64,000 bases of DNA from contig JBFMCV010000003.1 of assembly GCA_040754335.1 (NCBI GenBank), forward strand, positions 483,356-547,355, given 5' to 3'. The stretch's first letter is position 1, and each line of letters starts with the position of its first letter. Both the position numbers and the translations under genes were made by a program. This document shows, piece by piece, positions 1-64,000 of this stretch. This DNA comes from Thermodesulfobacteriota bacterium. GTDB taxonomy: Bacteria; Desulfobacterota_D; UBA1144; Nemesobacterales; UBA2774. The notes beneath the pieces are model-generated. The model did not search any database. It saw nothing but the letters and a program-made list of their open reading frames with translations, and was not told the origin of the DNA.

Positions 1-1
1 G

Positions 2-46
2 GGCGGCTTCGGCGAATGCAATTTCGTGGACAGGCTGGGATTATGA
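2..46 (+). CDS. Possible 3' end of an unidentified gene cut by the window edge
   Basis: The first 46 bases hold an open frame that ends at a TGA (44-46) and would encode the C-terminus GGFGECNFVDRLGL. The frame has a protein-like composition and lies convergent with msrB, whose stop is 25 bases further on, as expected for the end of a plus-strand gene. Fourteen residues are too few to assign a family. It could equally be chance open frame. Confidence 0.3.
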   Translation, partial: GGFGECNFVDRLGL

Positions 47-71
47 GACCAAACAGCGCTGAAGAAAAAAG

Positions 72-482
72 CTATTTCTTCTTTCCCTCGTCCTTTTCGA
101 AGTCAAGCGCGCATGAGTTTATGCAGTAACGGAGCCCGGTAGGCCTGGGACCGTCGGGGAAGACGTGGCCCAGGTGCGCGCCGCAGTTGCTGCAGACGAC
201 CTCCGTCCTCGCCATGCCGTAGCTCCTGTCGTCCTCTTCTTTTATCTTCCCTTCCTCGGCGGGCTTATAGAAGCTCGGCCATCCGGTGCCGGACTCGTAT
301 TTCGTATCGGAACTGAAAAGTTCTTCCCCGCAGCAGACGCACTTGTACATGCCTTTTTCCTTGTTCTCATAGTACTTCCCTGTAAAAGGCCTCTCAGTCC
401 CCTTCTGCCTGGTTACGTAATACTGCTCGTCCGTGAGCTCTTTCTTCCATTCCTCGTCCGTTTTCTTCATTTTCTCGGTCAT
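72..482 (-). CDS. msrB: Peptide-methionine (R)-S-oxide reductase MsrB
   Basis: MsrB reduces the R epimer of methionine sulfoxide in proteins, using thioredoxin. The 136-residue product has the full SelR fold signature: two zinc CxxC pairs (C48/C51 and C97/C100), GTGWPSF at about 65-71, and the catalytic cysteine C120 in RYCIN. The start at 482 was chosen because GGAGG lies 6-7 bases upstream; a longer frame to 548 has no such site. An additional cysteine, C124, sits four residues after the catalytic one, where most family members have alanine or serine. The gene is downstream of, and on the same strand as, the MFS gene, with a 174-base gap holding a small GC hairpin (near 573-590). No MsrA is fused or adjacent. 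Confidence 0.95.
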
Positions 483-656
483 ATACGCCTCCTCGTGCAT
501 CGCCTTATAACAGCGCCCGGCAATAACTATAGGATACAGACCGGGCAAAACCTAATCAATACGCAAAACTTGCCCACCGCCAACGGCGGCTCCTGAATTG
601 AACAGACTGTTATACGGTATAAACGGGAAAAAGGATTTTTCGGGGAGGGACGATTA

Positions 657-2267
657 CTACATTTCTCCGACTGGAAACTGCGGCTCTCCGCCCAGCCTCA
701 GCTTCTCAATAGTAAGCCAGGCGGTCAGAGCGCCCAGGAAGACGAGCCCGGCCGCGATCTTCATCATGAGCCTGAAAGAGCCGAGAAACGAGTCCGTTAT
801 CGCGGTGCGTATCTCTTTTTTGGTCGCATCCGGAAGCGACTCCGGTATGTCTATAGCGGCCAGCTTTATGCGCTGGGAGTCTATGATCTCGATCGTGTCC
901 TCGTTCAGATTGAGGGCCCTCAATTCCTTGTCGAGGTTTTTGTTAAACCCGGATAGGGCGAACACGCCCAGTATGGCGACCGAGAGCAGGCCCGCGATCC
1001 TTCCGACCGTATTATTTATCCCCGAGGCGACGCCCGAGTGCTCGAGGTCGATCGAGCTCATCACGGCCGTAGTGAGAGGCGATATGGTTATCGCCATCCC
1101 GAGGCCGAGGACAGCGATTGCGGGGAAAAACGTAGTCCAGTAGCTCCCCCCGATGCCGGGAAGAGTGAATAGAAGGAATCCCGCACCGGCAAGGAGCGTC
1201 CCGATTATGAGCGGAGGCTTTGCACCGTAATTGATCACGAGCCCGCCAGCCCATCTGGAGAAGAGGAACAGCGCCAGCACGAGAGGCAGGAACGCAATAC
1301 CTACGCCTGCGGCGGAATACCCCTGGAGCTGGATGAGATTAAACGGTATGAAGAACACCCCGCCCACCCAGGCCGCCCAGAACAGTATCGAGATAAAATT
1401 CGCCCCGCTGAAGGTTTTGGATTTGAAGAGTCCGAGGGGCATCATAGGCGACGGAGTGTATGACTCATACGCAAGAAACGCGATGAGGGCAAGGCCCCCG
1501 GCTACGAATGGCACGATTACCTTGGGGTGTCCGAACCCCGAGTTGCCCGACTCGATCAAAGCGTAAACGATGCACCCGAGGCTCATAATCGCGAGAAAAG
1601 AGCCTATTATATCGAGCCTCCCTTCACCATTGTCCTTCCTGCTTTCGGGTATCCGCCAGAATAGACTCGTGAGCACGACTATGCCTATCGGTAGGTTGAT
1701 GAAAAAAACGAGCCGCCAGGAAACGTTCTCAGCGAGCCATCCCCCCAGAATAGGACCGAGGGCAGTCGTTATCGCGGTGAACGCGGACCACGTGCCGATT
1801 GCTCGGCCGCGCTCGGCCTCGGTGAACGAGATATTGATGATTGCGAGACTCCCGGGAACGAGAAGGGCCCCCCCTACCCCCTGGAAAGCCCTCGCTACAA
1901 TGAGCTGCGGAGTGTTCGCGGAAAGACCGCACCACACAGAGGCACCGGTGAACAAAACCACGCCAAGCGCGAATATGCGCTTCCTTCCGTACTTATCCCC
2001 GAGCGCTCCGCCGAACAGCATGAGCGAGGACATAAACAGGGCGTATGCCTCGATTATCCACTGCATCTGGGGTATCGTGGCGTCGAGCTCCATCTGTAGC
2101 ACCGGAAGCACGACATTCATGGCGGTGCTGTCTATAAAAGCCATGCCCGAGCCGAGTATCGTTACCAGTAAAACCCATCTTCCGGCGGTTTTACCTGCGG
2201 CGAGGCTATTCGAAACACTCTTTATAGAGCCGCCTTCCAGCGTCCCTCTAGCGGATTCTCTCATCAT
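657..2267 (-). CDS. MFS drug exporter, DHA2 family (14 TM, EmrB/QacA-like)
   Basis: A 536-residue inner-membrane proton-coupled exporter. The length and hydrophobic pattern fit 14 membrane segments. The loop motif GGALGDKYGRKR (near 87-98) is MFS motif A, and the TM5 motif C region reads LGPILGGW; both are typical of drug:H+ antiporters of the DHA2 type. The soluble C-terminal part (about 440-490) is a normal DHA2 loop. Two adjacent ATG codons begin the frame and no strong Shine-Dalgarno site precedes either, so the start is uncertain by a few residues. The MarR gene at 2610-3104 lies upstream on the same strand, 342 bases away, and is the likely local regulator. The substrate cannot be told from sequence. 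Confidence 0.9.
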   Translation of the reverse strand: MMRESARGTLEGGSIKSVSNSLAAGKTAGRWVLLVTILGSGMAFIDSTAMNVVLPVLQMELDATIPQMQWIIEAYALFMSSLMLFGGALGDKYGRKRIFALGVVLFTGASVWCGLSANTPQLIVARAFQGVGGALLVPGSLAIINISFTEAERGRAIGTWSAFTAITTALGPILGGWLAENVSWRLVFFINLPIGIVVLTSLFWRIPESRKDNGEGRLDIIGSFLAIMSLGCIVYALIESGNSGFGHPKVIVPFVAGGLALIAFLAYESYTPSPMMPLGLFKSKTFSGANFISILFWAAWVGGVFFIPFNLIQLQGYSAAGVGIAFLPLVLALFLFSRWAGGLVINYGAKPPLIIGTLLAGAGFLLFTLPGIGGSYWTTFFPAIAVLGLGMAITISPLTTAVMSSIDLEHSGVASGINNTVGRIAGLLSVAILGVFALSGFNKNLDKELRALNLNEDTIEIIDSQRIKLAAIDIPESLPDATKKEIRTAITDSFLGSFRLMMKIAAGLVFLGALTAWLTIEKLRLGGEPQFPVGEM

Positions 2268-2609
2268 GAAATGACACGAGTGGACTTGTTATTGAGTTTA
2301 TGCTTTCAGGAACAGTATTCTCGGATACGGCGGAATAAAATAATCCCGGAATCAAATTTTTGCTCCGTGATTCGATCAGATGTGAACTAAGTGAGATCAA
2401 TTAATATTTGCTTATCCGAAAAAAAATCCCTAGCCGACTTAATTCTACCTGCTGAAACAGGAATTACATCATGAGTCTCCGCTTTTGATTATTCCCAGGT
2501 TAATTTGCTGAAATCGAAAGAATAAAACTAATCGTACGCCCACGAGTGATTCCAGCCGGCACGGGTTTCCGCGCCTTATTCCCGGGCATTCGAAGTAAAT
2601 TGATATTCG
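2268..2609. other. 342-bp AT-rich intergenic stretch upstream of the MFS gene
   Basis: No credible gene was found. The stretch is AT-rich compared with its neighbours and lies between the MarR stop and the MFS start. It holds an inverted repeat with 6-bp arms (GAATCA at 2349-2354, TGATTC at 2368-2373) about 95-120 bases before the MFS start, which could be a regulator site. A run of eight A near 2420 has no stem beside it, so I do not call a terminator. Confidence 0.4.
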
Positions 2610-3104
2610 TCAGGCGGCCGTACGGTCGATACGGGCGAGGCTTACCAATTCCGAGGCGTTCGATATCAAAGAACCCCACTTATCGCTCCCCATTGCTTCC
2701 TTTATTTCCTGCTGGGCTTTTTTCCATAACGGGTATGCTTCTTCGAGCTTCCTCTTCCCGGATTCGGTTATGACCACGATACGTGTCCTCCTGTCATCGC
2801 CGGGCTCGATTCTTATCAATCCGCTCTTTTCCATGGGATTGAGATTCCTCGACAGGGTCGTACGGTCAGCCACCATCTCGTCAGAGAGCCTCGTAACCGT
2901 GATCGGCCCGTGGGCGAAAGCAAGAGCAAGCAATGTGAATTGAGTCGCCCGCAGATTGATCGCTCTCATGGAATTGTCGAATATCTGTGTCACCACCCTC
3001 GCCGCCTTTCTCAGGTTGAAGCAGGTGCATTCCCTGCATTCCATTATAGAAGCGAGGTCCGGATTATTCCCATCTTGAACCTTATCCCTGTACATATTGT
3101 CCAT
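2610..3104 (-). CDS. MarR family transcriptional regulator
   Basis: A 164-residue winged-helix repressor. The recognition region (LSDEMVADRTTLSRNLNPME) and wing (GDDRRTRIVVIT) are typical MarR. An N-terminal cysteine cluster, ECRECTCFNLRKA, precedes the first dimer helix and is shared with the MarR at 4701-5180; the two proteins are clear paralogues. ATG 3104 was chosen because GGAGGG lies about 5 bases upstream; an earlier TTG at 3125 has no such site. It is probably the regulator of the DHA2 exporter downstream (MarR-exporter pairing is very common). The effector is unknown; the cysteines could sense oxidants or electrophiles, which is inference. Confidence 0.92.
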   Translation of the reverse strand: MDNMYRDKVQDGNNPDLASIMECRECTCFNLRKAARVVTQIFDNSMRAINLRATQFTLLALAFAHGPITVTRLSDEMVADRTTLSRNLNPMEKSGLIRIEPGDDRRTRIVVITESGKRKLEEAYPLWKKAQQEIKEAMGSDKWGSLISNASELVSLARIDRTAA

Positions 3105-3271
3105 AATCCCTCCGCGACGGTTCAAATTAATAATAAATGACGGTTTGATCGTTTATCATTCACAAAGAACCCCCGTTATATATCGCCGACCGTATGTTCC
3201 CGGAGTCCCAATGTAATAATATACTCCAAATAGAAGAAAGTATGTCAATCGTCAAAGTGTCATGCGAATAC

Positions 3272-4627
3272 TCAGGACGGAAAACATCTCCCGAACGCTT
3301 TCAATAATGCAATAGACCCCTTGAGCCGGATTTTCTTAAGAAGAAGCGGCATGATGATCCCGTGCTCCTTCCTTATGAATCCGAGCCATGCGCTGCTCTC
3401 GGCGGTTATATGCAGATTCGGAACACCCGTCAGCTCCTTGCGGATCTCGATCGTTCCATTCCTTATTACGACAGTCGCCTGGACGCTCTCCTTGCCGGTG
3501 AACGTAAAATGATATGTGGCGTCCATACCCTCCGATTTATCTCTTTGAAATGTCAGTTTAAGCCCGTCGAGGAACCCGGATATCGATTTCGGCCTCAATC
3601 CGTTCGATACGGCCTTTACGGTTTTGTGCGGAAACCTTTTTGCCGCATGCGCTTCAGCATCGGAATTCGGAACGACGTAAACCGTCTCCTCCTTCTTCTG
3701 TAAAGGCTTAACGACATCATCGAGGTACTCCCTCCGGTTCTCGAGGAAGGGCCCGATTACGTCTTCTCCCGCGGGGCAGACAGCCATGCAGTAAGCGGCC
3801 TTATAATTCGCCCCGTAGGAAAGGCTCTGCCACATCGAAGCCGACTCGGAGTCGCTGAATTTACGGAGATAATCTCTCGCGTCCCTGCTGTCTGCTATTC
3901 CTTCGACCCAGCTCGTGAACCCGCTCATGAATTCGCGGTAGTTATGAGTATAGCAAGCCGAAAAGTTAAAGTACCCGTCGGGTGCGATCGCTCCCACGGG
4001 ACAGGCCGCGACACAGAGCTTGCACTCGAGGCAGGGGTTGTAATCGATCGGGTTGTCATAAGATTCTAGCTCGGCGTCAACGAGCACTGTCCCGAGGAGT
4101 ATGAAGTTCCCGAATTTCGGGTGTATAACGTTCCGGTGTATGCCCATATGCCCGAGCCCCGCTGCGACAGCCACGGTCTTATGAGATACGACCCATATCT
4201 TTTCCGGGAAGTTGCCCATCTCCATCGGGAAACCCATAGACGGGTTCACGGCCCGTATGCCCCTTTCTTCCAGCGCAGAAACTATCCTGCGTGCCACCTC
4301 GTTTACTTTGTCGCCTATATGATGGAATTCCAGGTTCGATACCGAGCGCGCAGGACTGCGGATGGGCTCGCGGTTCATCCTGCAGACGAAGCTTACGAGG
4401 GATTTTGTCCGCGGGAAATAACCGAGTATGTCGTCTTTATCTCCAGAAAGTGAAGGGCGGTCGATGGCAACGAACCCTGCGTCGTCGGCGCCCGCTTCAA
4501 TGCAAACGTCACGCAGCCACGTTGTATCCAGCTTGCCCGATGGGCTTAAAACGTTCTCGGCCCGATAATTACCGCCTCGGCTCATGTAATAATTTATCAC
4601 GGTCGGGTGCTCTTCCATTCTCGACAT
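3272..4627 (-). CDS. QueG-like 4Fe-4S reductase fused to a C-terminal SCP2-type lipid-binding domain
   Basis: A 451-residue protein. Residues about 35-300 resemble epoxyqueuosine reductase/reductive-dehalogenase-like iron-sulfur proteins: GLGHMGIHRNVIHPKFG followed by the ferredoxin motif CLECKLCVAACP (about 199-210), with further cysteines in SACYT and YCMAVCP that can complete a second cluster. Residues about 350-451 look like an SCP2 sterol-carrier domain (FTFTGKESVQATVVIRNG). It has no N-terminal Tat or Sec signal, so it is probably cytoplasmic. True QueG lacks the SCP2 part, so queuosine synthesis is not the likely role; reduction of a hydrophobic substrate is a reasonable guess. ATG 4627 has GAGG 9 bases upstream. 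A MarR operator-like site lies 41-58 bases before the start. Confidence 0.8.
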   Translation of the reverse strand: MSRMEEHPTVINYYMSRGGNYRAENVLSPSGKLDTTWLRDVCIEAGADDAGFVAIDRPSLSGDKDDILGYFPRTKSLVSFVCRMNREPIRSPARSVSNLEFHHIGDKVNEVARRIVSALEERGIRAVNPSMGFPMEMGNFPEKIWVVSHKTVAVAAGLGHMGIHRNVIHPKFGNFILLGTVLVDAELESYDNPIDYNPCLECKLCVAACPVGAIAPDGYFNFSACYTHNYREFMSGFTSWVEGIADSRDARDYLRKFSDSESASMWQSLSYGANYKAAYCMAVCPAGEDVIGPFLENRREYLDDVVKPLQKKEETVYVVPNSDAEAHAAKRFPHKTVKAVSNGLRPKSISGFLDGLKLTFQRDKSEGMDATYHFTFTGKESVQATVVIRNGTIEIRKELTGVPNLHITAESSAWLGFIRKEHGIIMPLLLKKIRLKGSIALLKAFGRCFPS

Positions 4628-4667
4628 TATCAATTACCTCTTCTCCGAACAGTTGCTCCCATTTAGT

Positions 4668-4685
4668 TAGGAGTATCTACACGTA
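4668..4685 (-). promoter_or_regulatory. Degenerate MarR operator upstream of the QueG/SCP2 gene
   Basis: The 18 bases TAGGAGTATCTACACGTA match the palindromic site at 5204-5221 in 16 of 18 positions. On the minus strand the site covers a GATACT hexamer suitable as a -10 for the gene starting at 4627. A second near-copy between these two genes supports one regulator, most simply the MarR encoded at 4701-5180, controlling both. Binding itself is inference. Confidence 0.6.
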
Positions 4686-4700
4686 ATGTCCTAAAAATTT

Positions 4701-5180
4701 TTACTTCTTTTGTACTCGATCGACCAGCACGGATAACCGTGAAGTCAAAGCCGTCCATTCATACTGACCCATCATCTTTTTTATTTCTTCCTGTGTTCTC
4801 TGCCAGTATGGATATGCCTCTGAAAGCTTCTTTCGGCCCTCCTCCGTAATGTTGATGATACGTACACGCCTGTCATCGCCGTCCTCAACTTCGACGAGAC
4901 CGCTCTTTTCGAGGGGTTCGAGGTTACGGGCCAGTGTCGTACGGTCAGTCACCATAACCTCGGCGAGCTTGGATAAGGCAACCGGTCCCATAGCTTGCGT
5001 GTGAGCGAGGAGTGCAAATTGTGTGCCCCTCAGACCCGTCGGCCTCATATTATCGTCATAAAACTGCGTTACGACCCTCGTTGCCTTACGCAGATTAAAA
5101 CAGGTGCATTCCCTGCATTCGGCCAGAGCCTTCGGATCCAGGTCTTCTAACAGATTCTTTTCTTTTATGCGTTTATTCAT
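4701..5180 (-). CDS. MarR family transcriptional regulator, probably autoregulated
   Basis: A 159-residue MarR protein and paralogue of the 2610-3104 product. It has the same N-terminal cysteine cluster (ECRECTCFNLRKATRVVTQ), the recognition segment LAEVMVTDRTTLARNLEPLE and the wing DGDDRRVRIINIT. ATG 5180 is preferred, with GGGA about 10 bases upstream; a GTG at 5201 would lie right at the predicted transcription start. The promoter upstream (TTGACA, 17 bp, TATACT) is near-perfect, and an 18-bp palindrome covers its -10, which is the classic arrangement for MarR self-repression. The gene is followed by the QueG/SCP2 gene on the same strand, 73 bases away, so the two may also be co-transcribed. 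Confidence 0.92.
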   Translation of the reverse strand: MNKRIKEKNLLEDLDPKALAECRECTCFNLRKATRVVTQFYDDNMRPTGLRGTQFALLAHTQAMGPVALSKLAEVMVTDRTTLARNLEPLEKSGLVEVEDGDDRRVRIINITEEGRKKLSEAYPYWQRTQEEIKKMMGQYEWTALTSRLSVLVDRVQKK

Positions 5181-5203
5181 CACTGATTCAGTCCCGTTCA
5201 CAA

Positions 5204-5221
5204 TAGGAGTATATACACCTA
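5204..5221 (-). promoter_or_regulatory. 18-bp palindromic MarR operator covering the marR -10 box
   Basis: TAGGAGTATATACACCTA is an inverted repeat with one mismatched base pair (arms TAGGnGTAT and ATACnCCTA). It overlaps the -10 hexamer TATACT (5213-5208 on the minus strand) of the MarR gene. A 16/18 copy is at 4668-4685. Size, symmetry and position fit MarR-family operators. Confidence 0.75.
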
Positions 5222-5236
5222 ATATTTACTTGTCAA
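5208..5236 (-). promoter_or_regulatory. Sigma-70 type promoter of the MarR gene
   Basis: On the minus strand TTGACA (5236-5231) and TATACT (5213-5208) are separated by exactly 17 bp, close to consensus. Transcription would start near 5201, giving a leader of about 20 bases to ATG 5180. Confidence 0.75.
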
Positions 5237-5260
5237 CCGCAAAGGTTTTGGAGAAAAAAT

Positions 5261-5288
5261 TTTACATAACTCTATAGAGGAATATACT
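5261..5288 (+). promoter_or_regulatory. Candidate coaBC promoter
   Basis: TTTACA (5261-5266), a 16-bp spacer and TATACT (5283-5288) match 5 of 6 bases in each sigma-70 hexamer. The element lies about 58 bases before the coaBC ATG, divergent from the MarR promoter. Confidence 0.55.
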
Positions 5289-5345
5289 ATTCGGAGGCTT
5301 TGTGCTTGAAGACGGATTTTATAAACACGTGAGACGGAAATAAAT

Positions 5346-6557
5346 ATGTCTGTGGTCAAAAACAAAAAGATAATCCTGGGCGTGACCGGAGGGATAGCCG
5401 CCTACAAATCCTGCGAGCTTGTAAGAAGCCTCGTTAGGGAAGAAGCTTCCGTGCAGGTAATTATGACCCAGAACGCAATGGAGTTCGTAACCCCGCTCAC
5501 GCTGCAGACCCTATCCGGGAACCGTGTCGCCACGAAGACTTTCGATCTCGGATGGGAATCCGAAATAGGGCACATAAGCCTTGCGGACAGCGCTGACATT
5601 ATAGTCGTAGCGCCGGCTACCGCGAGCTTTATAGGCAAGATCGCGTCCGGCATAGCCGACACCCTACTTACGAACGTTATCCTGGCGACTCTCTCGCCGG
5701 TTATCCTGTGTCCCGCGATGAACGTAAATATGTACAGCAACCGGGTCGTGCAGGAAAACCTGGAGAAGCTCAGAGAGCGCGGGTTTATAATTGTCGAGCC
5801 CGCCGAGGGCAGCCTCGCCTGCGGGTGGGAGGGAAAGGGGCGGCTCCCCGAAATCTCCGATATAGTGAACGAGATCGAAAAGACCCTGACTCCAAAGGAC
5901 CTCTCCGGCGAAAGGGTACTCGTGACAGCGGGCGCGACGAGGGAATTTATAGACTCTGTGAGATTTATCTCTAACCCGTCCAGCGGAAAAATGGGTTATG
6001 CGCTCGCAAAAGAAGGCCTCATGCGCGGAGCAGATGTTGTTCTGGTATCAGGGAAAACGAACATCGCCCCTCCCTCCGGGGCCAAAGTCGTCGAGGTGGT
6101 GAGCGCAGGCGACATGTATGAATCGGTTATGGAATACCTCGACTGGTCGACGATTGTTATAAAAGCCGCGGCAGTCGGGGATTATACGCCTTCTGAAAGA
6201 ACAAACGGCAAAATCAAGAAAGACGAAAACGCCAGGGTGCTGAAGCTCAAGAACACGAAGGACATTCTGAAAGCAGTCGGCGAGAGGAAGAACGGCAGAT
6301 TCGTCGTGGGGTTCGCCGCCGAAACGGACGACCTCATCGACCACGCAAAGGATAAGCTGAAAAGAAAAAACGCCGACCTGTTTATCGCGAACGATGTATC
6401 GGTCCCCGGCGCGGGTTTTGAGACGGATACGAATATCGTTCACTTCGTTTACCGCGACGGAAAAACGGAAGCGATGCCCAAGGCAGCCAAGCCTGAAATC
6501 GCAAGGATGATATTCGATAAAATAATCGAACTGAAGTCTTCTAGTGCACGCTTATAG
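5346..6557 (+). CDS. coaBC: Bifunctional phosphopantothenoylcysteine decarboxylase / phosphopantothenate-cysteine ligase
   Basis: CoaBC catalyses two steps of coenzyme A synthesis: joining cysteine to 4'-phosphopantothenate (CoaB), then decarboxylation (CoaC). The 403-residue length is normal for the fused enzyme. The CoaC half (1 to about 185) shows the flavin-binding start GVTGGIAAYKS, active-site H76 in EIGHISLA, the PAMN motif (N126 region) and the substrate-clamp cysteine C159 in SLACGWEG. The CoaB half shows VTAGATRE, NPSSGKMGYALA, AAAVGDY and KIKKDE (about 289-294). The Shine-Dalgarno site is weak (GACGGAAATAAAT). The gene is a stand-alone transcription unit whose 3' end overlaps the convergent receiver gene by 17 bases. 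Confidence 0.97.
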   Translation: MSVVKNKKIILGVTGGIAAYKSCELVRSLVREEASVQVIMTQNAMEFVTPLTLQTLSGNRVATKTFDLGWESEIGHISLADSADIIVVAPATASFIGKIASGIADTLLTNVILATLSPVILCPAMNVNMYSNRVVQENLEKLRERGFIIVEPAEGSLACGWEGKGRLPEISDIVNEIEKTLTPKDLSGERVLVTAGATREFIDSVRFISNPSSGKMGYALAKEGLMRGADVVLVSGKTNIAPPSGAKVVEVVSAGDMYESVMEYLDWSTIVIKAAAVGDYTPSERTNGKIKKDENARVLKLKNTKDILKAVGERKNGRFVVGFAAETDDLIDHAKDKLKRKNADLFIANDVSVPGAGFETDTNIVHFVYRDGKTEAMPKAAKPEIARMIFDKIIELKSSSARL

Positions 6558-6918
6558 ATTCGATCAGGAAATTTAGTCTCTGAACGATCTCTTCAACCGT
6601 GCTGTCTTTGGTTATATAGCCGATCGCCCCCATATCGAGACATTCCGTAATTTTCCTCATTTCGGAAAGTGCTGTCAGCATCACGACCGGTATGCTCTTA
6701 AGCTCAACGTCGTTCTTCAGTATTTTAAGGAACTCAACGCCGTTGTAGTTGGGCATCACGATATCGAGCACAATAACGTCGGGCCTGAACTTCTCCAATA
6801 CGGAAAGCGCGTCTTCTCCGTCCGAAGCCGAAACAACCGTATAGTTTTTCGCGGTGAGTATTCTGGTATAGAGTTTCCTTAATGATTCTTCGTCTTCGAT
6901 CAGCAGAACTTTTGGCAT
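6541..6918 (-). CDS. Single-domain response regulator (CheY-like receiver)
   Basis: A 125-residue phosphoacceptor domain with no output domain. The acidic pocket residues E8/D9, the phosphorylation site D52 (IVLDIVMP), T82 (MLTALS) and K104 (YITKDS) are all present, so it should be phosphorylatable. No histidine kinase is nearby, so it is an orphan; its partner and output are unknown. It could act as a phosphorelay intermediate or by binding a target protein. The gene overlaps the 3' end of coaBC tail to tail. A TATAAT hexamer lies on the minus strand at 7024-7019, about 100 bases upstream, without a convincing -35. Confidence 0.93.
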   Translation of the reverse strand: MPKVLLIEDEESLRKLYTRILTAKNYTVVSASDGEDALSVLEKFRPDVIVLDIVMPNYNGVEFLKILKNDVELKSIPVVMLTALSEMRKITECLDMGAIGYITKDSTVEEIVQRLNFLIESISVH

Positions 6919-7073
6919 ACGTCAGGACCTCATCACATATAATCTTCGCGGGCGGCCGCAAGCCCGGAGCCAGGCCTATTAAACCTTCGTTGAACCTTGT
7001 AAGATGCCGCCTATCCGAATTATACCGCCAAAAAGATTTGCGTGTGATTATTTAGTTCAACAGTATAGTATCC

Positions 7074-7108
7074 GGGACGGCAGCCGATAGGGTATGCAGA
7101 GCCGTCCC
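7074..7108. repeat. Perfect 8-bp inverted repeat in the HU/receiver intergenic region
   Basis: GGGACGGC (7074-7081) and GCCGTCCC (7101-7108) can form an 8-bp GC-rich stem with a 19-base loop. It is about 90 bases downstream of the HU stop. Neither side is followed by a T-run, so an intrinsic terminator is not certain; it may still end HU transcription or be a protein-binding site. The rest of 6919-7195 shows no gene. Confidence 0.45.
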
Positions 7109-7195
7109 TTGACACCAATTGCGATTATCTCGGATTTTGCAAGAACCGCAGATGCTTACGAGTGAGTCCCTAACTGTATGTATGAAAGATAAACG

Positions 7196-7492
7196 CTATT
7201 CACCTAAGACAGCGTCTTTACACGCCTTGGCCACCCTGAACTTCACAACCTTTTTAGCCGGTATCTTGATCTCGGCGCCTGTGGCGGGATTCCTGCCGAT
7301 TCTCGCCTTACGCTTGGACAACACCAACTTCCCTATCCCGGGGATCGTGAACTGTTTGCTTCTCTTTGCTTCCTTGTAAGCAATCGCAGCCAGCTCGTCC
7401 AATATCTCGTTTGCTGTCTTCTTGGTGATCCCTGCCAATTCGGCTATATGGTTTGATAACTGAGATTTTGTCATCGGGTTTCTCTCGGCCAT
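7196..7492 (-). CDS. HU/IHF family DNA-binding protein
   Basis: A 98-residue histone-like protein that bends DNA as a dimer. It has the family core: MTKSQLSNHIAELAGITKKTANEILDEL split over the first helices, then IPGIGKLVL and the beta-arm region RKARIGRNPATGAEIKIPAKK with the intercalating proline in RNPATG. ATG 7492 is preceded by AGGAGAGGGAG; a frame extended to 7528 lacks such a site. It is distinct from the IHF-alpha-like protein at 43723. The gene is monocistronic, with its own promoter at about 7528-7556. Confidence 0.95.
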   Translation of the reverse strand: MAERNPMTKSQLSNHIAELAGITKKTANEILDELAAIAYKEAKRSKQFTIPGIGKLVLSKRKARIGRNPATGAEIKIPAKKVVKFRVAKACKDAVLGE

Positions 7493-7527
7493 CTCCCTCT
7501 CCTTTAAAACTGGTTTTAGTGTCATCA

Positions 7528-7556
7528 ATAGTACAGAAAAGCACTGTAAAAATCAA
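7528..7556 (-). promoter_or_regulatory. Candidate HU promoter
   Basis: On the minus strand TTGATT (7556-7551), a 17-bp spacer and TACTAT (7533-7528) give a plausible sigma-70 promoter about 36 bases before the HU ATG. Confidence 0.5.
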
Positions 7557-7662
7557 TATTTCCGCGAAAAATAGGAGCGATTCCAAAGGGCGGTCTTGCC
7601 TTCACTTTTAAACCTCGGGAGTTTGAGCGTCAAACCATGAGCCATGCTCAAGAGAGCACCGC

Positions 7663-8223
7663 TCAGAGGGCACGCTTCCACCAGAACACTATCAGAACGA
7701 GCGCGGCTGCGACCGGTATCACGATCATCCACAACACCTGCTCGACGAACGCTGCGCCTAGAACGCACGTCCCCAGCACTATGCCCACGACCATGAACCG
7801 CCAATCGAAATGCACTCCTGCGAGGAAAGTAGCAAGCGCGAGTGCCAGAAGAGACATCAGAGCGAGCTGATTATAATCTATGCGGCCTGTACGCTGGAAC
7901 AGGAAATAAATAAGGACAACGGCCGCCAGGAGCCCAGCCCAGTGGAGAAGCTGGACGCGGATTATCCTCGACATCCCTTCCCCTCGCCGCCTTGCCTTCG
8001 ACCATCCTATGTAAATGCTTACCGCCCCGAAAACAGGCGCCATCGCCGCCCAGTACCAGAAGCTCTCTTCCGGCATGAAATTTGTCACACCAATGCCTAT
8101 CGCCGACAGAGCCATGAGTGTAACGAGAATCGCTTCTTCCGTATGAATCTTCTTCGCGAAACTTCTTTCGCTGGATGAGATATCGGGATCCGGTAAAGAG
8201 CCATACGGTTTATCGTCGCTCAT
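7663..8223 (-). CDS. Integral membrane protein of unknown function (about 5 TM)
   Basis: A 186-residue protein with a hydrophilic N-terminus (about 1-28), then roughly five hydrophobic segments grouped as two, one and two, with a basic loop SKARRRGEG between segments 2 and 3. I do not recognise the family. ATG 8223 is well supported by AAGGAGGG 7 bases upstream. The 48-residue TM protein at 8477-8623 precedes it on the same strand with a 253-base gap; the two may be functionally linked. Downstream (7560-7662) a short palindrome, GTTTGACGCTCAAAC on the minus strand, could help termination. Confidence 0.7.
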   Translation of the reverse strand: MSDDKPYGSLPDPDISSSERSFAKKIHTEEAILVTLMALSAIGIGVTNFMPEESFWYWAAMAPVFGAVSIYIGWSKARRRGEGMSRIIRVQLLHWAGLLAAVVLIYFLFQRTGRIDYNQLALMSLLALALATFLAGVHFDWRFMVVGIVLGTCVLGAAFVEQVLWMIVIPVAAALVLIVFWWKRAL

Positions 8224-8476
8224 GAGTCAGCCCTCCTTACCCATTATATCACCCGACCTGCCTGCAAACAAAGCCGGACGAGGGAAAGGTCGGGTCTATC
8301 CGGAAAGCAGAGTCTCCGTCGAGCAAGAGACGGCCTGTAACCGGCATCTTTTTTTACGCCAGGGATATATTACGGAACTGCCTGAGAGCCGTGAGAGAAT
8401 CAGTATGTGTTCCGTCAGAAACCGGAAACCGCGGACAGGTTCCAAACACTGGGGGAGAGCATGTTGTCTAGTCCGG

Positions 8477-8623
8477 TCAAAAAGCCGGATTGATAAAGCT
8501 GTAATAGATGCCGCCTACGGCGAGCAGCGCCGTTCCAAGGAGCAGAGCGAACGCGAGGACGGCGAAGAGTGCGTCGTAGGTTTTGCCCGCGCCTTCGCTT
8601 CCCGTATTACCGTTTTGAGCCAT
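8477..8623 (-). CDS. Small single-TM protein (48 aa), unknown function
   Basis: A short frame with good support. ATG 8623 has GGGAGG 8 bases upstream and a near-consensus promoter at 8658-8685. The product begins MAQNGNTGSEGAGKTYDAL, has one strongly hydrophobic segment (about residues 18-42, rich in Leu, Ala and Val, then YYSF), and ends INPAF. The polar, glycine-rich N-terminus followed by a single TM helix suggests a small inner-membrane protein. A longer plus-strand frame (8222-8692) covers the same DNA but has no ribosome site and an unlikely composition. The next gene on this strand encodes another membrane protein. Confidence 0.65.
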   Translation of the reverse strand: MAQNGNTGSEGAGKTYDALFAVLAFALLLGTALLAVGGIYYSFINPAF

Positions 8624-8657
8624 GACTTAAGCCTCCCGAAGGATATACAGGACAAGT

Positions 8658-8685
8658 ATTTTATGCCCTTCGAAACTTATGTCAA
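8658..8685 (-). promoter_or_regulatory. Promoter of the 48-aa membrane protein gene
   Basis: On the minus strand TTGACA (8685-8680), a 16-bp spacer and TAAAAT (8663-8658) closely match sigma-70 consensus. The start point would be near 8651, about 28 bases before the ATG at 8623. Confidence 0.65.
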
Positions 8686-8753
8686 GAAGTAGAGTAAGGT
8701 AATATATCAACGAATCTTACCTTTGCCTGATACCGGGCACATACGGGGAATGA

Positions 8754-9938
8754 ATGAAAAGAATAATCTTGTATACGGGGAAAGGCGGCGTCGGGAAAAC
8801 GACGGCAGCCGCAGCGACAGCGCTTCAGTCGGCCAAGAGGGGACACAAGACATTAGTCGTCTCGACAGACCCCGCCCACAGCCTGAGGGACTCGTTCGAT
8901 ATCGACATCGGACCGGAGCCCAAAAAAATCATGAAAGACCTTTACGCCCAGGAAATCGACGTCTTCTATTCAGTCGATAAATACTGGGGGAAACTCACGG
9001 GATATATACAATCTCTCTTCAACTGGATGAAGGTGGACGACGTACTGGCGGAAGAGTTCAGCATCTTCCCGGGAATGGAGGAGGTTTCGTGTTTCCTCTG
9101 GGTATACAGCCATTTCAAGGACGGGGACTACGACGTTATCATCGTGGACAGCGCCCCTACGGGGGAGACGCTCAGGCTCCTCTCCCTGCCTGATGTCGCG
9201 AGGTGGTGGATAGTGAAGGTCTTTCCCATCGAGAGGAAGCTCCTCAAGGTGGTAAGGCCGGCGGTGAAGGTCGTATCCGATATGCCGCTCCCCGAAGAAG
9301 AGACGTATTCCGCGATCGAGGACCTCTTCGAAAAGCTGAACTCCATACACAGGACGTTCTCAAACCCGGAGATTACGTCGATAAGGCTCGTGCTCAATCT
9401 CGAAAAGATGGTAATAAAGGAAACCCAGAGGGCATACACTTATCTCAACCTCTACGGTTACAACGTGGATACCGTTATAGTGAACAGGGTGATGCCGAAA
9501 GAGCTCGACCATCCCTATTTTAATGAATGGAAGGAGTTCCAGAAGAATTACAGGAAGGAAGTCGGGGAGCTCTTCAGCGAGATCCCGATACACGAAGCGC
9601 CTCTGTTCTCTAAGGAGGTTCTCGGCTTGGACGCGCTTCTGGAGTTCGGCGACAGGCTATTCTCAAAAAAAGACCCCGTGGATATTTTCTACAGAGGGAA
9701 ATCCTACGAGGTAATCAAAGAGAGAGGAGCTTACACGCTTTTATTGAAGCTGCCCTTCGTCAGCAAGGAAGAGGTCAAGCTCCATCAGGTGGGCGAGGAG
9801 CTTACCATACAGATCGAGAACCAGAGGAGGAATATTTTCCTGCCCAGCTTCCTCGCCAGGCTGAACGTGGAGAAGGCGAACCTCGAAGAAGGGATATTGA
9901 AAATAAGCTTCGAGAGAGGCGGCGGCTCAAAAAAATAA
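8754..9938 (+). CDS. ArsA/Get3-type ATPase with C-terminal HSP20-like domain
   Basis: A 394-residue soluble P-loop ATPase of the ArsA family. The deviant Walker A GKGGVGKTT (9-17) contains the signature lysine K10; VSTDPAHS is the switch I-like segment; DSAPTGETLRLLSLP (from about 132) is the DTAPTG signature. The last 80 residues or so (from about 315) form a beta-rich HSP20-like domain (KLPFVSKEEVKLHQVGEELTIQ, split here only by its strands), seen in many bacterial ArsA homologues. No arsB, arsC, arsD or arsR is nearby, so arsenite export is unlikely; a Get3-like targeting or chaperone role is possible. It is monocistronic in this window. A phosphate-type box of the next gene begins 87 bases after its stop. 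Confidence 0.88.
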   Translation: MKRIILYTGKGGVGKTTAAAATALQSAKRGHKTLVVSTDPAHSLRDSFDIDIGPEPKKIMKDLYAQEIDVFYSVDKYWGKLTGYIQSLFNWMKVDDVLAEEFSIFPGMEEVSCFLWVYSHFKDGDYDVIIVDSAPTGETLRLLSLPDVARWWIVKVFPIERKLLKVVRPAVKVVSDMPLPEEETYSAIEDLFEKLNSIHRTFSNPEITSIRLVLNLEKMVIKETQRAYTYLNLYGYNVDTVIVNRVMPKELDHPYFNEWKEFQKNYRKEVGELFSEIPIHEAPLFSKEVLGLDALLEFGDRLFSKKDPVDIFYRGKSYEVIKERGAYTLLLKLPFVSKEEVKLHQVGEELTIQIENQRRNIFLPSFLARLNVEKANLEEGILKISFERGGGSKK

Positions 9939-10024
9939 GATGCAGCAGCCTGTTATGAGGCATTCCCCGGAGCCCCCGGATGAACTATAATTATACAAAT
10001 TAGGGACCTTAAAACTGTGACGGA

Positions 10025-10079
10025 TTTAACGGTAAATTAACGTGAAATTCAACACCGCTTAATACATAGTAATTATTAT
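10025..10079 (+). promoter_or_regulatory. Pho box A: four 11-bp repeats plus -10, upstream of the GT2-PAP2-GT4 operon
   Basis: Units TTTAACG (10025), ATTAACG (10036), ATTCAAC (10047) and CTTAATA (10058) start exactly 11 bp apart. The last unit is followed by 9 bp and TATTAT (10074-10079), a 5/6 match to the -10 consensus. This is the layout of PhoB-type activated promoters, in which the box replaces the -35. The predicted start point falls at about 10086-10087, at the ATG itself. Confidence 0.7.
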
Positions 10080-10086
10080 ATTAATC

Positions 10087-10821
10087 ATGGGAATAGAGCT
10101 GAACGATATAACCATTATCCTTCCGACGAGAAACGAATCCGCCAACATACGTAATTTTTTAAGATCAGTCCCTGAAAATATCAACATGGTAGTTGTAGAT
10201 GCGAGCGAAGACCCGACAGCGGATATTGTTTCCTCTGCCCGTCCCGATTATACTACCGTGATCAGGCATCCCGGAACCGTCACCGAAGCTCGGCGGATAG
10301 GCGCCGATGCCGCAACTACCCCGTGGCTGCTCTTTACTGACGCGGATATCGTATTCTCCCAGGATTACTTCGGGAACGTCGGGAGCCTTGGAGAATACGA
10401 CCTGATATACGGACCCAAGCTGTCCCTCGACCGCTTTCGCGCCTATTACAAATGGTTCGCATACGGCCAGCGTCTCATTCACGCGCTCGGCGTGCCAGCC
10501 GCCTCGGGATCGAATTGCATCATCAGGAGGGAAGCCTACGAGAGGTCGGGAGGGTTCGACATGGAGCTCACCTGCAACGAGGATTCCGAGCTCGCTTGGC
10601 GGATAGACCGCATGGGATACAGGTCTTACTTTACCTCCGATTTGGTTGTATATGCCGGAGACCACAGGCGGCTCGAAAGGGGCGTTATAAAAAAGACACT
10701 ACACTCGATCACGAGATGCACGGCTTTATACTTCGACCTGATTCCCGACAGGCTCAAAAGCAGCGATTGGGGTTATTGGTCGCATATAAACACGAACCGG
10801 GAGCTGCAAAATGGGAACTGA
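10087..10821 (+). CDS. Glycosyltransferase family 2
   Basis: A 244-residue GT-A fold glycosyltransferase. It shows the nucleotide-sugar start ITIILPTRNESANI (about 8-21), the DxD-type metal site TDADIVF (near residue 80), GSNCIIRREAYERSGGF and the acceptor-side motif CNEDSELAWR. No TM helix is evident, so it is probably cytosolic or peripheral. There is no Shine-Dalgarno site before ATG 10087, and the predicted promoter places the transcript start at the ATG, so the message may be leaderless. The 3' end overlaps the PAP2 gene by 11 bases, indicating translational coupling. With PAP2, GT4 and the nearby ornithine-lipid genes, a role in glycolipid synthesis is inferred; the sugar is unknown. 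Confidence 0.88.
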   Translation: MGIELNDITIILPTRNESANIRNFLRSVPENINMVVVDASEDPTADIVSSARPDYTTVIRHPGTVTEARRIGADAATTPWLLFTDADIVFSQDYFGNVGSLGEYDLIYGPKLSLDRFRAYYKWFAYGQRLIHALGVPAASGSNCIIRREAYERSGGFDMELTCNEDSELAWRIDRMGYRSYFTSDLVVYAGDHRRLERGVIKKTLHSITRCTALYFDLIPDRLKSSDWGYWSHINTNRELQNGN

Positions 10822-11449
10822 GAAAAAAATATACCAGCAGACTTCCGATCCGATAATCCTGCCGCTTGACTGGCGGGACAAGTCAGCACGTATAATTTCG
10901 AACCTGTTCAGCCCGCCGCTCGTGGCGCTTGCCTGTATTCTGGTGACCGCGCTCGCGACCAAGAGCGAATCCTCATTATTCTGGATACTGGTATTCATTG
11001 CTCTGCTGATCATCCCTCCTACAGTGTTCGTCCTTACGCTCGTACACAGGGGAAAAATAAGCGACTTCCATATGAACATCAGGGAAGAACGCGCACAGCC
11101 TCTGTTTGCTATATTCGCCTATGCGGCCCTCATCTTCCTCGTAATGTATTTGGGCGGTGCTCCCAGACTGATGCTGATAGTAACCGCGGCGGCTCTCCTT
11201 CAAATACTCCTCGTCTTCATAATCACCCTTAAATGGAAAATAAGCGGTCACTGCACCTCGGCCGCGGGACTCGCGTTTCTTACGATTGCGCTTTACGGAG
11301 AGAACGTTATACCGCTCACGCTCATAGTGCCCATGATAGCCTGGTCACGCATCAGGCTCGGCAGGCATACGATTTCACAGACCCTTGCGGGGAGTTTCCT
11401 CGGAGCGGCAACCGTAATAATCATTTTATATCTGACGAACGTCCTTTGA
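10811..11449 (+). CDS. PAP2-superfamily membrane phosphatase
   Basis: A 212-residue membrane protein with about six TM segments. PAP2-like motifs are present in degenerate form: K..(x)..IREER near 78-90 for the KxxxxxxRP motif, ISGHCTSAAG for PSGH, and SRIRLGRHT for SRxxxxxH, followed by Q where D is more usual. Such LGRHT-Q variants are common in lipid phosphatases of this size. Phosphatidate phosphatase activity, giving diacylglycerol for glycolipid synthesis, is a reasonable inference because the gene sits between two glycosyltransferases in one operon behind a Pho-type box. It starts inside the GT2 gene; the GT4 gene follows after 49 bases. Confidence 0.8.
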   Translation: MGTEKKIYQQTSDPIILPLDWRDKSARIISNLFSPPLVALACILVTALATKSESSLFWILVFIALLIIPPTVFVLTLVHRGKISDFHMNIREERAQPLFAIFAYAALIFLVMYLGGAPRLMLIVTAAALLQILLVFIITLKWKISGHCTSAAGLAFLTIALYGENVIPLTLIVPMIAWSRIRLGRHTISQTLAGSFLGAATVIIILYLTNVL

Positions 11450-11498
11450 GCACTATAGCAAGCTTCGAACGAAGTACCGGCAGAGGAGCGAAATAAAA

Positions 11499-12485
11499 AT
11501 GAAAATAATGCTCGTCACGGATGCTTGGCATCCTCAGGTAAACGGCGTAGTGCACACATGGAGTTACATCACGAACATCATCGGGAGGGACCACGACGTA
11601 GCTGTCCTGAATCCTTATATAGAAGGTTCGGAACACCTCCCGCTCAAGCTTCAGGGAAACATACCGATCCTGAAAAACGCGAATCAGATCGTCAGTAAAT
11701 ATTATGACGAGCACCTGCCCGACAGGGTGCATATAGCGACGGAAGGGAGCCTGGGCCTCGCCATGAGGCAGTTCTGCAGGAAAAACAAAATCAACTACAA
11801 TACGTCCTACCACACGAGACTAGCTGACTACGGGTGGGTTCTTTACGGGGTTCCCACGTTCCTCACCTGGCTCTACGTGAGGTGGTTCCACAGGTGCAGC
11901 AGGAAAGTTCTCGTGACCACAAAGAGCATAGCAAGGCAGCTCGGACTAAGTAACTGCATCGTATGGGGTCGGGGGGTAGATACCAGGCTCTTCAATCCCG
12001 GAGACGGAGAAAAAACCGCTCGCGAAAAAACCATTATAACCGTGGCCAGGGTGAGCAAGGACAAAAATCTCGACGATTTCTGCAGAATACCCGGATACAG
12101 GAAGATCCTCGTGGGCGACGGACCTTATCTGAGTACCCTCAAGAGCAGATACCCCGACGTCGAATTCGCCGGGTACGTACCCCACAACAGGCTTAAGGAC
12201 ATATATACGCAGGCTCAGGTATTCGTATTCCCGAGTAGGTTCGATACGTTCGGACTCGTGATACTCGAGGCCATGGCCTGCGGCTTGCCGGTAGTGGCAT
12301 ACGATGTCCCGAGCCCGAACGACATTATTCAGAACGGGATCACGGGATACCTGGGAGACAGCCTGGAAGAGAACGTCGAGAAAGCCTTCAACAAACTGAG
12401 CTCCCTATCGCGCAATGCGCTCGAGTACGCTTGTACACAGAGCTGGAAATCGATCGCCGACCAGTTCGTAAATCATCTCATGTGA
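11499..12485 (+). CDS. Glycosyltransferase family 4 (glycolipid-synthase-like)
   Basis: A 328-residue GT-B enzyme. The N-terminal half begins VTDAWHPQVNGVVHTW, as in diacylglycerol glycosyltransferases and SqdX-like enzymes. The C-terminal donor site has WGRGVDTRLFNP, VFVFPSRFDTFG and VILEAMACGLPVVAY, with the conserved EAMACG glutamate region. It is shorter than SqdX (about 380) but complete at both ends. GAGGAG lies 11 bases before ATG 11499. It is the third gene of the Pho-box operon (GT2, PAP2, GT4). By context it may glycosylate the diacylglycerol released by the PAP2 enzyme, giving a phosphorus-free glycolipid; that substrate is inferred, not shown. Confidence 0.88.
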   Translation: MKIMLVTDAWHPQVNGVVHTWSYITNIIGRDHDVAVLNPYIEGSEHLPLKLQGNIPILKNANQIVSKYYDEHLPDRVHIATEGSLGLAMRQFCRKNKINYNTSYHTRLADYGWVLYGVPTFLTWLYVRWFHRCSRKVLVTTKSIARQLGLSNCIVWGRGVDTRLFNPGDGEKTAREKTIITVARVSKDKNLDDFCRIPGYRKILVGDGPYLSTLKSRYPDVEFAGYVPHNRLKDIYTQAQVFVFPSRFDTFGLVILEAMACGLPVVAYDVPSPNDIIQNGITGYLGDSLEENVEKAFNKLSSLSRNALEYACTQSWKSIADQFVNHLM

Positions 12486-12562
12486 TACCATTTAACTTAA
12501 CATTCTTACCTCCCCCCGCCGGACGAATCACCGAATAGAATAAGCATGCATCGAAATGCAGA

Positions 12563-12617
12563 TTTAATTCCGTCTTAACCGGAATATAAAATTGCCTTAA
12601 CAAGAAAGCGCTAGAAT
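12563..12617 (+). promoter_or_regulatory. Pho box B with -10, upstream of a short terminated transcript
   Basis: Units TTTAATT (12563), CTTAACC (12574), TATAAAA (12585) and CTTAACA (12596) are spaced 11 bp. Nine bases after the last unit is TAGAAT (12612-12617). The geometry is identical to box C, which also ends CTTAACA, 9 bp, TAGAAT. No gene follows before the terminator at 12673-12709. Confidence 0.6.
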
Positions 12618-12623
12618 AATATC

Positions 12624-12709
12624 ATCTGCTATTTGATTGCCCGCCTCTCTCACCGGGCACTCTAAAAGATTCGGGCGGGTCCCGGCCCGCAGGGACCCGT
12701 CCTTTTTTT
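12624..12709 (+). ncRNA. Candidate phosphate-responsive small RNA (about 86 nt)
   Basis: The interval between the -10 of Pho box B and a strong terminator is about 86 bases and has no open frame worth calling. It can fold a first hairpin (TGCCCG at 12638-12643 with CGGGCA at 12654-12659) and then the terminator stem. A dedicated promoter, structured body and U-tailed terminator are the hallmarks of a bacterial sRNA. Alternatives are a remnant leader of the next gene or just a terminator for the GT4 operon 190 bases upstream. Confidence 0.4.
12673..12709 (+). terminator. Strong intrinsic terminator
   Basis: GGGCGGGTCCC (12673-12683) pairs with GGGACCCGTCC (12692-12702), an 11-bp stem with one G-U pair and an 8-base loop, followed by seven T (12703-12709). 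It can end the GT4 operon and the candidate small RNA. Confidence 0.85.
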
Positions 12710-12782
12710 CCACGGCTCAACCAATTTATTTAAATATTCCAGGTCGCAATAGAACAAAGATCTAAATATCGATGCCTTATTT

Positions 12783-12826
12783 CTTAACACAATCTTCACA
12801 CAGTCTTAACAATCGACATATAGAAT
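12783..12826 (+). promoter_or_regulatory. Pho box C: three 11-bp repeats plus -10, upstream of the 197-aa protein
   Basis: Units CTTAACA (12783), CTTCACA (12794) and CTTAACA (12805) are exactly 11 bp apart; 9 bp later comes TAGAAT (12821-12826). Transcription would start near 12833, about 23 bases before ATG 12856. This is the cleanest of the five boxes. Confidence 0.75.
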
Positions 12827-12855
12827 TACCCCCATCAATTTCCTGGAGGGGTGAA

Positions 12856-13449
12856 ATGGAAACGGATAATCTGGACAGATCTCTGTTGGAGAGCAAATTC
12901 GAAAGGCTAATATCGAAATCGAAAGACTATATCAACACGAGGAACGAAGGAGAGCTGGAATCACTCAGGAACGACCTGATTCATCTCAAGGTAAAGCTCG
13001 AGACAGCGATAGAAAAAAGCAGGAAGAAACAAAATCCGAATAATGTTACCGCCCTCAGACTCATGCTTTCGATAATCCAGAAACTCACGTATTCGGTACA
13101 CCTTATGGAAAACCTCAAATCGAAAAAACCCATGTGTACCGATTTCGATACCAAACAGATGCTCGACGTACTGCTCCCGCATATAAGGATTCTGGTCGAG
13201 AATGAAAACTGGCGTGAAAAGCTGGATACGAAAAAACTGGAAGAAGACTACTCGTATATCGAATCTCTGGAGGACCAGCACAAGAGGGTCATGCTCACGT
13301 ACCTGATCCAGGACTGGCACAACATAGACGAGGTTATAAACCTGCTGAAAATCGGCGAGCTATACAAGAATATTGCAGAAAAACTGGTAAGCCTCTCCAT
13401 CATATCAAACGTATCCAACAACGGTGATAAAAGACTGAAAACATCTTAG
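12856..13449 (+). CDS. Helical protein of unknown function, behind a Pho-type box
   Basis: A 197-residue soluble, mostly helical, highly charged protein with no signal peptide or TM helix. The first 70 residues look coiled-coil prone (SLLESKFERLISKSKDY, then ELESLRNDL and KVKLETAIEKSRKK). I do not recognise a family; the all-helical pattern recalls PhoU-like or histidine-phosphotransfer bundles, but no signature of either is visible. The start at 12856 has GGAGGGG 6 bases upstream and lies just after the promoter; an upstream in-frame ATG at 12772 is ahead of the -10 and cannot be used from it. The gene is flanked by lipid glycosyltransferase genes and convergent with the MurG-like gene. Confidence 0.75.
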   Translation: METDNLDRSLLESKFERLISKSKDYINTRNEGELESLRNDLIHLKVKLETAIEKSRKKQNPNNVTALRLMLSIIQKLTYSVHLMENLKSKKPMCTDFDTKQMLDVLLPHIRILVENENWREKLDTKKLEEDYSYIESLEDQHKRVMLTYLIQDWHNIDEVINLLKIGELYKNIAEKLVSLSIISNVSNNGDKRLKTS

Positions 13450-13505
13450 CCCCGTCCGCAGAGGAATCCCGGCAGGTGTGACACTTACATTAATGACCGT
13501 TTTTT

Positions 13506-14561
13506 TCAGTCCGTCCCGCCCGCGCCGTTTTTATTGAAATCCGGCTCCGCAATATAATCGTTCAGCGCGTCAGCCCTGGAAGTGCCGTCGAGTATCCTCT
13601 CCACGATTAACGGAAGGTTGTTCTTGTAGTTCGCGTTAAATACAAAATCCGAATTTATCCAGTCGCATAATTTATTTTCGAAACCCTGTCCCAGGTTCCT
13701 GACCACAGGTATACCCAGTCTCTCAAGCGCCTCGGCGTTACACTGCTGCTCATATTGTCTCCTCATGGGAATGACCATCAGTTTTTTGCCGAGGTAGAGC
13801 GTCTCGGCGGGGGTTTCGAACCCCGCGTTGCAGAGTATGCCCTCGCACTCGGACAGGCTTCTCACGAACTCGCCGTTATTCACGGGGTAAACGGTGACGT
13901 TCGAGTCCTTATAAGGCTCTCCCTTGTGATGCTTCGAAAACACCTCCCACCTGACGTCTATCTTCTTTAACAGTCCCGAGAGGAAGCTGTAATCATAGGA
14001 AGGAAGGTAGACCGTATAATGCCCCCTGTTCTTTACATCGGAGTTTCTTATCTCCTCCCTTATTATCGGCGTGAATATAAAATCGTCGTATTCCTGGAAA
14101 TGAAGTCCTATGTGAGTGGGAGACGGCGAGTACCATTTGATTATGAGCTCCTGTATACGGTTTTTTTGTCTGGGTCTCGGGATGTTCGGGGAAAGGAATG
14201 CAGCCTGGTGAGACAGCGAAACGGAGGGTGCGCCCCTCAGTTTCGACGACCATGCCGTGATCGGCTCGAAATCGCTCACTACCAGGTCATACTTGTCTAC
14301 CGGTATATTATATATGTCCGAGAGCAACTTGTACGGGCTGAAGTTTTTAATAGAGTGCCAGTAGTCTATTCCGCCCCGTTTCCCAAACGTGAAACCCAGG
14401 CCCGGGAGCTTGAATTTCACTTCGAACCCGGGATCGACCTCGTGATGATAGCCGCTCACGAGAACATCGACTTCCGCATGCTTGAGAAGGTACTTGAGCA
14501 GCTCCCTGCATCGGGAGATATGACCGTTTCCCGTACCCTGAATTCCGAATAATACTTTCAT
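13506..14561 (-). CDS. MurG-like glycosyltransferase of the MJ1255/VC2487 type
   Basis: A 351-residue GT-B fold protein. The N-terminus MKVLFGIQGTGNGHISRC is the glycine-rich acceptor-side loop of the MJ1255 group, which is related to MurG and family 28. The C-terminal donor site includes CEGILCNAGFETPAETLYLGK and the MVIPMRRQYEQQCNA segment. No membrane segment is present; such enzymes work at the inner face of the membrane on lipid acceptors. The ATG at 14561 has a modest AGGG site. A Pho-type promoter lies about 290 bases upstream on the same strand (box E), leaving a long leader. A role in glycolipid synthesis during phosphate limitation is inferred from its neighbours; donor and product are unknown. 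Confidence 0.82.
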   Translation of the reverse strand: MKVLFGIQGTGNGHISRCRELLKYLLKHAEVDVLVSGYHHEVDPGFEVKFKLPGLGFTFGKRGGIDYWHSIKNFSPYKLLSDIYNIPVDKYDLVVSDFEPITAWSSKLRGAPSVSLSHQAAFLSPNIPRPRQKNRIQELIIKWYSPSPTHIGLHFQEYDDFIFTPIIREEIRNSDVKNRGHYTVYLPSYDYSFLSGLLKKIDVRWEVFSKHHKGEPYKDSNVTVYPVNNGEFVRSLSECEGILCNAGFETPAETLYLGKKLMVIPMRRQYEQQCNAEALERLGIPVVRNLGQGFENKLCDWINSDFVFNANYKNNLPLIVERILDGTSRADALNDYIAEPDFNKNGAGGTD

Positions 14562-14647
14562 ACCCTGTTCAGTAAAGAAGAGCCCCTTCCATCGGGCTCC
14601 GGCCCAAATCAGTAAGTCGTCATGAATATGCCGTGCGTCCGATGAAT

Positions 14648-14661
14648 CAATTATATTCCAT
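14648..14661 (+). repeat. 14-bp direct repeat, copy 1
   Basis: CAATTATATTCCAT occurs here and again at 14750-14763, 102 bases apart. A partial copy (TTATTCCAaGCAT) follows near 14772. All three lie in the leader of the MurG-like gene. They may be sites for a second regulator. Confidence 0.5.
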
Positions 14662-14749
14662 GCATTTCAGCTACTTAGGTTCCTTCGACATTAGCCGGGA
14701 CATGTTTTAGCGCCCTCGGTGCAACCGAGCATCCATAGCATCCAAAACC

Positions 14750-14763
14750 CAATTATATTCCAT
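14750..14763 (+). repeat. 14-bp direct repeat, copy 2
   Basis: An identical copy of the CAATTATATTCCAT element at 14648-14661. The intervening bases are unrelated, so this is a pair of short sites and not a duplication. Confidence 0.5.
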
Positions 14764-14844
14764 AAACAGAGTTATTCCAAGCATATAGGGCCGAGCAGTC
14801 CGTCCCGCAGCTAACCCATCAGCAGCGGGTTTTACGATAAGGGT

Positions 14845-14888
14845 ATTGTATTTTTTCTGCATTAAGGGAATATTAAAAATATATTAAA
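14845..14888 (-). promoter_or_regulatory. Pho box E: three 11-bp repeats plus -10, minus strand
   Basis: Read on the minus strand, units TTTAATA (14888-14882), TTTAATA (14877-14871) and CTTAATG (14866-14860) are 11 bp apart; 9 bp later comes TACAAT (14850-14845), a 5/6 -10. It points at the MurG-like gene, whose ATG is about 280 bases downstream. Confidence 0.6.
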
Positions 14889-14979
14889 TGGACTCAATCG
14901 TACCGAAACGTCCTTCGTAACCCAATGTCCGTCAAAACTGGACTTTATATCCGCTTGTTTGATATAATTGATACATTTT

Positions 14980-15023
14980 ATAAACGTGGAATTCACTGTC
15001 GCTTAATACGGATTAAATAATAA
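14980..15023 (+). promoter_or_regulatory. Pho box D: three 11-bp repeats upstream of olsB
   Basis: Units ATAAACG (14980), ATTCACT (14991) and CTTAATA (15002) are 11 bp apart. Nine bases later is TAATAA (15018-15023), a poor -10; AATAAT two bases earlier is better. The stretch AACGTGnAATTCA...CGCTTAATAC is shared with box A, so the two promoters look related. Confidence 0.6.
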
Positions 15024-15063
15024 GATGGTATTAAACAGTTAACACTTAAATGCGGAGAAGCGC

Positions 15064-15933
15064 ATGCTGGCAAAGAAAGTCATATCTTTAAAAGACACCG
15101 TAACCACATCAAACGTGCTCAGGAAAGCTTTCCGGTGGAAATTAAGACAGTTCAAACCGAAGGTGCCGCTCTACATCGAAAGCAGCAGGTTCCTAATCAA
15201 AACCGTCGAGAACAGTTTCGAGCTGGAGAAGGCGCTCAATTTAAGATACGAGGTCTTTTACAGGGAAACCCTGAATAAGGAAAATTTTTCCGGGACAGAC
15301 ATAGACAAGTTCGACAGGCTCTGCGATCACCTGATAATTCTCGACAAGAAACAGAATATAGTAGTGGGGACTTACAGATTCATCTCCTCGACCTTCTCCG
15401 ACAAATTCTATTCCGAGACGGAATTCTCAATGGACCAGATAAAATCCGCCCCCGGCATAAAGCTCGAGCTCGGAAGGGCGTGCGTACACAAGGACTACAG
15501 AAACGGCACGGGGATAGCGCTCCTGTGGAAGGGGCTGTCGGAGTATTTCAAGAAGATAAACGCCAGGTACCTCTTCGGGTGTTCGAGCATCGGCACGACG
15601 AACATCGTCGAGATCAGCCTTATTTACAAATACATAAAAGAGCTCTACCTGTCGCCCGAAGACTTCAGGGTCTATCCCAACGAAAAACACAGGATCAAGG
15701 AGCTCGATCACTATCTGAGCGCCTTCGACAAGTTCGCCATCAGGACGGAATCGATCGAGGACTTTATCCCTCCTCTCCTCAAGAGCTATCTCAAGGCGGG
15801 ATCGGTCATTTGCGGTGAACCGGCGCTCGACAAGAAGTTCAAGTGCGCCGACTTCTTCACGGTCCTTGACCTCGACCTTATAACCAAATCCTTTGAGAAG
15901 AAATACAAGGCACCTAATGATCAGGAAGTATAA
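15064..15933 (+). CDS. olsB: OlsB-like N-acyltransferase (ornithine lipid synthesis)
   Basis: A 289-residue GNAT-fold acyltransferase of the OlsB/hemolysin-like group, which transfers a 3-hydroxyacyl chain from acyl-ACP to ornithine. The conserved run is LRYEVFYRE (about 60-68), the acidic DKFDRLCDHLI segment, VVGTYR, and ELGRACVHKDYRNG (about 136-149), followed by the pocket residues in LFGCSSIGTTN. GGAG lies 6 bases before ATG 15064. The next gene is a PlsC-type acyltransferase, which matches the olsB-olsA order known from other bacteria. A related family, the PEP-CTERM/AHL-synthase-like acyltransferases, is the main alternative; the pairing with PlsC and the Pho-type promoter favour OlsB. 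Confidence 0.75.
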   Translation: MLAKKVISLKDTVTTSNVLRKAFRWKLRQFKPKVPLYIESSRFLIKTVENSFELEKALNLRYEVFYRETLNKENFSGTDIDKFDRLCDHLIILDKKQNIVVGTYRFISSTFSDKFYSETEFSMDQIKSAPGIKLELGRACVHKDYRNGTGIALLWKGLSEYFKKINARYLFGCSSIGTTNIVEISLIYKYIKELYLSPEDFRVYPNEKHRIKELDHYLSAFDKFAIRTESIEDFIPPLLKSYLKAGSVICGEPALDKKFKCADFFTVLDLDLITKSFEKKYKAPNDQEV

Positions 15934-15996
15934 GAAGCTCTTCTTTTTTTTTGTATAGTCTCATCCTATATCCTGATCGCAACGTCCTTCCGGGCG

Positions 15997-16722
15997 ATGA
16001 TAAGCGATAAGAAAAGGAAACTCGTATGGTCGACGAGATTCGCATCTTTCTACAATTCGCTCCTCGTAAAGACGTTCGGGATCAATGTCAGTGTCACTGA
16101 CCGGCGGAACACCTCCCCCCGAGGCGGAAGTAACTATCTCATACTGTCAAACCACCTATCCTACCTCGACATCTTCATCATCTTCTCGATCTTTCCAGCA
16201 ACTTTCATTGCGAGCGTCGACGAAGTCAAGGACACGTTCCTCCTCGGAAAGGTGACGGAGCTGAGCGGAGGCTTTTTCGTCGAGCGGAGGAACCGCTCGG
16301 GGCTGAGGAGGGAGATCGAGTCGATCACGGACATATTAAGGCTCGGCGTGAACGTAGTGCTCTTCCCCGAAGGGACCACATCGAACGGGGAGCGGGTGCT
16401 GCCCTTTAAAACGCCCCTATTGAGCATGGCCGAGAAAGGAGGTGTCGAGATCCTGCCGCTCTGCATAAGATACAGCAGGATCGACGGGGAGGAGCTCAAC
16501 GAGAACAACAGGGACCTCGTCTATTATTACGGCGACATGAAATTCTTCGATCACTTTAACAAGCTGCTGACAGTTAAATCCATAGACGCAGAATTAATAC
16601 TGCTTGAAAAAATCGACCCTGATGAAGCTCAGTCGAGAAAGGAGCTTGCGAGCTCTGTATACGGCATTATCAACGACACTTTCCTCAACGGCGCGGCCCC
16701 GGATAAAGCCGCCGCGCGATGA
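15997..16722 (+). CDS. olsA: PlsC-type 1-acyl-glycerol-3-phosphate acyltransferase, probably OlsA
   Basis: A 241-residue lysophosphatidate-type acyltransferase. It carries the catalytic NHLSYLD (HxxxxD motif), FFVERRNRSG for the second block and FPEGTTSNG for the glycerol-phosphate-binding block, and has a hydrophobic segment near IFIIFSIFPA. It follows olsB by 63 bases on the same strand, so it is likely the O-acyltransferase (OlsA) that completes ornithine lipid from lyso-ornithine lipid. It could also serve phosphatidate synthesis. A paralogous C-terminal fragment is found at 63785-64000. The start has only a weak GGGCG site. It is convergent with the RNA methyltransferase gene. Confidence 0.8.
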   Translation: MISDKKRKLVWSTRFASFYNSLLVKTFGINVSVTDRRNTSPRGGSNYLILSNHLSYLDIFIIFSIFPATFIASVDEVKDTFLLGKVTELSGGFFVERRNRSGLRREIESITDILRLGVNVVLFPEGTTSNGERVLPFKTPLLSMAEKGGVEILPLCIRYSRIDGEELNENNRDLVYYYGDMKFFDHFNKLLTVKSIDAELILLEKIDPDEAQSRKELASSVYGIINDTFLNGAAPDKAAAR

Positions 16723-16774
16723 GCACCGCATATTCAATAGAGAGCATTTTCACTTTGAATCCGGCAGAAGCTGC

Positions 16775-18031
16775 TCAGGCTCTGACGAGGAGCGAGAGGG
16801 ATTCTATATGATACGTTTGAGGAAACATATCGAACGGTTTTAATCTTTGAAGACGATAACCCGAATCTATCAACATCCTCAGATCCCTCGCGAGCGTGGC
16901 GGGGTCGCATGATACATAGATGACTTTCCCGGGCGAGAGTCGCGCAATCCCCTCGACCGCTCCCTTTGCGCCCTCTCTCGGCGGGTCGAGCACGACTATA
17001 TCCACGGGCTTAGCGCCAGGGCCGGTATCTCGCAAGTACTCTTCGCACCGGGCGTTCTGAAAAATTATATTATTTATTCCGTTTAGACTCGCGCTTCTTT
17101 TCTCGAGTTCAACCGCTTTTTTACTCAATTCAACCGAAATAACACGTTCTGACGACGTCGCGAGGGGTATGGAAAAATTACCTGCGCCCGAATAGAGGTC
17201 GATGACCGTCTCCCCGCCTTTCAGCTCCGCCCACTCGACGACTGTAGAAACAAGAGCTTCGTTGACAGGCGCATTCGACTGCGTAAATAGAGAAGGTGCG
17301 GTTAGAAGCCTGAGACCGCAAACGGACAACTCGAACTCTGTCTCGTCCGCTCCCTGAACCGATACGTTTTCCGTCTCCCCGTGCCTTCTCAGGTGCCTAG
17401 CGAGCGAACCGAGAGGAGCGGGCCCGCTTCCCGGCCTGGGCGCAAGCGTTATATAAGCCTTCGTCCCGTCCGAAGACAGATATATCCTATCGAGCGGATA
17501 ACGCGGGTCCCCGATAGAGGAAAGAACGTCCGACAGCCTCGCTATCGCTTTATTTATGACCTCGTCTGCGACCGGACACGAATCGATCTTTACGTTCGTC
17601 CTGCTCATCCCGCGGTAATAGCCGACGTGCCAGCCCATTCCGGAATACCATGCCGAAAGCAGGACGCGCCTCCTGTATCCGTACTCGGACGGCGAAGGGA
17701 AGATGGGCTCCGGGCGGACATCCCTGATCCCGCCTATCCTCTGAACGGTCTCTCCGAGTATGTTTTCCTTCTCCCTGAGCTGCGCTTCATAACCGAGATT
17801 TTGAAGCTGGCATCCGCCGCAGATGTGAAACACACGGCACGGAGGCTCCACCCGTTCCGAGGAAGGCTCGACCAGCGTCTCGATCACTGCTTCGGCGAAT
17901 TTGCCTCTGTCTCTGGTAACCCTTATATCGACGACGTCGCGCGGGAGCCCGCCCTTTACAAAATAGACCTTCCCCTCTTTCCTCGCTATACCGCTTCCGC
18001 CGTATGCAAGCCTCTCTATCTCTACGCGCAA
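16775..18031 (-). CDS. RNA m5U methyltransferase (RlmD/TrmA family)
   Basis: A 418-residue SAM-dependent RNA (uracil-5)-methyltransferase. The N-terminal TRAM domain (1 to about 60) is followed by a 4Fe-4S cysteine set (PPCRVFHICGGCQLQ near 63-77, then a later SCPVAD cysteine), the SAM site LYSGAGNFSIPLA, DPPREG, and the catalytic cysteine in VSCDPATLARD. The Fe-S cluster points to the RlmD/RlmC-like branch; which uridine of 23S rRNA is modified cannot be decided. It starts at a TTG (18031) with GAGGGG upstream and follows queA by 16 bases. It is the last gene of the argG-queA group. Confidence 0.92.
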   Translation of the reverse strand: MRVEIERLAYGGSGIARKEGKVYFVKGGLPRDVVDIRVTRDRGKFAEAVIETLVEPSSERVEPPCRVFHICGGCQLQNLGYEAQLREKENILGETVQRIGGIRDVRPEPIFPSPSEYGYRRRVLLSAWYSGMGWHVGYYRGMSRTNVKIDSCPVADEVINKAIARLSDVLSSIGDPRYPLDRIYLSSDGTKAYITLAPRPGSGPAPLGSLARHLRRHGETENVSVQGADETEFELSVCGLRLLTAPSLFTQSNAPVNEALVSTVVEWAELKGGETVIDLYSGAGNFSIPLATSSERVISVELSKKAVELEKRSASLNGINNIIFQNARCEEYLRDTGPGAKPVDIVVLDPPREGAKGAVEGIARLSPGKVIYVSCDPATLARDLRMLIDSGYRLQRLKPFDMFPQTYHIESLSLLVRA

Positions 18032-18047
18032 CTCTGTCCCCTCATGT

Positions 18048-19055
18048 TTAAACTATAAACATGGCGTCCCCGTAGCTGAGGAACCTGTAATCCAGCCGGA
18101 GCGCCTCGTGATAAGCCCTGAAGATAAAATCCCTGCCTGCGAACGCGGAAACGAGCATAAGAAGCGTCGACCGCGGGAGATGGAAGTTCGTGACGAGTGC
18201 GTCTGAAACCTTGAATCCGTAGCCGGGGAGTATAAAGAGACCGGTCTCCCCCCTGCACGGCACGACTTCGCCCGATTCGTTTACCGAGGACTCGAGAGTC
18301 CTGAGAACAGTCGTTCCGACCGCTATCACCCTTCCGCCCCGGGACCTCGCGCTGTTAACGGCATCGGCCGTCTCTCGGGGTATCTCGCGGAACTCCCGGT
18401 GCATATCGTGCTCTTCGACGAGCTCCGATTTCACAGGCTTGAACGTGCCGATGCCGACGTGGAGAGTGACGTACGCCGTAAGCACGCCTCTCCGCTCGAT
18501 TTCCTTGAGGAGCGCGGGAGTAAAGTGCAGCCCCGCAGTCGGAGCGGCTATAGCTCCCGGCTTTTCCGCATAGACGGTCTGATAGGAGACCCTGTCCCGG
18601 GCGTCGGGCTCGCGCTTGATGTATGGAGGAAGCGGCATCCTGCCCGATTTTTCTATATACGAATCCGGGGCTTCGCTGAATTCTACGAGCCACACGTCTG
18701 CGCCATTACTGAAGAGCTTTCCCGAAGGGCCGTCATCGAACCCGATCACAAGCCCCTCTCTCGGATTCCTTACGAGACATGTCCATGTCCGGTTGTCCAC
18801 CTTTCCGACGAGAAGTAATTCGGCTCTTTCTCCGGATTTTTTCCTGCCGAAGAGCCTTGCCGGTATCACCTTAGTATCATTAAGTACGAGGAGGTCCCCC
18901 GTGGTGAGGAGACCGGGGAGTTCTGAGAACTTCCTGTGTGTTATTTCGCCATTCCCCCGGTCAAGTACCATCAGCTTCGAGTTCTGCCTCTCCGCGGCCG
19001 GACGGTATGCGATCCGCTCATCGGGCAGATCATAATCGAAGTCTGACGTCTTCAT
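18048..19055 (-). CDS. queA: tRNA preQ1(34) S-adenosylmethionine ribosyltransferase-isomerase QueA
   Basis: QueA builds epoxyqueuosine in tRNA by moving the ribosyl group of SAM onto 7-aminomethyl-7-deazaguanine. The 335-residue product has the start DYDLPDERIAYRPAAERQNSK in part, the central PGAIAAPTAGLHFT and GIGTFKPVK motifs, and the C-terminal LPRSTLLMLVSAFAGRD. Length is normal (about 340). It lies 11 bases after argG and 16 before the RNA methyltransferase gene, in a tight minus-strand operon. Its product needs an epoxyqueuosine reductase; the QueG-like gene at 3272 is unlikely to be that enzyme because of its SCP2 fusion. Confidence 0.97.
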   Translation of the reverse strand: MKTSDFDYDLPDERIAYRPAAERQNSKLMVLDRGNGEITHRKFSELPGLLTTGDLLVLNDTKVIPARLFGRKKSGERAELLLVGKVDNRTWTCLVRNPREGLVIGFDDGPSGKLFSNGADVWLVEFSEAPDSYIEKSGRMPLPPYIKREPDARDRVSYQTVYAEKPGAIAAPTAGLHFTPALLKEIERRGVLTAYVTLHVGIGTFKPVKSELVEEHDMHREFREIPRETADAVNSARSRGGRVIAVGTTVLRTLESSVNESGEVVPCRGETGLFILPGYGFKVSDALVTNFHLPRSTLLMLVSAFAGRDFIFRAYHEALRLDYRFLSYGDAMFIV

Positions 19056-19066
19056 CGGGATCGGAT

Positions 19067-20275
19067 CTACTTCCCCTTCTTTTCGAGGAGCTTCCGGACC
19101 GAAAGCCTGAGCGCATTCAGCTTTATAAACCCGGTCGCGTCCGCTTGGTTGTATATGCTGTCCTTCTCGAACGTGGCCAGGTCTTCTTTATAAAGAGAGT
19201 AAGGAGAGCGCCTGCCGGCGAGTATGATATTCCCCTTGTATATCTTGAGCCTTATCGTGCCTGTAACGCTCTTCTGCGATTCCTCGACCGCGGCCATGAG
19301 CATGTCCATCTCGGGGGAATACCAGAAACCGTAGTATATGAGCTCCGCGATCCTCGGGATGAGGGAGTCCCTCATGTGCATGATTTCCCTGTCCATTGTC
19401 AACGATTCGAGCGCCCTGTGAGCGGCGTGGAGTATCGTGCCGCCGGGGGTTTCATAGACCCCGCGGGACTTCATGCCGACGAACCTGTTCTCGACGAGAT
19501 CGACCCTGCCTACGCCGTTAGACCCGCCTACCTTGTTGAGCACCGTGAGCAGCTCGACCGGGCTGAGCTCCTTACCGTCTACCTTCACCGGAACGCCCTT
19601 TTCAAATTCTATGTCGATATAAACGGGCTCGTCAGGCGCCCTCTCGGGTGAGACCGTCATCTCGAACATATTTTCAGGCGGCTCGGACCACGGGTCTTCG
19701 AGTATCCCGCCCTCGTAGCTCGTGTGGAAAAGGTTCCTGTCGCAGCTGTAGGGTTTCTGCTGCGTGACCGGGACGGGGATACCGTGCTTCTCCGCGTATT
19801 CTATGAGCGAGCTCCTCGAGTTGAGGTCCCACTCCCTCCACGGCGCTATCACCTTGATCGCCGGGTCGAGCGCATAATACGTGAGCTCGAAACGCACCTG
19901 GTCGTTCCCTTTTCCGGTAGCGCCGTGCGAGACGGCGAACGCCTTTTCCTTCTTAGCAATCTCTATCTGCTTTTTCGCTATGAGCGGCCTGGCGAGAGAG
20001 GTCCCGAGGAGATAAGACCCTTCGTAAACCGCAGCCGATTTTATGGCTTTGAATACGAAATCGCGCACGAACTCGTCCCTCAAATCCTCCACGTACACCT
20101 TGCTTGCGCCGGTGCGGAGCGCTTTCTCCTTCGCCTCCTCAAGGTCCTCCCCCTGACCGAGGTCGGCGACGAAGGCTATAATCTCGGCGTCGTATTCCTC
20201 AGCCAGCCATTTGAGGATGACAGAAGTATCGAGCCCGCCGGAATAAGCCAGCACTATTTTGTCGGTCTTGCTCAT
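19067..20275 (-). CDS. argG: Argininosuccinate synthase
   Basis: ArgG joins citrulline and aspartate with ATP in arginine synthesis. The product is 402 residues with the PP-loop [16 protein letters not shown] at about 9-24, [12 protein letters not shown], and the aspartate/citrulline motifs near [15 protein letters not shown] 20275 is preferred, since GGAGG lies 11 bases upstream; an earlier ATG at 20293 overlaps that ribosome site. It is the first gene of a tight operon with queA and the RNA methyltransferase. argH (51621) and argC (35434) lie elsewhere in the window, so arginine genes are dispersed. Confidence 0.97.
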
Positions 20276-20389
20276 AATATGATATTCCTCCATTAAACCG
20301 AGACAGCTCGGACATCAAGTTTCGGATCAGATTTGTAATTTCTCTCGCAGATAAACGCCGTCACGAAGAATAATAATCAACGTGGCCAG

Positions 20390-20824
20390 CTATGCTCCAT
20401 GCTCCGACGGGGGCCTGAGATCGTGGAGGTAAAACTTTGCGTTGTGACTCTCATAAAATTTCTCGAGCGTAAAACCTATGTACTCTATCTTCTCCTGGTC
20501 ATCACCCATGTATGAGGCGCGTTTTACCTCGTCCGATATCTTGCAATTTACCGGAACGTCGTTCGAGGGCTCCTCGTGCGAGATGAACCTCAGAGTCAAA
20601 TCGCCGTTCTCCATTTTGAAATCCCTGGGTATGACAAAACCAACCGCCATTTTCGCGCTGATCAGCTCTACTATAAGCAGTCTTACGACGCTCGTGCCGA
20701 TCCCTTCCGTACCGCCCTCGACCTCGAACCTGTAACCGAAATAATCGAGACTCTGATTCTTTTCGTGGAGGGATCGCAGATACCAGTAGTCTTCCGAATC
20801 AACCCAGCACATAATCTGAAGCAT
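20390..20824 (-). CDS. Conserved-looking hypothetical protein (144 aa)
   Basis: A small soluble alpha/beta protein starting MLQIMCWVDSEDYWY with no TM or signal segment. I do not recognise it. The sequence alternates short strands (VVRLLIVELISAKMAVGFVIP in part, then LTLRFIS) and ends with a histidine- and proline-rich tail. ATG 20824 was chosen because GGAGG lies 5 bases upstream. It lies 114 bases before argG and 85 after pgeF on the same strand, so it may be part of a longer transcript. Confidence 0.65.
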   Translation of the reverse strand: MLQIMCWVDSEDYWYLRSLHEKNQSLDYFGYRFEVEGGTEGIGTSVVRLLIVELISAKMAVGFVIPRDFKMENGDLTLRFISHEEPSNDVPVNCKISDEVKRASYMGDDQEKIEYIGFTLEKFYESHNAKFYLHDLRPPSEHGA

Positions 20825-20909
20825 TCTCGCCTCCAAATCCAGATCAATATTTTAGTAAGAAACCCCGTTTATTATACCCACAAAAAAATTCGCCGCTCAC
20901 GGACGGGAA

Positions 20910-21596
20910 CTAAACAAGCCCTATTACGCTCAACTGACTTCCGACCCCCTTACCTTCCCGCCTGTAGGAAAAGAAACCCGGATTACATTTAGTGCATATC
21001 CCGAGATTTTCGATATTAGCGACGCCTACCTTCTCGAGCATGCCCCTGTTTATTCCCGGAAGGTCGAGCATATATTTGAAACTATCTGTCTCCGCTAGAT
21101 ATTGACCCCAGTCCTCGAACCTGTCTCTGAACAGGGACGCCACGTCCTCGCCGACCTCATAGCAGCACTTCCCGACCGAAGGGCCTATAACGGCGCTGAG
21201 GTCGGAGGGTTTGAGTCCGTATTCCTCATCAATTTTCTCAAGTGTCGAGTCCAGTATCCGCAGCACCGTACCTCGCCATCCGGCGTGTACCGCCCCGGCC
21301 ACTGTTCCGTCATGGTCCGTGAGCAGTATAGACACACAATCCGCCGTCGATATGCCGACGCCGATGCCCCTCAAGGACGTCACTATAGCGTCCCCCTCCG
21401 AGACCTTAGCCAGCCCCAGCGCGGCTTTGTCCCTCAGCACGAAGACCCCCTTCCCGTGAACCTGATTGAGTGTTGCCAAGCCGGAAAACCCGAAGTACCC
21501 CGCGACTTCGGAAGGGTTTCCATCGGCGTCCCTGTCCGCAAAGCCGTGAGCAACGCCGGGGAGTGAAGACAGCAGCTTTGATTTGATCCAGCCCAT
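20910..21596 (-). CDS. pgeF: Laccase-domain protein (PgeF/YfiH family)
   Basis: A 228-residue member of the multicopper-oxidoreductase-domain family, whose members have purine nucleosidase/adenosine deaminase activity and edit peptidoglycan precursors in E. coli. The metal-site motifs are STADCVSILL, GAVHAGWRGT (HxGWRG) and GPSVGKCCYEVGE, with the C-terminal CTKCNPGFFSYRREGK. Length is typical (about 240). It starts 3 bases after the rluD stop, so it is translationally linked to it; the rluD-pgeF order is widely conserved. Confidence 0.92.
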   Translation of the reverse strand: MGWIKSKLLSSLPGVAHGFADRDADGNPSEVAGYFGFSGLATLNQVHGKGVFVLRDKAALGLAKVSEGDAIVTSLRGIGVGISTADCVSILLTDHDGTVAGAVHAGWRGTVLRILDSTLEKIDEEYGLKPSDLSAVIGPSVGKCCYEVGEDVASLFRDRFEDWGQYLAETDSFKYMLDLPGINRGMLEKVGVANIENLGICTKCNPGFFSYRREGKGVGSQLSVIGLV

Positions 21597-21599
21597 GAT

Positions 21600-22565
21600 C
21601 TAGAGACTATTTTCCCCGGATTCGGCGAGAATGTTAAGGGCTTCATTCATATCCCGCGGAACGGCGGCCGTAAATTCAACGAACTTTTGAGTATGGGGAT
21701 GGAAAAAGCCGATCCTGGACGCGTGGAGGGCCTGCCTTCCTATTTTCCCGGCCGCGGCGGCTACCGCCGCCGACTTATGTTTTTTGAATCCGTACACAGA
21801 GTCGGCAAGTATCGGATAGCCGTTCTCGGAAAAGTGGACCCTTATCTGATGCGTCCTGCCCGTTTTGGGCTCGGCTTCGACAAGGCAAGCGTCTTTAAAC
21901 CTTTGTACGACTTTCCATAGCGTAAGCGACTCCCTGCCGGCCTTCGCCTTCGAAGACATTTTTTTCCTGTCTACAGGATGCCTCCCAATTTTAGAGGAAA
22001 ATGTCCCTGAATCCTTTTTTAAATTCCCCTCGACAATGGCCAGGTATTTCTTCTCGACCGCCCTCGTCTTGAACTGATTTACGAGTGAGTTATGGGCTCT
22101 GTCGTTTTTCGCGACTACCATTACGCCCGACGTGTCCTTGTCGAGACGGTGCACAATGCCGGGTCTTATCTTGCCGCCGATTCCCGAAAGGTTCTTAAAC
22201 CTGAAGAGGAGCGCATTTACGAGCGTCCCGCTCCTGACGCCCGCGCCCGGATGCACGGCCATGCCCGGAGGCTTGTCCACGACGGCTATGCAGTCATCCT
22301 CATAGAGAATGCTAATGGGAACGTCCTCGGGAACGACGTCCAGAGGCTCGGGCGCCGGCAGCGTGACCAGCACCTCTTCCCCGCATTCGAGTTTCCTCGA
22401 AGGTTTAATATGCTCACCCCCGACAAGCACGAGCCCTTTCTCTATCAAACCCTTTATCCGGGACCTGGTGAGCCCCGCAAGAAAATGGGGGAGGGCGGTG
22501 TCCGCCCTGATGCCCGAAAGCTCGGGAGGGACAACAAAGGTTTTCGTTTTCTCCTCTTTATTCAT
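21600..22565 (-). CDS. rluD: Ribosomal large subunit pseudouridine synthase RluD-like
   Basis: A 321-residue RluA-family pseudouridine synthase. It has an N-terminal S4 RNA-binding domain (about 20-80), the catalytic motif HRLDKDTSGVMVVAKN with the active aspartate, and the conserved KTGRTHQIRVHF segment. The likely targets are uridines of helix 69 in 23S rRNA, judged by the S4 domain, the length and the rluD-pgeF pairing. It sits between the 365-residue unknown protein gene (33 bases upstream) and pgeF. Confidence 0.94.
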   Translation of the reverse strand: MNKEEKTKTFVVPPELSGIRADTALPHFLAGLTRSRIKGLIEKGLVLVGGEHIKPSRKLECGEEVLVTLPAPEPLDVVPEDVPISILYEDDCIAVVDKPPGMAVHPGAGVRSGTLVNALLFRFKNLSGIGGKIRPGIVHRLDKDTSGVMVVAKNDRAHNSLVNQFKTRAVEKKYLAIVEGNLKKDSGTFSSKIGRHPVDRKKMSSKAKAGRESLTLWKVVQRFKDACLVEAEPKTGRTHQIRVHFSENGYPILADSVYGFKKHKSAAVAAAAGKIGRQALHASRIGFFHPHTQKFVEFTAAVPRDMNEALNILAESGENSL

Positions 22566-22598
22566 GGCAGCCGGGAAAAAAGTTATTCCGAGGGAGGA

Positions 22599-23696
22599 TT
22601 ATTTCTTTTCTCTCCTCTCCTGCATTATCTGCTTCACTGCGGTTGAGATTACGCCCGGAAGATTCTTGTTCCACCTGAGATTTCTGAGATCGAAGTCCCT
22701 CAACTGCCTTATTAAATTTATGGAGATGTGCGACGGAGTCTTCGGGTTATTGACGAGGGACAGCTTTACCTGATAGAGCCTCGCCCATCTCCTGCTGTCC
22801 GCTATCTCTCTCAGTATCTCCTCGTTCACGATCTTCGACTGGGAAATGAGCACGATTTCACTGTCGGTAAGTCTCGGGTTCTTGAGCACGGCCTTGGACA
22901 CTATCCTGTTCGGGTCTTTTATCAAAATGGTCCGGGCCTCCCTGTTGCCCAGTATGGCGAGCTTGATCTTCTGGCCTATATTGAGCATGCTGATCTTCAC
23001 CATTACATTCTGATTGTGGGTATCCGGCGCATGCTCTTCCTCCTCGCCGGAGTCCTCAACGAGCTCGGCGTCGAGATCAATACCGTCAAGGAACGACTCG
23101 TTCACGCCTTCGATGAGCGCGGCTGCTTCTTCGGCGGGGACGACATCCTCATCGGGAAGAGGCGTTTCTTCCCCAGGGAATCCGGTCATTGCCGACTTTT
23201 TGCCGAGATAGAGCTTCAGGAATTCGAGCACTCCGTCGAGAGTGGACCGCGTTACGGCCGGGTTTTTGCTGAGAGACTCCACTATGCCGTCTGAACGTGC
23301 GACGCGCTCATGGTTATTGGCGATGAGCTCTATGAGACCCTGGTAGTGTGTTTTTTCCGCGAGATATGCGACCGCGGCGTCCGGTGTCGAGTTGTTAAGC
23401 GCAATTTGCTGGAGGCGGCTTTCATCCTCCAGTACTCGCGCGAAATGATCGAGGAGCCCGGGGTGGGTGCCTGAATCCGTAAGCACGTTCGAAATAACGT
23501 CGGGCGGCATACCGCTCAGGGTCTTCCGGGCTTCATCCGCAACTTCCCGGTCATCGTCACGGGTGAGAACATACAGGATAAGAGTGAGATCTTTAGGTGT
23601 TGCGGGCACGAGCCCCTGAGCCGCCATCAGGCGGAGCTCTTTGGGACGGGTTTTGTCCGTGAATTGTCTCAGGGAATCAGGTAAGTTTTCAGCCAT
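22599..23696 (-). CDS. HEAT-like helical protein of unknown function
   Basis: A 365-residue, all-helical protein of a type I associate with deltaproteobacteria-like genomes; no activity is known to me. The N-terminal half is repeat-like (RPKELRLMAAQGLVPATP, then DDREVADEARKTLSG). An acidic linker (about 175-235, rich in Glu and Asp) separates it from a conserved C-terminal half containing IGQKIKLAILGNREAR, ILIKDPNRIVSKAVLKNPR and SLVNNPKTP. No membrane or signal segment is seen. It is the first gene of the minus-strand group leading to rluD and pgeF. A scaffold role is possible but unproven. Confidence 0.75.
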   Translation of the reverse strand: MAENLPDSLRQFTDKTRPKELRLMAAQGLVPATPKDLTLILYVLTRDDDREVADEARKTLSGMPPDVISNVLTDSGTHPGLLDHFARVLEDESRLQQIALNNSTPDAAVAYLAEKTHYQGLIELIANNHERVARSDGIVESLSKNPAVTRSTLDGVLEFLKLYLGKKSAMTGFPGEETPLPDEDVVPAEEAAALIEGVNESFLDGIDLDAELVEDSGEEEEHAPDTHNQNVMVKISMLNIGQKIKLAILGNREARTILIKDPNRIVSKAVLKNPRLTDSEIVLISQSKIVNEEILREIADSRRWARLYQVKLSLVNNPKTPSHISINLIRQLRDFDLRNLRWNKNLPGVISTAVKQIMQERREKK

Positions 23697-23892
23697 AATC
23701 TCCTACGCCGGCCGCGGTCACAAGATACAACACGGGTAAATATACCGTAAATTCGGATACCGGGACGACTGTCCGCGGTCCGTGTCCCGGCGAGGCATTG
23801 AATGACGGGGGAACCGGAGAGGCTTGACTTATTCCGTTTTTGACAACATTTCTTTATGATGCCGGAGCATCACTGATCGAGGAGGAACAGAG

Positions 23893-25251
23893 ATGGCAGG
23901 GGATGAAAATATAGTCAGAAAGTACGAGGGAAGATGGGCGACCAAACCCGAGCAGGTCGATGAAGGCATACTGTTCAGCTTTTATTCACCCGGCGCCAGA
24001 GAGATTTTTTTATCAGGGGATTTTAACGGGTGGAAGCACGGCACTCTCCGCCTCGTCAAAGGGGGTGACAACGTTTGGCGCATCATACTCAGGCCTGCAC
24101 CCAACAGGTCTTATGACTATAAGTACATTGTCGACGGGAGCTGGATCACGGACCCGAATAACCCCGACCTGAACCCCGATATTGCAGGCGGAGCCAATTC
24201 GATAATATATATAGGCGAGAAAGGGAACCTGCTTGCGAAGGACGACCCGGAGAGGCACAAATTCACCCTCGAAGGCAGGGGCATACAGCACGGCACATTC
24301 TCCTCCGAGAGGTATAAAAGGAGTTTCGACCTCTATTACGTACTGCCTCCCGGTTATAGCGGCGAGCCCCTTCCGGCGGTCATATGTCTTAATAATTACA
24401 TAAAGTCCCAGGAAATAGACAGGTACTGCCGGAAATACGGATACATCGGCATACTCCCTTCGCCCGATATAGGCGGGGATTATATAAGAAAAGGCAAGCT
24501 CAACATATTTTCTGAGCTCGTAAAAGAAGTGAAGGAGCGGTTCAGAATCGACGATGACAGATTATATGTAACCGGCATGTCCAACGGAGGACTCGAGGCG
24601 TTTCTCGTATCACTATATTTCCCCGACCTGATAGCCGCGTCAGCCGTCGTGTTCGGGCCCTACAGGCTTAGGTACTATAAGGACAAAATCAGCCAAATGA
24701 ATAAGGATGAGATCAAGAGATTTTTGGCGAACCTCGAATTCCCGCAGAGGATGCTCCCGAACCTAATCAACACCCCCGTGTACATTTCCCACGGCGGAGG
24801 GGACGAAGCCGTGCCTGCCGACGACGCCATAGTGCTCCACGAAATACTTGAGAAGCTCGGAACACCCGTGAAGTTCAATTTTTATCCCAAAGAAGGCCAT
24901 ACATGGCTCATGGTCGACGAAGACCTGCCGAACGTATTCGACTGGTTCGGGAAATTCAAACGCAATAAATACCCCAGGAGCATCTACTACACCGCCCCTT
25001 TCGGGATATTCAAGAATAAAGTTTTCTGGGCCGAATTCATGCCGTACGAGGTGACGCAGCCCGTTAGGATCCGCGTGGGCGTTACAGGAGATAAGGGCAT
25101 ACGCATAGATTCGGATAACGTGAAAAAGATAACATTGAACCCGTCCGAAGAGCTTATACGAATATCCGAGAACACTAAGATAGATACGGTAAGCAAAAAT
25201 GCCAACATAGATTTAAATACGGATGTCAACGAAGCGGTAATCACATTTTAG
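23893..25251 (+). CDS. Esterase-type alpha/beta hydrolase with N-terminal CBM48-like domain
   Basis: A 452-residue protein. Residues about 20-105 form a glycogen-binding/isoamylase-N (E-set) domain (FLSGDFNGWKHG, YDYKYIVDGSWITDP). Residues about 130-360 are an alpha/beta hydrolase of the esterase D/feruloyl-esterase type with nucleophile serine in VTGMSNGGLE and a catalytic-histidine segment KEGHTWLM. A further 90 residues (beta-rich) close the protein. No signal peptide is visible, so it appears cytoplasmic. GGAGG lies 8 bases before the ATG. Two paralogous hydrolases follow directly (gap 4 bases, then a 4-base overlap), so the three form one operon. The substrate is unknown; a carbohydrate ester is suggested by the domain pair. 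Confidence 0.82.
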   Translation: MAGDENIVRKYEGRWATKPEQVDEGILFSFYSPGAREIFLSGDFNGWKHGTLRLVKGGDNVWRIILRPAPNRSYDYKYIVDGSWITDPNNPDLNPDIAGGANSIIYIGEKGNLLAKDDPERHKFTLEGRGIQHGTFSSERYKRSFDLYYVLPPGYSGEPLPAVICLNNYIKSQEIDRYCRKYGYIGILPSPDIGGDYIRKGKLNIFSELVKEVKERFRIDDDRLYVTGMSNGGLEAFLVSLYFPDLIAASAVVFGPYRLRYYKDKISQMNKDEIKRFLANLEFPQRMLPNLINTPVYISHGGGDEAVPADDAIVLHEILEKLGTPVKFNFYPKEGHTWLMVDEDLPNVFDWFGKFKRNKYPRSIYYTAPFGIFKNKVFWAEFMPYEVTQPVRIRVGVTGDKGIRIDSDNVKKITLNPSEELIRISENTKIDTVSKNANIDLNTDVNEAVITF

Positions 25252-25255
25252 CGCA

Positions 25256-26197
25256 ATGTCCGGTATGACTATGAACAACGCAGAATCGGTGGAGCAGGAG
25301 CTTCTTTCAATACCTTTCGGGAACAGCAAGGTAGACGCCCTCTTTTACAAAAGCCCCCTGAGACCGGGCGGTCAGGAGAAAGAACCGGTCATCATCCATA
25401 TACACGGGTTCCTCGGGAATTTCCTCGAAGGGAGCCAGCGCTATCTGCCGCCGATCCTTGCCGAGGCCGGTTATTCTTCTCTGTCCATAAATACGCGCAT
25501 GGCCACTTTCGGCCTCTTTTTCGGATACGGGATCATCGACGATACGATTCCACAGATAGATACGGCGATCGTTTATCTGAAAAACATGGGCTATTCCAAG
25601 ATTATCCTGTCAGGGTACAGCCTCGGGAGCAGCATCGTGCTCAGGTACGTATCGCTCAGGAACGACCCGGCTCAATTCCCGGCTCTCAAAGGCATCATCG
25701 CCCTTTCGACACCATACTCGACCGCAGAGACGATACGGAACAGATGGAACAAGTGGGGGAGCAACCCTTCTTACGACGAGATATACAGGAGGGTGAAAGA
25801 GACGCTCAAACCGGACCCGTACACCTCTTCCGAGGACCGCACCGTGATTATATACAAAGCCAGGGGAGATACGCTCAACCCCGAACACACGGAGCTCTAC
25901 ACGTACAAGACCTGGTGGTACCTGGCGGGGCCGGAAGCGGAATCCTCGAAGTGCTACAAGCAGATCGCAAGAATCAGGATACCGATACTGCTTATCCAGG
26001 GCAGACAGGACGCGGAGCTCGGACCCGGAGAAGCCGACGACCTCGCAAGAATAGCCCGTAACGCGGGCAACAGGGACGTGTCCGCGCTTTACCTGGACGC
26101 GGATCACAACTTCGACGGTAAAGAGGAGGAACTGGGGGAGGCAATAAAAAAGTGGCTCGGCAGAAGATTCGGATATAAGCAGCTTGCCCCAAAATGA
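25256..26197 (+). CDS. Alpha/beta hydrolase
   Basis: A 313-residue alpha/beta hydrolase, second gene of the hydrolase operon. The oxyanion-hole segment is HIHGFLGNFLEG, the nucleophile elbow is SGYSLGSS, and the acid/histidine part is LLIQGRQDAE and DADHNFDG. It starts 4 bases after the previous stop. It is clearly homologous to the next gene (shared RWNKWGSNPSYDE-type block, TYKTWWYL), a tandem duplication that has diverged. Several ATG codons lie within the first six residues; no Shine-Dalgarno site separates them. The substrate is unknown. Confidence 0.85.
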   Translation: MSGMTMNNAESVEQELLSIPFGNSKVDALFYKSPLRPGGQEKEPVIIHIHGFLGNFLEGSQRYLPPILAEAGYSSLSINTRMATFGLFFGYGIIDDTIPQIDTAIVYLKNMGYSKIILSGYSLGSSIVLRYVSLRNDPAQFPALKGIIALSTPYSTAETIRNRWNKWGSNPSYDEIYRRVKETLKPDPYTSSEDRTVIIYKARGDTLNPEHTELYTYKTWWYLAGPEAESSKCYKQIARIRIPILLIQGRQDAELGPGEADDLARIARNAGNRDVSALYLDADHNFDGKEEELGEAIKKWLGRRFGYKQLAPK

Positions 26198-27099
26198 TCC
26201 ATAGACAGCGGAAGCTCATAAACATAAATTCAAAAGACGATTTCCTCATCCACTCCCTCCTGGTCACGTGCGAATACGAGAAACCGGAAGACCTCTTCGA
26301 GACACCCATAGTGATCATGGTGCACGGGGTCCTCGGTCATTTCCTGGCGCGGGGAACCCCGCGGCAGCTGCCCCCGCTCCTGGCCGAGCGCGGCATAAAT
26401 TCCTTCTCTATAAACACCAGAATGGCTCATCTGGGACAAATATTCGGCAGGGCGATATTCGACACGACGGAGTACGACATAGAAGCAGCCGTGAAATTCC
26501 TCAAAAAAGAGGGATACACGAAGATATTCATACTGGGCTTCAGCCTCGGTGCGAACCTGGCCGCTTACTATGCGGCGAACAGACCCGAGCCCGAGGTGAG
26601 GGGGCTGATACTCGAAGGCTGCGCGTATTCCCTGCCGGATTCCCAGAAAAAGAGGTGGGACAAATGGCGGAGCGTCCCGTCCTACGACGAGGTATACGAA
26701 AAGGCGAGAGAGCTGCTCGGCCCCGACCCTCTTACGAGCCCACGGGACGAGATATTCCTCGTCAACAGGGCGTGGGGCGATACGTTCAGTCCTTTCCACA
26801 ATGAAATCTACACGTACAAGACCTGGTGGTTCATGAGGAGCCCTGAGGCCCATCATGCAAAAACCTGCACAGTTATCCGGAGTGTGAAGATACCTCTGCT
26901 CTTCCTTCAAGGCGTGAACGACGACATACTCGAAGAACGTGAGGCGAGGGATCTAGCCCGGCTTGCGGTGGAAGCGGGAAACGCCTCGGTCGAGGTGAGA
27001 TACATAGAGAACGCACAGCACGACTGCATGGAAAACCCTGATGCCGCATCTGATGTTATAGCAGCGTGGATCGGGAGCATCGCGGGGAAAAGCGCATAA
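26194..27099 (+). CDS. Alpha/beta hydrolase, paralogue of the preceding gene
   Basis: A 301-residue alpha/beta hydrolase. The nucleophile elbow is LGFSLGANLA, the oxyanion region MVHGVLGHFLARG, and the catalytic histidine lies in ENAQHDCME. It overlaps the previous gene by 4 bases (ATGA). It shares the blocks KRWDKWRSVPSYDEVY and TYKTWWFMRSPEA with its neighbour, so the two arose by tandem duplication. A hairpin GTCGG/CCGAC at 27123-27137, 24 bases after the stop, is a weak terminator candidate. Confidence 0.85.
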   Translation: MIHRQRKLININSKDDFLIHSLLVTCEYEKPEDLFETPIVIMVHGVLGHFLARGTPRQLPPLLAERGINSFSINTRMAHLGQIFGRAIFDTTEYDIEAAVKFLKKEGYTKIFILGFSLGANLAAYYAANRPEPEVRGLILEGCAYSLPDSQKKRWDKWRSVPSYDEVYEKARELLGPDPLTSPRDEIFLVNRAWGDTFSPFHNEIYTYKTWWFMRSPEAHHAKTCTVIRSVKIPLLFLQGVNDDILEEREARDLARLAVEAGNASVEVRYIENAQHDCMENPDAASDVIAAWIGSIAGKSA

Positions 27100-27431
27100 G
27101 AAGAATCCATGATCTGTATCCTGTCGGAATAACCGACTTACCCTTCAATAAACCCTCAAGAGAGAGACAGCGCATATCGGCCCGTTAGAATTCAAAGCCA
27201 TGATTTGACCCGGTTTATGACGAAATTTGTAATAATTTTGATATAGTTTCAACGATTACGCAAAAAAAGTAAAATATAGAAGCAGCTTACAGAGCGGATA
27301 GCTTGTGGCATGGATTTTGCTCATTTTAATTGAAGGCATTTTATAGATCGGCACAACGGCTCTATCGATTACTTACGGCTTTTTAATTTTTTATAAAGAG
27401 AGAAGCAGACTGTTGAGTTTGGAAGACCCAG
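27100..27431. other. 332-bp intergenic region, AT-rich, promoter-like
   Basis: No gene was seen. The region becomes AT-rich after 27200. A TTTCAA hexamer near 27247 and TAAAAT near 27270 are separated by 17 bp and could drive the 27432 gene with a long leader. No recognisable riboswitch or repeat was found. Confidence 0.35.
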
Positions 27432-27857
27432 ATGGTTAAAAGGCAAGTCATAAATCTAGCGGAACCCGAATCCGCCGGTGCAAAAATCGTAACACTAAAG
27501 TGGAGCGAAATTCTCGAAAGCGCATTCGAATACTACAAAGCCGATTATATACCCGCATGGGCGCTTAACCAGACACACCTCAACAGCTCAGGAGACAAGC
27601 TGTTCATATCGAAAAAGAGCAGCGAGTGGGTGAGCTGGGAGAAGATAGACGCGTCTGAACGACCCGATATCGCGACCCTCTTCGACCTTCTGCCGGACCT
27701 TCCGGAAGACGGCCAATACAAGAGGCTCATTCGAGAGCTTGTCGATGAAGGAGTAAGGGACCCGGAAGACCACTTCTGGGAGAACATGTTCTCGTACAGA
27801 TCGGCGAAGGACCTTTTCGTAAACGGAAAGAGGTACAGGATCGAATGGGAAGCATAA
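27432..27857 (+). CDS. Hypothetical protein (141 aa)
   Basis: A small soluble protein starting MVKRQVINLAEPESAG; I do not recognise it. It is rich in Trp, Asp and Glu, and helical in the second half (LIRELVDEGVRDPEDHFWENMF). GGAAG lies 7 bases before the ATG. It stands alone: the hydrolase operon ends 332 bases upstream and the next gene is convergent. The codon use and clean ribosome site support a real gene. Confidence 0.65.
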   Translation: MVKRQVINLAEPESAGAKIVTLKWSEILESAFEYYKADYIPAWALNQTHLNSSGDKLFISKKSSEWVSWEKIDASERPDIATLFDLLPDLPEDGQYKRLIRELVDEGVRDPEDHFWENMFSYRSAKDLFVNGKRYRIEWEA

Positions 27858-27893
27858 ACCTTTCGCTGCATACGTCTCCGATACAGATAAAGC

Positions 27894-28664
27894 CTATTCC
27901 GTAACTACTCTGACAGAGATGCGTTTTCCTCGCATAAGCTCCCTTGCGCTTCCCTGATTCACCGATATCTCGAGAAGACCTGAACTTCCTATTATTGCCA
28001 CGAGCTCGCCCTTTTCGGCCTCCCCGTACGCACCGGATACGCCGTCTATACCGTGTCTGCCTGCATAAATCCGGGAGCCCGTCCCGACCGCCTTTCCCGG
28101 TATGTTCGTGATGAGGTTTCCGAAGGAATCCGCGTACAGGACCTCACCCGATATTTCATTACCATATACGGACGGCTGAGGAATCTCGAGTTTAACCGGC
28201 TCTGGCGCCTTATCGCCGAGCTCGCGAATCCCGACCCCTGATGAGATGTGAGCCGCCGCGGGGGCGAAAATGTCCCTCCCGTGGAACGTGGCGCTCACAT
28301 CCTTGAGCATGTATCGTGACCTTGTGATCTCTATTGCAACCGGGCTGTCGAGGCAACCTAGCGCAGGGGAGAATATGCCGTTATCGGGTCCGACGAAGAA
28401 ATAACCACCGGCCTCAATCGCAATGGGGCGCCTCGGTCCTCCCACGCCGGGGTCTACAACGGCAACGTGGACCGTCCCATGCGGAAAGCAGCCATAATAA
28501 TTTCTGAGCTTGAAGGCTGCTTCGAATATATTGTACTTCTCTATCTCGTGCGTGATGTCGACGATTACCGCATCCGGGTTTATCCCGAGGATCACCCCCT
28601 TCATCACGCCCGCATAATGGTCTTTAGTCCCGAAGTCGGTAATCAATGTAATGACGTTTTTCAA
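27894..28664 (-). CDS. S-adenosylmethionine hydroxide adenosyltransferase (SAM hydrolase, DUF62)
   Basis: A 256-residue member of the family that cleaves SAM to adenosine and methionine using activated water. The signature DFGTKDHYAGVMKG (N-terminal aspartate, about residues 10-23), VDPGVGGPRRPI and GPDNGIFSPAL are all present. The C-terminal beta-barrel domain (about 170-256) completes the usual two-domain form. The halogenase-specific loop of fluorinases is not apparent. It is divergent from the MBL gene at 28732, with a 67-base gap that must hold both promoters. Its physiological role is poorly understood in general. Confidence 0.93.
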   Translation of the reverse strand: MKNVITLITDFGTKDHYAGVMKGVILGINPDAVIVDITHEIEKYNIFEAAFKLRNYYGCFPHGTVHVAVVDPGVGGPRRPIAIEAGGYFFVGPDNGIFSPALGCLDSPVAIEITRSRYMLKDVSATFHGRDIFAPAAAHISSGVGIRELGDKAPEPVKLEIPQPSVYGNEISGEVLYADSFGNLITNIPGKAVGTGSRIYAGRHGIDGVSGAYGEAEKGELVAIIGSSGLLEISVNQGSARELMRGKRISVRVVTE

Positions 28665-28731
28665 GGCCCTTTGCCCTTTTGAAAAATAGTGCTAAATTGG
28701 TCGATAATTACAATAACGCAATAATAAGGAA

Positions 28732-29499
28732 ATGAAAATGAAGCTCGCCATACTGGGGTCAGGCACATGCGTGCCTTATACGGAGAGGGGGTCGTCGGGA
28801 TACGCGCTCGAGCTTCCGGGAGCCCGGATATTGCTCGACTGCGGGAGCGGGACGACGTGGAAGCTCGCCCGTGCGGGAATAAGCTATCTCGACATCGACC
28901 ACATTTTTCTTTCGCACCTCCACCCGGACCATACGGGCGACCTCGTGCCTTTTCTCTTCGCCACCAAGTACGCGTTCGGGTCGCCTTACGGCTCAAGGCG
29001 CGAAAAACCGCTCAAATTATGGGGAGGGCCGGGGTTCGTGAAGTTCTTCGAAGCGCTCAAGAACGCGTACAGGGACTGGATACTGCCAGATGGGCTATCC
29101 GTAGAAGAGATCGGTATCGGCACGAGAGACTTCGGCAGATTCTCTCTGACAGCGGCAGGGGTGACGCACATAGAGAGCAGCCTCGCTTATAGAATCGACG
29201 CCGGGGGGAAGTCAATCGCCTACTCGGGCGATACGGACTACTCGGAGGCACTTATCGAGCTCGCCCGCGGGGCGGATGCGCTCGTAATAGAATGCGCGCT
29301 TCCGGATGACAAGTTGAAAAGGAGCGGACATCTCACCCCTGGCGAGGTCATTGAAATCGCGAACATGTCGGAGGCGAAGAGGATCATAGTAACGCACCTC
29401 TATCCCGCATGCGATGAAATGAATGTCGTAGAAAGGATAAGGAAAGGCGTAAACGCGGAAGTCATCGAGGCCCGCGATCTCCTCGAGATCGAGATATAA
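28732..29499 (+). CDS. Metallo-beta-lactamase fold hydrolase, RNase Z-like
   Basis: A 255-residue MBL-fold protein. It has the metal-binding HLHPDHTGD motif (about 64-72), YSGDTDYSE for the bridging aspartate, and a C-terminal VTHLYP histidine. The start ILGSGTCVPYTERGSSG resembles RNase Z and related phosphodiesterases, but the protein is short and lacks the exosite arm, so tRNA 3' processing is not certain. A second in-frame ATG at 28738 has AAGGA at better spacing and may be the true start. Confidence 0.82.
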   Translation: MKMKLAILGSGTCVPYTERGSSGYALELPGARILLDCGSGTTWKLARAGISYLDIDHIFLSHLHPDHTGDLVPFLFATKYAFGSPYGSRREKPLKLWGGPGFVKFFEALKNAYRDWILPDGLSVEEIGIGTRDFGRFSLTAAGVTHIESSLAYRIDAGGKSIAYSGDTDYSEALIELARGADALVIECALPDDKLKRSGHLTPGEVIEIANMSEAKRIIVTHLYPACDEMNVVERIRKGVNAEVIEARDLLEIEI

Positions 29500-29579
29500 A
29501 CTCCTGACCGCCGTCACACCGCATAACCGGTTGACAATAAAAGACGATACTGCTTTAATGAGTGAAGGAGGTAACGACA

Positions 29580-30461
29580 ATGGAGCTAATGGAAGCTATA
29601 GGAAGCAGAAGGAGCATCCGTTTCTACAAACCCTGGAAGGAGGTCGAGGACTGGAAAATACAGACGATGCTTCAGGCCGCGCGTTATGCGTCGTGCCAGG
29701 GGAACTGCAACTCGACGGAAGCGATAGTCATCGATAAAAAGACCTACCCCAAAGAGGATTTCGAGAAGATAATCGAATGCGCGTCCCCCTTCAACGAGAT
29801 ACACCTGAGGCAGGCCCCGATAGTCATAGCGTGGCTCATAAACCTCGATGCCTGGTACCAGGAGCTCGTCCAGTCGTTCGCGGTGCTGTTTCCGGCTAGA
29901 GCGATAACGGCCGCTCACGGATGGACTTACCAGCTCCTTACAGAGGTCACTTACCCGCGCCTCATGAGCTTCCCCAAGGACAGGACTGAAGACCTGCTCA
30001 GGATCGAAGCCGGGCAGGCCATTGCAAACGCCCTTCTAGCCGCGACAGAGCTCGGCCTGGGCTGCTGCCTGCTTGCCACGGGGAGAAAACCGGCCGATTT
30101 CCCCAAGGTGCTCGGCGTTCCTGAAAATATCGTACCTATATGGCTCATGTCCGTGGGCTATGCGGCGGAATCGCCCGGACAGAGGCCGAGAAAACGGTTC
30201 GACAGGCTCTACCACCTGAACAAATACGGGAACCCCCTCAGGGAAGACGAAAAGGTCAAGCAGGAGCTTGCGCTGAAAAAGATGATACAGCCGATGGACC
30301 CGCTTCCGGGGAGGGAAGAGGAACTGAGGCATATATGCAGGATGTTCGGGCTCAAGGAAGACATGCCCGATATGCCCAGGGACAAGATAAAAGCCCTTTA
30401 CGAGGAAGACTCGCCCTATTACGGCGAGCTCCCGCCGGGACTCGAGGAAAAGGGAGTCTGA
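29580..30461 (+). CDS. Nitroreductase family protein
   Basis: A 293-residue FMN-dependent oxidoreductase. The N-terminal MELMEAIGSRRSIRFYK is the nitroreductase phosphate/FMN-binding start, and EAGQAIANALLAATELGLGCC is the conserved central helix. The C-terminal 90 residues or so are an extension beyond the usual 170-200 residue core, charged and proline-rich. ATG 29580 is preferred because GGAGG lies 8 bases upstream; an earlier ATG at 29562 overlaps it. Substrate unknown. It is distinct from the shorter nitroreductase at 50350. Confidence 0.88.
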   Translation: MELMEAIGSRRSIRFYKPWKEVEDWKIQTMLQAARYASCQGNCNSTEAIVIDKKTYPKEDFEKIIECASPFNEIHLRQAPIVIAWLINLDAWYQELVQSFAVLFPARAITAAHGWTYQLLTEVTYPRLMSFPKDRTEDLLRIEAGQAIANALLAATELGLGCCLLATGRKPADFPKVLGVPENIVPIWLMSVGYAAESPGQRPRKRFDRLYHLNKYGNPLREDEKVKQELALKKMIQPMDPLPGREEELRHICRMFGLKEDMPDMPRDKIKALYEEDSPYYGELPPGLEEKGV

Positions 30462-30489
30462 TACCGACAAGGAGATACCCGGAGAATAT

Positions 30490-31623
30490 TCACGCGCGCT
30501 CGCTTTTTGAGGAGCGGGAGAGGAGCTTCATCGCGGCTTCCTTTACCTCATCCACGCTTATATCCGCAAGGCATCTCACACCGTAAGGGCACCGAGGGGT
30601 ATATCCGAACCTCGTGCAGGGACTACAGTCGAGGTGCCTGTTGATCACTACGTGATTCTCCCCCCGTGGCGCCCACTTATTTTCTATGCCCGCGCCGAAC
30701 AGGGACAGAGTAGGAGTTCCGACTCCGTATGCTATGTGCATGAGCCCCGTATCACCCGAGATAAATAGATCGAGCTCCGAAATAACGGCCGCCGTCCCTC
30801 CGAGCGTGGTACACCCGACGTAGTCCAAAAGGTATCCATCGATACACCTGTTTTTAAAAAATTCTGCGCCGCTCTTTTCCGCTTCGCCTCCGAGAATCAC
30901 GGTGCCTATATTCTCCTCCTGGAGCCTACGCGACAGGTCCGCGAATTTATCTGCGCCCCACCTTCTTTCAGAGACCGTGGCTCCGGCGAATATGCCTACG
31001 GCCGCTTTTTTACCTTTCCTGAAGTCCGAAACTGCAGAGGTTATATCGTCATGAGATCGCAGGACGAGCGGCATGAACGGCCTATCCCTATCGAACTCGT
31101 ATTTCTTCCCGGTGAGAGCCGATACGAGATTGAGAAAGCTCACGGCTTCGTAATCGTCATGACTGTAGGGGACCTTGCGCGTGTATAGCCCGGCCCTTTC
31201 ATTCGTCGCAAACCCGACCCGCTCGGGGGCGCGCGCGAGGTAAGCGAGCGCAGCCGTCATGCGGTGCCACTGCTCCGTGTCTATCACTACATCGTACCCG
31301 CCCCTTATCACTCTATGGAGCGTCTCGTGGGGCTGCCTGTCGTAAAGAAGGAGGTTGTCTATATACGGGCACACGGCGAATATTCCCCAGTTCCTTTTCT
31401 CGGCGAGCACATCGATCGTATAGTCCCTGTAATGGTTCCTGAGCTCGGAAAGGGCCGGATAGAGGAGCACGGCGTCCCCTATGCCGCCCGGCCTTATGAC
31501 AAGTATCTTACGGCTCTCCCTTTCCCCTGTTTTCCTGGGGCTGACCATTAATTTAGAGACCGAACAGGAGATACTTCCCAGCACACCGTCGAGTCTCTTG
31601 AGCCCTTCTATCTTCCAGTTCAT
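30490..31623 (-). CDS. Glycosyltransferase family 9 (heptosyltransferase-like)
   Basis: A 377-residue GT-B enzyme of the ADP-heptose:LPS heptosyltransferase family. It shows LVIRPGGIGDAVLLYPAL-type start (about 44-60), GIFAGATVSERRWG for the donor region, and SGDTGLMHIAYGVGTPT for the C-terminal signature. It has about 35 extra residues before the usual start. Most members build the LPS core, which supports a Gram-negative envelope. The C-terminus carries a cysteine set (HLDCSPCTRFGYTPRCPYG, then RCLADI) common in GT9 proteins. It is a single gene, convergent with the nitroreductase. Confidence 0.9.
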   Translation of the reverse strand: MNWKIEGLKRLDGVLGSISCSVSKLMVSPRKTGERESRKILVIRPGGIGDAVLLYPALSELRNHYRDYTIDVLAEKRNWGIFAVCPYIDNLLLYDRQPHETLHRVIRGGYDVVIDTEQWHRMTAALAYLARAPERVGFATNERAGLYTRKVPYSHDDYEAVSFLNLVSALTGKKYEFDRDRPFMPLVLRSHDDITSAVSDFRKGKKAAVGIFAGATVSERRWGADKFADLSRRLQEENIGTVILGGEAEKSGAEFFKNRCIDGYLLDYVGCTTLGGTAAVISELDLFISGDTGLMHIAYGVGTPTLSLFGAGIENKWAPRGENHVVINRHLDCSPCTRFGYTPRCPYGVRCLADISVDEVKEAAMKLLSRSSKSERA

Positions 31624-31814
31624 ATCGTTTGACCGGGCATGTTTATAGCGGTATACGCGCAGCCTGCGAGCACGCTCCGACCTCTAGTATAAATCTTGCG
31701 GGATGAATAGGGTAGGCTGAAATCGAATCTTCGGAATTATCTGCAAGCACTAAAAAACCGGAAACTGCTGCGCATCCCTGCGCAAGGAGGCAGGCCCGCT
31801 CAGTGCTTCTTGCG

Positions 31815-32900
31815 TCAAGCCACAGTTATATCCTCGTCGAGGTAAACGTTCTGAACGGCGTTAAGTATCTCGACGCCATCTTTCATAGGCTTCTGGAAAG
31901 ATTTGCGTCCCGTGATGAGCCCCATGCCGCCCGCCCTCTTGTTAATGACCGCCGTCCTCACGGCCTGTGCGAGGTCGTCCTCTTCCCTGCCCGTGGAAGC
32001 GCCGCCTGAATTTATCAGTCCCGCGCGGCCCATGTAGCAGTTCACGACCTGATATCTAGTGAGGTCGATCGGGTGATCGGAGGTGAGCTTCGAGTAGACC
32101 TTGGGGTCGGTCTTGCCGAACTTGAGCGCGAGGAACCCCCCGTTATTCTCCGCCTGCTTCTGCTTCACTATGTCGGCCTCTATAGTGGCCGAGATATGGT
32201 TCGCCTGCCCGGTGAGGTCGGCAGATAAATGGTAATCCACCTTCTCGGTGCTGAACGCCGGGTTCCTGAGGTACGCCCAGAGCACGGTAACGAGACCGAG
32301 GGTGTGGGCGTAACTGAACGCCTCCGCGACCTCCTGTATCTGACGGTCGCTCTCCTCGGAGCCGAAGTAAATGGTGGCTCCTACGGCGACCGCCCCCATC
32401 TGAAAGGCCTGGTCCACGTTCGCGAACATTATCTGGTCGTATTTGTTCGGATAGGTGAGTAGCTCGTTGTGATTGAGCTTTACTAAAAACGGAATCTTGT
32501 GCGCGTATTTCCTCGATACCGCGCCCAGAACGCCGAGCGTGGAAGCGACTGCGTTGCACCCTCCTTCAATCGCGAGCTTGACGATATTCTCAGGGTCGAA
32601 ATAGATGGGATTTGGCGCAAAGGATGCCCCGGCCGAGTGCTCTATCCCCTGGTCGACTGGCAATATGGACAGATAACCGGTGCCGGCGAGCCTGCCCGTG
32701 TTGTACATCAACTGGAGGTTCCGAAGCACGGAATTAGGCCTGTCGGAAGGAGCGTAGACCCTCTCGACGAAATCAGGGCCTGGCAGATGCAGCAAGTTCC
32801 TCGAAACGGTTTTGCACTTGTGGTCGAGCAGGTATCCGGCCTCTTTGCCGAGCAGTCTGACTACGGAATCCGTCCCTTCTTTCACTTTTGCCTTCGCCAT
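31815..32900 (-). CDS. Class I fructose-bisphosphate aldolase (DhnA type)
   Basis: A 361-residue Schiff-base aldolase of the archaeal/DhnA type. Key parts are [12 protein letters not shown], the substrate-binding [11 protein letters not shown] lysine region, [16 protein letters not shown], and a later segment containing the lysine of [10 protein letters not shown]. It splits fructose 1,6-bisphosphate in glycolysis or forms it in gluconeogenesis. It lies downstream of gap and pgk on the same strand after a 115-base gap, giving a lower-glycolysis group. No class II aldolase is in the window. Confidence 0.93.
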
Positions 32901-33015
32901 TTTTACACTCCGTTTATTTGTTACTGATATGTGATTTTAAAGATAACACGAAATCATTTGGATGGATAGATTTTGGGGGCCTGACCGATTACAAAATTCC
33001 GAAAGCGGAAACAGA

Positions 33016-34236
33016 TTACCCCGCGGCGAGAGAGATTTTCTCTTCCCTGTCGTTGAGTATCGAAATTCCCGGAAGCTCGTCGCCGCCCAGGAATTCGAGA
33101 AGCGCGCCGCCGCCAGTGGAAATGTGAGTGATCTCGAGATCGAGGACCTCCGCCTCCCTTATGGCGGCTATAGTTTCTCCGCCCCCGACTACGGTAGTCG
33201 CCCCCCTCCACGTGGCGAGCGCCACGGACCTTGCGAGCTGAGTTGTGCCCGCCGAGAAATCGCCTATCTCGAAAACCCCCATTGGGCCGCTCCAGAAGAT
33301 AGAGCCCGTGCCCTTTATAAGATGGTTGTACTTGGCTGCGGTCTTGGGCCCGATGTCGTAGCCTTTAAGGTCGTCCGGTATCTCGCCGTCCACAACCATG
33401 CAGTTCTTCCTTCCTTCGAGATTCCCCGCGACGACATGGTCCACAGGGAGAAAAATCTTGTCGCCGTATTTATCGAGCGCTTCCTTCGCCCAGCCCACGA
33501 ACTCGTCCTCCACTATGGAGCTGCCGATGTTCACGCCCTTGGCCTTTAGGAACGTATAAGCGGCCCCGCCTCCTAGCAGCACCCTGTCAGCCTTCTCGAT
33601 GAGGCTCTTAAGCGCGTGAATCTTGTCCTTGATCTTGCTCCCGCCGACGATCACCAGGAACGGACGGTCCGGGTTCTCGCGGAGCCTCGTCAGGAACTTC
33701 AATTCCCTGCTGACCAGGAACCCCGCGACCCTGAGATCGAACATCGACGCCATTCCGTATGTGGAGGCGTGCTTCCTGTGCGACGTGCCGAACGCGTCGT
33801 TCACGTATATATCGGCGTATGAAGCGAGCTCTTTCGAAAACTCGGGGTCGTTGTCGGTCTCTTCCTTGTGGAACCGGAGGTTCTCGAGAAGCATCACCTC
33901 ACCGGGCTCGAGCGCGTCGAGCGCCTCCCTTACCTCGGGGCCTATGACCTTCCCCGTGAACTTGACAGACTTCCCGAGAAGCTCGGACAGCCTGGTTGCT
34001 ATGGGTTTTAACGACAGGTCGGCGATCGCTATCCCCTTGGGCCTCCCCAGGTGGGACCCGAGTATAACTTTCGCCTTTCTTTCGACGAGATAGTCTATGG
34101 TCGGTAAGGCTCTTCTTATCCTGTAATCCTCGCTAATCTTTCCGTCCCTAATCGGAACGTTGAAGTCCACCCGTACAAACACTCTCTTGCCGTGGAATAC
34201 GGAATCGGGAAGGTCGGATATAACGAGCTTGTCCAT
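33016..34236 (-). CDS. pgk: Phosphoglycerate kinase
   Basis: A 406-residue enzyme that makes ATP from 1,3-bisphosphoglycerate. It has the N-terminal VFVRVDFNVPIRDG, the SHLGRPKG substrate loop, ENLRFHKEE, and the nucleotide-side GGGETIAAI and STGGGALLEFLGG motifs. ATG 34236 overlaps the gap stop (TGATG), with GGAG about 10 bases upstream, so the two are translationally coupled. The gap-pgk order is standard; class I aldolase follows. Confidence 0.97.
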   Translation of the reverse strand: MDKLVISDLPDSVFHGKRVFVRVDFNVPIRDGKISEDYRIRRALPTIDYLVERKAKVILGSHLGRPKGIAIADLSLKPIATRLSELLGKSVKFTGKVIGPEVREALDALEPGEVMLLENLRFHKEETDNDPEFSKELASYADIYVNDAFGTSHRKHASTYGMASMFDLRVAGFLVSRELKFLTRLRENPDRPFLVIVGGSKIKDKIHALKSLIEKADRVLLGGGAAYTFLKAKGVNIGSSIVEDEFVGWAKEALDKYGDKIFLPVDHVVAGNLEGRKNCMVVDGEIPDDLKGYDIGPKTAAKYNHLIKGTGSIFWSGPMGVFEIGDFSAGTTQLARSVALATWRGATTVVGGGETIAAIREAEVLDLEITHISTGGGALLEFLGGDELPGISILNDREEKISLAAG

Positions 34237-35243
34237 CACATTTTTTCTCCTATGAATTCAAGCAGATCGACCACTCTCGACGAATAGCCGTACTCGTTGT
34301 CATACCAGCCGATGACTTTCACCAGATTGCCGTCGACGACCGACGTGAGCGCGGAATCGAATACCGCCGAATGCGGGTCGCCAATGAAATCCGAAGAGAC
34401 AAGCTCCTCGTCAGAATACCTGAGATAGCCTTTGAGCTCCCCTGAAGCCGCCTGCCTGAATTTCTCGTTCACCTCTTCGGGGCTAGTGTGCTTTTTGACT
34501 TCGCACGTGAAATCGACAACTGAAACGTCAGCTGTCGGGACTCTCATTGCGACCGCGCTCAGCTTGCCCTTTAACTCGGGGAATATAATCTGGATGGCCC
34601 GCCCGGCTCCGGTATCGGTCGGAATAATGGAGAGCGCCGCCGCCCTCGCCCTTCTCAAGTCTTTATGCGGGGCGTCGAGTATCCTCTGGTCGTTCGTATA
34701 GGAATGAATGGTCGTCATCTCGCCCCTTACGATGCCGAAGCTCTCGTGGAGCACCTTGACGATGAGCGCGAAGCAGTTAGTGGTGCATGACGCGTTAGAA
34801 ATGATATGGTGCTTTTCGTTGTCGTAACCCTGCTGGTTTGTACCGAGTACGGTCGTGAAATCGACCTCGCCCTTGGCGGGCGCAGTAATGACCACCTTCT
34901 TCACTGTTTTGCCGAGGTGGGCCGATGCCGCTTCCTTCGTCCTGAATACGCCGCTCGCCTCAGCCACTATGTCCGCCTTAACGTCTTCCCACGGGATATT
35001 CTTAGGGTCTTTTTCGGAAAACACCCTTATCGCTTTACCGTCGACGAGTATGTGGCCGTTCTCGGATTTGACCTCGCCCTTATAAGGGCCGAATATGGAA
35101 TCGTATTTGAAGAGATGGGCAAGCGTTTTGGAATCCGAGATATCGTTGATCCCCACAAACTCCAGATCCTTTCGTCCCACCCCTATGCGCAGGATGTGCC
35201 TGCCGATCCTCCCGAACCCGTTAATGCCGACCTTGATAGACAT
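34236..35243 (-). CDS. gap: Glyceraldehyde-3-phosphate dehydrogenase, type I
   Basis: A 335-residue NAD(P)-dependent dehydrogenase. The Rossmann start is KVGINGFGRIGRHILR, with ND at 33-34 (favouring NAD); the catalytic cysteine is C153 in NASCTTNC, and the histidine follows in IHSYTNDQ. The C-terminal WYDNEYGYSSRVVDL is typical. GGAGG lies 7 bases before the ATG. It is the first gene of the gap-pgk-fba group and has a good promoter at 35300-35328. argC is divergent. Confidence 0.97.
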   Translation of the reverse strand: MSIKVGINGFGRIGRHILRIGVGRKDLEFVGINDISDSKTLAHLFKYDSIFGPYKGEVKSENGHILVDGKAIRVFSEKDPKNIPWEDVKADIVAEASGVFRTKEAASAHLGKTVKKVVITAPAKGEVDFTTVLGTNQQGYDNEKHHIISNASCTTNCFALIVKVLHESFGIVRGEMTTIHSYTNDQRILDAPHKDLRRARAAALSIIPTDTGAGRAIQIIFPELKGKLSAVAMRVPTADVSVVDFTCEVKKHTSPEEVNEKFRQAASGELKGYLRYSDEELVSSDFIGDPHSAVFDSALTSVVDGNLVKVIGWYDNEYGYSSRVVDLLEFIGEKM

Positions 35244-35299
35244 CTAAAAACCCTCCGGAACTCCCGTTTTTTAGTACTATTAAAGAATAAAGCCTAAAG

Positions 35300-35328
35300 A
35301 AAGTACCCTTTCAAACAATTTGAGTCAA
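35300..35328 (-). promoter_or_regulatory. Candidate gap-pgk promoter
   Basis: On the minus strand TTGACT (35328-35323), a 17-bp spacer and TACTTT (35305-35300) make a reasonable sigma-70 promoter about 57 bases before the gap ATG. Confidence 0.5.
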
Positions 35329-35433
35329 GGTATGTGAGAGAGAGTTAAAACCCCATATAACTATACCATCGATAAAGGAAAATCTCCAAAAACTTGTATT
35401 TGACAATTTTACCGTTTATTTTCAATCCTTATC

Positions 35434-36471
35434 ATGAAAAAGAAAGCGGCGATACTGGGAGCGAGCGGCTACACGGGCGGCGACCTGCTCAGGTTCCTGC
35501 TCATGCACCCGCACGTGGAAATCGTTTATTTAACGGCTGATAAGCACTCAGGAAGGAATATTTCCGACGTATTTCCCCACCTTCGCGGGTTCCTCGACCT
35601 GAGACTCGAGCCCCTCGATCCAAGTGCGCTGCCGGAGGATATTGACGTCGTTTTTCTGGCCCTGCCCCACGGGGAATCAGCAAGAGTCGTCAAAGAACTC
35701 TATAAGAAGGACTTAAAAATTATAGACCTTGGGGCGGACTTCAGGCTGAGTCACGTAGGCTATAAGGAGTGGTACGGCGAGCACCCGTGCCCCGAGCTAA
35801 TAGAGGAAGCCGCGTACGGGCTTCCCGAGATCAACAGAGGCAAGGTAAAGAAGGCTAAATTAATAGCGAATCCGGGGTGTTATCCCACTTCCGCCATACT
35901 GGGGCTTGCGCCGCTACTCAAAGAAAAACTGATCGAGCCCGATACGATCGTGGTCGATTCCAAGTCGGGCGTATCGGGAGCCGGAAGGTCGCCCTCGCTC
36001 GACTACCACTTCTGCGAAGTGAACGAAGGGGTCAGGGCGTACAAGGTCGGGGAGCACAGGCATATGCCCGAGATCGAGGAAGTGCTCTCGATTTATTCCG
36101 GAAACGGCGTGCACGTATCGTTTACCCCGCACCTCATACCGATGGACAGGGGCATACTCTCGACCATATACGTAAAATTGAAGAAGAAAAGGACTACCGG
36201 ACAGCTCATAAGTCTCTACGAGGAGCATTACGGAGGGGAGAGGTTCATAAGGATATCACCCGAGAATGTCTATCCGTCAACGTCGCAGGTGAGAGGCTCC
36301 AATTTCTGCGATATAGGCATGAGGGCTGACGAGGGCAAAAAAACGGCGGTAATAGTCTCGGTCATAGACAATCTGGTCAAAGGCGCCTCCGGAGCAGCCG
36401 TTCAGAATATGAACGTCATGATGGGGTTCGAGGAATCGGCCGGGCTCGAGGTGCCGCCGGTATTCCCCTGA
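35434..36471 (+). CDS. argC: N-acetyl-gamma-glutamyl-phosphate reductase
   Basis: ArgC reduces N-acetylglutamyl phosphate to the semialdehyde in arginine synthesis. The 345-residue product has the NADP-binding start ILGASGYTGGDLLRFL, LSLPHGES-type segment FLALPHGESA, and the active cysteine in IANPGCYPTS (about residue 148). The C-terminal HRHMPEIEE and GSNFCDIG are family-typical. It stands alone between the divergent gap gene and the convergent cysteine desulfurase gene, 13 bases away. Confidence 0.97.
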   Translation: MKKKAAILGASGYTGGDLLRFLLMHPHVEIVYLTADKHSGRNISDVFPHLRGFLDLRLEPLDPSALPEDIDVVFLALPHGESARVVKELYKKDLKIIDLGADFRLSHVGYKEWYGEHPCPELIEEAAYGLPEINRGKVKKAKLIANPGCYPTSAILGLAPLLKEKLIEPDTIVVDSKSGVSGAGRSPSLDYHFCEVNEGVRAYKVGEHRHMPEIEEVLSIYSGNGVHVSFTPHLIPMDRGILSTIYVKLKKKRTTGQLISLYEEHYGGERFIRISPENVYPSTSQVRGSNFCDIGMRADEGKKTAVIVSVIDNLVKGASGAAVQNMNVMMGFEESAGLEVPPVFP

Positions 36472-36484
36472 GTATTCTGCGCTC

Positions 36485-37663
36485 TTAAATCGCCGCGGAA
36501 TTCCTGCCGCGGGTTTTTCTTATCCTCTCGACCGCTCTCGGGATAATTTCGGCCGCGCTCTCTATATCCTCTTCTCCCGTAAACCTTCCCAAGCTGAATC
36601 TCACCGATGACGCGGCTTCCGCCCGTGAGAGGCCCATCGCCGTGAGCACATGAGAGGGGTCTACCTTGCCTTCCGAGCACGCGGAGCCCGTCGATACCGC
36701 AACGCCTTCAAGGTCAAGCGCCATCGAGAGCGAATCGCCGCTCACGCCGTCTATAAACACATTTAGGGTATTCCAGAGAATCCTGTCTATATCGCCGTTC
36801 AGTTTCACGCCGCCTATAATAGACGAGAGCCTTTCCCAAAGCCCGTCCCTGAGCGGCTTTATCCTCATTTCATCTTCCTTCATCTCGCGGAGAGCGATTT
36901 GAGCGGCCATGCCCATGCCCGCAATTGCAGGCACGTTCTCCGTGCCCGAACGCGCGCCCCTTTCCTGTCCTCCGCCGTGTATAAGAGGGCGGAGCGGAAT
37001 CTTCTTATTAATTCCGTCCCTCACGTAAAGCGCGCCCGCGCCCTTGGGGCCGTAGAACTTGTGAGCGGATATGGTCAGGATATCGGCGGGAATCTGTTTC
37101 ACGTCTATATCTATCTTTCCCGCCGCCTGCACGGCGTCCGTATGGAATATAGCCCCCTTTTCTTTTACTATGCGGGCGACTTCATTGACGGGCATGACCG
37201 CTCCCGTTTCGTTGTTGGCGAATATGCATGATACCAATAACGTGTCGTCGGAAATGGAGTCGCTTAACTCGTCGAAGTCGATAATTCCGGAAGAGTCCAC
37301 GCCCAGATAAGTGACCCTGAACCCGTCACGCTCGAGGAACCTGAACGTCTCGAGCACCGACTCGTGCTCTACAGCCGTCGTAACGAGATGGCTCCCCTTT
37401 TCCTTTAAGCCGTAAGCCGCTCCCTTTATCGCGAAATTGTTGCTCTCGCTCCCGCCCGAAGTGAAGAATATCTCCCGCGGGCTCGCCCCTATAAGCCCTG
37501 CCAACTGCTCCCTCGCGCGGTCGAGCGCACCCTTCCCCTTCATGCCGAACGAATGAATGCTCGAAGGGTTCCCGAAGCCGTCCCCGAGATAGGGCATCAT
37601 CGCTTCAAGCACGCGCGGGTCGAGAGGTGTAGTAGCGTTGTAATCGAGATATATTTTTTTCAT
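36485..37663 (-). CDS. Cysteine desulfurase (NifS/IscS family)
   Basis: A 392-residue PLP enzyme that takes sulfur from cysteine for Fe-S clusters and thio-modifications. It has YLDYNATTPLDPRV, the PLP lysine in TISAHKFYGPKGAG (about residue 205), and the mobile-loop cysteine in STGSACSEGKVDPS. This short active-site loop is the IscS/NifS class. No iscU, iscR or mnmA is adjacent, so its partner pathway is open; it could serve as the general housekeeping enzyme. It follows the LysR gene on the same strand with a 52-base gap. Confidence 0.93.
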   Translation of the reverse strand: MKKIYLDYNATTPLDPRVLEAMMPYLGDGFGNPSSIHSFGMKGKGALDRAREQLAGLIGASPREIFFTSGGSESNNFAIKGAAYGLKEKGSHLVTTAVEHESVLETFRFLERDGFRVTYLGVDSSGIIDFDELSDSISDDTLLVSCIFANNETGAVMPVNEVARIVKEKGAIFHTDAVQAAGKIDIDVKQIPADILTISAHKFYGPKGAGALYVRDGINKKIPLRPLIHGGGQERGARSGTENVPAIAGMGMAAQIALREMKEDEMRIKPLRDGLWERLSSIIGGVKLNGDIDRILWNTLNVFIDGVSGDSLSMALDLEGVAVSTGSACSEGKVDPSHVLTAMGLSRAEAASSVRFSLGRFTGEEDIESAAEIIPRAVERIRKTRGRNSAAI

Positions 37664-37715
37664 CGCGCTCAGGACATTAAGTTTACATTAGAGCGGGATA
37701 ATTCGTAATTCGGAC

Positions 37716-38621
37716 TCACTGGGTTTGGGTGCCGAGAAGGCATTCATACTCGTCTTTTACGATCCGGATGAATTCCAAAGCGAGTTTCGAGGGCTTCCTG
37801 TCCCTGTGCCACGCCGCGACCACCGTACGCCTGGGGGACTGGCCCCTGATCGGCCTGTAAACGCACCTGTTGGAGGCATCCGTCATGACGAGCATCTTAG
37901 GCACGAGCGACACCCCGCTCCCGAAGGAGACGCAGTGCTGTATAGTCGACAGGTTCCACGTGCGGCAGACTATATCCGGGTTTATCTGCCTCTCGTAGCA
38001 GAAATTGTTTATCTGCTCGCCGAGGCAATGCTCCTCGTCGAGAGCGATGAACGGGATACCCTTCAGATCCTCAATCGTCACGTCCTCCGATCCCGCAAGC
38101 TCGTGAAATGGCGATATGGCGAGTATTAGGGGGTCTTCGAAAAGAGGCTCCGTCCTTATCAGTCTCTCTTCGATAGGGAGGCTCATCACGGCGAGCTCTA
38201 TCTCGAGCCCGATCAGGCTTTTGATCAGTCTTTCCGTGAGGTTTTCGTTTACTGAGATTTGGGCCCCGGGAAAGGATTCATGAAACCTTTTGAGGACGCC
38301 CGGAAGAATGTAAGGCGCAATCGTCGGTATAAGCCCTACGGAAAGCTGCCCCTTGCCCGAGCTTAGCTCCTCAGTAATCCCGGACTTTATGTCTCCCGCT
38401 TCCCTTAGTATGAGCCTCGCCCTCGGGAGGAGCGCCCTCCCCGCTTCAGTGAGAACGGTGTTTCTGCCGAGCCTTTCGAAGAGCTTCTGACCGAGCTCCT
38501 GCTCAAGCTTTTTTATCTGCTGGCTTAGAGAGGGCTGAGCGACAAAGCACATCCCGGCAGCCTTGCTGAAACCGCCCGTCTCCGCGACCGCGACAAAGTA
38601 TCTAAGCTGATGAAGCTCCAT
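37716..38621 (-). CDS. oxyR: LysR-type regulator, OxyR
   Basis: A 301-residue LysR regulator with an N-terminal helix-turn-helix (FSKAAGMCFVAQPSLSQQIKKLE split over residues 18-40). The redox pair typical of OxyR is present at exactly the E. coli numbering: C199 and C208 in EHCLGEQINNFC. A near-consensus OxyR site lies in the divergent promoter region next to katG. It should therefore sense hydrogen peroxide by disulfide formation and activate katG. Extra cysteines (C24, C219, C227 region) may modulate this. The assignment rests on the cysteines, the site and the target together. Confidence 0.9.
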   Translation of the reverse strand: MELHQLRYFVAVAETGGFSKAAGMCFVAQPSLSQQIKKLEQELGQKLFERLGRNTVLTEAGRALLPRARLILREAGDIKSGITEELSSGKGQLSVGLIPTIAPYILPGVLKRFHESFPGAQISVNENLTERLIKSLIGLEIELAVMSLPIEERLIRTEPLFEDPLILAISPFHELAGSEDVTIEDLKGIPFIALDEEHCLGEQINNFCYERQINPDIVCRTWNLSTIQHCVSFGSGVSLVPKMLVMTDASNRCVYRPIRGQSPRRTVVAAWHRDRKPSKLALEFIRIVKDEYECLLGTQTQ

Positions 38622-38667
38622 ATCGAGACGCCCTCACGCAAACTATACAGTCTGAGACTGAATATCC

Positions 38668-38704
38668 ATAGTCATTACCTATAGATATTATAGATAATTC
38701 ATAT
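38668..38704 (+). promoter_or_regulatory. OxyR binding site in the oxyR-katG divergent region
   Basis: Four tetrads with exact 7-bp spacing: ATAG (38668), CTAT (38679), ATAG (38690) and ATAT (38701). The OxyR consensus is ATAG-N7-CTAT-N7-ATAG-N7-CTAT, so 15 of 16 defined bases match. It ends directly at the katG -35 hexamer, the usual place for contact with RNA polymerase. Confidence 0.88.
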
Positions 38705-41027
<2,323 letters not shown>

Positions 41028-41104
41028 TTACGGAAGCGCCTTAACCTCAAATATGACGGTCGGCCGGAAATAATCGGTCTAACATGGTTTCGATAAATGA
41101 GTCG

Positions 41105-41149
41105 CGGTGATGAACCCTCTACCCGGGAGTGTTCATCACCGTTTTTTTT
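41105..41149 (+). terminator. Intrinsic terminator of katG
   Basis: CGGTGATGAAC (41105-41115) and GTTCATCACCG (41131-41141) form a perfect 11-bp stem with a 15-base loop, followed by eight T (41142-41149). It isolates katG from pheT. Confidence 0.92.
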
Positions 41150-41235
41150 GTCATATTTCAAATCCCTCCTCCTTTCAGTAAACCGGGCGACGCCGAACGA
41201 GCGGAAAATGCCGCAATTCAGAAATACGTAAAGTA

Positions 41236-41264
41236 TTGACCCGGCTCTAAGAATATGTAATTAT
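41236..41264 (+). promoter_or_regulatory. Candidate pheT-ihfA promoter
   Basis: TTGACC (41236-41241), a 17-bp spacer and AATTAT (41259-41264). It would give a 16-base leader with GGTGGG before ATG 41287. A promoter is needed here because katG ends at a terminator and pheS is not upstream. Confidence 0.4.
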
Positions 41265-41286
41265 TAAATTTTGGTGGGTCATACAT

Positions 41287-43698
41287 ATGATAATCACGGT
41301 TAACTGGCTGAGGGAATACGTCGACTTCGGGATCACTCCGGAAGAGCTTGCTGACAAGCTCACGATGGCGGGGCTCGAGGTGGAGTCGGTCGAGTACCGC
41401 GGGAAAGGTCTCGAGAACGTGGTCGTAGCGCAAATCCTCGGAATGAAGCCTCATCCCGATGCGACGAAGCTCTCCCTCTGCGATGTCACGGACGGAGAAC
41501 ACAGCTACGCCATAGTTTGCGGGGCGAACAACATGAAGCCCGGAGACAAGGTCGCGCTCGCAAAAATCGGCACCAGCCTCCCGCCCGGACCGAAATTCCC
41601 CGAAGGCATGACGATCAGGAAAGCCAAGATCAGGGGCGAAGTGTCGGAAGGGATGCTCTGCGCCGAGAACGAGCTCGGCCTGGGAGAAGAGAGCGACGGA
41701 ATAATGATCTTACCCGCCTCAGCGAAACCGGGAGCGAGACTTATAGACGAGATGGGACTTAACGACGTCGTATTCGGGATCAACGTCACGCCGAACCGCC
41801 CCGACTGTTTGAGCGTGGTCGGCATTGCGAGGGAGGCGGCCGCATTACTTGGAAAGGAATTAAAATACCCCGGCTTTGCCGTCACCGAATCGGGCGGCGA
41901 TATAAATCAGCTCGTGAAAGTGGAACTCCTCGACAGCCAAAAGTGCCCGAGATATTCCTGCCGGGTGATAATGAACGTGAAAATCGGCCCTTCTCCCGCG
42001 TGGCTCAAGTCGAGGCTCGAATCCTCGGGCGTGAGGTCGATAAACAACGTCGTTGACGTGACGAACTACGTGCTTCTGGAGCTAGGCCAGCCGCTCCACT
42101 CATTCGACTACGACCTAATCGAAGGGAAAAAAATAATCGTCAGGGCAGCGGGCGAAGGTGAGGTTTTAACGACCCTCGACGGAGTCGAGAGGAAGCTCAC
42201 GCCGGAAGACCTGCTCATATGCGACGGCAAACGGCCGGTCGCGCTTGCGGGCGTGATGGGCGGGGCGAACACGGAGGTGTCGGACGGCACGACGAACATT
42301 CTCCTCGAAAGCGCGTACTTCGACCCGACCACAGTAAGAAAAACGTCGAGAAAGACCGGGCTCAAGTCGGAATCCTCATACAGGTTCGAGAGGGGGGTAG
42401 ATCCGAACGGGGTGACGAAGGCGCTCGACAGGGCGGCCGAGCTAATCAGGGAATTGTCCGGAGGAGAAGCCGCAAAAGGCAGAATAGACGAATACCCGGT
42501 AAGAATAGAGCCAAGGACTGTAAGTCTTACTCTCAAGCGCGTCAATTCGATCCTCGGCACCGGCATCGACGCGGGGGAGATCAGGCGGATATCGGAAGGG
42601 CTCGGTTTCGAAAGTGCTGCGTCATCGAACGGGGAGATCGTATTCCGCATCCCCACGTGGAGGGTAGACGTCGCGAGGGAAATCGACCTGATCGAGGAAG
42701 TCGCTAGGCATCACGGCTACGGCGGCATTCCCAGCACGCTCCCGCCCGTAATAATGAAATCGGAGGGGGTAGACCCCGCTAAAAAAGTCGAGAGGAGGTT
42801 CAAGGAGATATTCGTCTCGGGAGGGTTCTCCGAAGCGATAAACTTCAGCTTCGAAGACTACGAGATACTCACGCTTTTCGGAAAGACCGAAGCGCTCAGG
42901 ATACTGAACCCGCTCTCGAGCGAGGGAGCCGTAATGAGGACGAGCCTGCTGCCCGGTCTCATAAGAAACTGCGTGCTCAACCTGAACAGGCAGGAGCAGA
43001 ACGTGAGACTGTTCGAAATCGGGAAAATATTCATACCGTCGGGGAAAGGCGAGCTCCCCGTAGAAATAACTAAATTGGCCGCGGCTGCAACCGGAAGAAG
43101 ACAGCCGGAACTCTGGGACAAGGAGGAATTCGACTTCTACGATTTTAAAAGCATGCTCGATAAGGGGTTCGACGCCCTGTCGATCTCGGGGATAGTCGAA
43201 TTCCGCCGGGCAACGGAAACCGGATTCCTCCACCCGGGCAAATCCGCAGCGATATCGGCCGGGGACAGCGAGTGCGGTTTTATAGGCGAGCTGCACCCGG
43301 ACCTGAGAGACAGGCTCGAAATCCCGAAAAGCCTCTATGTAATGGAACTCGATCTGGACAAGATAACCCTGAAATTCAGCGAAACGAAAAAAGCGTTCAC
43401 GCCGCTCCCCAGGTTCCCCTCCGTAAGAAGGGACATAGCGCTGATCGTCGACGAGGAAACGCCCGCGAGCAGTATTCTGGAAGAGATCAGGAGGCTAGAT
43501 TCAAAGCTTATCGAGGACGCCCTGGTGTTCGACGTGTTTACGGGAAGCCCGGTGGAAAAAGGAAAAAAAAGTGTCGCGGTTTCATTGCATCTGAGGGCTC
43601 ATGACAAGACCCTCACGGAGGAAGAAATAAATAAAGTACAGGATAAGACAATTAAAAAACTTCAATTGGCTCTCGGGGCCGATTTGCGTACAATATAA
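41287..43698 (+). CDS. pheT: Phenylalanyl-tRNA synthetase beta subunit
   Basis: An 803-residue PheT, normal bacterial length. It has the N-terminal tRNA-binding (EMAP-like) domain (about 40-150, VVAQILGMKPHPDATKLSLC in part), the B3/B4 editing region with FDYDLIEGK and GANTEVSDGT, the B5 domain (IPTWRVDVAREIDLIEE), and a C-terminal anticodon-binding FDX-ACB domain (LPRFPSVRRDIALIV). It works only with PheS as an alpha2beta2 enzyme, yet no pheS precedes it here; katG with its terminator occupies that position. It is followed after 24 bases by the IHF-alpha gene, the order seen in enterobacteria. Confidence 0.97.
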   Translation: MIITVNWLREYVDFGITPEELADKLTMAGLEVESVEYRGKGLENVVVAQILGMKPHPDATKLSLCDVTDGEHSYAIVCGANNMKPGDKVALAKIGTSLPPGPKFPEGMTIRKAKIRGEVSEGMLCAENELGLGEESDGIMILPASAKPGARLIDEMGLNDVVFGINVTPNRPDCLSVVGIAREAAALLGKELKYPGFAVTESGGDINQLVKVELLDSQKCPRYSCRVIMNVKIGPSPAWLKSRLESSGVRSINNVVDVTNYVLLELGQPLHSFDYDLIEGKKIIVRAAGEGEVLTTLDGVERKLTPEDLLICDGKRPVALAGVMGGANTEVSDGTTNILLESAYFDPTTVRKTSRKTGLKSESSYRFERGVDPNGVTKALDRAAELIRELSGGEAAKGRIDEYPVRIEPRTVSLTLKRVNSILGTGIDAGEIRRISEGLGFESAASSNGEIVFRIPTWRVDVAREIDLIEEVARHHGYGGIPSTLPPVIMKSEGVDPAKKVERRFKEIFVSGGFSEAINFSFEDYEILTLFGKTEALRILNPLSSEGAVMRTSLLPGLIRNCVLNLNRQEQNVRLFEIGKIFIPSGKGELPVEITKLAAAATGRRQPELWDKEEFDFYDFKSMLDKGFDALSISGIVEFRRATETGFLHPGKSAAISAGDSECGFIGELHPDLRDRLEIPKSLYVMELDLDKITLKFSETKKAFTPLPRFPSVRRDIALIVDEETPASSILEEIRRLDSKLIEDALVFDVFTGSPVEKGKKSVAVSLHLRAHDKTLTEEEINKVQDKTIKKLQLALGADLRTI

Positions 43699-43722
43699 TA
43701 AACAGGAGGGGTAAGAAACATC

Positions 43723-44007
43723 ATGACGAAAAAAGAACTCGCTGATGTTATACATACCAAGATCGGACTCTCCAAGAGGGAGTCTGCGGAAATAGTCGAG
43801 TTTTTCTTCGAGGTGGCAAAAGAGAAGCTAAGCAGGGGCGAGGGCATAAAGCTTCCCAGGTTCGGCAGCTTCCGCGTACAGAGCAGGAAAGCCAGGAAAG
43901 GAAGGAACCCCGCCACCGGCGAAACGATAGAGATCGCCGAGAGACGCGCTGTCGTATTCAAACCCAGCAGGTTTCTCCGCGACGCCATCGACAAGCAGAC
44001 AGCTTGA
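43723..44007 (+). CDS. ihfA: Integration host factor alpha-like protein
   Basis: A 94-residue HU/IHF family protein that bends DNA. It starts MTKKELADVIHTKIGLSKRES, has KLPRFGSFRVQSRKARKGRN and the arm proline region RNPATGE. GGAGG precedes the ATG. Position directly after pheT and the IHF-like spacing (GLSKRESAEIVEFFFE) favour IHF-alpha over HU. A second HU-type protein is at 7196. The DUF502 gene follows after 3 bases. Confidence 0.92.
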   Translation: MTKKELADVIHTKIGLSKRESAEIVEFFFEVAKEKLSRGEGIKLPRFGSFRVQSRKARKGRNPATGETIEIAERRAVVFKPSRFLRDAIDKQTA

Positions 44008-44010
44008 TGA

Positions 44011-44673
44011 ATGAGGCAGATCTATAGTTTCTTCAGGCAAAACATTATAGCCGGTATCCTTATCACCGTTCCGTTCGGGCTTACTCTATTCATCTTATAC
44101 ACGATCGGCAGATGGATTGTGGAGTTTGTGAACTCTGCACCCAAGCTGATAGGAGGATTGCTCGCCGACCTCCCCGGCATCGTTGAAGTAGTTACGTTTC
44201 TAATCAGTCTTATCGGCACCTTGCTGATAGTGCTCCTGATCGGCGCAATAGCGAGAAACATAGTCGGAGGGAAGCTAGTCAGCTTCGGGGAAGCTATCAT
44301 ATCGAAAATACCTTTAGCAAGGACCATATACCTCGCGACCAAACAGGTAATCGAGACTCTGTTTATAGGCACCGGCATGAAAAACCTGAAGAGGGTAGCC
44401 CTTTTTGAGTTTCCGAGAAAGGGCATATACTCGATCGGGTTCATAACCGGAACGCTCGAGCATGGGCAGCAGCAAAACCAGTCAGGCAAAAAACTCATTA
44501 GCGTCTTCGTCCCCACGACTCCTAATCCGACGAGCGGCTACTACATCATGCTTCCCGAAGAGGAAATAACCGAGCTTTCTATCTCCATAGAGGACGCTAT
44601 CAAGATAATAATGTCAGGCGGACTTGCGGCAAACATCATCGAAAATGCTCTCCCGGGTAAAAACAACAATTAA
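44011..44673 (+). CDS. DUF502 family membrane protein
   Basis: A 220-residue membrane protein with two N-terminal TM hairpin segments (about 12-34 and 60-85) and a soluble C-terminal domain. The blocks PLARTIYLATKQVIETLF and VFVPTTPNPTSGYYIMLPEEE identify the DUF502 family, which is found in many bacteria and plants (COV-like) and is of unknown biochemical function. It is packed between ihfA (3-base gap) and tilS (about 29-base overlap). Confidence 0.92.
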   Translation: MRQIYSFFRQNIIAGILITVPFGLTLFILYTIGRWIVEFVNSAPKLIGGLLADLPGIVEVVTFLISLIGTLLIVLLIGAIARNIVGGKLVSFGEAIISKIPLARTIYLATKQVIETLFIGTGMKNLKRVALFEFPRKGIYSIGFITGTLEHGQQQNQSGKKLISVFVPTTPNPTSGYYIMLPEEEITELSISIEDAIKIIMSGGLAANIIENALPGKNNN

Positions 44674-46009
44674 CAAGTACAAGATGCTCGATCCCGGAGA
44701 CAGAGTTGTCGTCGGGGTTTCGGGAGGCGCCGACTCGATAGGGCTCCTTCATTCCCTCCTAGAGCTAAAGGAATACAAAGCGGAACTGATCGTCGCACAT
44801 CTGAATCACGGCATCAGGGGCAGGGAAGCCGAGCGGGACGCGGTATTTGTGAAACGAACGGCCGAGTCCCTCGGCCTTAAATTCGCGCTCGGCAAGGCCG
44901 ACGCGCCGGGTTACAAAAAAGAAAAAAAACTATCTCCGGAAGAGGCGGCGCGGATACTCCGCTACGAATTCTTCGAGAAAACGCGAAGGAAATTCGGAGC
45001 GGACAAGATAGCGACAGCCCATACGCTCGACGACCAGGCGGAAACCGTGCTGATGAGGCTCATGAGGGGGAGCGGAGCGAAGGGGCTTTCGGGCATACCC
45101 CCGGTCTCGGAGGGCGTGATAATAAGGCCGCTTATCGAAACCGCGCGCGCGGAAATAGAAAAGTACCTTGAATCGAAGGGCGTCGGGTGGATCGAGGATT
45201 CGACGAACAAGCTGAGAGAGATACAGAGAAACAGGATAAGGCTCGATCTGATTCCCGAGCTCGAGACCTATAACCCCAGAATAAGGGAGACCCTCGCGCG
45301 GACCTCCGACCTCATGAGGATCGAAGAGGACTACATAGACCGCGAAGCGAAAAGGTATTTCGCGCGTATCTTCGCACCGGACGTGCGCGGACTCAAGGTA
45401 GACCTGAGAAAATTCAAAAGGCTCCATCAGGCGCTAAGGCTGGGCATATTGAGACTCGCAATCGAAGAGCTTAATAAAGGACTCAGGAACATTACATCTC
45501 TGCACCTTCTCTCCGCGGACGAGTATTTAACCTCGGGCGCAGTATCGGGCGAAGTGGAATTCCCGGACACGATAGTAATCGCCAAGGGTTACGATTCGTT
45601 CCTCGTAACTACCAGGTCAGGTCTCGAGCGCAAATTTTCCTATTCCATCGGCTCTCCGGGGAAATGGAGATTCCCCGAGTTCGAGGTCGATATAGTGGAG
45701 GTGACGGCCGAGACGCTCGAGGAAAAGAGGGAAGACATCGTCTATCTCGACTCAGGCAAGCTAGCGTTCCCGATCGAGGTAAGGAACTTCAGGGCCGGGG
45801 ACAGCTTCATACCACTCGGGATGAAGGGCGAGAAAAAGCTGAAAAACTTCTTCGTGGACGAGAAAATCCCCCGGTTCGAGAGATACAGGATACCGATATT
45901 CACGAGCAGAGGAGAGATTTTCTGGGTCGGGGGCATGAGGATCGACGACAGGTTCAAGGTAAGGCGGAAAGGAAACAAAGCGCTAAAGCTGAGCCTCCGT
46001 ATGCCGTGA
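44645..46009 (+). CDS. tilS: tRNA(Ile)-lysidine synthase
   Basis: TilS converts cytidine 34 of the CAU tRNA(Ile) to lysidine. The 454-residue product has the PP-loop GVSGGADSIGLLHSLL (about 22-37), HLNHGIRGREAERD, and HTLDDQAETVLMRLMRGSGAKGL split over the core, then a C-terminal TilS domain with FRAGDSFIPLGMKGEKKLKNF in part. The start is uncertain: ATG 44645 was chosen because it gives a normal N-terminus, but no clear Shine-Dalgarno site is present and the gene overlaps DUF502, suggesting coupled translation. Confidence 0.94.
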   Translation: MLSRVKTTINKYKMLDPGDRVVVGVSGGADSIGLLHSLLELKEYKAELIVAHLNHGIRGREAERDAVFVKRTAESLGLKFALGKADAPGYKKEKKLSPEEAARILRYEFFEKTRRKFGADKIATAHTLDDQAETVLMRLMRGSGAKGLSGIPPVSEGVIIRPLIETARAEIEKYLESKGVGWIEDSTNKLREIQRNRIRLDLIPELETYNPRIRETLARTSDLMRIEEDYIDREAKRYFARIFAPDVRGLKVDLRKFKRLHQALRLGILRLAIEELNKGLRNITSLHLLSADEYLTSGAVSGEVEFPDTIVIAKGYDSFLVTTRSGLERKFSYSIGSPGKWRFPEFEVDIVEVTAETLEEKREDIVYLDSGKLAFPIEVRNFRAGDSFIPLGMKGEKKLKNFFVDEKIPRFERYRIPIFTSRGEIFWVGGMRIDDRFKVRRKGNKALKLSLRMP

Positions 46010-46033
46010 CTCTTCCGGCAGATCGTTTCACGC

Positions 46034-46993
46034 TCACTTACCTGAATTAAGCGCCAGATAGGAAGCGCCTATAATCCCCTCGTCGTCACCGAGCACGCTT
46101 TCCATTACCTTCACCCTCTCCGCAGGGGCCCTGAGCGCCCTTCGCTTGAGCTCGGCAAGCGCCCTCTCGATAAACAATTCCCAGGCCTGCGACACGCCCC
46201 CGCCTATCACTATCATTTCTACGTTGAGTATATTCACGAGGCTCGCCATCCCTATCCCGAGCGCGATACCGAACTGCTCCCAGATGCCGAGCGCAACCCT
46301 GTCGCCTTCCTGAGCGGCTTTCATCACCACTTCGGGAATTCTTCCCGGATCTTCGTCCTTAACCAGTTCCCCGAGCGCCGTTTCCGCGTCCGGGTCGGCG
46401 AGCGCCTCTTTTACCATGCGCCTTATCCCTGTCGCCGATGAATAGACTTCGAGGCACCCGTAATTTCCGCAGTTGCATTTAGGTCCTCCGGGATAGATCG
46501 TCATGTGACCGACCTCTCCGCCGAAGCCGTCCGCACCCCGCCACAGCTTTCCGTCTAACACTATCCCGCCGCCGACCCCTGTTCCGAGCGTGATCATCAC
46601 GAGCGAGTCGACATCGCGGCCGGCCCCCATCCACCACTCCCCGACTGCGGCGCAGTTGGCGTCGTTTTCGATGATCACCCCGATCCCGTCCCCGAGCCTT
46701 TTGCGGAGACTCTCCCTTATTGGGTAGTTGTTCACGTTCGATATATTGGGCGCCTGCGTGATTATCCCGGTCTTGAAATCGATAATTCCCGGTATCCCGA
46801 ATCCTACTCCGGATACGTCCTCGCCCTCACTCACGCTCCGGATCAGGCTCGCCAGGTTATCGATTACCGCCTCAATACCCTTATCCGCCTGTGACGCTAT
46901 CTTCATGCGTCTGAGTATCTTCCCGTCCGCACTTACGACAGCCCCTCTTAAGTTCGTTCCGCCGACATCTATTCCTATAACCTTCTTTCCCAT
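46034..46993 (-). CDS. ROK family sugar kinase (glucokinase-like)
   Basis: A 319-residue ROK kinase. It has the phosphate-binding start GIDVGGTNLRGAVV, ENDANCAAVGEWWMGAGRD, GTGVGGGIVLDGKLWRG in part, the ROK zinc motif CNCGNYGCLE (about 168-177) and the active-site ExGH histidine (GGEVGHMTI). ATG 46993 was chosen since it gives the family start MGKKVIGID; longer frames run into the divergent acyl-CoA dehydrogenase promoter region. Glucose is the most likely substrate, but other hexoses are possible. It is convergent with tilS. Confidence 0.92.
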   Translation of the reverse strand: MGKKVIGIDVGGTNLRGAVVSADGKILRRMKIASQADKGIEAVIDNLASLIRSVSEGEDVSGVGFGIPGIIDFKTGIITQAPNISNVNNYPIRESLRKRLGDGIGVIIENDANCAAVGEWWMGAGRDVDSLVMITLGTGVGGGIVLDGKLWRGADGFGGEVGHMTIYPGGPKCNCGNYGCLEVYSSATGIRRMVKEALADPDAETALGELVKDEDPGRIPEVVMKAAQEGDRVALGIWEQFGIALGIGMASLVNILNVEMIVIGGGVSQAWELFIERALAELKRRALRAPAERVKVMESVLGDDEGIIGASYLALNSGK

Positions 46994-47086
46994 CACTAGT
47001 TTCTCGTCCGTATAAAAATATGCCGATCCATGCTGTAAAATATCATCCATACCAGCGTTTGTGTAAAGACGGAGAATAAAAAATAG

Positions 47087-48223
47087 ATGGATTTCGAATT
47101 CACCGAAGAACAGAAGATGATAAGGAGTGTTGCGAGGGAATTCGCCAGGAAGGAGATCGCCCCTGCTGCAGCTCACTACGACAGGACTGCGGAGTTCCCG
47201 CATGAAATTCAGCGCAAGGCGCGGGAACTGGGACTCATTAACGTCATCATACCCGAAGTGTACGGCGGCTCGGGGCTTACGGCGGTCGAAATGATAATCG
47301 TCGCCGAAGAGCTCGCGTGGGGCTGCGCTGGCATCGCCGTAGGCGGTATCGCCATCAACACGCTCACGGCGCAGCCTATACTGCTTGCGGGCGCGGAGGA
47401 GCAGAAGAAAAGGTATCTCGGTATCCTCTCCGAAGGGTTCGGTTCATACTGCGTCTCTGAGCCGAACGCGGGCTCCGATGTAGCCTCCATGCACACGAGC
47501 GCGCGGAGGCTTAAAGACAAATACATACTCAACGGTAAGAAGACCTGGATATCAAACGCGAACGAGGCGGCTTTCTACGTCGTATTCGCCAAAACGTCCC
47601 TTGATGACGGACACAGGGGGATCAGCGCTTTCATTGTCGACAGGGACGCGCAGGGAGTCGAGGTATCGAAGAAATTGCACAAGATGGGGCAGAGGGCGAG
47701 CGACGCGTGCGAGGTCACGTTCAATGACGTCGAGCTTCCGCCGGAGTCGCTTCTCGGTGGAGAAGGCGAAGGGTTCAAGCTCGCCATGAAGGTATTCGAC
47801 CATACGAGGCCCCTTATCGCCGCACTCGGCGTGGGAGTCTCCCAGCGCGCGCTCGACGAGTGCATAAGCTATTCGAGAGAGAGGGAGGCGTTCGGCAGGC
47901 CTATACTCGACTTTCAGGGCGTGAGCTTCAAGATAGCGGAGATGGGCATGCGGACAGAAGCAGCGAGGCTCCTCGCTTATAACGCCGCCTGGAAGGCGGC
48001 TAAGGGAGAGAGGAACACGCTCGAAGCCTCCTATGCAAAGACCTTCGCCTCCGACACCGCCATGTGGGCGGCGACAGAAGCAGTCCAGATATACGGGGGC
48101 TACGGCTATTCGGAAGAATATCCGCTCGAGAAGCTGATGAGGGACGCAAAGGTGCTGCAAATATACGAGGGCACGAACGAAATACAGCGAGTAGTAATGG
48201 CGAAGGAGCTGACGAGAGAATGA
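47087..48223 (+). CDS. Acyl-CoA dehydrogenase
   Basis: A 378-residue FAD enzyme of fatty acid beta-oxidation. It shows EQKMIRSVAREFARKEIAP in the N-terminal helices, YCVSEPNAGSDVASM and WISNANEA in the flavin/substrate region, and the catalytic base glutamate in IYEGTNEIQRVVMAKELTR. The short-chain (butyryl-CoA) type is the best fit, given the C-terminal glutamate and the adjacent thiolase. It overlaps the thiolase ATG by 4 bases (ATGA), so the two are translationally coupled. Confidence 0.95.
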   Translation: MDFEFTEEQKMIRSVAREFARKEIAPAAAHYDRTAEFPHEIQRKARELGLINVIIPEVYGGSGLTAVEMIIVAEELAWGCAGIAVGGIAINTLTAQPILLAGAEEQKKRYLGILSEGFGSYCVSEPNAGSDVASMHTSARRLKDKYILNGKKTWISNANEAAFYVVFAKTSLDDGHRGISAFIVDRDAQGVEVSKKLHKMGQRASDACEVTFNDVELPPESLLGGEGEGFKLAMKVFDHTRPLIAALGVGVSQRALDECISYSREREAFGRPILDFQGVSFKIAEMGMRTEAARLLAYNAAWKAAKGERNTLEASYAKTFASDTAMWAATEAVQIYGGYGYSEEYPLEKLMRDAKVLQIYEGTNEIQRVVMAKELTRE

Positions 48224-49377
48224 ATGAACCCGTTATTATAGACGCGATACGCACGCCTGTCGGAAGGAACCGGGGAGCGCTCAGGAACATTAGACCCGAT
48301 GAGCTATATGCCATGCTCATCGGCGAGATGCTGAAAAGGACCGGGATAGGAGGGCAGAGGATAGACGACGTAATCACGGGCTGCGTGACTCAGTACGGCG
48401 AGCAGGGAGCAAATATCAGTAGGCTGGCAGTGCTGCTTTCACCCCTCCCCTCGTCCGTCCCGGCCGTTACGCTCAACCGCATGTGCGGATCGAGCCAGCA
48501 GGCTGTCCACTTCGCCTCCCAGTCGATAACCGCGGGCGACGCCAGGTATGTGCTTGCGGGCGGAGTGGAGTCCATGACACGCGTACCGATGTTCTCCGAC
48601 ATAAACGGAGGCTTCGAGAATCTCAATCCCGGGATCGGAGAAAAATACGAGCTCATTCATCAGGGACTATCAGCAGAGCGCATAGCGGCAATATACGGCA
48701 TCGGCAGACAAGAGCTCGACAAGCTCAGTTACCAGAGCCATCTGAGAGCCGCGCACGCAGCCAGGTCAGGTTATTTTAAAGAGCAGATCATACCCGTCAC
48801 GGGAGTAGACGCGGAGGGTAAGCCGTTTGTTCTCGATTACGACGAAGGGATAAGATTTAAGCCCGACCTCGAAAAAATGTCCTCACTCCCTCCGATCTTC
48901 AGAAGCGGGGGTGTTGTTACGGCAGCCAATTCGAGCCAGATTTCGGACGGAGCCGCGCTCCTCCTGATCGCCGATCGCGAAACATCAGTCGCCGACGGTT
49001 TCAAACCGCGGGCAAGAATCCGGACAAGGGTGGTTTTAGGCGGAGACCCCACGCTCCAGCTTATAGAAGTCATACCCGCAACGATGAAAGCCCTCCTGAG
49101 TTCAGGGCTCAATTTGCCGGATATCGACGTAATTGAAATCAACGAGGCGTTCGCATCGGTCGTGCTCGCATGGTCGAAGGAGCTCAAGCCCGATATGGCG
49201 AGAGTAAATCCAAACGGCGGGGCGATAGCCCACGGCCATCCATTAGGCGCTACAGGGGCCGTGCTCATGACGAAGCTGCTTAACGAGCTCGAGCGCATAG
49301 ACGGACAGTTCGGGCTACAGGTGATGTGCATAGGGCACGGCATGGCGACCGCGACCATAATCGAAAGACTCCGATAA
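48220..49377 (+). CDS. Acetyl-CoA acetyltransferase (thiolase)
   Basis: A 385-residue thiolase. The nucleophile is C89 in LNRMCGSSQQAVHFASQ, and the C-terminal motifs are GGAIAHGHPLGATGA and the cysteine in MCIGHGMATATI. The last motif reads GHGMA instead of the usual GGGxG, a conservative change. ATG 48220 overlaps the acyl-CoA dehydrogenase stop; a longer frame starting at 48064 lies inside that gene and is not real. With the dehydrogenase it forms a short fatty-acid or butyrate metabolism operon; enoyl-CoA hydratase and 3-hydroxyacyl-CoA dehydrogenase are not present here. Confidence 0.95.
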   Translation: MNEPVIIDAIRTPVGRNRGALRNIRPDELYAMLIGEMLKRTGIGGQRIDDVITGCVTQYGEQGANISRLAVLLSPLPSSVPAVTLNRMCGSSQQAVHFASQSITAGDARYVLAGGVESMTRVPMFSDINGGFENLNPGIGEKYELIHQGLSAERIAAIYGIGRQELDKLSYQSHLRAAHAARSGYFKEQIIPVTGVDAEGKPFVLDYDEGIRFKPDLEKMSSLPPIFRSGGVVTAANSSQISDGAALLLIADRETSVADGFKPRARIRTRVVLGGDPTLQLIEVIPATMKALLSSGLNLPDIDVIEINEAFASVVLAWSKELKPDMARVNPNGGAIAHGHPLGATGAVLMTKLLNELERIDGQFGLQVMCIGHGMATATIIERLR

Positions 49378-49401
49378 ATTTCAAGGTAAGGGAGATGAAG
49401 T

Positions 49402-50301
49402 TTGAGTGAACGGATCAAGCGCGGCACCTTATGCTCGCTCGACTCCCTCGGAGCGGATGAGGATATGTACGGGACCGCGACGACTGTCGAGACCTGGCTC
49501 GCCCTCGAATACGACGGGCGATGGTCGGGCGAAGCGTTCCGCGAGAGCTATATACCGGAGACGGTAAAAGCCGCTTTTAAACGTTATCAGGATACATTCC
49601 CGAACCCTCGCCTCCAGCTTGTAAAAAAGCGAAAGCGGAGCCCGGACGGCATAAAGCTCTTCATGGCGCATTCGAGGGAGAAGGACTCCGTGCTCTATGA
49701 GGCTACACTCGGCGCATACGAAGACCTCTGCGACCGGGACATCGATTCGCTTTTCGGAGAGAGGGCGAAAGAACCCTTATTTCTCATATGCACGAACGGG
49801 GAGCACGACAAGTGCTGCGGGAAGTTCGGCATGCCCGTGTACATGGAAGCGGCTGAGGGCATGTACGGCGAAAACGTCTGGCAATCGACCCACCTCGGAG
49901 GGCACAGGTTCGCATCCACATTCGTCTGCCTGCCCCACGGCCTCTATTACGGGCGCGTCAGGGAGGGAAAAACGGCTGAGCGAATATTCGGCGAATATAA
50001 AAACGGCAGGATAGAGCTCATGAGCTACAGGGGACGCTCCTGCTACAGCGCTCCTGTTCAGGCTGCCGAATATTTTCTGAGGAGGGAAACCGGAGTGAGG
50101 GAGATATCCGCCTTTTATTTAAATAACGTAAAGGAAGAGAGCGGTAGAATAAACGTTGAATTCTTAGCCGGCGAAGGCGGGAACATTTTCCGGGTCAATC
50201 TAAGAAGGCTCGACAGCGCTCTCAGAATACTCAAGAGCTGCGGTGACAAGGAAAGGTCATTCGCGCCTCAATTCAGACTGCTGGGCATAGGAGAAGAATG
50301 A
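49402..50301 (+). CDS. Sucrase/ferredoxin-like family protein
   Basis: A 299-residue thioredoxin-fold protein of the Suc_Fer-like family. The key segment is ICTNGEHDKCCGKFGMPVY (about 132-150), whose cysteines may bind a 2Fe-2S cluster, followed by STHLGGHRFASTFVCLPHG with two conserved histidines. The C-terminal 80 residues vary among members. It starts at TTG with GGGAG 8 bases upstream and lies 24 bases after the thiolase stop, so it is probably in the same transcript. Function is unknown; a redox role is inferred. Confidence 0.85.
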   Translation: MSERIKRGTLCSLDSLGADEDMYGTATTVETWLALEYDGRWSGEAFRESYIPETVKAAFKRYQDTFPNPRLQLVKKRKRSPDGIKLFMAHSREKDSVLYEATLGAYEDLCDRDIDSLFGERAKEPLFLICTNGEHDKCCGKFGMPVYMEAAEGMYGENVWQSTHLGGHRFASTFVCLPHGLYYGRVREGKTAERIFGEYKNGRIELMSYRGRSCYSAPVQAAEYFLRRETGVREISAFYLNNVKEESGRINVEFLAGEGGNIFRVNLRRLDSALRILKSCGDKERSFAPQFRLLGIGEE

Positions 50302-50349
50302 AAAAGGAAGCCTCTCCATGCCGACCGTATGACGTAAAACGAGTCCGAA

Positions 50350-50862
50350 TTACTTAATCGCCCTGTTCCCGAACGTATCCAGATGAAACACCACTGCGGG
50401 CGGCTTTCTGGACTTGACCGAGCCTGCATGTCTTTCGTCGAAATATCCGAACGGTAAAACAGTCAGGACGTGAAGATTATTTGGTATACCCAGATATTTC
50501 TTTAGCCCCACCCTGTCGATATTCCCTATCCAGCAGGAGCCGAGCTTATGGCTCCAGGCAGTGAGCACCATGTTCTGCACGGCGCGTGTACCGTCCGTCT
50601 CATGCCATTTCGAGGAGGGGTCCGTCACGACCACGACCGCGAAATCCACCTCGGAAACGAACCTCCCGCTAATGCAGTATTTCCCGAGCCCTTCGAGCTT
50701 CTCCTTGTCCCTCACCAAAATGAACTGCCAGGGCTGGTCGTTGTGCGCGCTCGGCGCGAGCCTGCCCGCTTCAATAACCTCTCTCACGACGCTCTCAGGC
50801 ACAGGCTTTCTTATGTAGCTCCTTATCGAGCTAACTGTCTTCACACACTCGAACACGTCCAT
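50350..50862 (-). CDS. Nitroreductase family protein
   Basis: A 170-residue, minimal-length FMN-binding oxidoreductase. It shows SIRSYIRKPVPESVVREVIEAGRLAPSAHND in parts (FMN-binding N-terminus, about 11-42), QPWQFILVRD, and a central helix ending GSCWIGN. This compact form is typical of family members found near archaeal-type and anaerobe nitroreductases. It is a separate lineage from the 293-residue protein at 29580. Substrate unknown. It is divergent from bcp. Confidence 0.9.
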   Translation of the reverse strand: MDVFECVKTVSSIRSYIRKPVPESVVREVIEAGRLAPSAHNDQPWQFILVRDKEKLEGLGKYCISGRFVSEVDFAVVVVTDPSSKWHETDGTRAVQNMVLTAWSHKLGSCWIGNIDRVGLKKYLGIPNNLHVLTVLPFGYFDERHAGSVKSRKPPAVVFHLDTFGNRAIK

Positions 50863-51023
50863 TCTATTGTCGCCTCCAATAATACAGAATCAGTGAATAC
50901 TTATGCACATCCTATTATTATAGATTAGTCCAACCGACGCAAAGATTCTCCCTCCCATAACGTACGAGCAAAATCCGGATTCCTTGAGTATCATTATGCT
51001 AAACACCGTTAGAGGGGTTTAAA

Positions 51024-51509
51024 TTGTCGGAAGGAGTAAAGATCGGCGACAGGGCCCCTTCGTTCAGCCTGCCTTCGGAGAGCGGGGAGACCGTTGACAT
51101 TAGGGACTACATCGGCAAAAGACCCGTAGTCTTATTTTTCTATCCCAAGGACAATACGGCAGTATGCACTAAAGAGGCCTGCGCGTTCCGGGACAGCTAC
51201 GACGAATTCCGGAATATAGACGGCGCGGAGGTATTCGGTATCAGCTCCGATCCCGTCGAATCCCATAAAAACTTTTCTTCCGGGCACAACCTCCCTTTCA
51301 GGCTCTTGAGCGATGAAAAGGGGACAATAAGGGAGCTTTACGGCGTCCCCAGAACCCTCGGCATCTTCCCCGGCAGGGTTACGTACGTAATAGACGGGGA
51401 AGGCGTGGTGATACGCATAATCTCATCCCAGCTCGACTACAGAAAACACGTCGAGGAAGCGATAAAAGCCTTGAAGTCTCCGGACAGGAAAAAACCGCAG
51501 CGGGGCTGA
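51024..51509 (+). CDS. bcp: Peroxiredoxin, BCP/PrxQ family
   Basis: A 161-residue thiol peroxidase. The peroxidatic cysteine is C48 in DNTAVCTKEAC, and the resolving cysteine C53 lies five residues on, the PrxQ/Bcp alpha2 pattern. PKDNTAVCT replaces the usual PKDxTPGCT, so the proline next to the active site is an alanine, a mild oddity. It starts at TTG 51024 with AGAGGGG upstream. A possible weak terminator (GGGGTT/AACCCC) lies at about 51513-51538. It adds to the peroxide defence given by katG/oxyR. Confidence 0.94.
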   Translation: MSEGVKIGDRAPSFSLPSESGETVDIRDYIGKRPVVLFFYPKDNTAVCTKEACAFRDSYDEFRNIDGAEVFGISSDPVESHKNFSSGHNLPFRLLSDEKGTIRELYGVPRTLGIFPGRVTYVIDGEGVVIRIISSQLDYRKHVEEAIKALKSPDRKKPQRG

Positions 51510-51620
51510 ACGGGGGGTTCAGACTCTTATAATAAACCCCTCTCCATGATATAGTTTCTGCATCCGTTTATTCAATGACGGCCGCACTGTATTATAATGA
51601 CCTAACGGAGGAAAGAGAGC

Positions 51621-53003
51621 GTGCTCAAAAAACCCTGGGGGGGCAGGTTCAAGAAGGATACACATAAGATCGCAGAGAAGTTTTCGGCGTCCATAGACTA
51701 CGACAAGAGGCTTTACAAAGAGGACATAGAGGGGAGCATAGCGCACGTGACCATGCTCGCCGAAACAGGGATCATTCTCAAAAACGAAGCCGAAAAGATC
51801 ACGAAGGGCCTAAGGCAGATCGAGAAGGAGATCGACTCGGGCAAGTTCCCCTTCAGGGAAGAATACGAAGACATTCACCTGAATATCGAAAAACGCCTCA
51901 TCGAAAAGATAGGGGATACCGGGGGAAAGATACATACAGCGAGGAGCAGGAACGACCAGATAGCGCTCGACATGAGGCTTTATCTGAGAAAAGAGATAAA
52001 CGAGATAATCGCTCTCTTAAAGGATATAGCGGAGCGCCTCCTCGGGCTCGCAGAGAAAAATATAGACACGGTGCTCCCTCTCTACACCCACCTCCAGAGG
52101 GGACAGCCCGTCCTCCTTTCCCATCACCTGATGGGCCTCTACGAGATGCTGAAGAGAGACAGGGAGAGGTACCTCGACTGTCTCGAAAGGGTGAACGCGA
52201 TGCCGCTCGGGGCGGGGGCGGGGGCGGGGACGACGTTCCCGATCGACAGGGAATTCGTCGCGAAGCTCCTCGATTTCCCCAAAGTCACTCAGAACAGCAT
52301 AGACACCGTGAGCGACAGGGACTTCATAGTCGAGTTCATAGCCGTTTCGGCCAATCTGATGATGCACCTGAGCAGGGTGTCGGAAGAGTTCGTACTCTGG
52401 TCGACGAAGGAATTCGATTTCGTCGATCTCGGGGACGAGTTCACCACCGGATCGAGCATCATGCCCCAGAAAAGGAACCCCGACATGGCCGAGCTCATAC
52501 GCGGCAAGACCGGCAGGGTCTACGGGAACCTCGTTGCCATACTCACGATCATGAAAGGCCTCCCGTTCTCATATAACAGAGACATGCAGGAGGACAAGGA
52601 GCCGATGTTCGATACGGGAGACACCGTCAAATCCTCGCTTGATGTCTTAAGAGCCATGCTGGAAAACATTAAATTCAAGCATGAAAACATGAAAAAGGCC
52701 CTTACAGAGGGCTTTATCACCGCGACCGACATAGCGGATTATCTGACGCGGAAAGGCATGCCGTTCAGGAAATCGCACGAGGTCACCGGCAGGATAGTCG
52801 GCTATGCCGAGGAGAAAGGGAGAGAGCTTGTCAACCTCCACATATCGGAATACAAGATGTTCTCGAAGCTCTTCGAGGAAGACCTCTTCGACCACATCAC
52901 GCTCGAAGGCTCGGTCAGCGGCAGGAAATCCTTCGGCGGCACGGCGAGGCAGAACGTCGTCAGGATGATAGCGCAGGGGAAGAAAGAGACGGGGAAATGG
53001 TGA
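51621..53003 (+). CDS. argH: Argininosuccinate lyase
   Basis: ArgH splits argininosuccinate into arginine and fumarate. The 460-residue product starts WGGRFKKDTHKIAEKFSASI in part and has ARSRNDQIALDMRLYLR, THLQRGQPVLLSHH, and the catalytic loop TTGSSIMPQKRNPDMAE split over its signature (GSSxMPxKxNP). It starts at GTG 51621 with ACGGAGGAAAG upstream. A small FMN-type oxidase follows after 7 bases. Confidence 0.97.
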   Translation: MLKKPWGGRFKKDTHKIAEKFSASIDYDKRLYKEDIEGSIAHVTMLAETGIILKNEAEKITKGLRQIEKEIDSGKFPFREEYEDIHLNIEKRLIEKIGDTGGKIHTARSRNDQIALDMRLYLRKEINEIIALLKDIAERLLGLAEKNIDTVLPLYTHLQRGQPVLLSHHLMGLYEMLKRDRERYLDCLERVNAMPLGAGAGAGTTFPIDREFVAKLLDFPKVTQNSIDTVSDRDFIVEFIAVSANLMMHLSRVSEEFVLWSTKEFDFVDLGDEFTTGSSIMPQKRNPDMAELIRGKTGRVYGNLVAILTIMKGLPFSYNRDMQEDKEPMFDTGDTVKSSLDVLRAMLENIKFKHENMKKALTEGFITATDIADYLTRKGMPFRKSHEVTGRIVGYAEEKGRELVNLHISEYKMFSKLFEEDLFDHITLEGSVSGRKSFGGTARQNVVRMIAQGKKETGKW

Positions 53004-53010
53004 ATCCGAA

Positions 53011-53439
53011 TTGAAGGAGATGTCCAAGGACGAATGGAGGGAATTCCTCCTCCGGGGGACCAAGACCGGCAAGCTCGCGACCGTGAGGAAGGACGGGCGC
53101 CCGCACGTCGTGCCCGTGTGGTTCGATCTCGACGGCGATGCTGTAATATTCACGACGGGAGGGGAGTCATTGAAGTACAAGAACATGAAGCGCGACCCCA
53201 GGGTATCGATCACGATAGACGACCAGACCCCGCCCTATTCATACGTAATGATCGAGGGGACGGCTTCATTTTCGGAGAACCCGGAGGAGCTCCTCTACTG
53301 GGCTACGCGCATAGGGGGCCGCTACATGGGGGAAGACCAGGCGGAAGCGTACGGAAAGCGAAACTCGACACCCGGCGAAGTGATCGTACGAATCACGCCG
53401 GCAAAGGTTGCGGCTTACAAAGACGTCGCGGGGTGGTAG
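53011..53439 (+). CDS. PPOX-class F420/FMN-dependent enzyme (Rv1155-like)
   Basis: A 142-residue split-barrel flavin/deazaflavin protein. It has GKLATVRKDGRPHVVPVWFDLDGD (in two blocks), the phosphate-binding KYKNMKRDPRVSI and a beta-strand ending VMIEGTASF. Such proteins reduce substrates with F420H2 or FMN; which cofactor is used cannot be read from sequence. Start is TTG 53011; ATG 53020 is possible but has its ribosome site too close. It is 7 bases after argH and probably co-transcribed, with no obvious link in function. Confidence 0.85.
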   Translation: MKEMSKDEWREFLLRGTKTGKLATVRKDGRPHVVPVWFDLDGDAVIFTTGGESLKYKNMKRDPRVSITIDDQTPPYSYVMIEGTASFSENPEELLYWATRIGGRYMGEDQAEAYGKRNSTPGEVIVRITPAKVAAYKDVAGW

Positions 53440-53621
53440 GTCCTTATCGCGGACATTATCCCAGCATCGAAATGCTGCAGATCGGAATCATATATCTTCA
53501 AATTTCCTATTGCGCAAATATACCGCAGGAAAGATAATTAAATACGATTCCGGAGAGCCGGTATCCCGAAATTTCATAATTCAATTAATCGCTCGGCGCA
53601 TTTAACACGCCGGAGGGAGAA

Positions 53622-54977
53622 ATGAAGCTTCACTCGGAGCGGAAGCCCGGAAAAGAGCTATACATAAGCAGGATTATGTCGAGGTTCCTGGCGGCCGAGA
53701 AAAAATACAGCCCCATATTATTCTGGGCACTTATTGTCGGCATAATAACGGGGATAGTAGCTGCCCTCTTTCAGCTTTCGATAGAAAAAGTCCTGGATTC
53801 GAGGGAATTCCTGCTCGGGCTGCTTCCGCAAAATCAGGCGGCCCGGTTAATCGTTTCAGTGCTGTTCTCGGCCGTTCTCGTATTCATAGCCTTTCTGCTC
53901 GTAAGGAGGTTAGCCCCTGAGGCGAGCGGGAGCGGAGTGCACGAAATTGAAGGCGCGCTCGACGAGGTAAGGCCGATAAGATGGAAGAACGTTCTCCCCG
54001 TCAAGTTCATCGGAGGGGCGCTGTCTCTCGGAGGAGGGATGGTCCTCGGAAGGGAGGGACCGACGATACACATGGGGGGCAACATAGGCAAGATGGTCGC
54101 CGATCTTTTCAAAGCGGCCAGGGAAGACACTCACGCGCTTATAGCGGCAGGCGCGGGCGCCGGGCTGACGGCCGCGTTTAACGCCCCGCTTGCGGGCATA
54201 CTCTTCGTATTCGAGGAGATGCGTCCCGAATTCAGATACAACTTCCTCTCCGTCCAATCGGTGATCATAGCTTCGGCGGCCTCGGACATCGCCCTCCGCT
54301 CGATAATGGGACAGGGCCCGGATATAGAAATGGCGATGCTCCCCCCTCCGCCGCTTACCTCCCTATGGTTATTCGTCATATTCGGGTTCCTCTTCGGCAT
54401 ACTCGGCGTCGTTTTCAACTTTTTCCTCATAAGGACGCTCGACTATTTTTCGAGCCTGAAAGGCCCGGCATTCACTCTTACCGGACTCTACGTAGGGGGG
54501 TTCATTGGGTTAGTCGCTTGGCTTTATCCCGATATGGCAGGCGGAGGATACGTAGTCATTCCCGAGGCTATTTCGGGCGTAATCCCCGTTACGATGCTCA
54601 TACTCCTTTTCTTCGCTCGCTTCGGGACGACGATGATAAGCTACGGCTCAGGGGCGCCGGGCGGCATATTCGCGCCGATGCTGGCTCTCGGGACTCTATT
54701 CGGCATGTGGTACGGCAACGTCGCGGTCGGCTTCCTCCCCGCGCTCGATATTAAACCCGAGCTGTTCGCGGTAGCCGGTATGGCCGCCCTCTTCTGCGCC
54801 ACTGTAAGGGCGCCGCTCACGGGCATAGCGATCACGATAGAGATGACGGGGAATTACTTCCTGATTCTCCCTCTTATAATCACATGCCTCACCGCAACGC
54901 TAGTCGCGGAGGGACTCGGAGGGAAGCCCGTTTACACGCTTCTCCTGAAACGAACACTCAGTCTCGCGAGGAAATAA
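53622..54977 (+). CDS. clcA: ClC-type H+/Cl- exchange transporter
   Basis: A 451-residue inner-membrane antiporter. The ClC selectivity motifs are GSGVHEIEG (normally GSGIP), GREGPTIHMGG with the gating glutamate, and GAPGGIFAPML (GxFxP). The internal proton glutamate is present in FEEMRPEF, which argues for an exchanger and not a channel. No C-terminal CBS domains are present. GGAGG lies about 7 bases before ATG 53622. It is a single gene, convergent with gshA. The likely role is acid-stress chloride/proton exchange. Confidence 0.93.
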   Translation: MKLHSERKPGKELYISRIMSRFLAAEKKYSPILFWALIVGIITGIVAALFQLSIEKVLDSREFLLGLLPQNQAARLIVSVLFSAVLVFIAFLLVRRLAPEASGSGVHEIEGALDEVRPIRWKNVLPVKFIGGALSLGGGMVLGREGPTIHMGGNIGKMVADLFKAAREDTHALIAAGAGAGLTAAFNAPLAGILFVFEEMRPEFRYNFLSVQSVIIASAASDIALRSIMGQGPDIEMAMLPPPPLTSLWLFVIFGFLFGILGVVFNFFLIRTLDYFSSLKGPAFTLTGLYVGGFIGLVAWLYPDMAGGGYVVIPEAISGVIPVTMLILLFFARFGTTMISYGSGAPGGIFAPMLALGTLFGMWYGNVAVGFLPALDIKPELFAVAGMAALFCATVRAPLTGIAITIEMTGNYFLILPLIITCLTATLVAEGLGGKPVYTLLLKRTLSLARK

Positions 54978-55073
54978 AGCTGCCAAAGACAAGAAGTATC
55001 TTGTATGAAGGAAAACTAAAGAATAGACAAGTGAGACCGGCCATAGACGGTATAACGGAAAGGAATATTTAAA

Positions 55074-56336
55074 TCAGAGAGACTCTTCCTTACATCCCCC
55101 CTCCCTCAATATCTCCTCTATTTCGTACCCCGCGGCTATGCTCGCTATACACGATACAAGCTCGTGGGCGGGAGAGTATATCATGCTGCCTTCGCCTGCC
55201 CCTGCTTTATCTCCCTCTCCCTTCATCGGGGAGAACTCCATCCCTTTCGTGTTGAGATTCTCATGGTCGCTCTTCCCCTTGTTCAGTCTCAGGAAGCCGC
55301 CTGCCACTTTCGCCTCTATGAGATAGAATACGGGCTCGGCGGCCGCACCCGATTCCAGTTTGAGCACGGTCGGTATCCCTTCCTGGATCACGATATCCCT
55401 CACGGGCTTTCCACCCTTGCTCACCCTCATGCGCTTCCTGCCCTCGGCGTTGAGTCCGCGTATCTCGTCGCCGCTCGAGACGCTTATGACGGCCATGCCG
55501 TAAGTCCCGGAGTTGCTCTTGATGAACAAGTAGGGCTCCTCGGAAACCCCCTTATCTTTATAGACCTTTCTCAACCCCTCAAGCATCGAGTCCGCAACCG
55601 AAGCGGCCTTATCCCTGTCCCCCGGACTGTCGAAGTCGATGCCTTCCAGGGAAACCGTGTCAATCGAAATGATCCAGGGGTCTATGCCGATGAGCCCGGC
55701 GACCTCGCTGGCGAGCTTATTGTAATACTCGAAATGGACGCTTTTTCTCCTCGTGTGCCAGCCTATTTCCACAGGAGGCTCGACCGGCTGAATTATATCC
55801 TTCAGGGTTTTGGGGCATTTCTCCGAGAAATCATTATTTATGAGAAGCAGGTCCGGCGACATCCTGGATGTCAGTATACTGTGGCCATCTTTCATTACCT
55901 TGTACGCAACGACCTCTTCTCCGCTCTGAGACAGGAAGCTCGCCTTGTCCTGGCTGAAGTCGTCGCTCACTATGCCGACTTCCACCTCGTAATCGACTTT
56001 CTCGAGGATGGATTTAAGCACGAAGATGTTCTCCCAGTAAAAGGGGTTCCTCGTATGGAGCTCGGGGATGATGAGGATTTTCCTGACCTTCGGGTACTTG
56101 CGGAGGAAATAGTCCTTGAAGAGCCCGGATGCACGGTCCCTGAAAGGCTGAGACAGGTTATTAAACCCGGCGGGGAAAATATTCGTGTCTACGGGAGCGA
56201 TCTTGTGACCGGATACCCTGACATCGACCGAGGAGTAGAGCGGTATGAATTCCTTTTCCGCTTTTCCCCCGACCCAGGACACTATCTTATCCCTGTTTTC
56301 AGATATCCTGATGTTTAATTCATCGAGATGCCACAT
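55074..56336 (-). CDS. gshA: Glutamate-cysteine ligase, ferrooxidans type
   Basis: A 420-residue enzyme of the GshA_ferroox family, an ATP-grasp-like group unrelated to E. coli GshA, making gamma-glutamylcysteine. Recognisable blocks are PLYSSVDVRVSGHKIAPVDTN, FPAGFNNLSQPFRDRA (early), GWHTRRKSVHFEYYNKLA, IDPWIISIDT, KSNSGTYGMAVISV and VFYLIEAKVAGGFLRLN. The ATG at 56336 has AAGGA 12 bases upstream and follows the RDD gene stop by 7 bases. No gshB is adjacent. Identification is from memory of the family motifs, not a search. Alternatives within the ATP-grasp superfamily are unlikely given the motif order. Confidence 0.85.
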   Translation of the reverse strand: MWHLDELNIRISENRDKIVSWVGGKAEKEFIPLYSSVDVRVSGHKIAPVDTNIFPAGFNNLSQPFRDRASGLFKDYFLRKYPKVRKILIIPELHTRNPFYWENIFVLKSILEKVDYEVEVGIVSDDFSQDKASFLSQSGEEVVAYKVMKDGHSILTSRMSPDLLLINNDFSEKCPKTLKDIIQPVEPPVEIGWHTRRKSVHFEYYNKLASEVAGLIGIDPWIISIDTVSLEGIDFDSPGDRDKAASVADSMLEGLRKVYKDKGVSEEPYLFIKSNSGTYGMAVISVSSGDEIRGLNAEGRKRMRVSKGGKPVRDIVIQEGIPTVLKLESGAAAEPVFYLIEAKVAGGFLRLNKGKSDHENLNTKGMEFSPMKGEGDKAGAGEGSMIYSPAHELVSCIASIAAGYEIEEILREGGCKEESL

Positions 56337-56343
56337 CACTCGC

Positions 56344-57276
56344 TCAATCCTTTACGACGTACGTGCCGGCGATTTTGTCGTGCCACGTCTGGCACTCGGA
56401 ATCGACCAAAAACCACAAAAATCCGGCGAACAAAAAAGCACCCGAAATGTAATACCCGACCCATCTCACGAACGATTCCCAAAGCCCCACCCCCTCGCCT
56501 TCGCTGTTCATCAATTTTATACCCATAACCGTCTTTCCCACGGTTTTGCCCCCGTACCCGTGAAAAAATACGAAATACGTGGACGAGAGAAGGAAGAGCA
56601 CCGCGTAGAGCGGCTGAATTATATTCCCCGAGCCGTAAGCCCCGAAATCGAAACCGTACACGACGAAGAGACCTGCGAATACCGCGAGCAGCGCGATCAG
56701 GGAAACGATCAAGATATCTATGATCAGGGCCAGAGCACGCGATACGAAGCCGGCGAGATTATATACGTCCGTGTCCCGCGCATAAGATTCCGCTCCCTTA
56801 TCCCCATACGGTTCGTAATACGCGTCGCCGCCCTCAATAAAAGCGAACGGGTCGTTATGGGTATCCGATGTATCCCTTTCCTTGAGCGGCGCCTTATACG
56901 AAGCGCCGGGGGATAAATCCTGAGGCCGTTCTCCCCCGTATTTTCCCGCTTCAACGTCTTTAGAGGCGGGAAACAGCTCATAAGATTCAGCAGGCGGACC
57001 ATCGGCGCGGGCAGACGTCCGCCTCCGGCCGGAAGGGCCGGGCTTACCGGATTCCGTGCGGAGCGGCGCATCCGCATCCCTTATAGGTATGTCCAGGAAC
57101 AATTCGCCGGTCAGAGGGTCGCCGGACGGCTTTTCCGACCGCCCCCGGGATTTCCTGCCTGCCTTTTTCCCGGTCTCCTGCGTGAGCGGGGCAGTACCTG
57201 TATAGAGCGGGAATCCGCATTTTTTACAGTGTTCGAGATGGTCAAAACTGTTGTATCCGCACGACGGGCATTTCAT
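56344..57276 (-). CDS. RDD-domain membrane protein with N-terminal zinc ribbon
   Basis: A 310-residue protein. The first 25 residues are a zinc ribbon (MKCPSCGYNSFDHLEHCKKCG has two CxxC pairs). A low-complexity, charged, proline- and glycine-rich linker (about 30-165) leads to an RDD domain (about 170-310) with three TM helices, including the family Arg/Asp positions (SRALALIIDILI), GGKTVGKTVMGIKL and a C-terminal FLWFLVDSECQTWHDK. RDD proteins have been linked to transport or ion exchange, but this one is of unknown role. It is directly upstream of gshA on the same strand. A strong terminator precedes it, so it starts its own transcript. Confidence 0.85.
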   Translation of the reverse strand: MKCPSCGYNSFDHLEHCKKCGFPLYTGTAPLTQETGKKAGRKSRGRSEKPSGDPLTGELFLDIPIRDADAPLRTESGKPGPSGRRRTSARADGPPAESYELFPASKDVEAGKYGGERPQDLSPGASYKAPLKERDTSDTHNDPFAFIEGGDAYYEPYGDKGAESYARDTDVYNLAGFVSRALALIIDILIVSLIALLAVFAGLFVVYGFDFGAYGSGNIIQPLYAVLFLLSSTYFVFFHGYGGKTVGKTVMGIKLMNSEGEGVGLWESFVRWVGYYISGAFLFAGFLWFLVDSECQTWHDKIAGTYVVKD

Positions 57277-57321
57277 CGGTGTCAGCAGCAGAATAGATTA
57301 TCGAAAAAAAACATCACTCAC

Positions 57322-57393
57322 AAAAAAATGCGCCCTAACCCGATCAATCAGACTATTCGCGCTGATATGCACATCGAACCGGGATAGGGCGCA
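57322..57393 (-). terminator. Strong intrinsic terminator of the Dsb-like gene
   Basis: On the minus strand the arms TGCGCCCTATCCCG (57393-57380) and CGGGTTAGGGCGCA (57342-57329) pair over 14 bp with a single mismatch. They are separated by a 37-base loop and followed by seven T (57328-57322). It lies 23 bases after the stop at 57416. Confidence 0.85.
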
Positions 57394-57415
57394 GCAGAAT
57401 CTATTTCGTACAGTA

Positions 57416-58540
57416 TCAGGATCCTTCCGAAAGCTGTATTTCAATTGCTGACTTAAGTCCTTCCGGATTGGCGCCGGGGACTATCATACCGTTCACGACG
57501 AAAGTCGGTGTGGACTGCACGCCGACCGATGTAGCCTCTTTCATCTGATTTTCGACTTCAGCCTGTACTTCTTTCGAGCCAAGGCACGCATTGAACTTCT
57601 TTGTATCGAGCCCGACCTCTTTCGCGTACTGGTTGAATTTCTCCTTCGAGTTTTCGAGCGTTATATCCTTCTGGCTGTCGAAAAGCTTGTCATGGAAGGC
57701 CCAGAATTTATCATTACCCTGTTGATATGCGCACACGGAGGCGATAGCCGCAGGCATAGCCCAGTTATGGTTCTTGAGGGGCAGCTGCTTGTAAGCGATT
57801 TTGACCTTGCCGTTGTATTCCTTAAGGATCTGAGGGAGCATGTCCTTACCCCTCTTGCAGAAAGGACACTGAAAATCGGAATACTCCACTATGACCACCT
57901 TGGCGTTCTCGGCACCCTTCACGGGCACGTCTTTGAGCGATATCTTTTCCATTACTTCTTTGTGCGGGTCGACGGTCGTGTCGTATATCTCGGACCCGAG
58001 AACAAGGTACTTGCCGTCGGCGCTGATGAAGACAGGGACGGTCTGACGGCCTCCCATCGTAAAGGAGCCCTCGTTGAAACCGGCAATCTTGGAATCCTTG
58101 AATTTGGAGACGTCTATAATCTCGTTGTTGATGATAAGAAACTTCCCGTCGGTCGTCATGAGAACCGGGAACTCCCCCCTCGGTAACGGTATGGCGCCCT
58201 GCTTGATGTTCTTGATAGGTGTTACTTTAAAATCCGCCGTATTCACCATGTTGCCCATCAGAAGATACTTCCCGTCCTCGCTCATCACAAAGGCGACTTC
58301 CTGCGACCCCTGGGAGGTATTGATAACGATCGTTCCCTTCTTAAGGCCTTTTATTGAGCTCGCCTCGAATCCCTTAATCTCTATGACCGCGTCAGGTGAT
58401 AGGTTTGCGCCGAAATTTTTCTTGAAGAACGACTGGAGTCGCGCGGTTTCCTCCTTCGATATTTGCTGGCCGAACGCCTGGCTGCCTACAATTATGAACG
58501 CTATTGTAAGTAGTGCCGAAGTCAAAAATTTAAACTTCAT
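57416..58540 (-). CDS. Secreted DsbC/DsbG-like thiol:disulfide protein with repeated N-terminal modules
   Basis: A 374-residue exported protein with a signal peptide (1 to about 24, ending QAFGQQ). Residues about 205-374 are a thioredoxin-fold DsbA/DsbG domain with the active site CPFC (C225, C228) and a cis-proline in QSTPTF; a second cysteine (CLGSKE, near 307) is also present. Before it lie three related beta modules of about 43 residues, each holding a DGK(Y/F)L core (at about 89, 131 and 175), resembling the DsbC/DsbG dimerisation domain but multiplied. It should act in the periplasm on disulfides. A good promoter and terminator make it monocistronic. Confidence 0.88.
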   Translation of the reverse strand: MKFKFLTSALLTIAFIIVGSQAFGQQISKEETARLQSFFKKNFGANLSPDAVIEIKGFEASSIKGLKKGTIVINTSQGSQEVAFVMSEDGKYLLMGNMVNTADFKVTPIKNIKQGAIPLPRGEFPVLMTTDGKFLIINNEIIDVSKFKDSKIAGFNEGSFTMGGRQTVPVFISADGKYLVLGSEIYDTTVDPHKEVMEKISLKDVPVKGAENAKVVIVEYSDFQCPFCKRGKDMLPQILKEYNGKVKIAYKQLPLKNHNWAMPAAIASVCAYQQGNDKFWAFHDKLFDSQKDITLENSKEKFNQYAKEVGLDTKKFNACLGSKEVQAEVENQMKEATSVGVQSTPTFVVNGMIVPGANPEGLKSAIEIQLSEGS

Positions 58541-58569
58541 ACATGCCTCCTTGGTTTTGGTTAGGTAAA

Positions 58570-58597
58570 ACTATACCACTGAATGTTAAGAAAGCAA
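58570..58597 (-). promoter_or_regulatory. Promoter of the Dsb-like gene
   Basis: On the minus strand TTGCTT (58597-58592), a 16-bp spacer and TATAGT (58575-58570), about 30 bases before the ATG. AAGGAGG follows the promoter as ribosome site. Confidence 0.55.
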
Positions 58598-58653
58598 CAT
58601 AATCTACGCCGGCCAAAAATAGACGCTACTATCCATAAACATTCAATTTTCAT

Positions 58654-59946
58654 TCATGAAAACACCCTTTCGAATATCCGGTCCACGTTCCTGAGATCCG
58701 CGGTTACGTCAAAACATTCCGTAATTTCCTCTTTAGTTAACAATCCGGTTACTTCACGGTCGCCGAGCAGGAGCTCGCGGAAATCGGCCTTCTCCTTCCA
58801 GGTCTTCATTGCGTTACGCTGAACGAGCTTGTACGCCTCCTCTCTCGATATACCCTTTCCAACGAGCTTCAACAGCACCTTCTGTGAGAAGATCAGGCCG
58901 CGCGTGAGCCAAATGTTCTTTTCCATGTTCTCCGGATAGACCTGAAGCCCTTCCAGTAGAAAGCTAAGCCTCGCGAGCATGAAATCAAGCAGGATCGTGC
59001 TGTCAGGTCCTATCACACGCTCGACAGAAGAGTGACTGATATCGCGCTCGTGCCAGAGCGGTATGTTTTCGAGCGCCGAAACGGAGTAAGAGCGCACGAG
59101 ACGGGCGAGCCCGCACAGATTTTCCGAAAGCACGGGGTTCCTTTTATGGGGCATCGCGGACGAGCCCTTCTGCCCTTCCGTAAACGGCTCTTCGAGCTCG
59201 AGCACCTCCGTCCTCTGAAAATGCCTTATTTCGAGGGCAATTTTTTCGATAGTCGACGCTATTATGGAAAGAGTGAGGAAATATTCGGCGTGTATATCAC
59301 GCTGTATTATCTGTGTCGATATCGGGGCAGGCTTAAGACGGAGGCGTCTGCAGGCGTCTTCCTCGATCTCAGGCGGGACGTTCGCGAAAGTACCCACCGC
59401 CCCCGATATCTTGCCGACGCTGATGACGTCCTTCGCCCGTTTCATCCGCTCGAGGTTCCGTTTCATTTCGTCGTACCAGAGCGCGAAAACGAGCCCGAGC
59501 GTCTTGGGCTCGGCATGTACGCCGTGCGTCCTCCCGATCAAGGGCGTCATTTTATATCTATGCGCCTGTTTTTTCAGTATTTTAATCACAGCTTCAAGGT
59601 CCTTTATGATTATCAGGGCCGCGTCCCTCAGCTGAAGCGCTAGAGCGGTGTCGAGGACGTCCGACGACGTCAGGCCGAGATGTATATACCTCGAATCCTT
59701 ACCCACGTGCTCGGATACCGACGTCAGGAACGAAATAACGTCGTGCTTGAGCTCTTTTTCGAGCTCGTTTATCCTCGCGACGTCGAAGCCTGCCCTCTTT
59801 TTTATCGCCACTACGGCCTTTTTCGGTATCTTCCCGTATCTGGCCCACGCCTCGCATACCGCTATCTCCACCCGGAGCCAGTTAGCGTACTTGGCCTCTT
59901 CGGTCCATACGGAGGACATCTCGGGTCTTGAATATCTCGGAATCAA
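58654..59946 (-). CDS. purB: Adenylosuccinate lyase
   Basis: PurB catalyses two fumarate-releasing steps of purine synthesis. The 430-residue product begins MIPRYSRPEMSSVWTEEAKY and has HLGLTSSDVLDTALAL, RTHGVHAEPKTLG and the signature loop GSSAMPHKRNPVLSE. It starts at TTG 59946, overlapping the MBL gene stop by 4 bases (TTGA), so translation is coupled. Length is typical for the bacterial short form. Confidence 0.97.
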   Translation of the reverse strand: MIPRYSRPEMSSVWTEEAKYANWLRVEIAVCEAWARYGKIPKKAVVAIKKRAGFDVARINELEKELKHDVISFLTSVSEHVGKDSRYIHLGLTSSDVLDTALALQLRDAALIIIKDLEAVIKILKKQAHRYKMTPLIGRTHGVHAEPKTLGLVFALWYDEMKRNLERMKRAKDVISVGKISGAVGTFANVPPEIEEDACRRLRLKPAPISTQIIQRDIHAEYFLTLSIIASTIEKIALEIRHFQRTEVLELEEPFTEGQKGSSAMPHKRNPVLSENLCGLARLVRSYSVSALENIPLWHERDISHSSVERVIGPDSTILLDFMLARLSFLLEGLQVYPENMEKNIWLTRGLIFSQKVLLKLVGKGISREEAYKLVQRNAMKTWKEKADFRELLLGDREVTGLLTKEEITECFDVTADLRNVDRIFERVFS

Positions 59947-60701
59947 ATCGACAACACCTCTCCCAATGTTTTTCTAGGGGCGACTGAGATTTGCACCCCC
60001 GACGCCTGCCCGTTTTTCCTAAGCGCGCTCGATGCGGACTCAAAGGCGACTTCGGGCCTGTTGTTCACCTGGCTCAGATGGGCGAGCACTACGTGCCTGA
60101 GCCCGCCGTGCACGAGATCCGAGAGCAGCTCCGAAGCCTGGTTATTCGAAAGATGTCCCAGACGCCCCCTGATCCTCTGCTTGAGGTCCCAGGGATAGTG
60201 GCTGTAGAGCAGTATATCGTTATCGTGGTTGAATTCGATCACGAGAGCGTTCGATCCCCTGAGCCTCTCCCTGACGAGCGCCGTAACAGAGCCTATGTCC
60301 GTTACGACCCCTATTTTCTTCCCCTGGCCGGACTCTATGGAGAAGCCGACCGGGTCAAGCGCGTCGTGCGGCACCGAGAACGGCGTAATAAGCATGTCCC
60401 TTATCATAAATGAAGCATCGGTATCGAATTCCCTGAGAGAGCTCACCTTATTGGCCCAAAGATGCGTAGTGGCTCTCGCCACATGAACCGGCACACCGAT
60501 ATTCTGAAGGGCAGCCGTGTGGTCCGAATGCTCGTGAGTCACGATAACTGCATCGATATCGGAAAGTTCCACGTCCAGTTTCCTGAGCTTGAGAACGATC
60601 TGTCTGAGACTTATTCCCGCGTCGACCAGTATCCTAGTCTCCCCGGATTCTATATAAAGACAGTTCCCGGAACTGCCGCTTGCAAGTGTACAGATTCTCA
60701 T
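59943..60701 (-). CDS. MBL-fold metallohydrolase, YycJ/WalJ-like
   Basis: A 252-residue MBL-fold protein. The start MRICTLASGSSGNCLYIE, the metal motif VTHEHSDHTA (about 54-63), VVTDIGSVT and EFNHDNDILLYSHYPWDLKQRI in parts are characteristic of the YycJ/WalJ group, exonuclease-like proteins linked to DNA repair in Firmicutes. The Gram-positive WalK/WalR context is absent. It is co-transcribed with purB (4-base overlap). Its precise role in this organism is unknown. Confidence 0.88.
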   Translation of the reverse strand: MRICTLASGSSGNCLYIESGETRILVDAGISLRQIVLKLRKLDVELSDIDAVIVTHEHSDHTAALQNIGVPVHVARATTHLWANKVSSLREFDTDASFMIRDMLITPFSVPHDALDPVGFSIESGQGKKIGVVTDIGSVTALVRERLRGSNALVIEFNHDNDILLYSHYPWDLKQRIRGRLGHLSNNQASELLSDLVHGGLRHVVLAHLSQVNNRPEVAFESASSALRKNGQASGVQISVAPRKTLGEVLSI

Positions 60702-60835
60702 CGGTTAGCCGGTCTTATCCGTTTTGGAAGTTTAGTATGGATTATTATTTCACTATAAGTCAACACTATAATACGGCAGACGCTGAAAAGACCGGCCCGA
60801 TTCGCGACAGATGAAGCAACTTTAACCGCAACTGC

Positions 60836-60858
60836 CATAAAGAGGCCCGAGGGGCCCC
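60836..60858 (-). terminator. Probable terminator of the processive GT2 gene
   Basis: On the minus strand GGGGCCC (60858-60852), loop CTC and GGGCCTC (60848-60842) form a 7-bp GC stem with one G-T pair, followed by TTTAT. The T-tract is weak. It lies about 30 bases after the stop at 60889. Confidence 0.5.
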
Positions 60859-60888
60859 GCTATTACGTCAAGTCTCAAACCGGCCGTA

Positions 60889-62430
60889 TTAAAAATCCTT
60901 CTCTCTCTGAAGCGCGGGCTCAGGGATGATCGCATTGATGTGCGGAGCCGCGCCCTTTTTGCCCGTACCGTGAAAGAACGAAAGAAGCCCCGTGTAAAGA
61001 AACCCGAACTGTATGAGGAGGAGGAACGGGACCCATCCCATGTGCCCCATGTATATTGCGAACACGGTCTGCAGAAAAAATAATACGCCGAAAACTATCT
61101 CTATTACCGCGGTCGCTTCTTTCGATGCTGCATAGCTCCTCGACCGCCAGTTGTCGCTCCTGGAGGTTACAGCGAACTTCGGCGTGCGCCTGAACTCGGA
61201 GCTTTTACCTAAAAGCGCTTCCAGCACGGCCTTCGAGTTATTCACAGCCATGCCGGCCCCTATCGATATCGCGAGCGGCACGTACTTGAGATACGGGAGC
61301 CAGTTCTTACCGTGCACCTCCCTCACCGTGATTATATAGAAAAGCACGAAGCTGAGTGTGCCCGCCGTGATGGCGAACACGTTCACGAATATGCCGCTGT
61401 CCCAGCCGATCCTGCTCCAGAAAAAACCCATCGGAAACATCAGCAGAAAGAGGACCAGGAGTAGGAGATACGAGATATTGCCGAAGAGGTGAAAGAAAGC
61501 CTCCGACTTGATCTTGAACGGCAGGTTCTTCCGCCTGAATATCTCCGGAAGTATCTTTAAAGCAGTTTGAACACCGCCCTTAGCCCACCTGTGCTGCTGT
61601 GATTTAAAGGCGTTCATATCCACCGGGAGCTCAGCATCCGCGGTCATATCCCGGAGGTAGACCAGCTTCCATCCGGCGAGCTGCGCCCTGTAGCTCAGGT
61701 CGAGGTCCTCGGTCAGCGTGTCGTGCTGCCACCCGCCCGAGGTTTCGATGCATTCTTTTCTCAACACTCCCGCCGTCCCGTTGAAATTAAAGAACATCCC
61801 GCCGTTATACCTCGACGTCTGCTCGATCATAAAATGCCCGTCGAGGAGTATCGCCTGAGCCTTTGTGAGCGTCGAGTAATCGAGATTAACGTGACCCCAC
61901 CTCACCTGGACCATGCCTACCTGGGGATCTGAGAAGAAATCAACCGTATTCCTGAGGAATTCCCTCGGGGGCAGGAAGTCCGCATCGAATACCGCGAGCA
62001 GCTCGCCCTTCGCTCTCTTGAGCCCTTCCCTGAGAGCCCCGGCCTTATAGCCCTCCCTTTCCGTCCTGTGTATATAGACGATATCGATACCCGATTCTCT
62101 GAACCGGTTTACACACCTGCTCGCGATTTCAACGGTCTTATCGGTCGAGTCGTCGAGCACCTGAATCTCGAGCAGCTCCCTCGGGTAGTCGATCTTGCAG
62201 ACCGAGGATATCAGCCTCTCGACCACGTACATTTCATTATAAATCGGGAGCTGAATTGTAACTGCCGGAAGGTTTTTATACGTGGAATGAGGTACGGGCT
62301 TCTTATCTTTGTTCCTGTTGTATAAATAGGTAAGGTAATACCGGTGCAGACCGAATATGCAGAGAAGCGTCAGCGTTACGGCATATAGGACAGTTACAAT
62401 TATCTTAGAAGTTAAAATAAAATATTCCAC
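60889..62430 (-). CDS. Processive glycosyltransferase family 2 (cellulose-synthase-like)
   Basis: A 513-residue membrane glycosyltransferase. One TM segment at the N-terminus (about 8-30) is followed by a GT2 catalytic domain with LPIYNEMYVVERLI, LDDSTDKT, the DxD FDADFLPP, the catalytic TEDLDLSYR and the processive QxxRW motif in QQHRWAKGG. Several TM helices follow (about 315-485). This layout matches CslA/BcsA-type synthases that extrude a polysaccharide. No PilZ domain is visible, so direct c-di-GMP control is unlikely. It starts at GTG 62430, 36 bases after dapL on the same strand. The polymer is unknown. Confidence 0.9.
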   Translation of the reverse strand: MEYFILTSKIIVTVLYAVTLTLLCIFGLHRYYLTYLYNRNKDKKPVPHSTYKNLPAVTIQLPIYNEMYVVERLISSVCKIDYPRELLEIQVLDDSTDKTVEIASRCVNRFRESGIDIVYIHRTEREGYKAGALREGLKRAKGELLAVFDADFLPPREFLRNTVDFFSDPQVGMVQVRWGHVNLDYSTLTKAQAILLDGHFMIEQTSRYNGGMFFNFNGTAGVLRKECIETSGGWQHDTLTEDLDLSYRAQLAGWKLVYLRDMTADAELPVDMNAFKSQQHRWAKGGVQTALKILPEIFRRKNLPFKIKSEAFFHLFGNISYLLLLVLFLLMFPMGFFWSRIGWDSGIFVNVFAITAGTLSFVLFYIITVREVHGKNWLPYLKYVPLAISIGAGMAVNNSKAVLEALLGKSSEFRRTPKFAVTSRSDNWRSRSYAASKEATAVIEIVFGVLFFLQTVFAIYMGHMGWVPFLLLIQFGFLYTGLLSFFHGTGKKGAAPHINAIIPEPALQREKDF

Positions 62431-62466
62431 TTCTCATTTCCCGCTGCCTTTTGCTTACGGGCAGGA

Positions 62467-63633
62467 TCAGAACTTTGCCTCTTTGAGCCTCTCAACCGCC
62501 TGAACAATTCTTTCGGTATTGAACGTCGTAGAAACACGCGCATAGCCCTCGCCGTACTTTCCGAACCCCGTTCCCGGGGTTACGACGATCCCGGTCTCGG
62601 TCAGGAGCCTTGCCGAGAATTCCTTGGACGACAACCCCCGGGGGACTTCGAACCATACGTAGAAAGTGGCCATGGGCTTATTGTAGCCGAGACCAGCCTC
62701 GTCGAGACCCCTGCAAAAAATATCTCTCCTCTCCTGGAATATTCTGATTCTATCCTCGAGGCCGATCCGGTAATTCTTCAAGGCTTCTATGCCGGCGATC
62801 TGAACGGCCTGAAAAGCGCCCGAATCTATGTTCGTCTTGATCTTCCCGAGCCCCCCGATCGCCTTCCTGTTTCCAACTGCAAAACCGATCCTCCATCCGG
62901 TCATGTTGAACGTCTTGGACAGGGAATGGAATTCGATCCCGACCTCCTTTGCGCCGTCGAACTGGAGGAAGCTGGACGGTTTATAACCCTCGTAAGCCAT
63001 TTCAGTATAGGCGGCGTCGTGACATATAAGAATATTATATTTGACGGCAAAATCCACAAGTTCCTTGTAAAAGTCCCCGCCCGCAACCGCAGCCGTGGGG
63101 TTGTTCGGATAGTTCACGAACATCATCCTGGCTTTCCGTGCAATATCTTCCGGAATAGAGCCGAGATCGGGGAGAAATCCGTTCTCCTTAAGGAGCGGGA
63201 CCGCATATGGGACCCCTCCGGCGAAGCTTATCGAAGTCGGATAAACAGGGTATCCCGGGTCCGTATATAAACCTATGTCTCCCGGGTCGAGAAAGGCAAG
63301 AGGGGTATGCGCTATGCCTTCCTTCGAGCCGATAAGCGCCACGACCTCGGTCCCGGGGTCGAGCTCCACACCGAACCGCTCCATATACCAATCCGCGACC
63401 GCTGTCCTGAACGAGAGAAGTCCTTCATACGATGGGTACCTGTGGTTTTGCGGGTCCTCGGCCGCTCTCTTAAGCGCCTCGACTATGTGCCGCGGGGTAG
63501 GTATATCCGGATCGCCGACGCTCAAATCTATGATGTCCACACCCTTGGACCTCATTTCGCTCTTCTTTGCATCGATTTCCGCGAACAGGTAAGGCGGAAG
63601 GTCAGCTATTCTCTTCGCCCACTTCAAATCCAT
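62467..63633 (-). CDS. dapL: LL-diaminopimelate aminotransferase
   Basis: A 388-residue class I/II PLP aminotransferase of the DapL type, which makes LL-diaminopimelate directly from tetrahydrodipicolinate in lysine and cell-wall synthesis. The start RIADLPPYLFAEIDAKK, the motif SVGDPDIPTP, and the PLP-lysine block HSLSKTFNMTGWRIG (K240) are diagnostic of the group. AAAGGAG precedes the ATG. The aminotransferase route implies that the succinylase or acetylase branch may be absent. It precedes the processive GT2 gene. Confidence 0.92.
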   Translation of the reverse strand: MDLKWAKRIADLPPYLFAEIDAKKSEMRSKGVDIIDLSVGDPDIPTPRHIVEALKRAAEDPQNHRYPSYEGLLSFRTAVADWYMERFGVELDPGTEVVALIGSKEGIAHTPLAFLDPGDIGLYTDPGYPVYPTSISFAGGVPYAVPLLKENGFLPDLGSIPEDIARKARMMFVNYPNNPTAAVAGGDFYKELVDFAVKYNILICHDAAYTEMAYEGYKPSSFLQFDGAKEVGIEFHSLSKTFNMTGWRIGFAVGNRKAIGGLGKIKTNIDSGAFQAVQIAGIEALKNYRIGLEDRIRIFQERRDIFCRGLDEAGLGYNKPMATFYVWFEVPRGLSSKEFSARLLTETGIVVTPGTGFGKYGEGYARVSTTFNTERIVQAVERLKEAKF

Positions 63634-63784
63634 TTAAAATTCTCCTTTGTTTCTCCCCTCTTGGGATTTTCTATCATAACCAACCCTGCGTGTTAGAGCA
63701 AGATGGAATGAGCCCTGCTGCCGTGCAGAAGGCCGCTGTCACAGGCCCGTGAAATCCCAGGAGCCTCCGCGCCCGGGCGGGGGA

Positions 63785-64000
63785 TCAGGCTTTATACGCC
63801 AGGCTTATCCTTTCGTAGGCGATCCCGGCAAGCTCCTTTCTCGGATGACCGGGACTTATCGCCTCGAGCTCCTCGAGCTCGACGCTTATCGACCTCAAGC
63901 CGAGGAGCCTGAAAAAATGCTCGAAAAACGTTATTTCGCCGTGATAATAAACGAGAGGCCCGCTCGCGGCGTCCACCTCTTTCCCGTCTATCTTTCTGTA
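63785..64000 (-). CDS. C-terminal fragment of a second PlsC-type acyltransferase (cut by window end)
   Basis: The last 71 residues of a minus-strand gene that continues beyond the window. They align with the C-terminus of the product at 15997: YRKIDGKEV against YSRIDGEEL, LVYYHGEITFFEHF against LVYYYGDMKFFDHF, and RKELAGIAYE against RKELASSVYG. It is therefore a paralogue of the olsA-like protein, with acyltransferase catalytic motifs expected upstream. dapL follows on the same strand after a 151-base gap. Confidence 0.75.
   Translation of the reverse strand, partial: YRKIDGKEVDAASGPLVYYHGEITFFEHFFRLLGLRSISVELEELEAISPGHPRKELAGIAYERISLAYKA

Follow-up and report, generated by a model that had tools for sequence, protein, structure and literature searches.

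The window, by which we mean the whole stretch of 64,000 nucleotides that was analysed, contains a gene for a protein of 197 aa, here termed PHOUL. The gene and the features around it are as follows.

10811–11449, plus strand: PAP2-type phosphatase (PF01569), a conserved upstream neighbour in the family (synteny)
11499–12485, plus strand: GT4 glycosyltransferase (PF00534/PF13692), upstream, nearby in only part of the family (synteny)
12574–12617, plus strand: degenerate Pho-like promoter of a candidate small RNA (CTTAACC 12574–12580, CTTAACA 12596–12602, TAGAAT 12612–12617)
12624–12709, plus strand: candidate small RNA of about 86 nt between the GT4 gene and PHOUL, conserved in six genomes
12783–12811, plus strand: Pho box of three 7-mers (CTTAACA 12783–12789, CTTCACA 12794–12800, CTTAACA 12805–12811) in steps of exactly 11 bp, shared with pstS and with all readable orthologue promoters
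12821–12826, plus strand: -10 hexamer TAGAAT, 9 bp past the third box unit
12845–12851, plus strand: ribosome-binding site GGAGGGG, read from the window sequence
12856–13449, plus strand: PHOUL gene, encoding a divergent PhoU-fold protein (open reading frame, orthologues, AlphaFold2 model, Foldseek)
13506–14561, minus strand: MJ1255/VC2487-type glycosyltransferase, convergent with PHOUL and its conserved downstream neighbour (PF13528; TIGR00661 of NCBIfam below the cut-off; synteny)

The open reading frame opens with ATG at 12856, its stop codon ends at 13449, and it is a real gene that is conserved. The orthologues begin at the same methionine or a few residues away from it, which supports this ATG; an alternative start at 12772, which would give 225 aa, was discarded, since the box would then fall within the gene and the orthologues begin at 12856. 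Both the reading frame and a ribosome-binding site of its own had been noted in a preliminary description of the locus and are present. That description also held that the product has no known signature, which is true of Pfam and NCBIfam, where no model matches PHOUL, but not of the fold, for which Foldseek points to PhoU. Weak Pfam matches (YscI, Mre11_C and others, with E-values of 0.007 or worse) differ for nearly every member and were attributed to chance, and matches to CRAL-TRIO obtained with single-sequence phmmer were gone once a profile was used. Literature searches returned no earlier account of the family.

PHOUL is present in 13 of the 16 genomes of the family to which the window belongs, in one of them as a fragment of 22 residues where the contig ends. 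Within the phylum, orthologues occur in 13 genomes besides that of the window, two of them being fragmentary; the only one outside the family, with about 40% identity, is in a genome of the same order (G034), and none was found elsewhere among 58 genomes of the phylum. A scan of one genome per species across 84,980 species gave matches solely in contigs of the same group, which in the named collection are mostly labelled ‘Candidatus Dadabacteria’, and the records named by the scan are metagenome-assembled genomes throughout. As far as these sequence searches reach, PHOUL is found only in Dadabacteria.

AlphaFold2 was run on 12 sequences of the PHOUL family. The model of PHOUL itself (pLDDT 85.3, pTM 0.82) consists entirely of helices, arranged in two three-helix bundles (8–28/31–57/61–85 and 99–113/125–152/154–195), in agreement with the earlier statement that the product is helical and has no membrane segment. 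When this model was compared with the PDB by Foldseek, PhoU filled ranks 1 to 10, with top TM-scores of 0.69–0.70. PhoU was one of the folds that the preliminary description had put forward for a structural search; the others, HPt and lipid-binding bundles, are absent from the significant PDB matches.

The scores from sequence comparisons of PHOUL with PhoU are each weak when taken singly, yet they always name the same family. A search of the PDB with the PHOUL family profile ranks the Aquifex PhoU first (E-value 0.026), and in whole genomes of the order, the sole profile matches beyond the orthologues are the canonical PhoU proteins of five genomes (E-values of about 0.003). An hhalign alignment of PHOUL with the organism's own PhoU covers 82–84 columns at 27–28% identity and spans the inter-bundle linker; its score of 28.6 compares with a best of 20.3 from column shuffles, 0 of 200 shuffles reaching the former value. 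The conserved core of PHOUL, LEDQHKRVLLTYLIQDWHNMDEV, corresponds to a conserved PhoU stretch, LEPQIVRELVTYMIADPQTIDRS. This remote homology is strongest in the C-terminal half of PHOUL, and the N-terminal half resembles PhoU through its predicted structure only. It is almost certain, in our judgement, that PHOUL has the PhoU fold and is homologous to PhoU.

The curated models for PhoU (PF01895) and PhoU_div do not match PHOUL; indeed, PF01895 matches 0 of the 12 members, and a genome search with it does not recover the gene. In the canonical PhoU of the order, ERIGD and ERVAD were both retained in all 27 proteins examined, and both ExxxD metal motifs are absent from the PHOUL family. Two registers are possible in the last helix of PHOUL (K171/E175 or L164/E168), and in each of them the first acidic residue is lost and the second is Glu. 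Since the Pfam cut-off is not reached and the metal motif is missing, PHOUL is a remote homologue of PhoU yet not a filed member of its family.

Compared with canonical PhoU (PF01895; 1t72 from Aquifex, 1sum from Thermotoga, 4q25 from Pseudomonas), PHOUL shares the two three-helix bundles, a similar length, a conserved core of the form ..Q..R.L.TY...D....ID... and the same box as the pst operon, but it has neither a PF01895 match nor an ExxxD motif in either bundle, and it lies outside the pst operon behind its own Pho-box promoter in a genome that also encodes canonical PhoU. The pst operon contains pstS-C-A-B (pstB at L052:2459–3316), a gene for a low-molecular-weight phosphatase and canonical phoU (L052:1262–1924), and PHOUL is not encoded there. 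The phosphatase-family gene (PF01451; L052:1970–2395, minus strand) lies between pstB and phoU. Also of note in this operon is a PstC-type permease of 765 aa (L052:5046–7343, minus strand), which has weak beta-propeller matches at about residues 204–424, ahead of the permease domain.

A 2026 study recognised three groups of PhoU-type regulators, each paired with one importer family (PMC13170248), and PHOUL fits none of them. Like PitR (PhoU_div, PF01865), it is a small separate protein with a PhoU-type fold encoded outside pst, but it has no PF01865 match and no adjoining Pit gene, and its presence is independent of Pit. Like the PhoU domain of NptA-type Na/Pi cotransporters (PF02690 + PF01895), it is a divergent PhoU-type bundle, but PHOUL is a stand-alone soluble protein of 197 aa, and an NptA-PhoU fusion is encoded elsewhere in the genome (L065). 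A different family (f4) has second PhoU paralogues (L101–L106), which, like PHOUL, are stand-alone PhoU-type proteins (204–207 aa) alongside canonical PhoU. These paralogues, however, are found by PF01895 (some below the cut-off), keep ERIGD, have no Pho box in the 150 bp upstream and show no detectable sequence relation to the PHOUL family, so the idea that they bridge PHOUL and canonical PhoU was dropped. At most of the f4 loci (L101, L102, L103, L104, L105 and L106), a cation-efflux-type transporter gene is nearby.

The control of PHOUL can be read from its promoter. The position of TAGAAT relative to the third unit means that the box takes the place of the -35 element, and TATAGAAT is unchanged across the genus, in all four of its species. 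The box is no chance occurrence: when three mismatches at most are allowed, the three-unit pattern has a single match in the window and 0 in 100 shuffles. The preliminary description had called this the best box of a set; the box is exactly as it described, but there is no set, since it is the sole full box in the window, the runner-up at 12585 (11 of 14 positions) being ahead of the candidate small RNA. No box was found at the surrounding lipid genes in the window. A PHO box has been defined as 7-nt units in 11-nt steps (PMC4415409), and the upstream region of PHOUL has this layout of the Pho regulon, with tandem 7-nt repeats in 11-nt steps before the -10, in common with pstS.

A search of the family's 16 genomes for the exact pattern CTTMACA-N4-CTTMACA, with the reversed pattern as control, gave 40 matches against 2. 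Of these, 28 precede pstS (12 genomes) or PHOUL (11 genomes). A whole-genome scan that tolerated two mismatches was uninformative (25 matches against 22 in the control); only the strict pattern separates the two. In aligned promoters, pstS retains 12–14 of the 14 consensus positions (13 loci) and PHOUL 13–14 (12 loci). The proposal of a Pho-controlled gene had been staked on the box persisting in related genomes, and it is present in all 12 PHOUL orthologues with a readable upstream region. Given that it marks pstS and PHOUL above all, the box ahead of PHOUL is, on this evidence from promoter sequences, a true Pho box, and PHOUL is very probably a member of the Pho regulon, with a promoter to which PhoB would bind. 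The earlier suggestion of a new phosphate-stress protein, possibly a regulator, gains support from the box in common with pstS throughout the family and from the PhoU fold.

The further strict matches that were inspected are ahead of a phosphate-porin-type gene (Porin_O_P), a PPK2 gene and the gene of an 80-aa protein. The porin gene is divergent from genes for a response regulator (L190:467–1156) and a Cache-HAMP-PAS histidine kinase (L190:1164–2933), which form a PhoB/PhoR-like pair. The PPK2 (polyphosphate kinase 2) gene has the strict box upstream in two genera (L053 and L141). In the case of the 80-aa protein, the strict box is 75 bp upstream in two species (L054, site G000:C1:368308, and L143), and the gene is a candidate for another phosphate-stress gene.

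Upstream of PHOUL, the candidate small RNA comprises an invariant 5' stretch, ATCTGYYATTTGATTG, followed by one small hairpin, a strong, GC-rich terminator hairpin (12673–12702) and a run of T. In its box, the outer units are separated by a 22-bp step and the middle unit is degenerate. It folds better than shuffled sequences (z = -4.05), and 2 of the 19 pairs in its consensus structure are changed on both sides with pairing kept; this covariation support is modest, since several other terminator pairs are disrupted in one sequence. No Rfam family matches it. In the six genomes that have it, it is present in a single copy and only at the PHOUL locus, upstream of the gene.

Taken with the fold, the promoter leads to the interpretation that we consider probable, namely that PHOUL is an orphan paralogue of PhoU, a divergent PhoU fold within the Pho regulon, which is induced by starvation and adjusts the Pho response through protein–protein contact. 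At low phosphate, PHOUL would be induced, along with pstSCAB-phoU and the phosphate porin, by phosphorylated PhoB (of the PhoB/PhoR-like pair encoded next to the porin gene), which would occupy the 11-bp repeats that replace the -35 element. The resulting protein, a soluble and metal-free adaptor, would in turn alter phosphate signalling or uptake during starvation. The likeliest route would be contact with PhoR and/or PstB, or else pairing or competition with canonical PhoU, either of which would amount to feedback. This exact role, that of a feedback adaptor of the Pho/Pst pathway, is plausible but falls a little short of being probable. The signalling role could differ or have been lost, since a canonical phoU is already present in the pst operon of the genome.

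Another possibility, though an unlikely one, is that PHOUL is an adaptor for lipid remodelling, which binds the membrane-associated PAP2, GT4 and MJ1255-type enzymes encoded around it and makes the exchange of phospholipids for phosphorus-free lipids depend on the phosphate state. The Pho box of PHOUL would suit this role, as would the order of genes in the family, which is PAP2-(GT4)-PHOUL-convergent MJ1255-type glycosyltransferase-(OlsB-OlsA)-rumA-queA up to the contig limits. However, rumA and queA, which are housekeeping genes, accompany PHOUL as constantly as the lipid genes do, so proximity says little in favour of a role in lipids, and among the box matches inspected, none is ahead of a lipid gene. 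The neighbourhood search proposed in the preliminary description did find GT4 and OlsB/OlsA beside part of the orthologues, but OlsB/OlsA do not adjoin PHOUL in two of five genera (g2 and g5), and at G034 the box is retained with no lipid gene adjacent. The constancy of the box across these differing contexts favours phosphate signalling over a glycosyltransferase scaffold. The link to lipids is the weaker one (the lipid genes have no box and do not adjoin PHOUL at G034), and the idea of a scaffold for the glycosyltransferases finds no support other than adjacency.

It could also be supposed that PHOUL works with a non-Pst importer and stands in for PitR with the orphan Pit (PF01384) transporters of the family. 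PitR (PF01865) is above the cut-off in none of the family's genomes, in which Pit is common, and the other PhoU-type proteins are each paired with one importer family (PMC13170248). Co-occurrence nevertheless makes such a substitution unlikely, and we regard it as having a slim chance: three genomes (G003, G005 and G014) have PHOUL and no detected Pit gene, G034 has both PitR and PHOUL, most of the relatives that have Pit are without PHOUL, and Pit adjoins PHOUL in no locus seen.

About as improbable is a link between phosphate and transition metals, in which the adaptor would work with metal exporters because phosphate shortage frees more metal. At the G034 locus (L107:8370–13231), the orthologue overlaps a heavy-metal-domain gene by 4 bp, followed by genes for a P-type ATPase (HMA_2) and for cation efflux, a locus that is possibly a phosphate–metal operon, and the second PhoU paralogues of f4 are also near cation-efflux genes. 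The arrangement is, however, that of a single genome; family f1 shows no metal gene beside PHOUL, and the metal motifs of PHOUL itself have been lost. Finally, convergence, that is, a helical bundle that came to resemble PhoU without common descent, might be invoked because such bundles are common and the curated PhoU models do not match, but it is very improbable, given that the PDB top ten is exclusively PhoU and that independent sequence evidence names the same family.

The reading of PHOUL as a starvation-induced orphan paralogue of PhoU may have a wider implication. We offer as a speculation that PHOUL represents a fourth PhoU-type clade beside PhoU, PitR and the NptA domain, in the form of an importer-independent, metal-free adaptor which is made only in starvation and conveys the phosphate state to non-importer targets, accompanied in part of the family by a Pho-controlled small RNA. 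If so, a PhoU-fold protein with no importer partner and no metal motif, whose most constant attribute is its box, would break the rule of one importer family for each PhoU-type group (PMC13170248). These results suggest that the Dadabacteria, which have been little studied, possess in PHOUL an additional type of regulator of the phosphate response, and it would, if this is true, provide a first handle on phosphate signalling in these bacteria.
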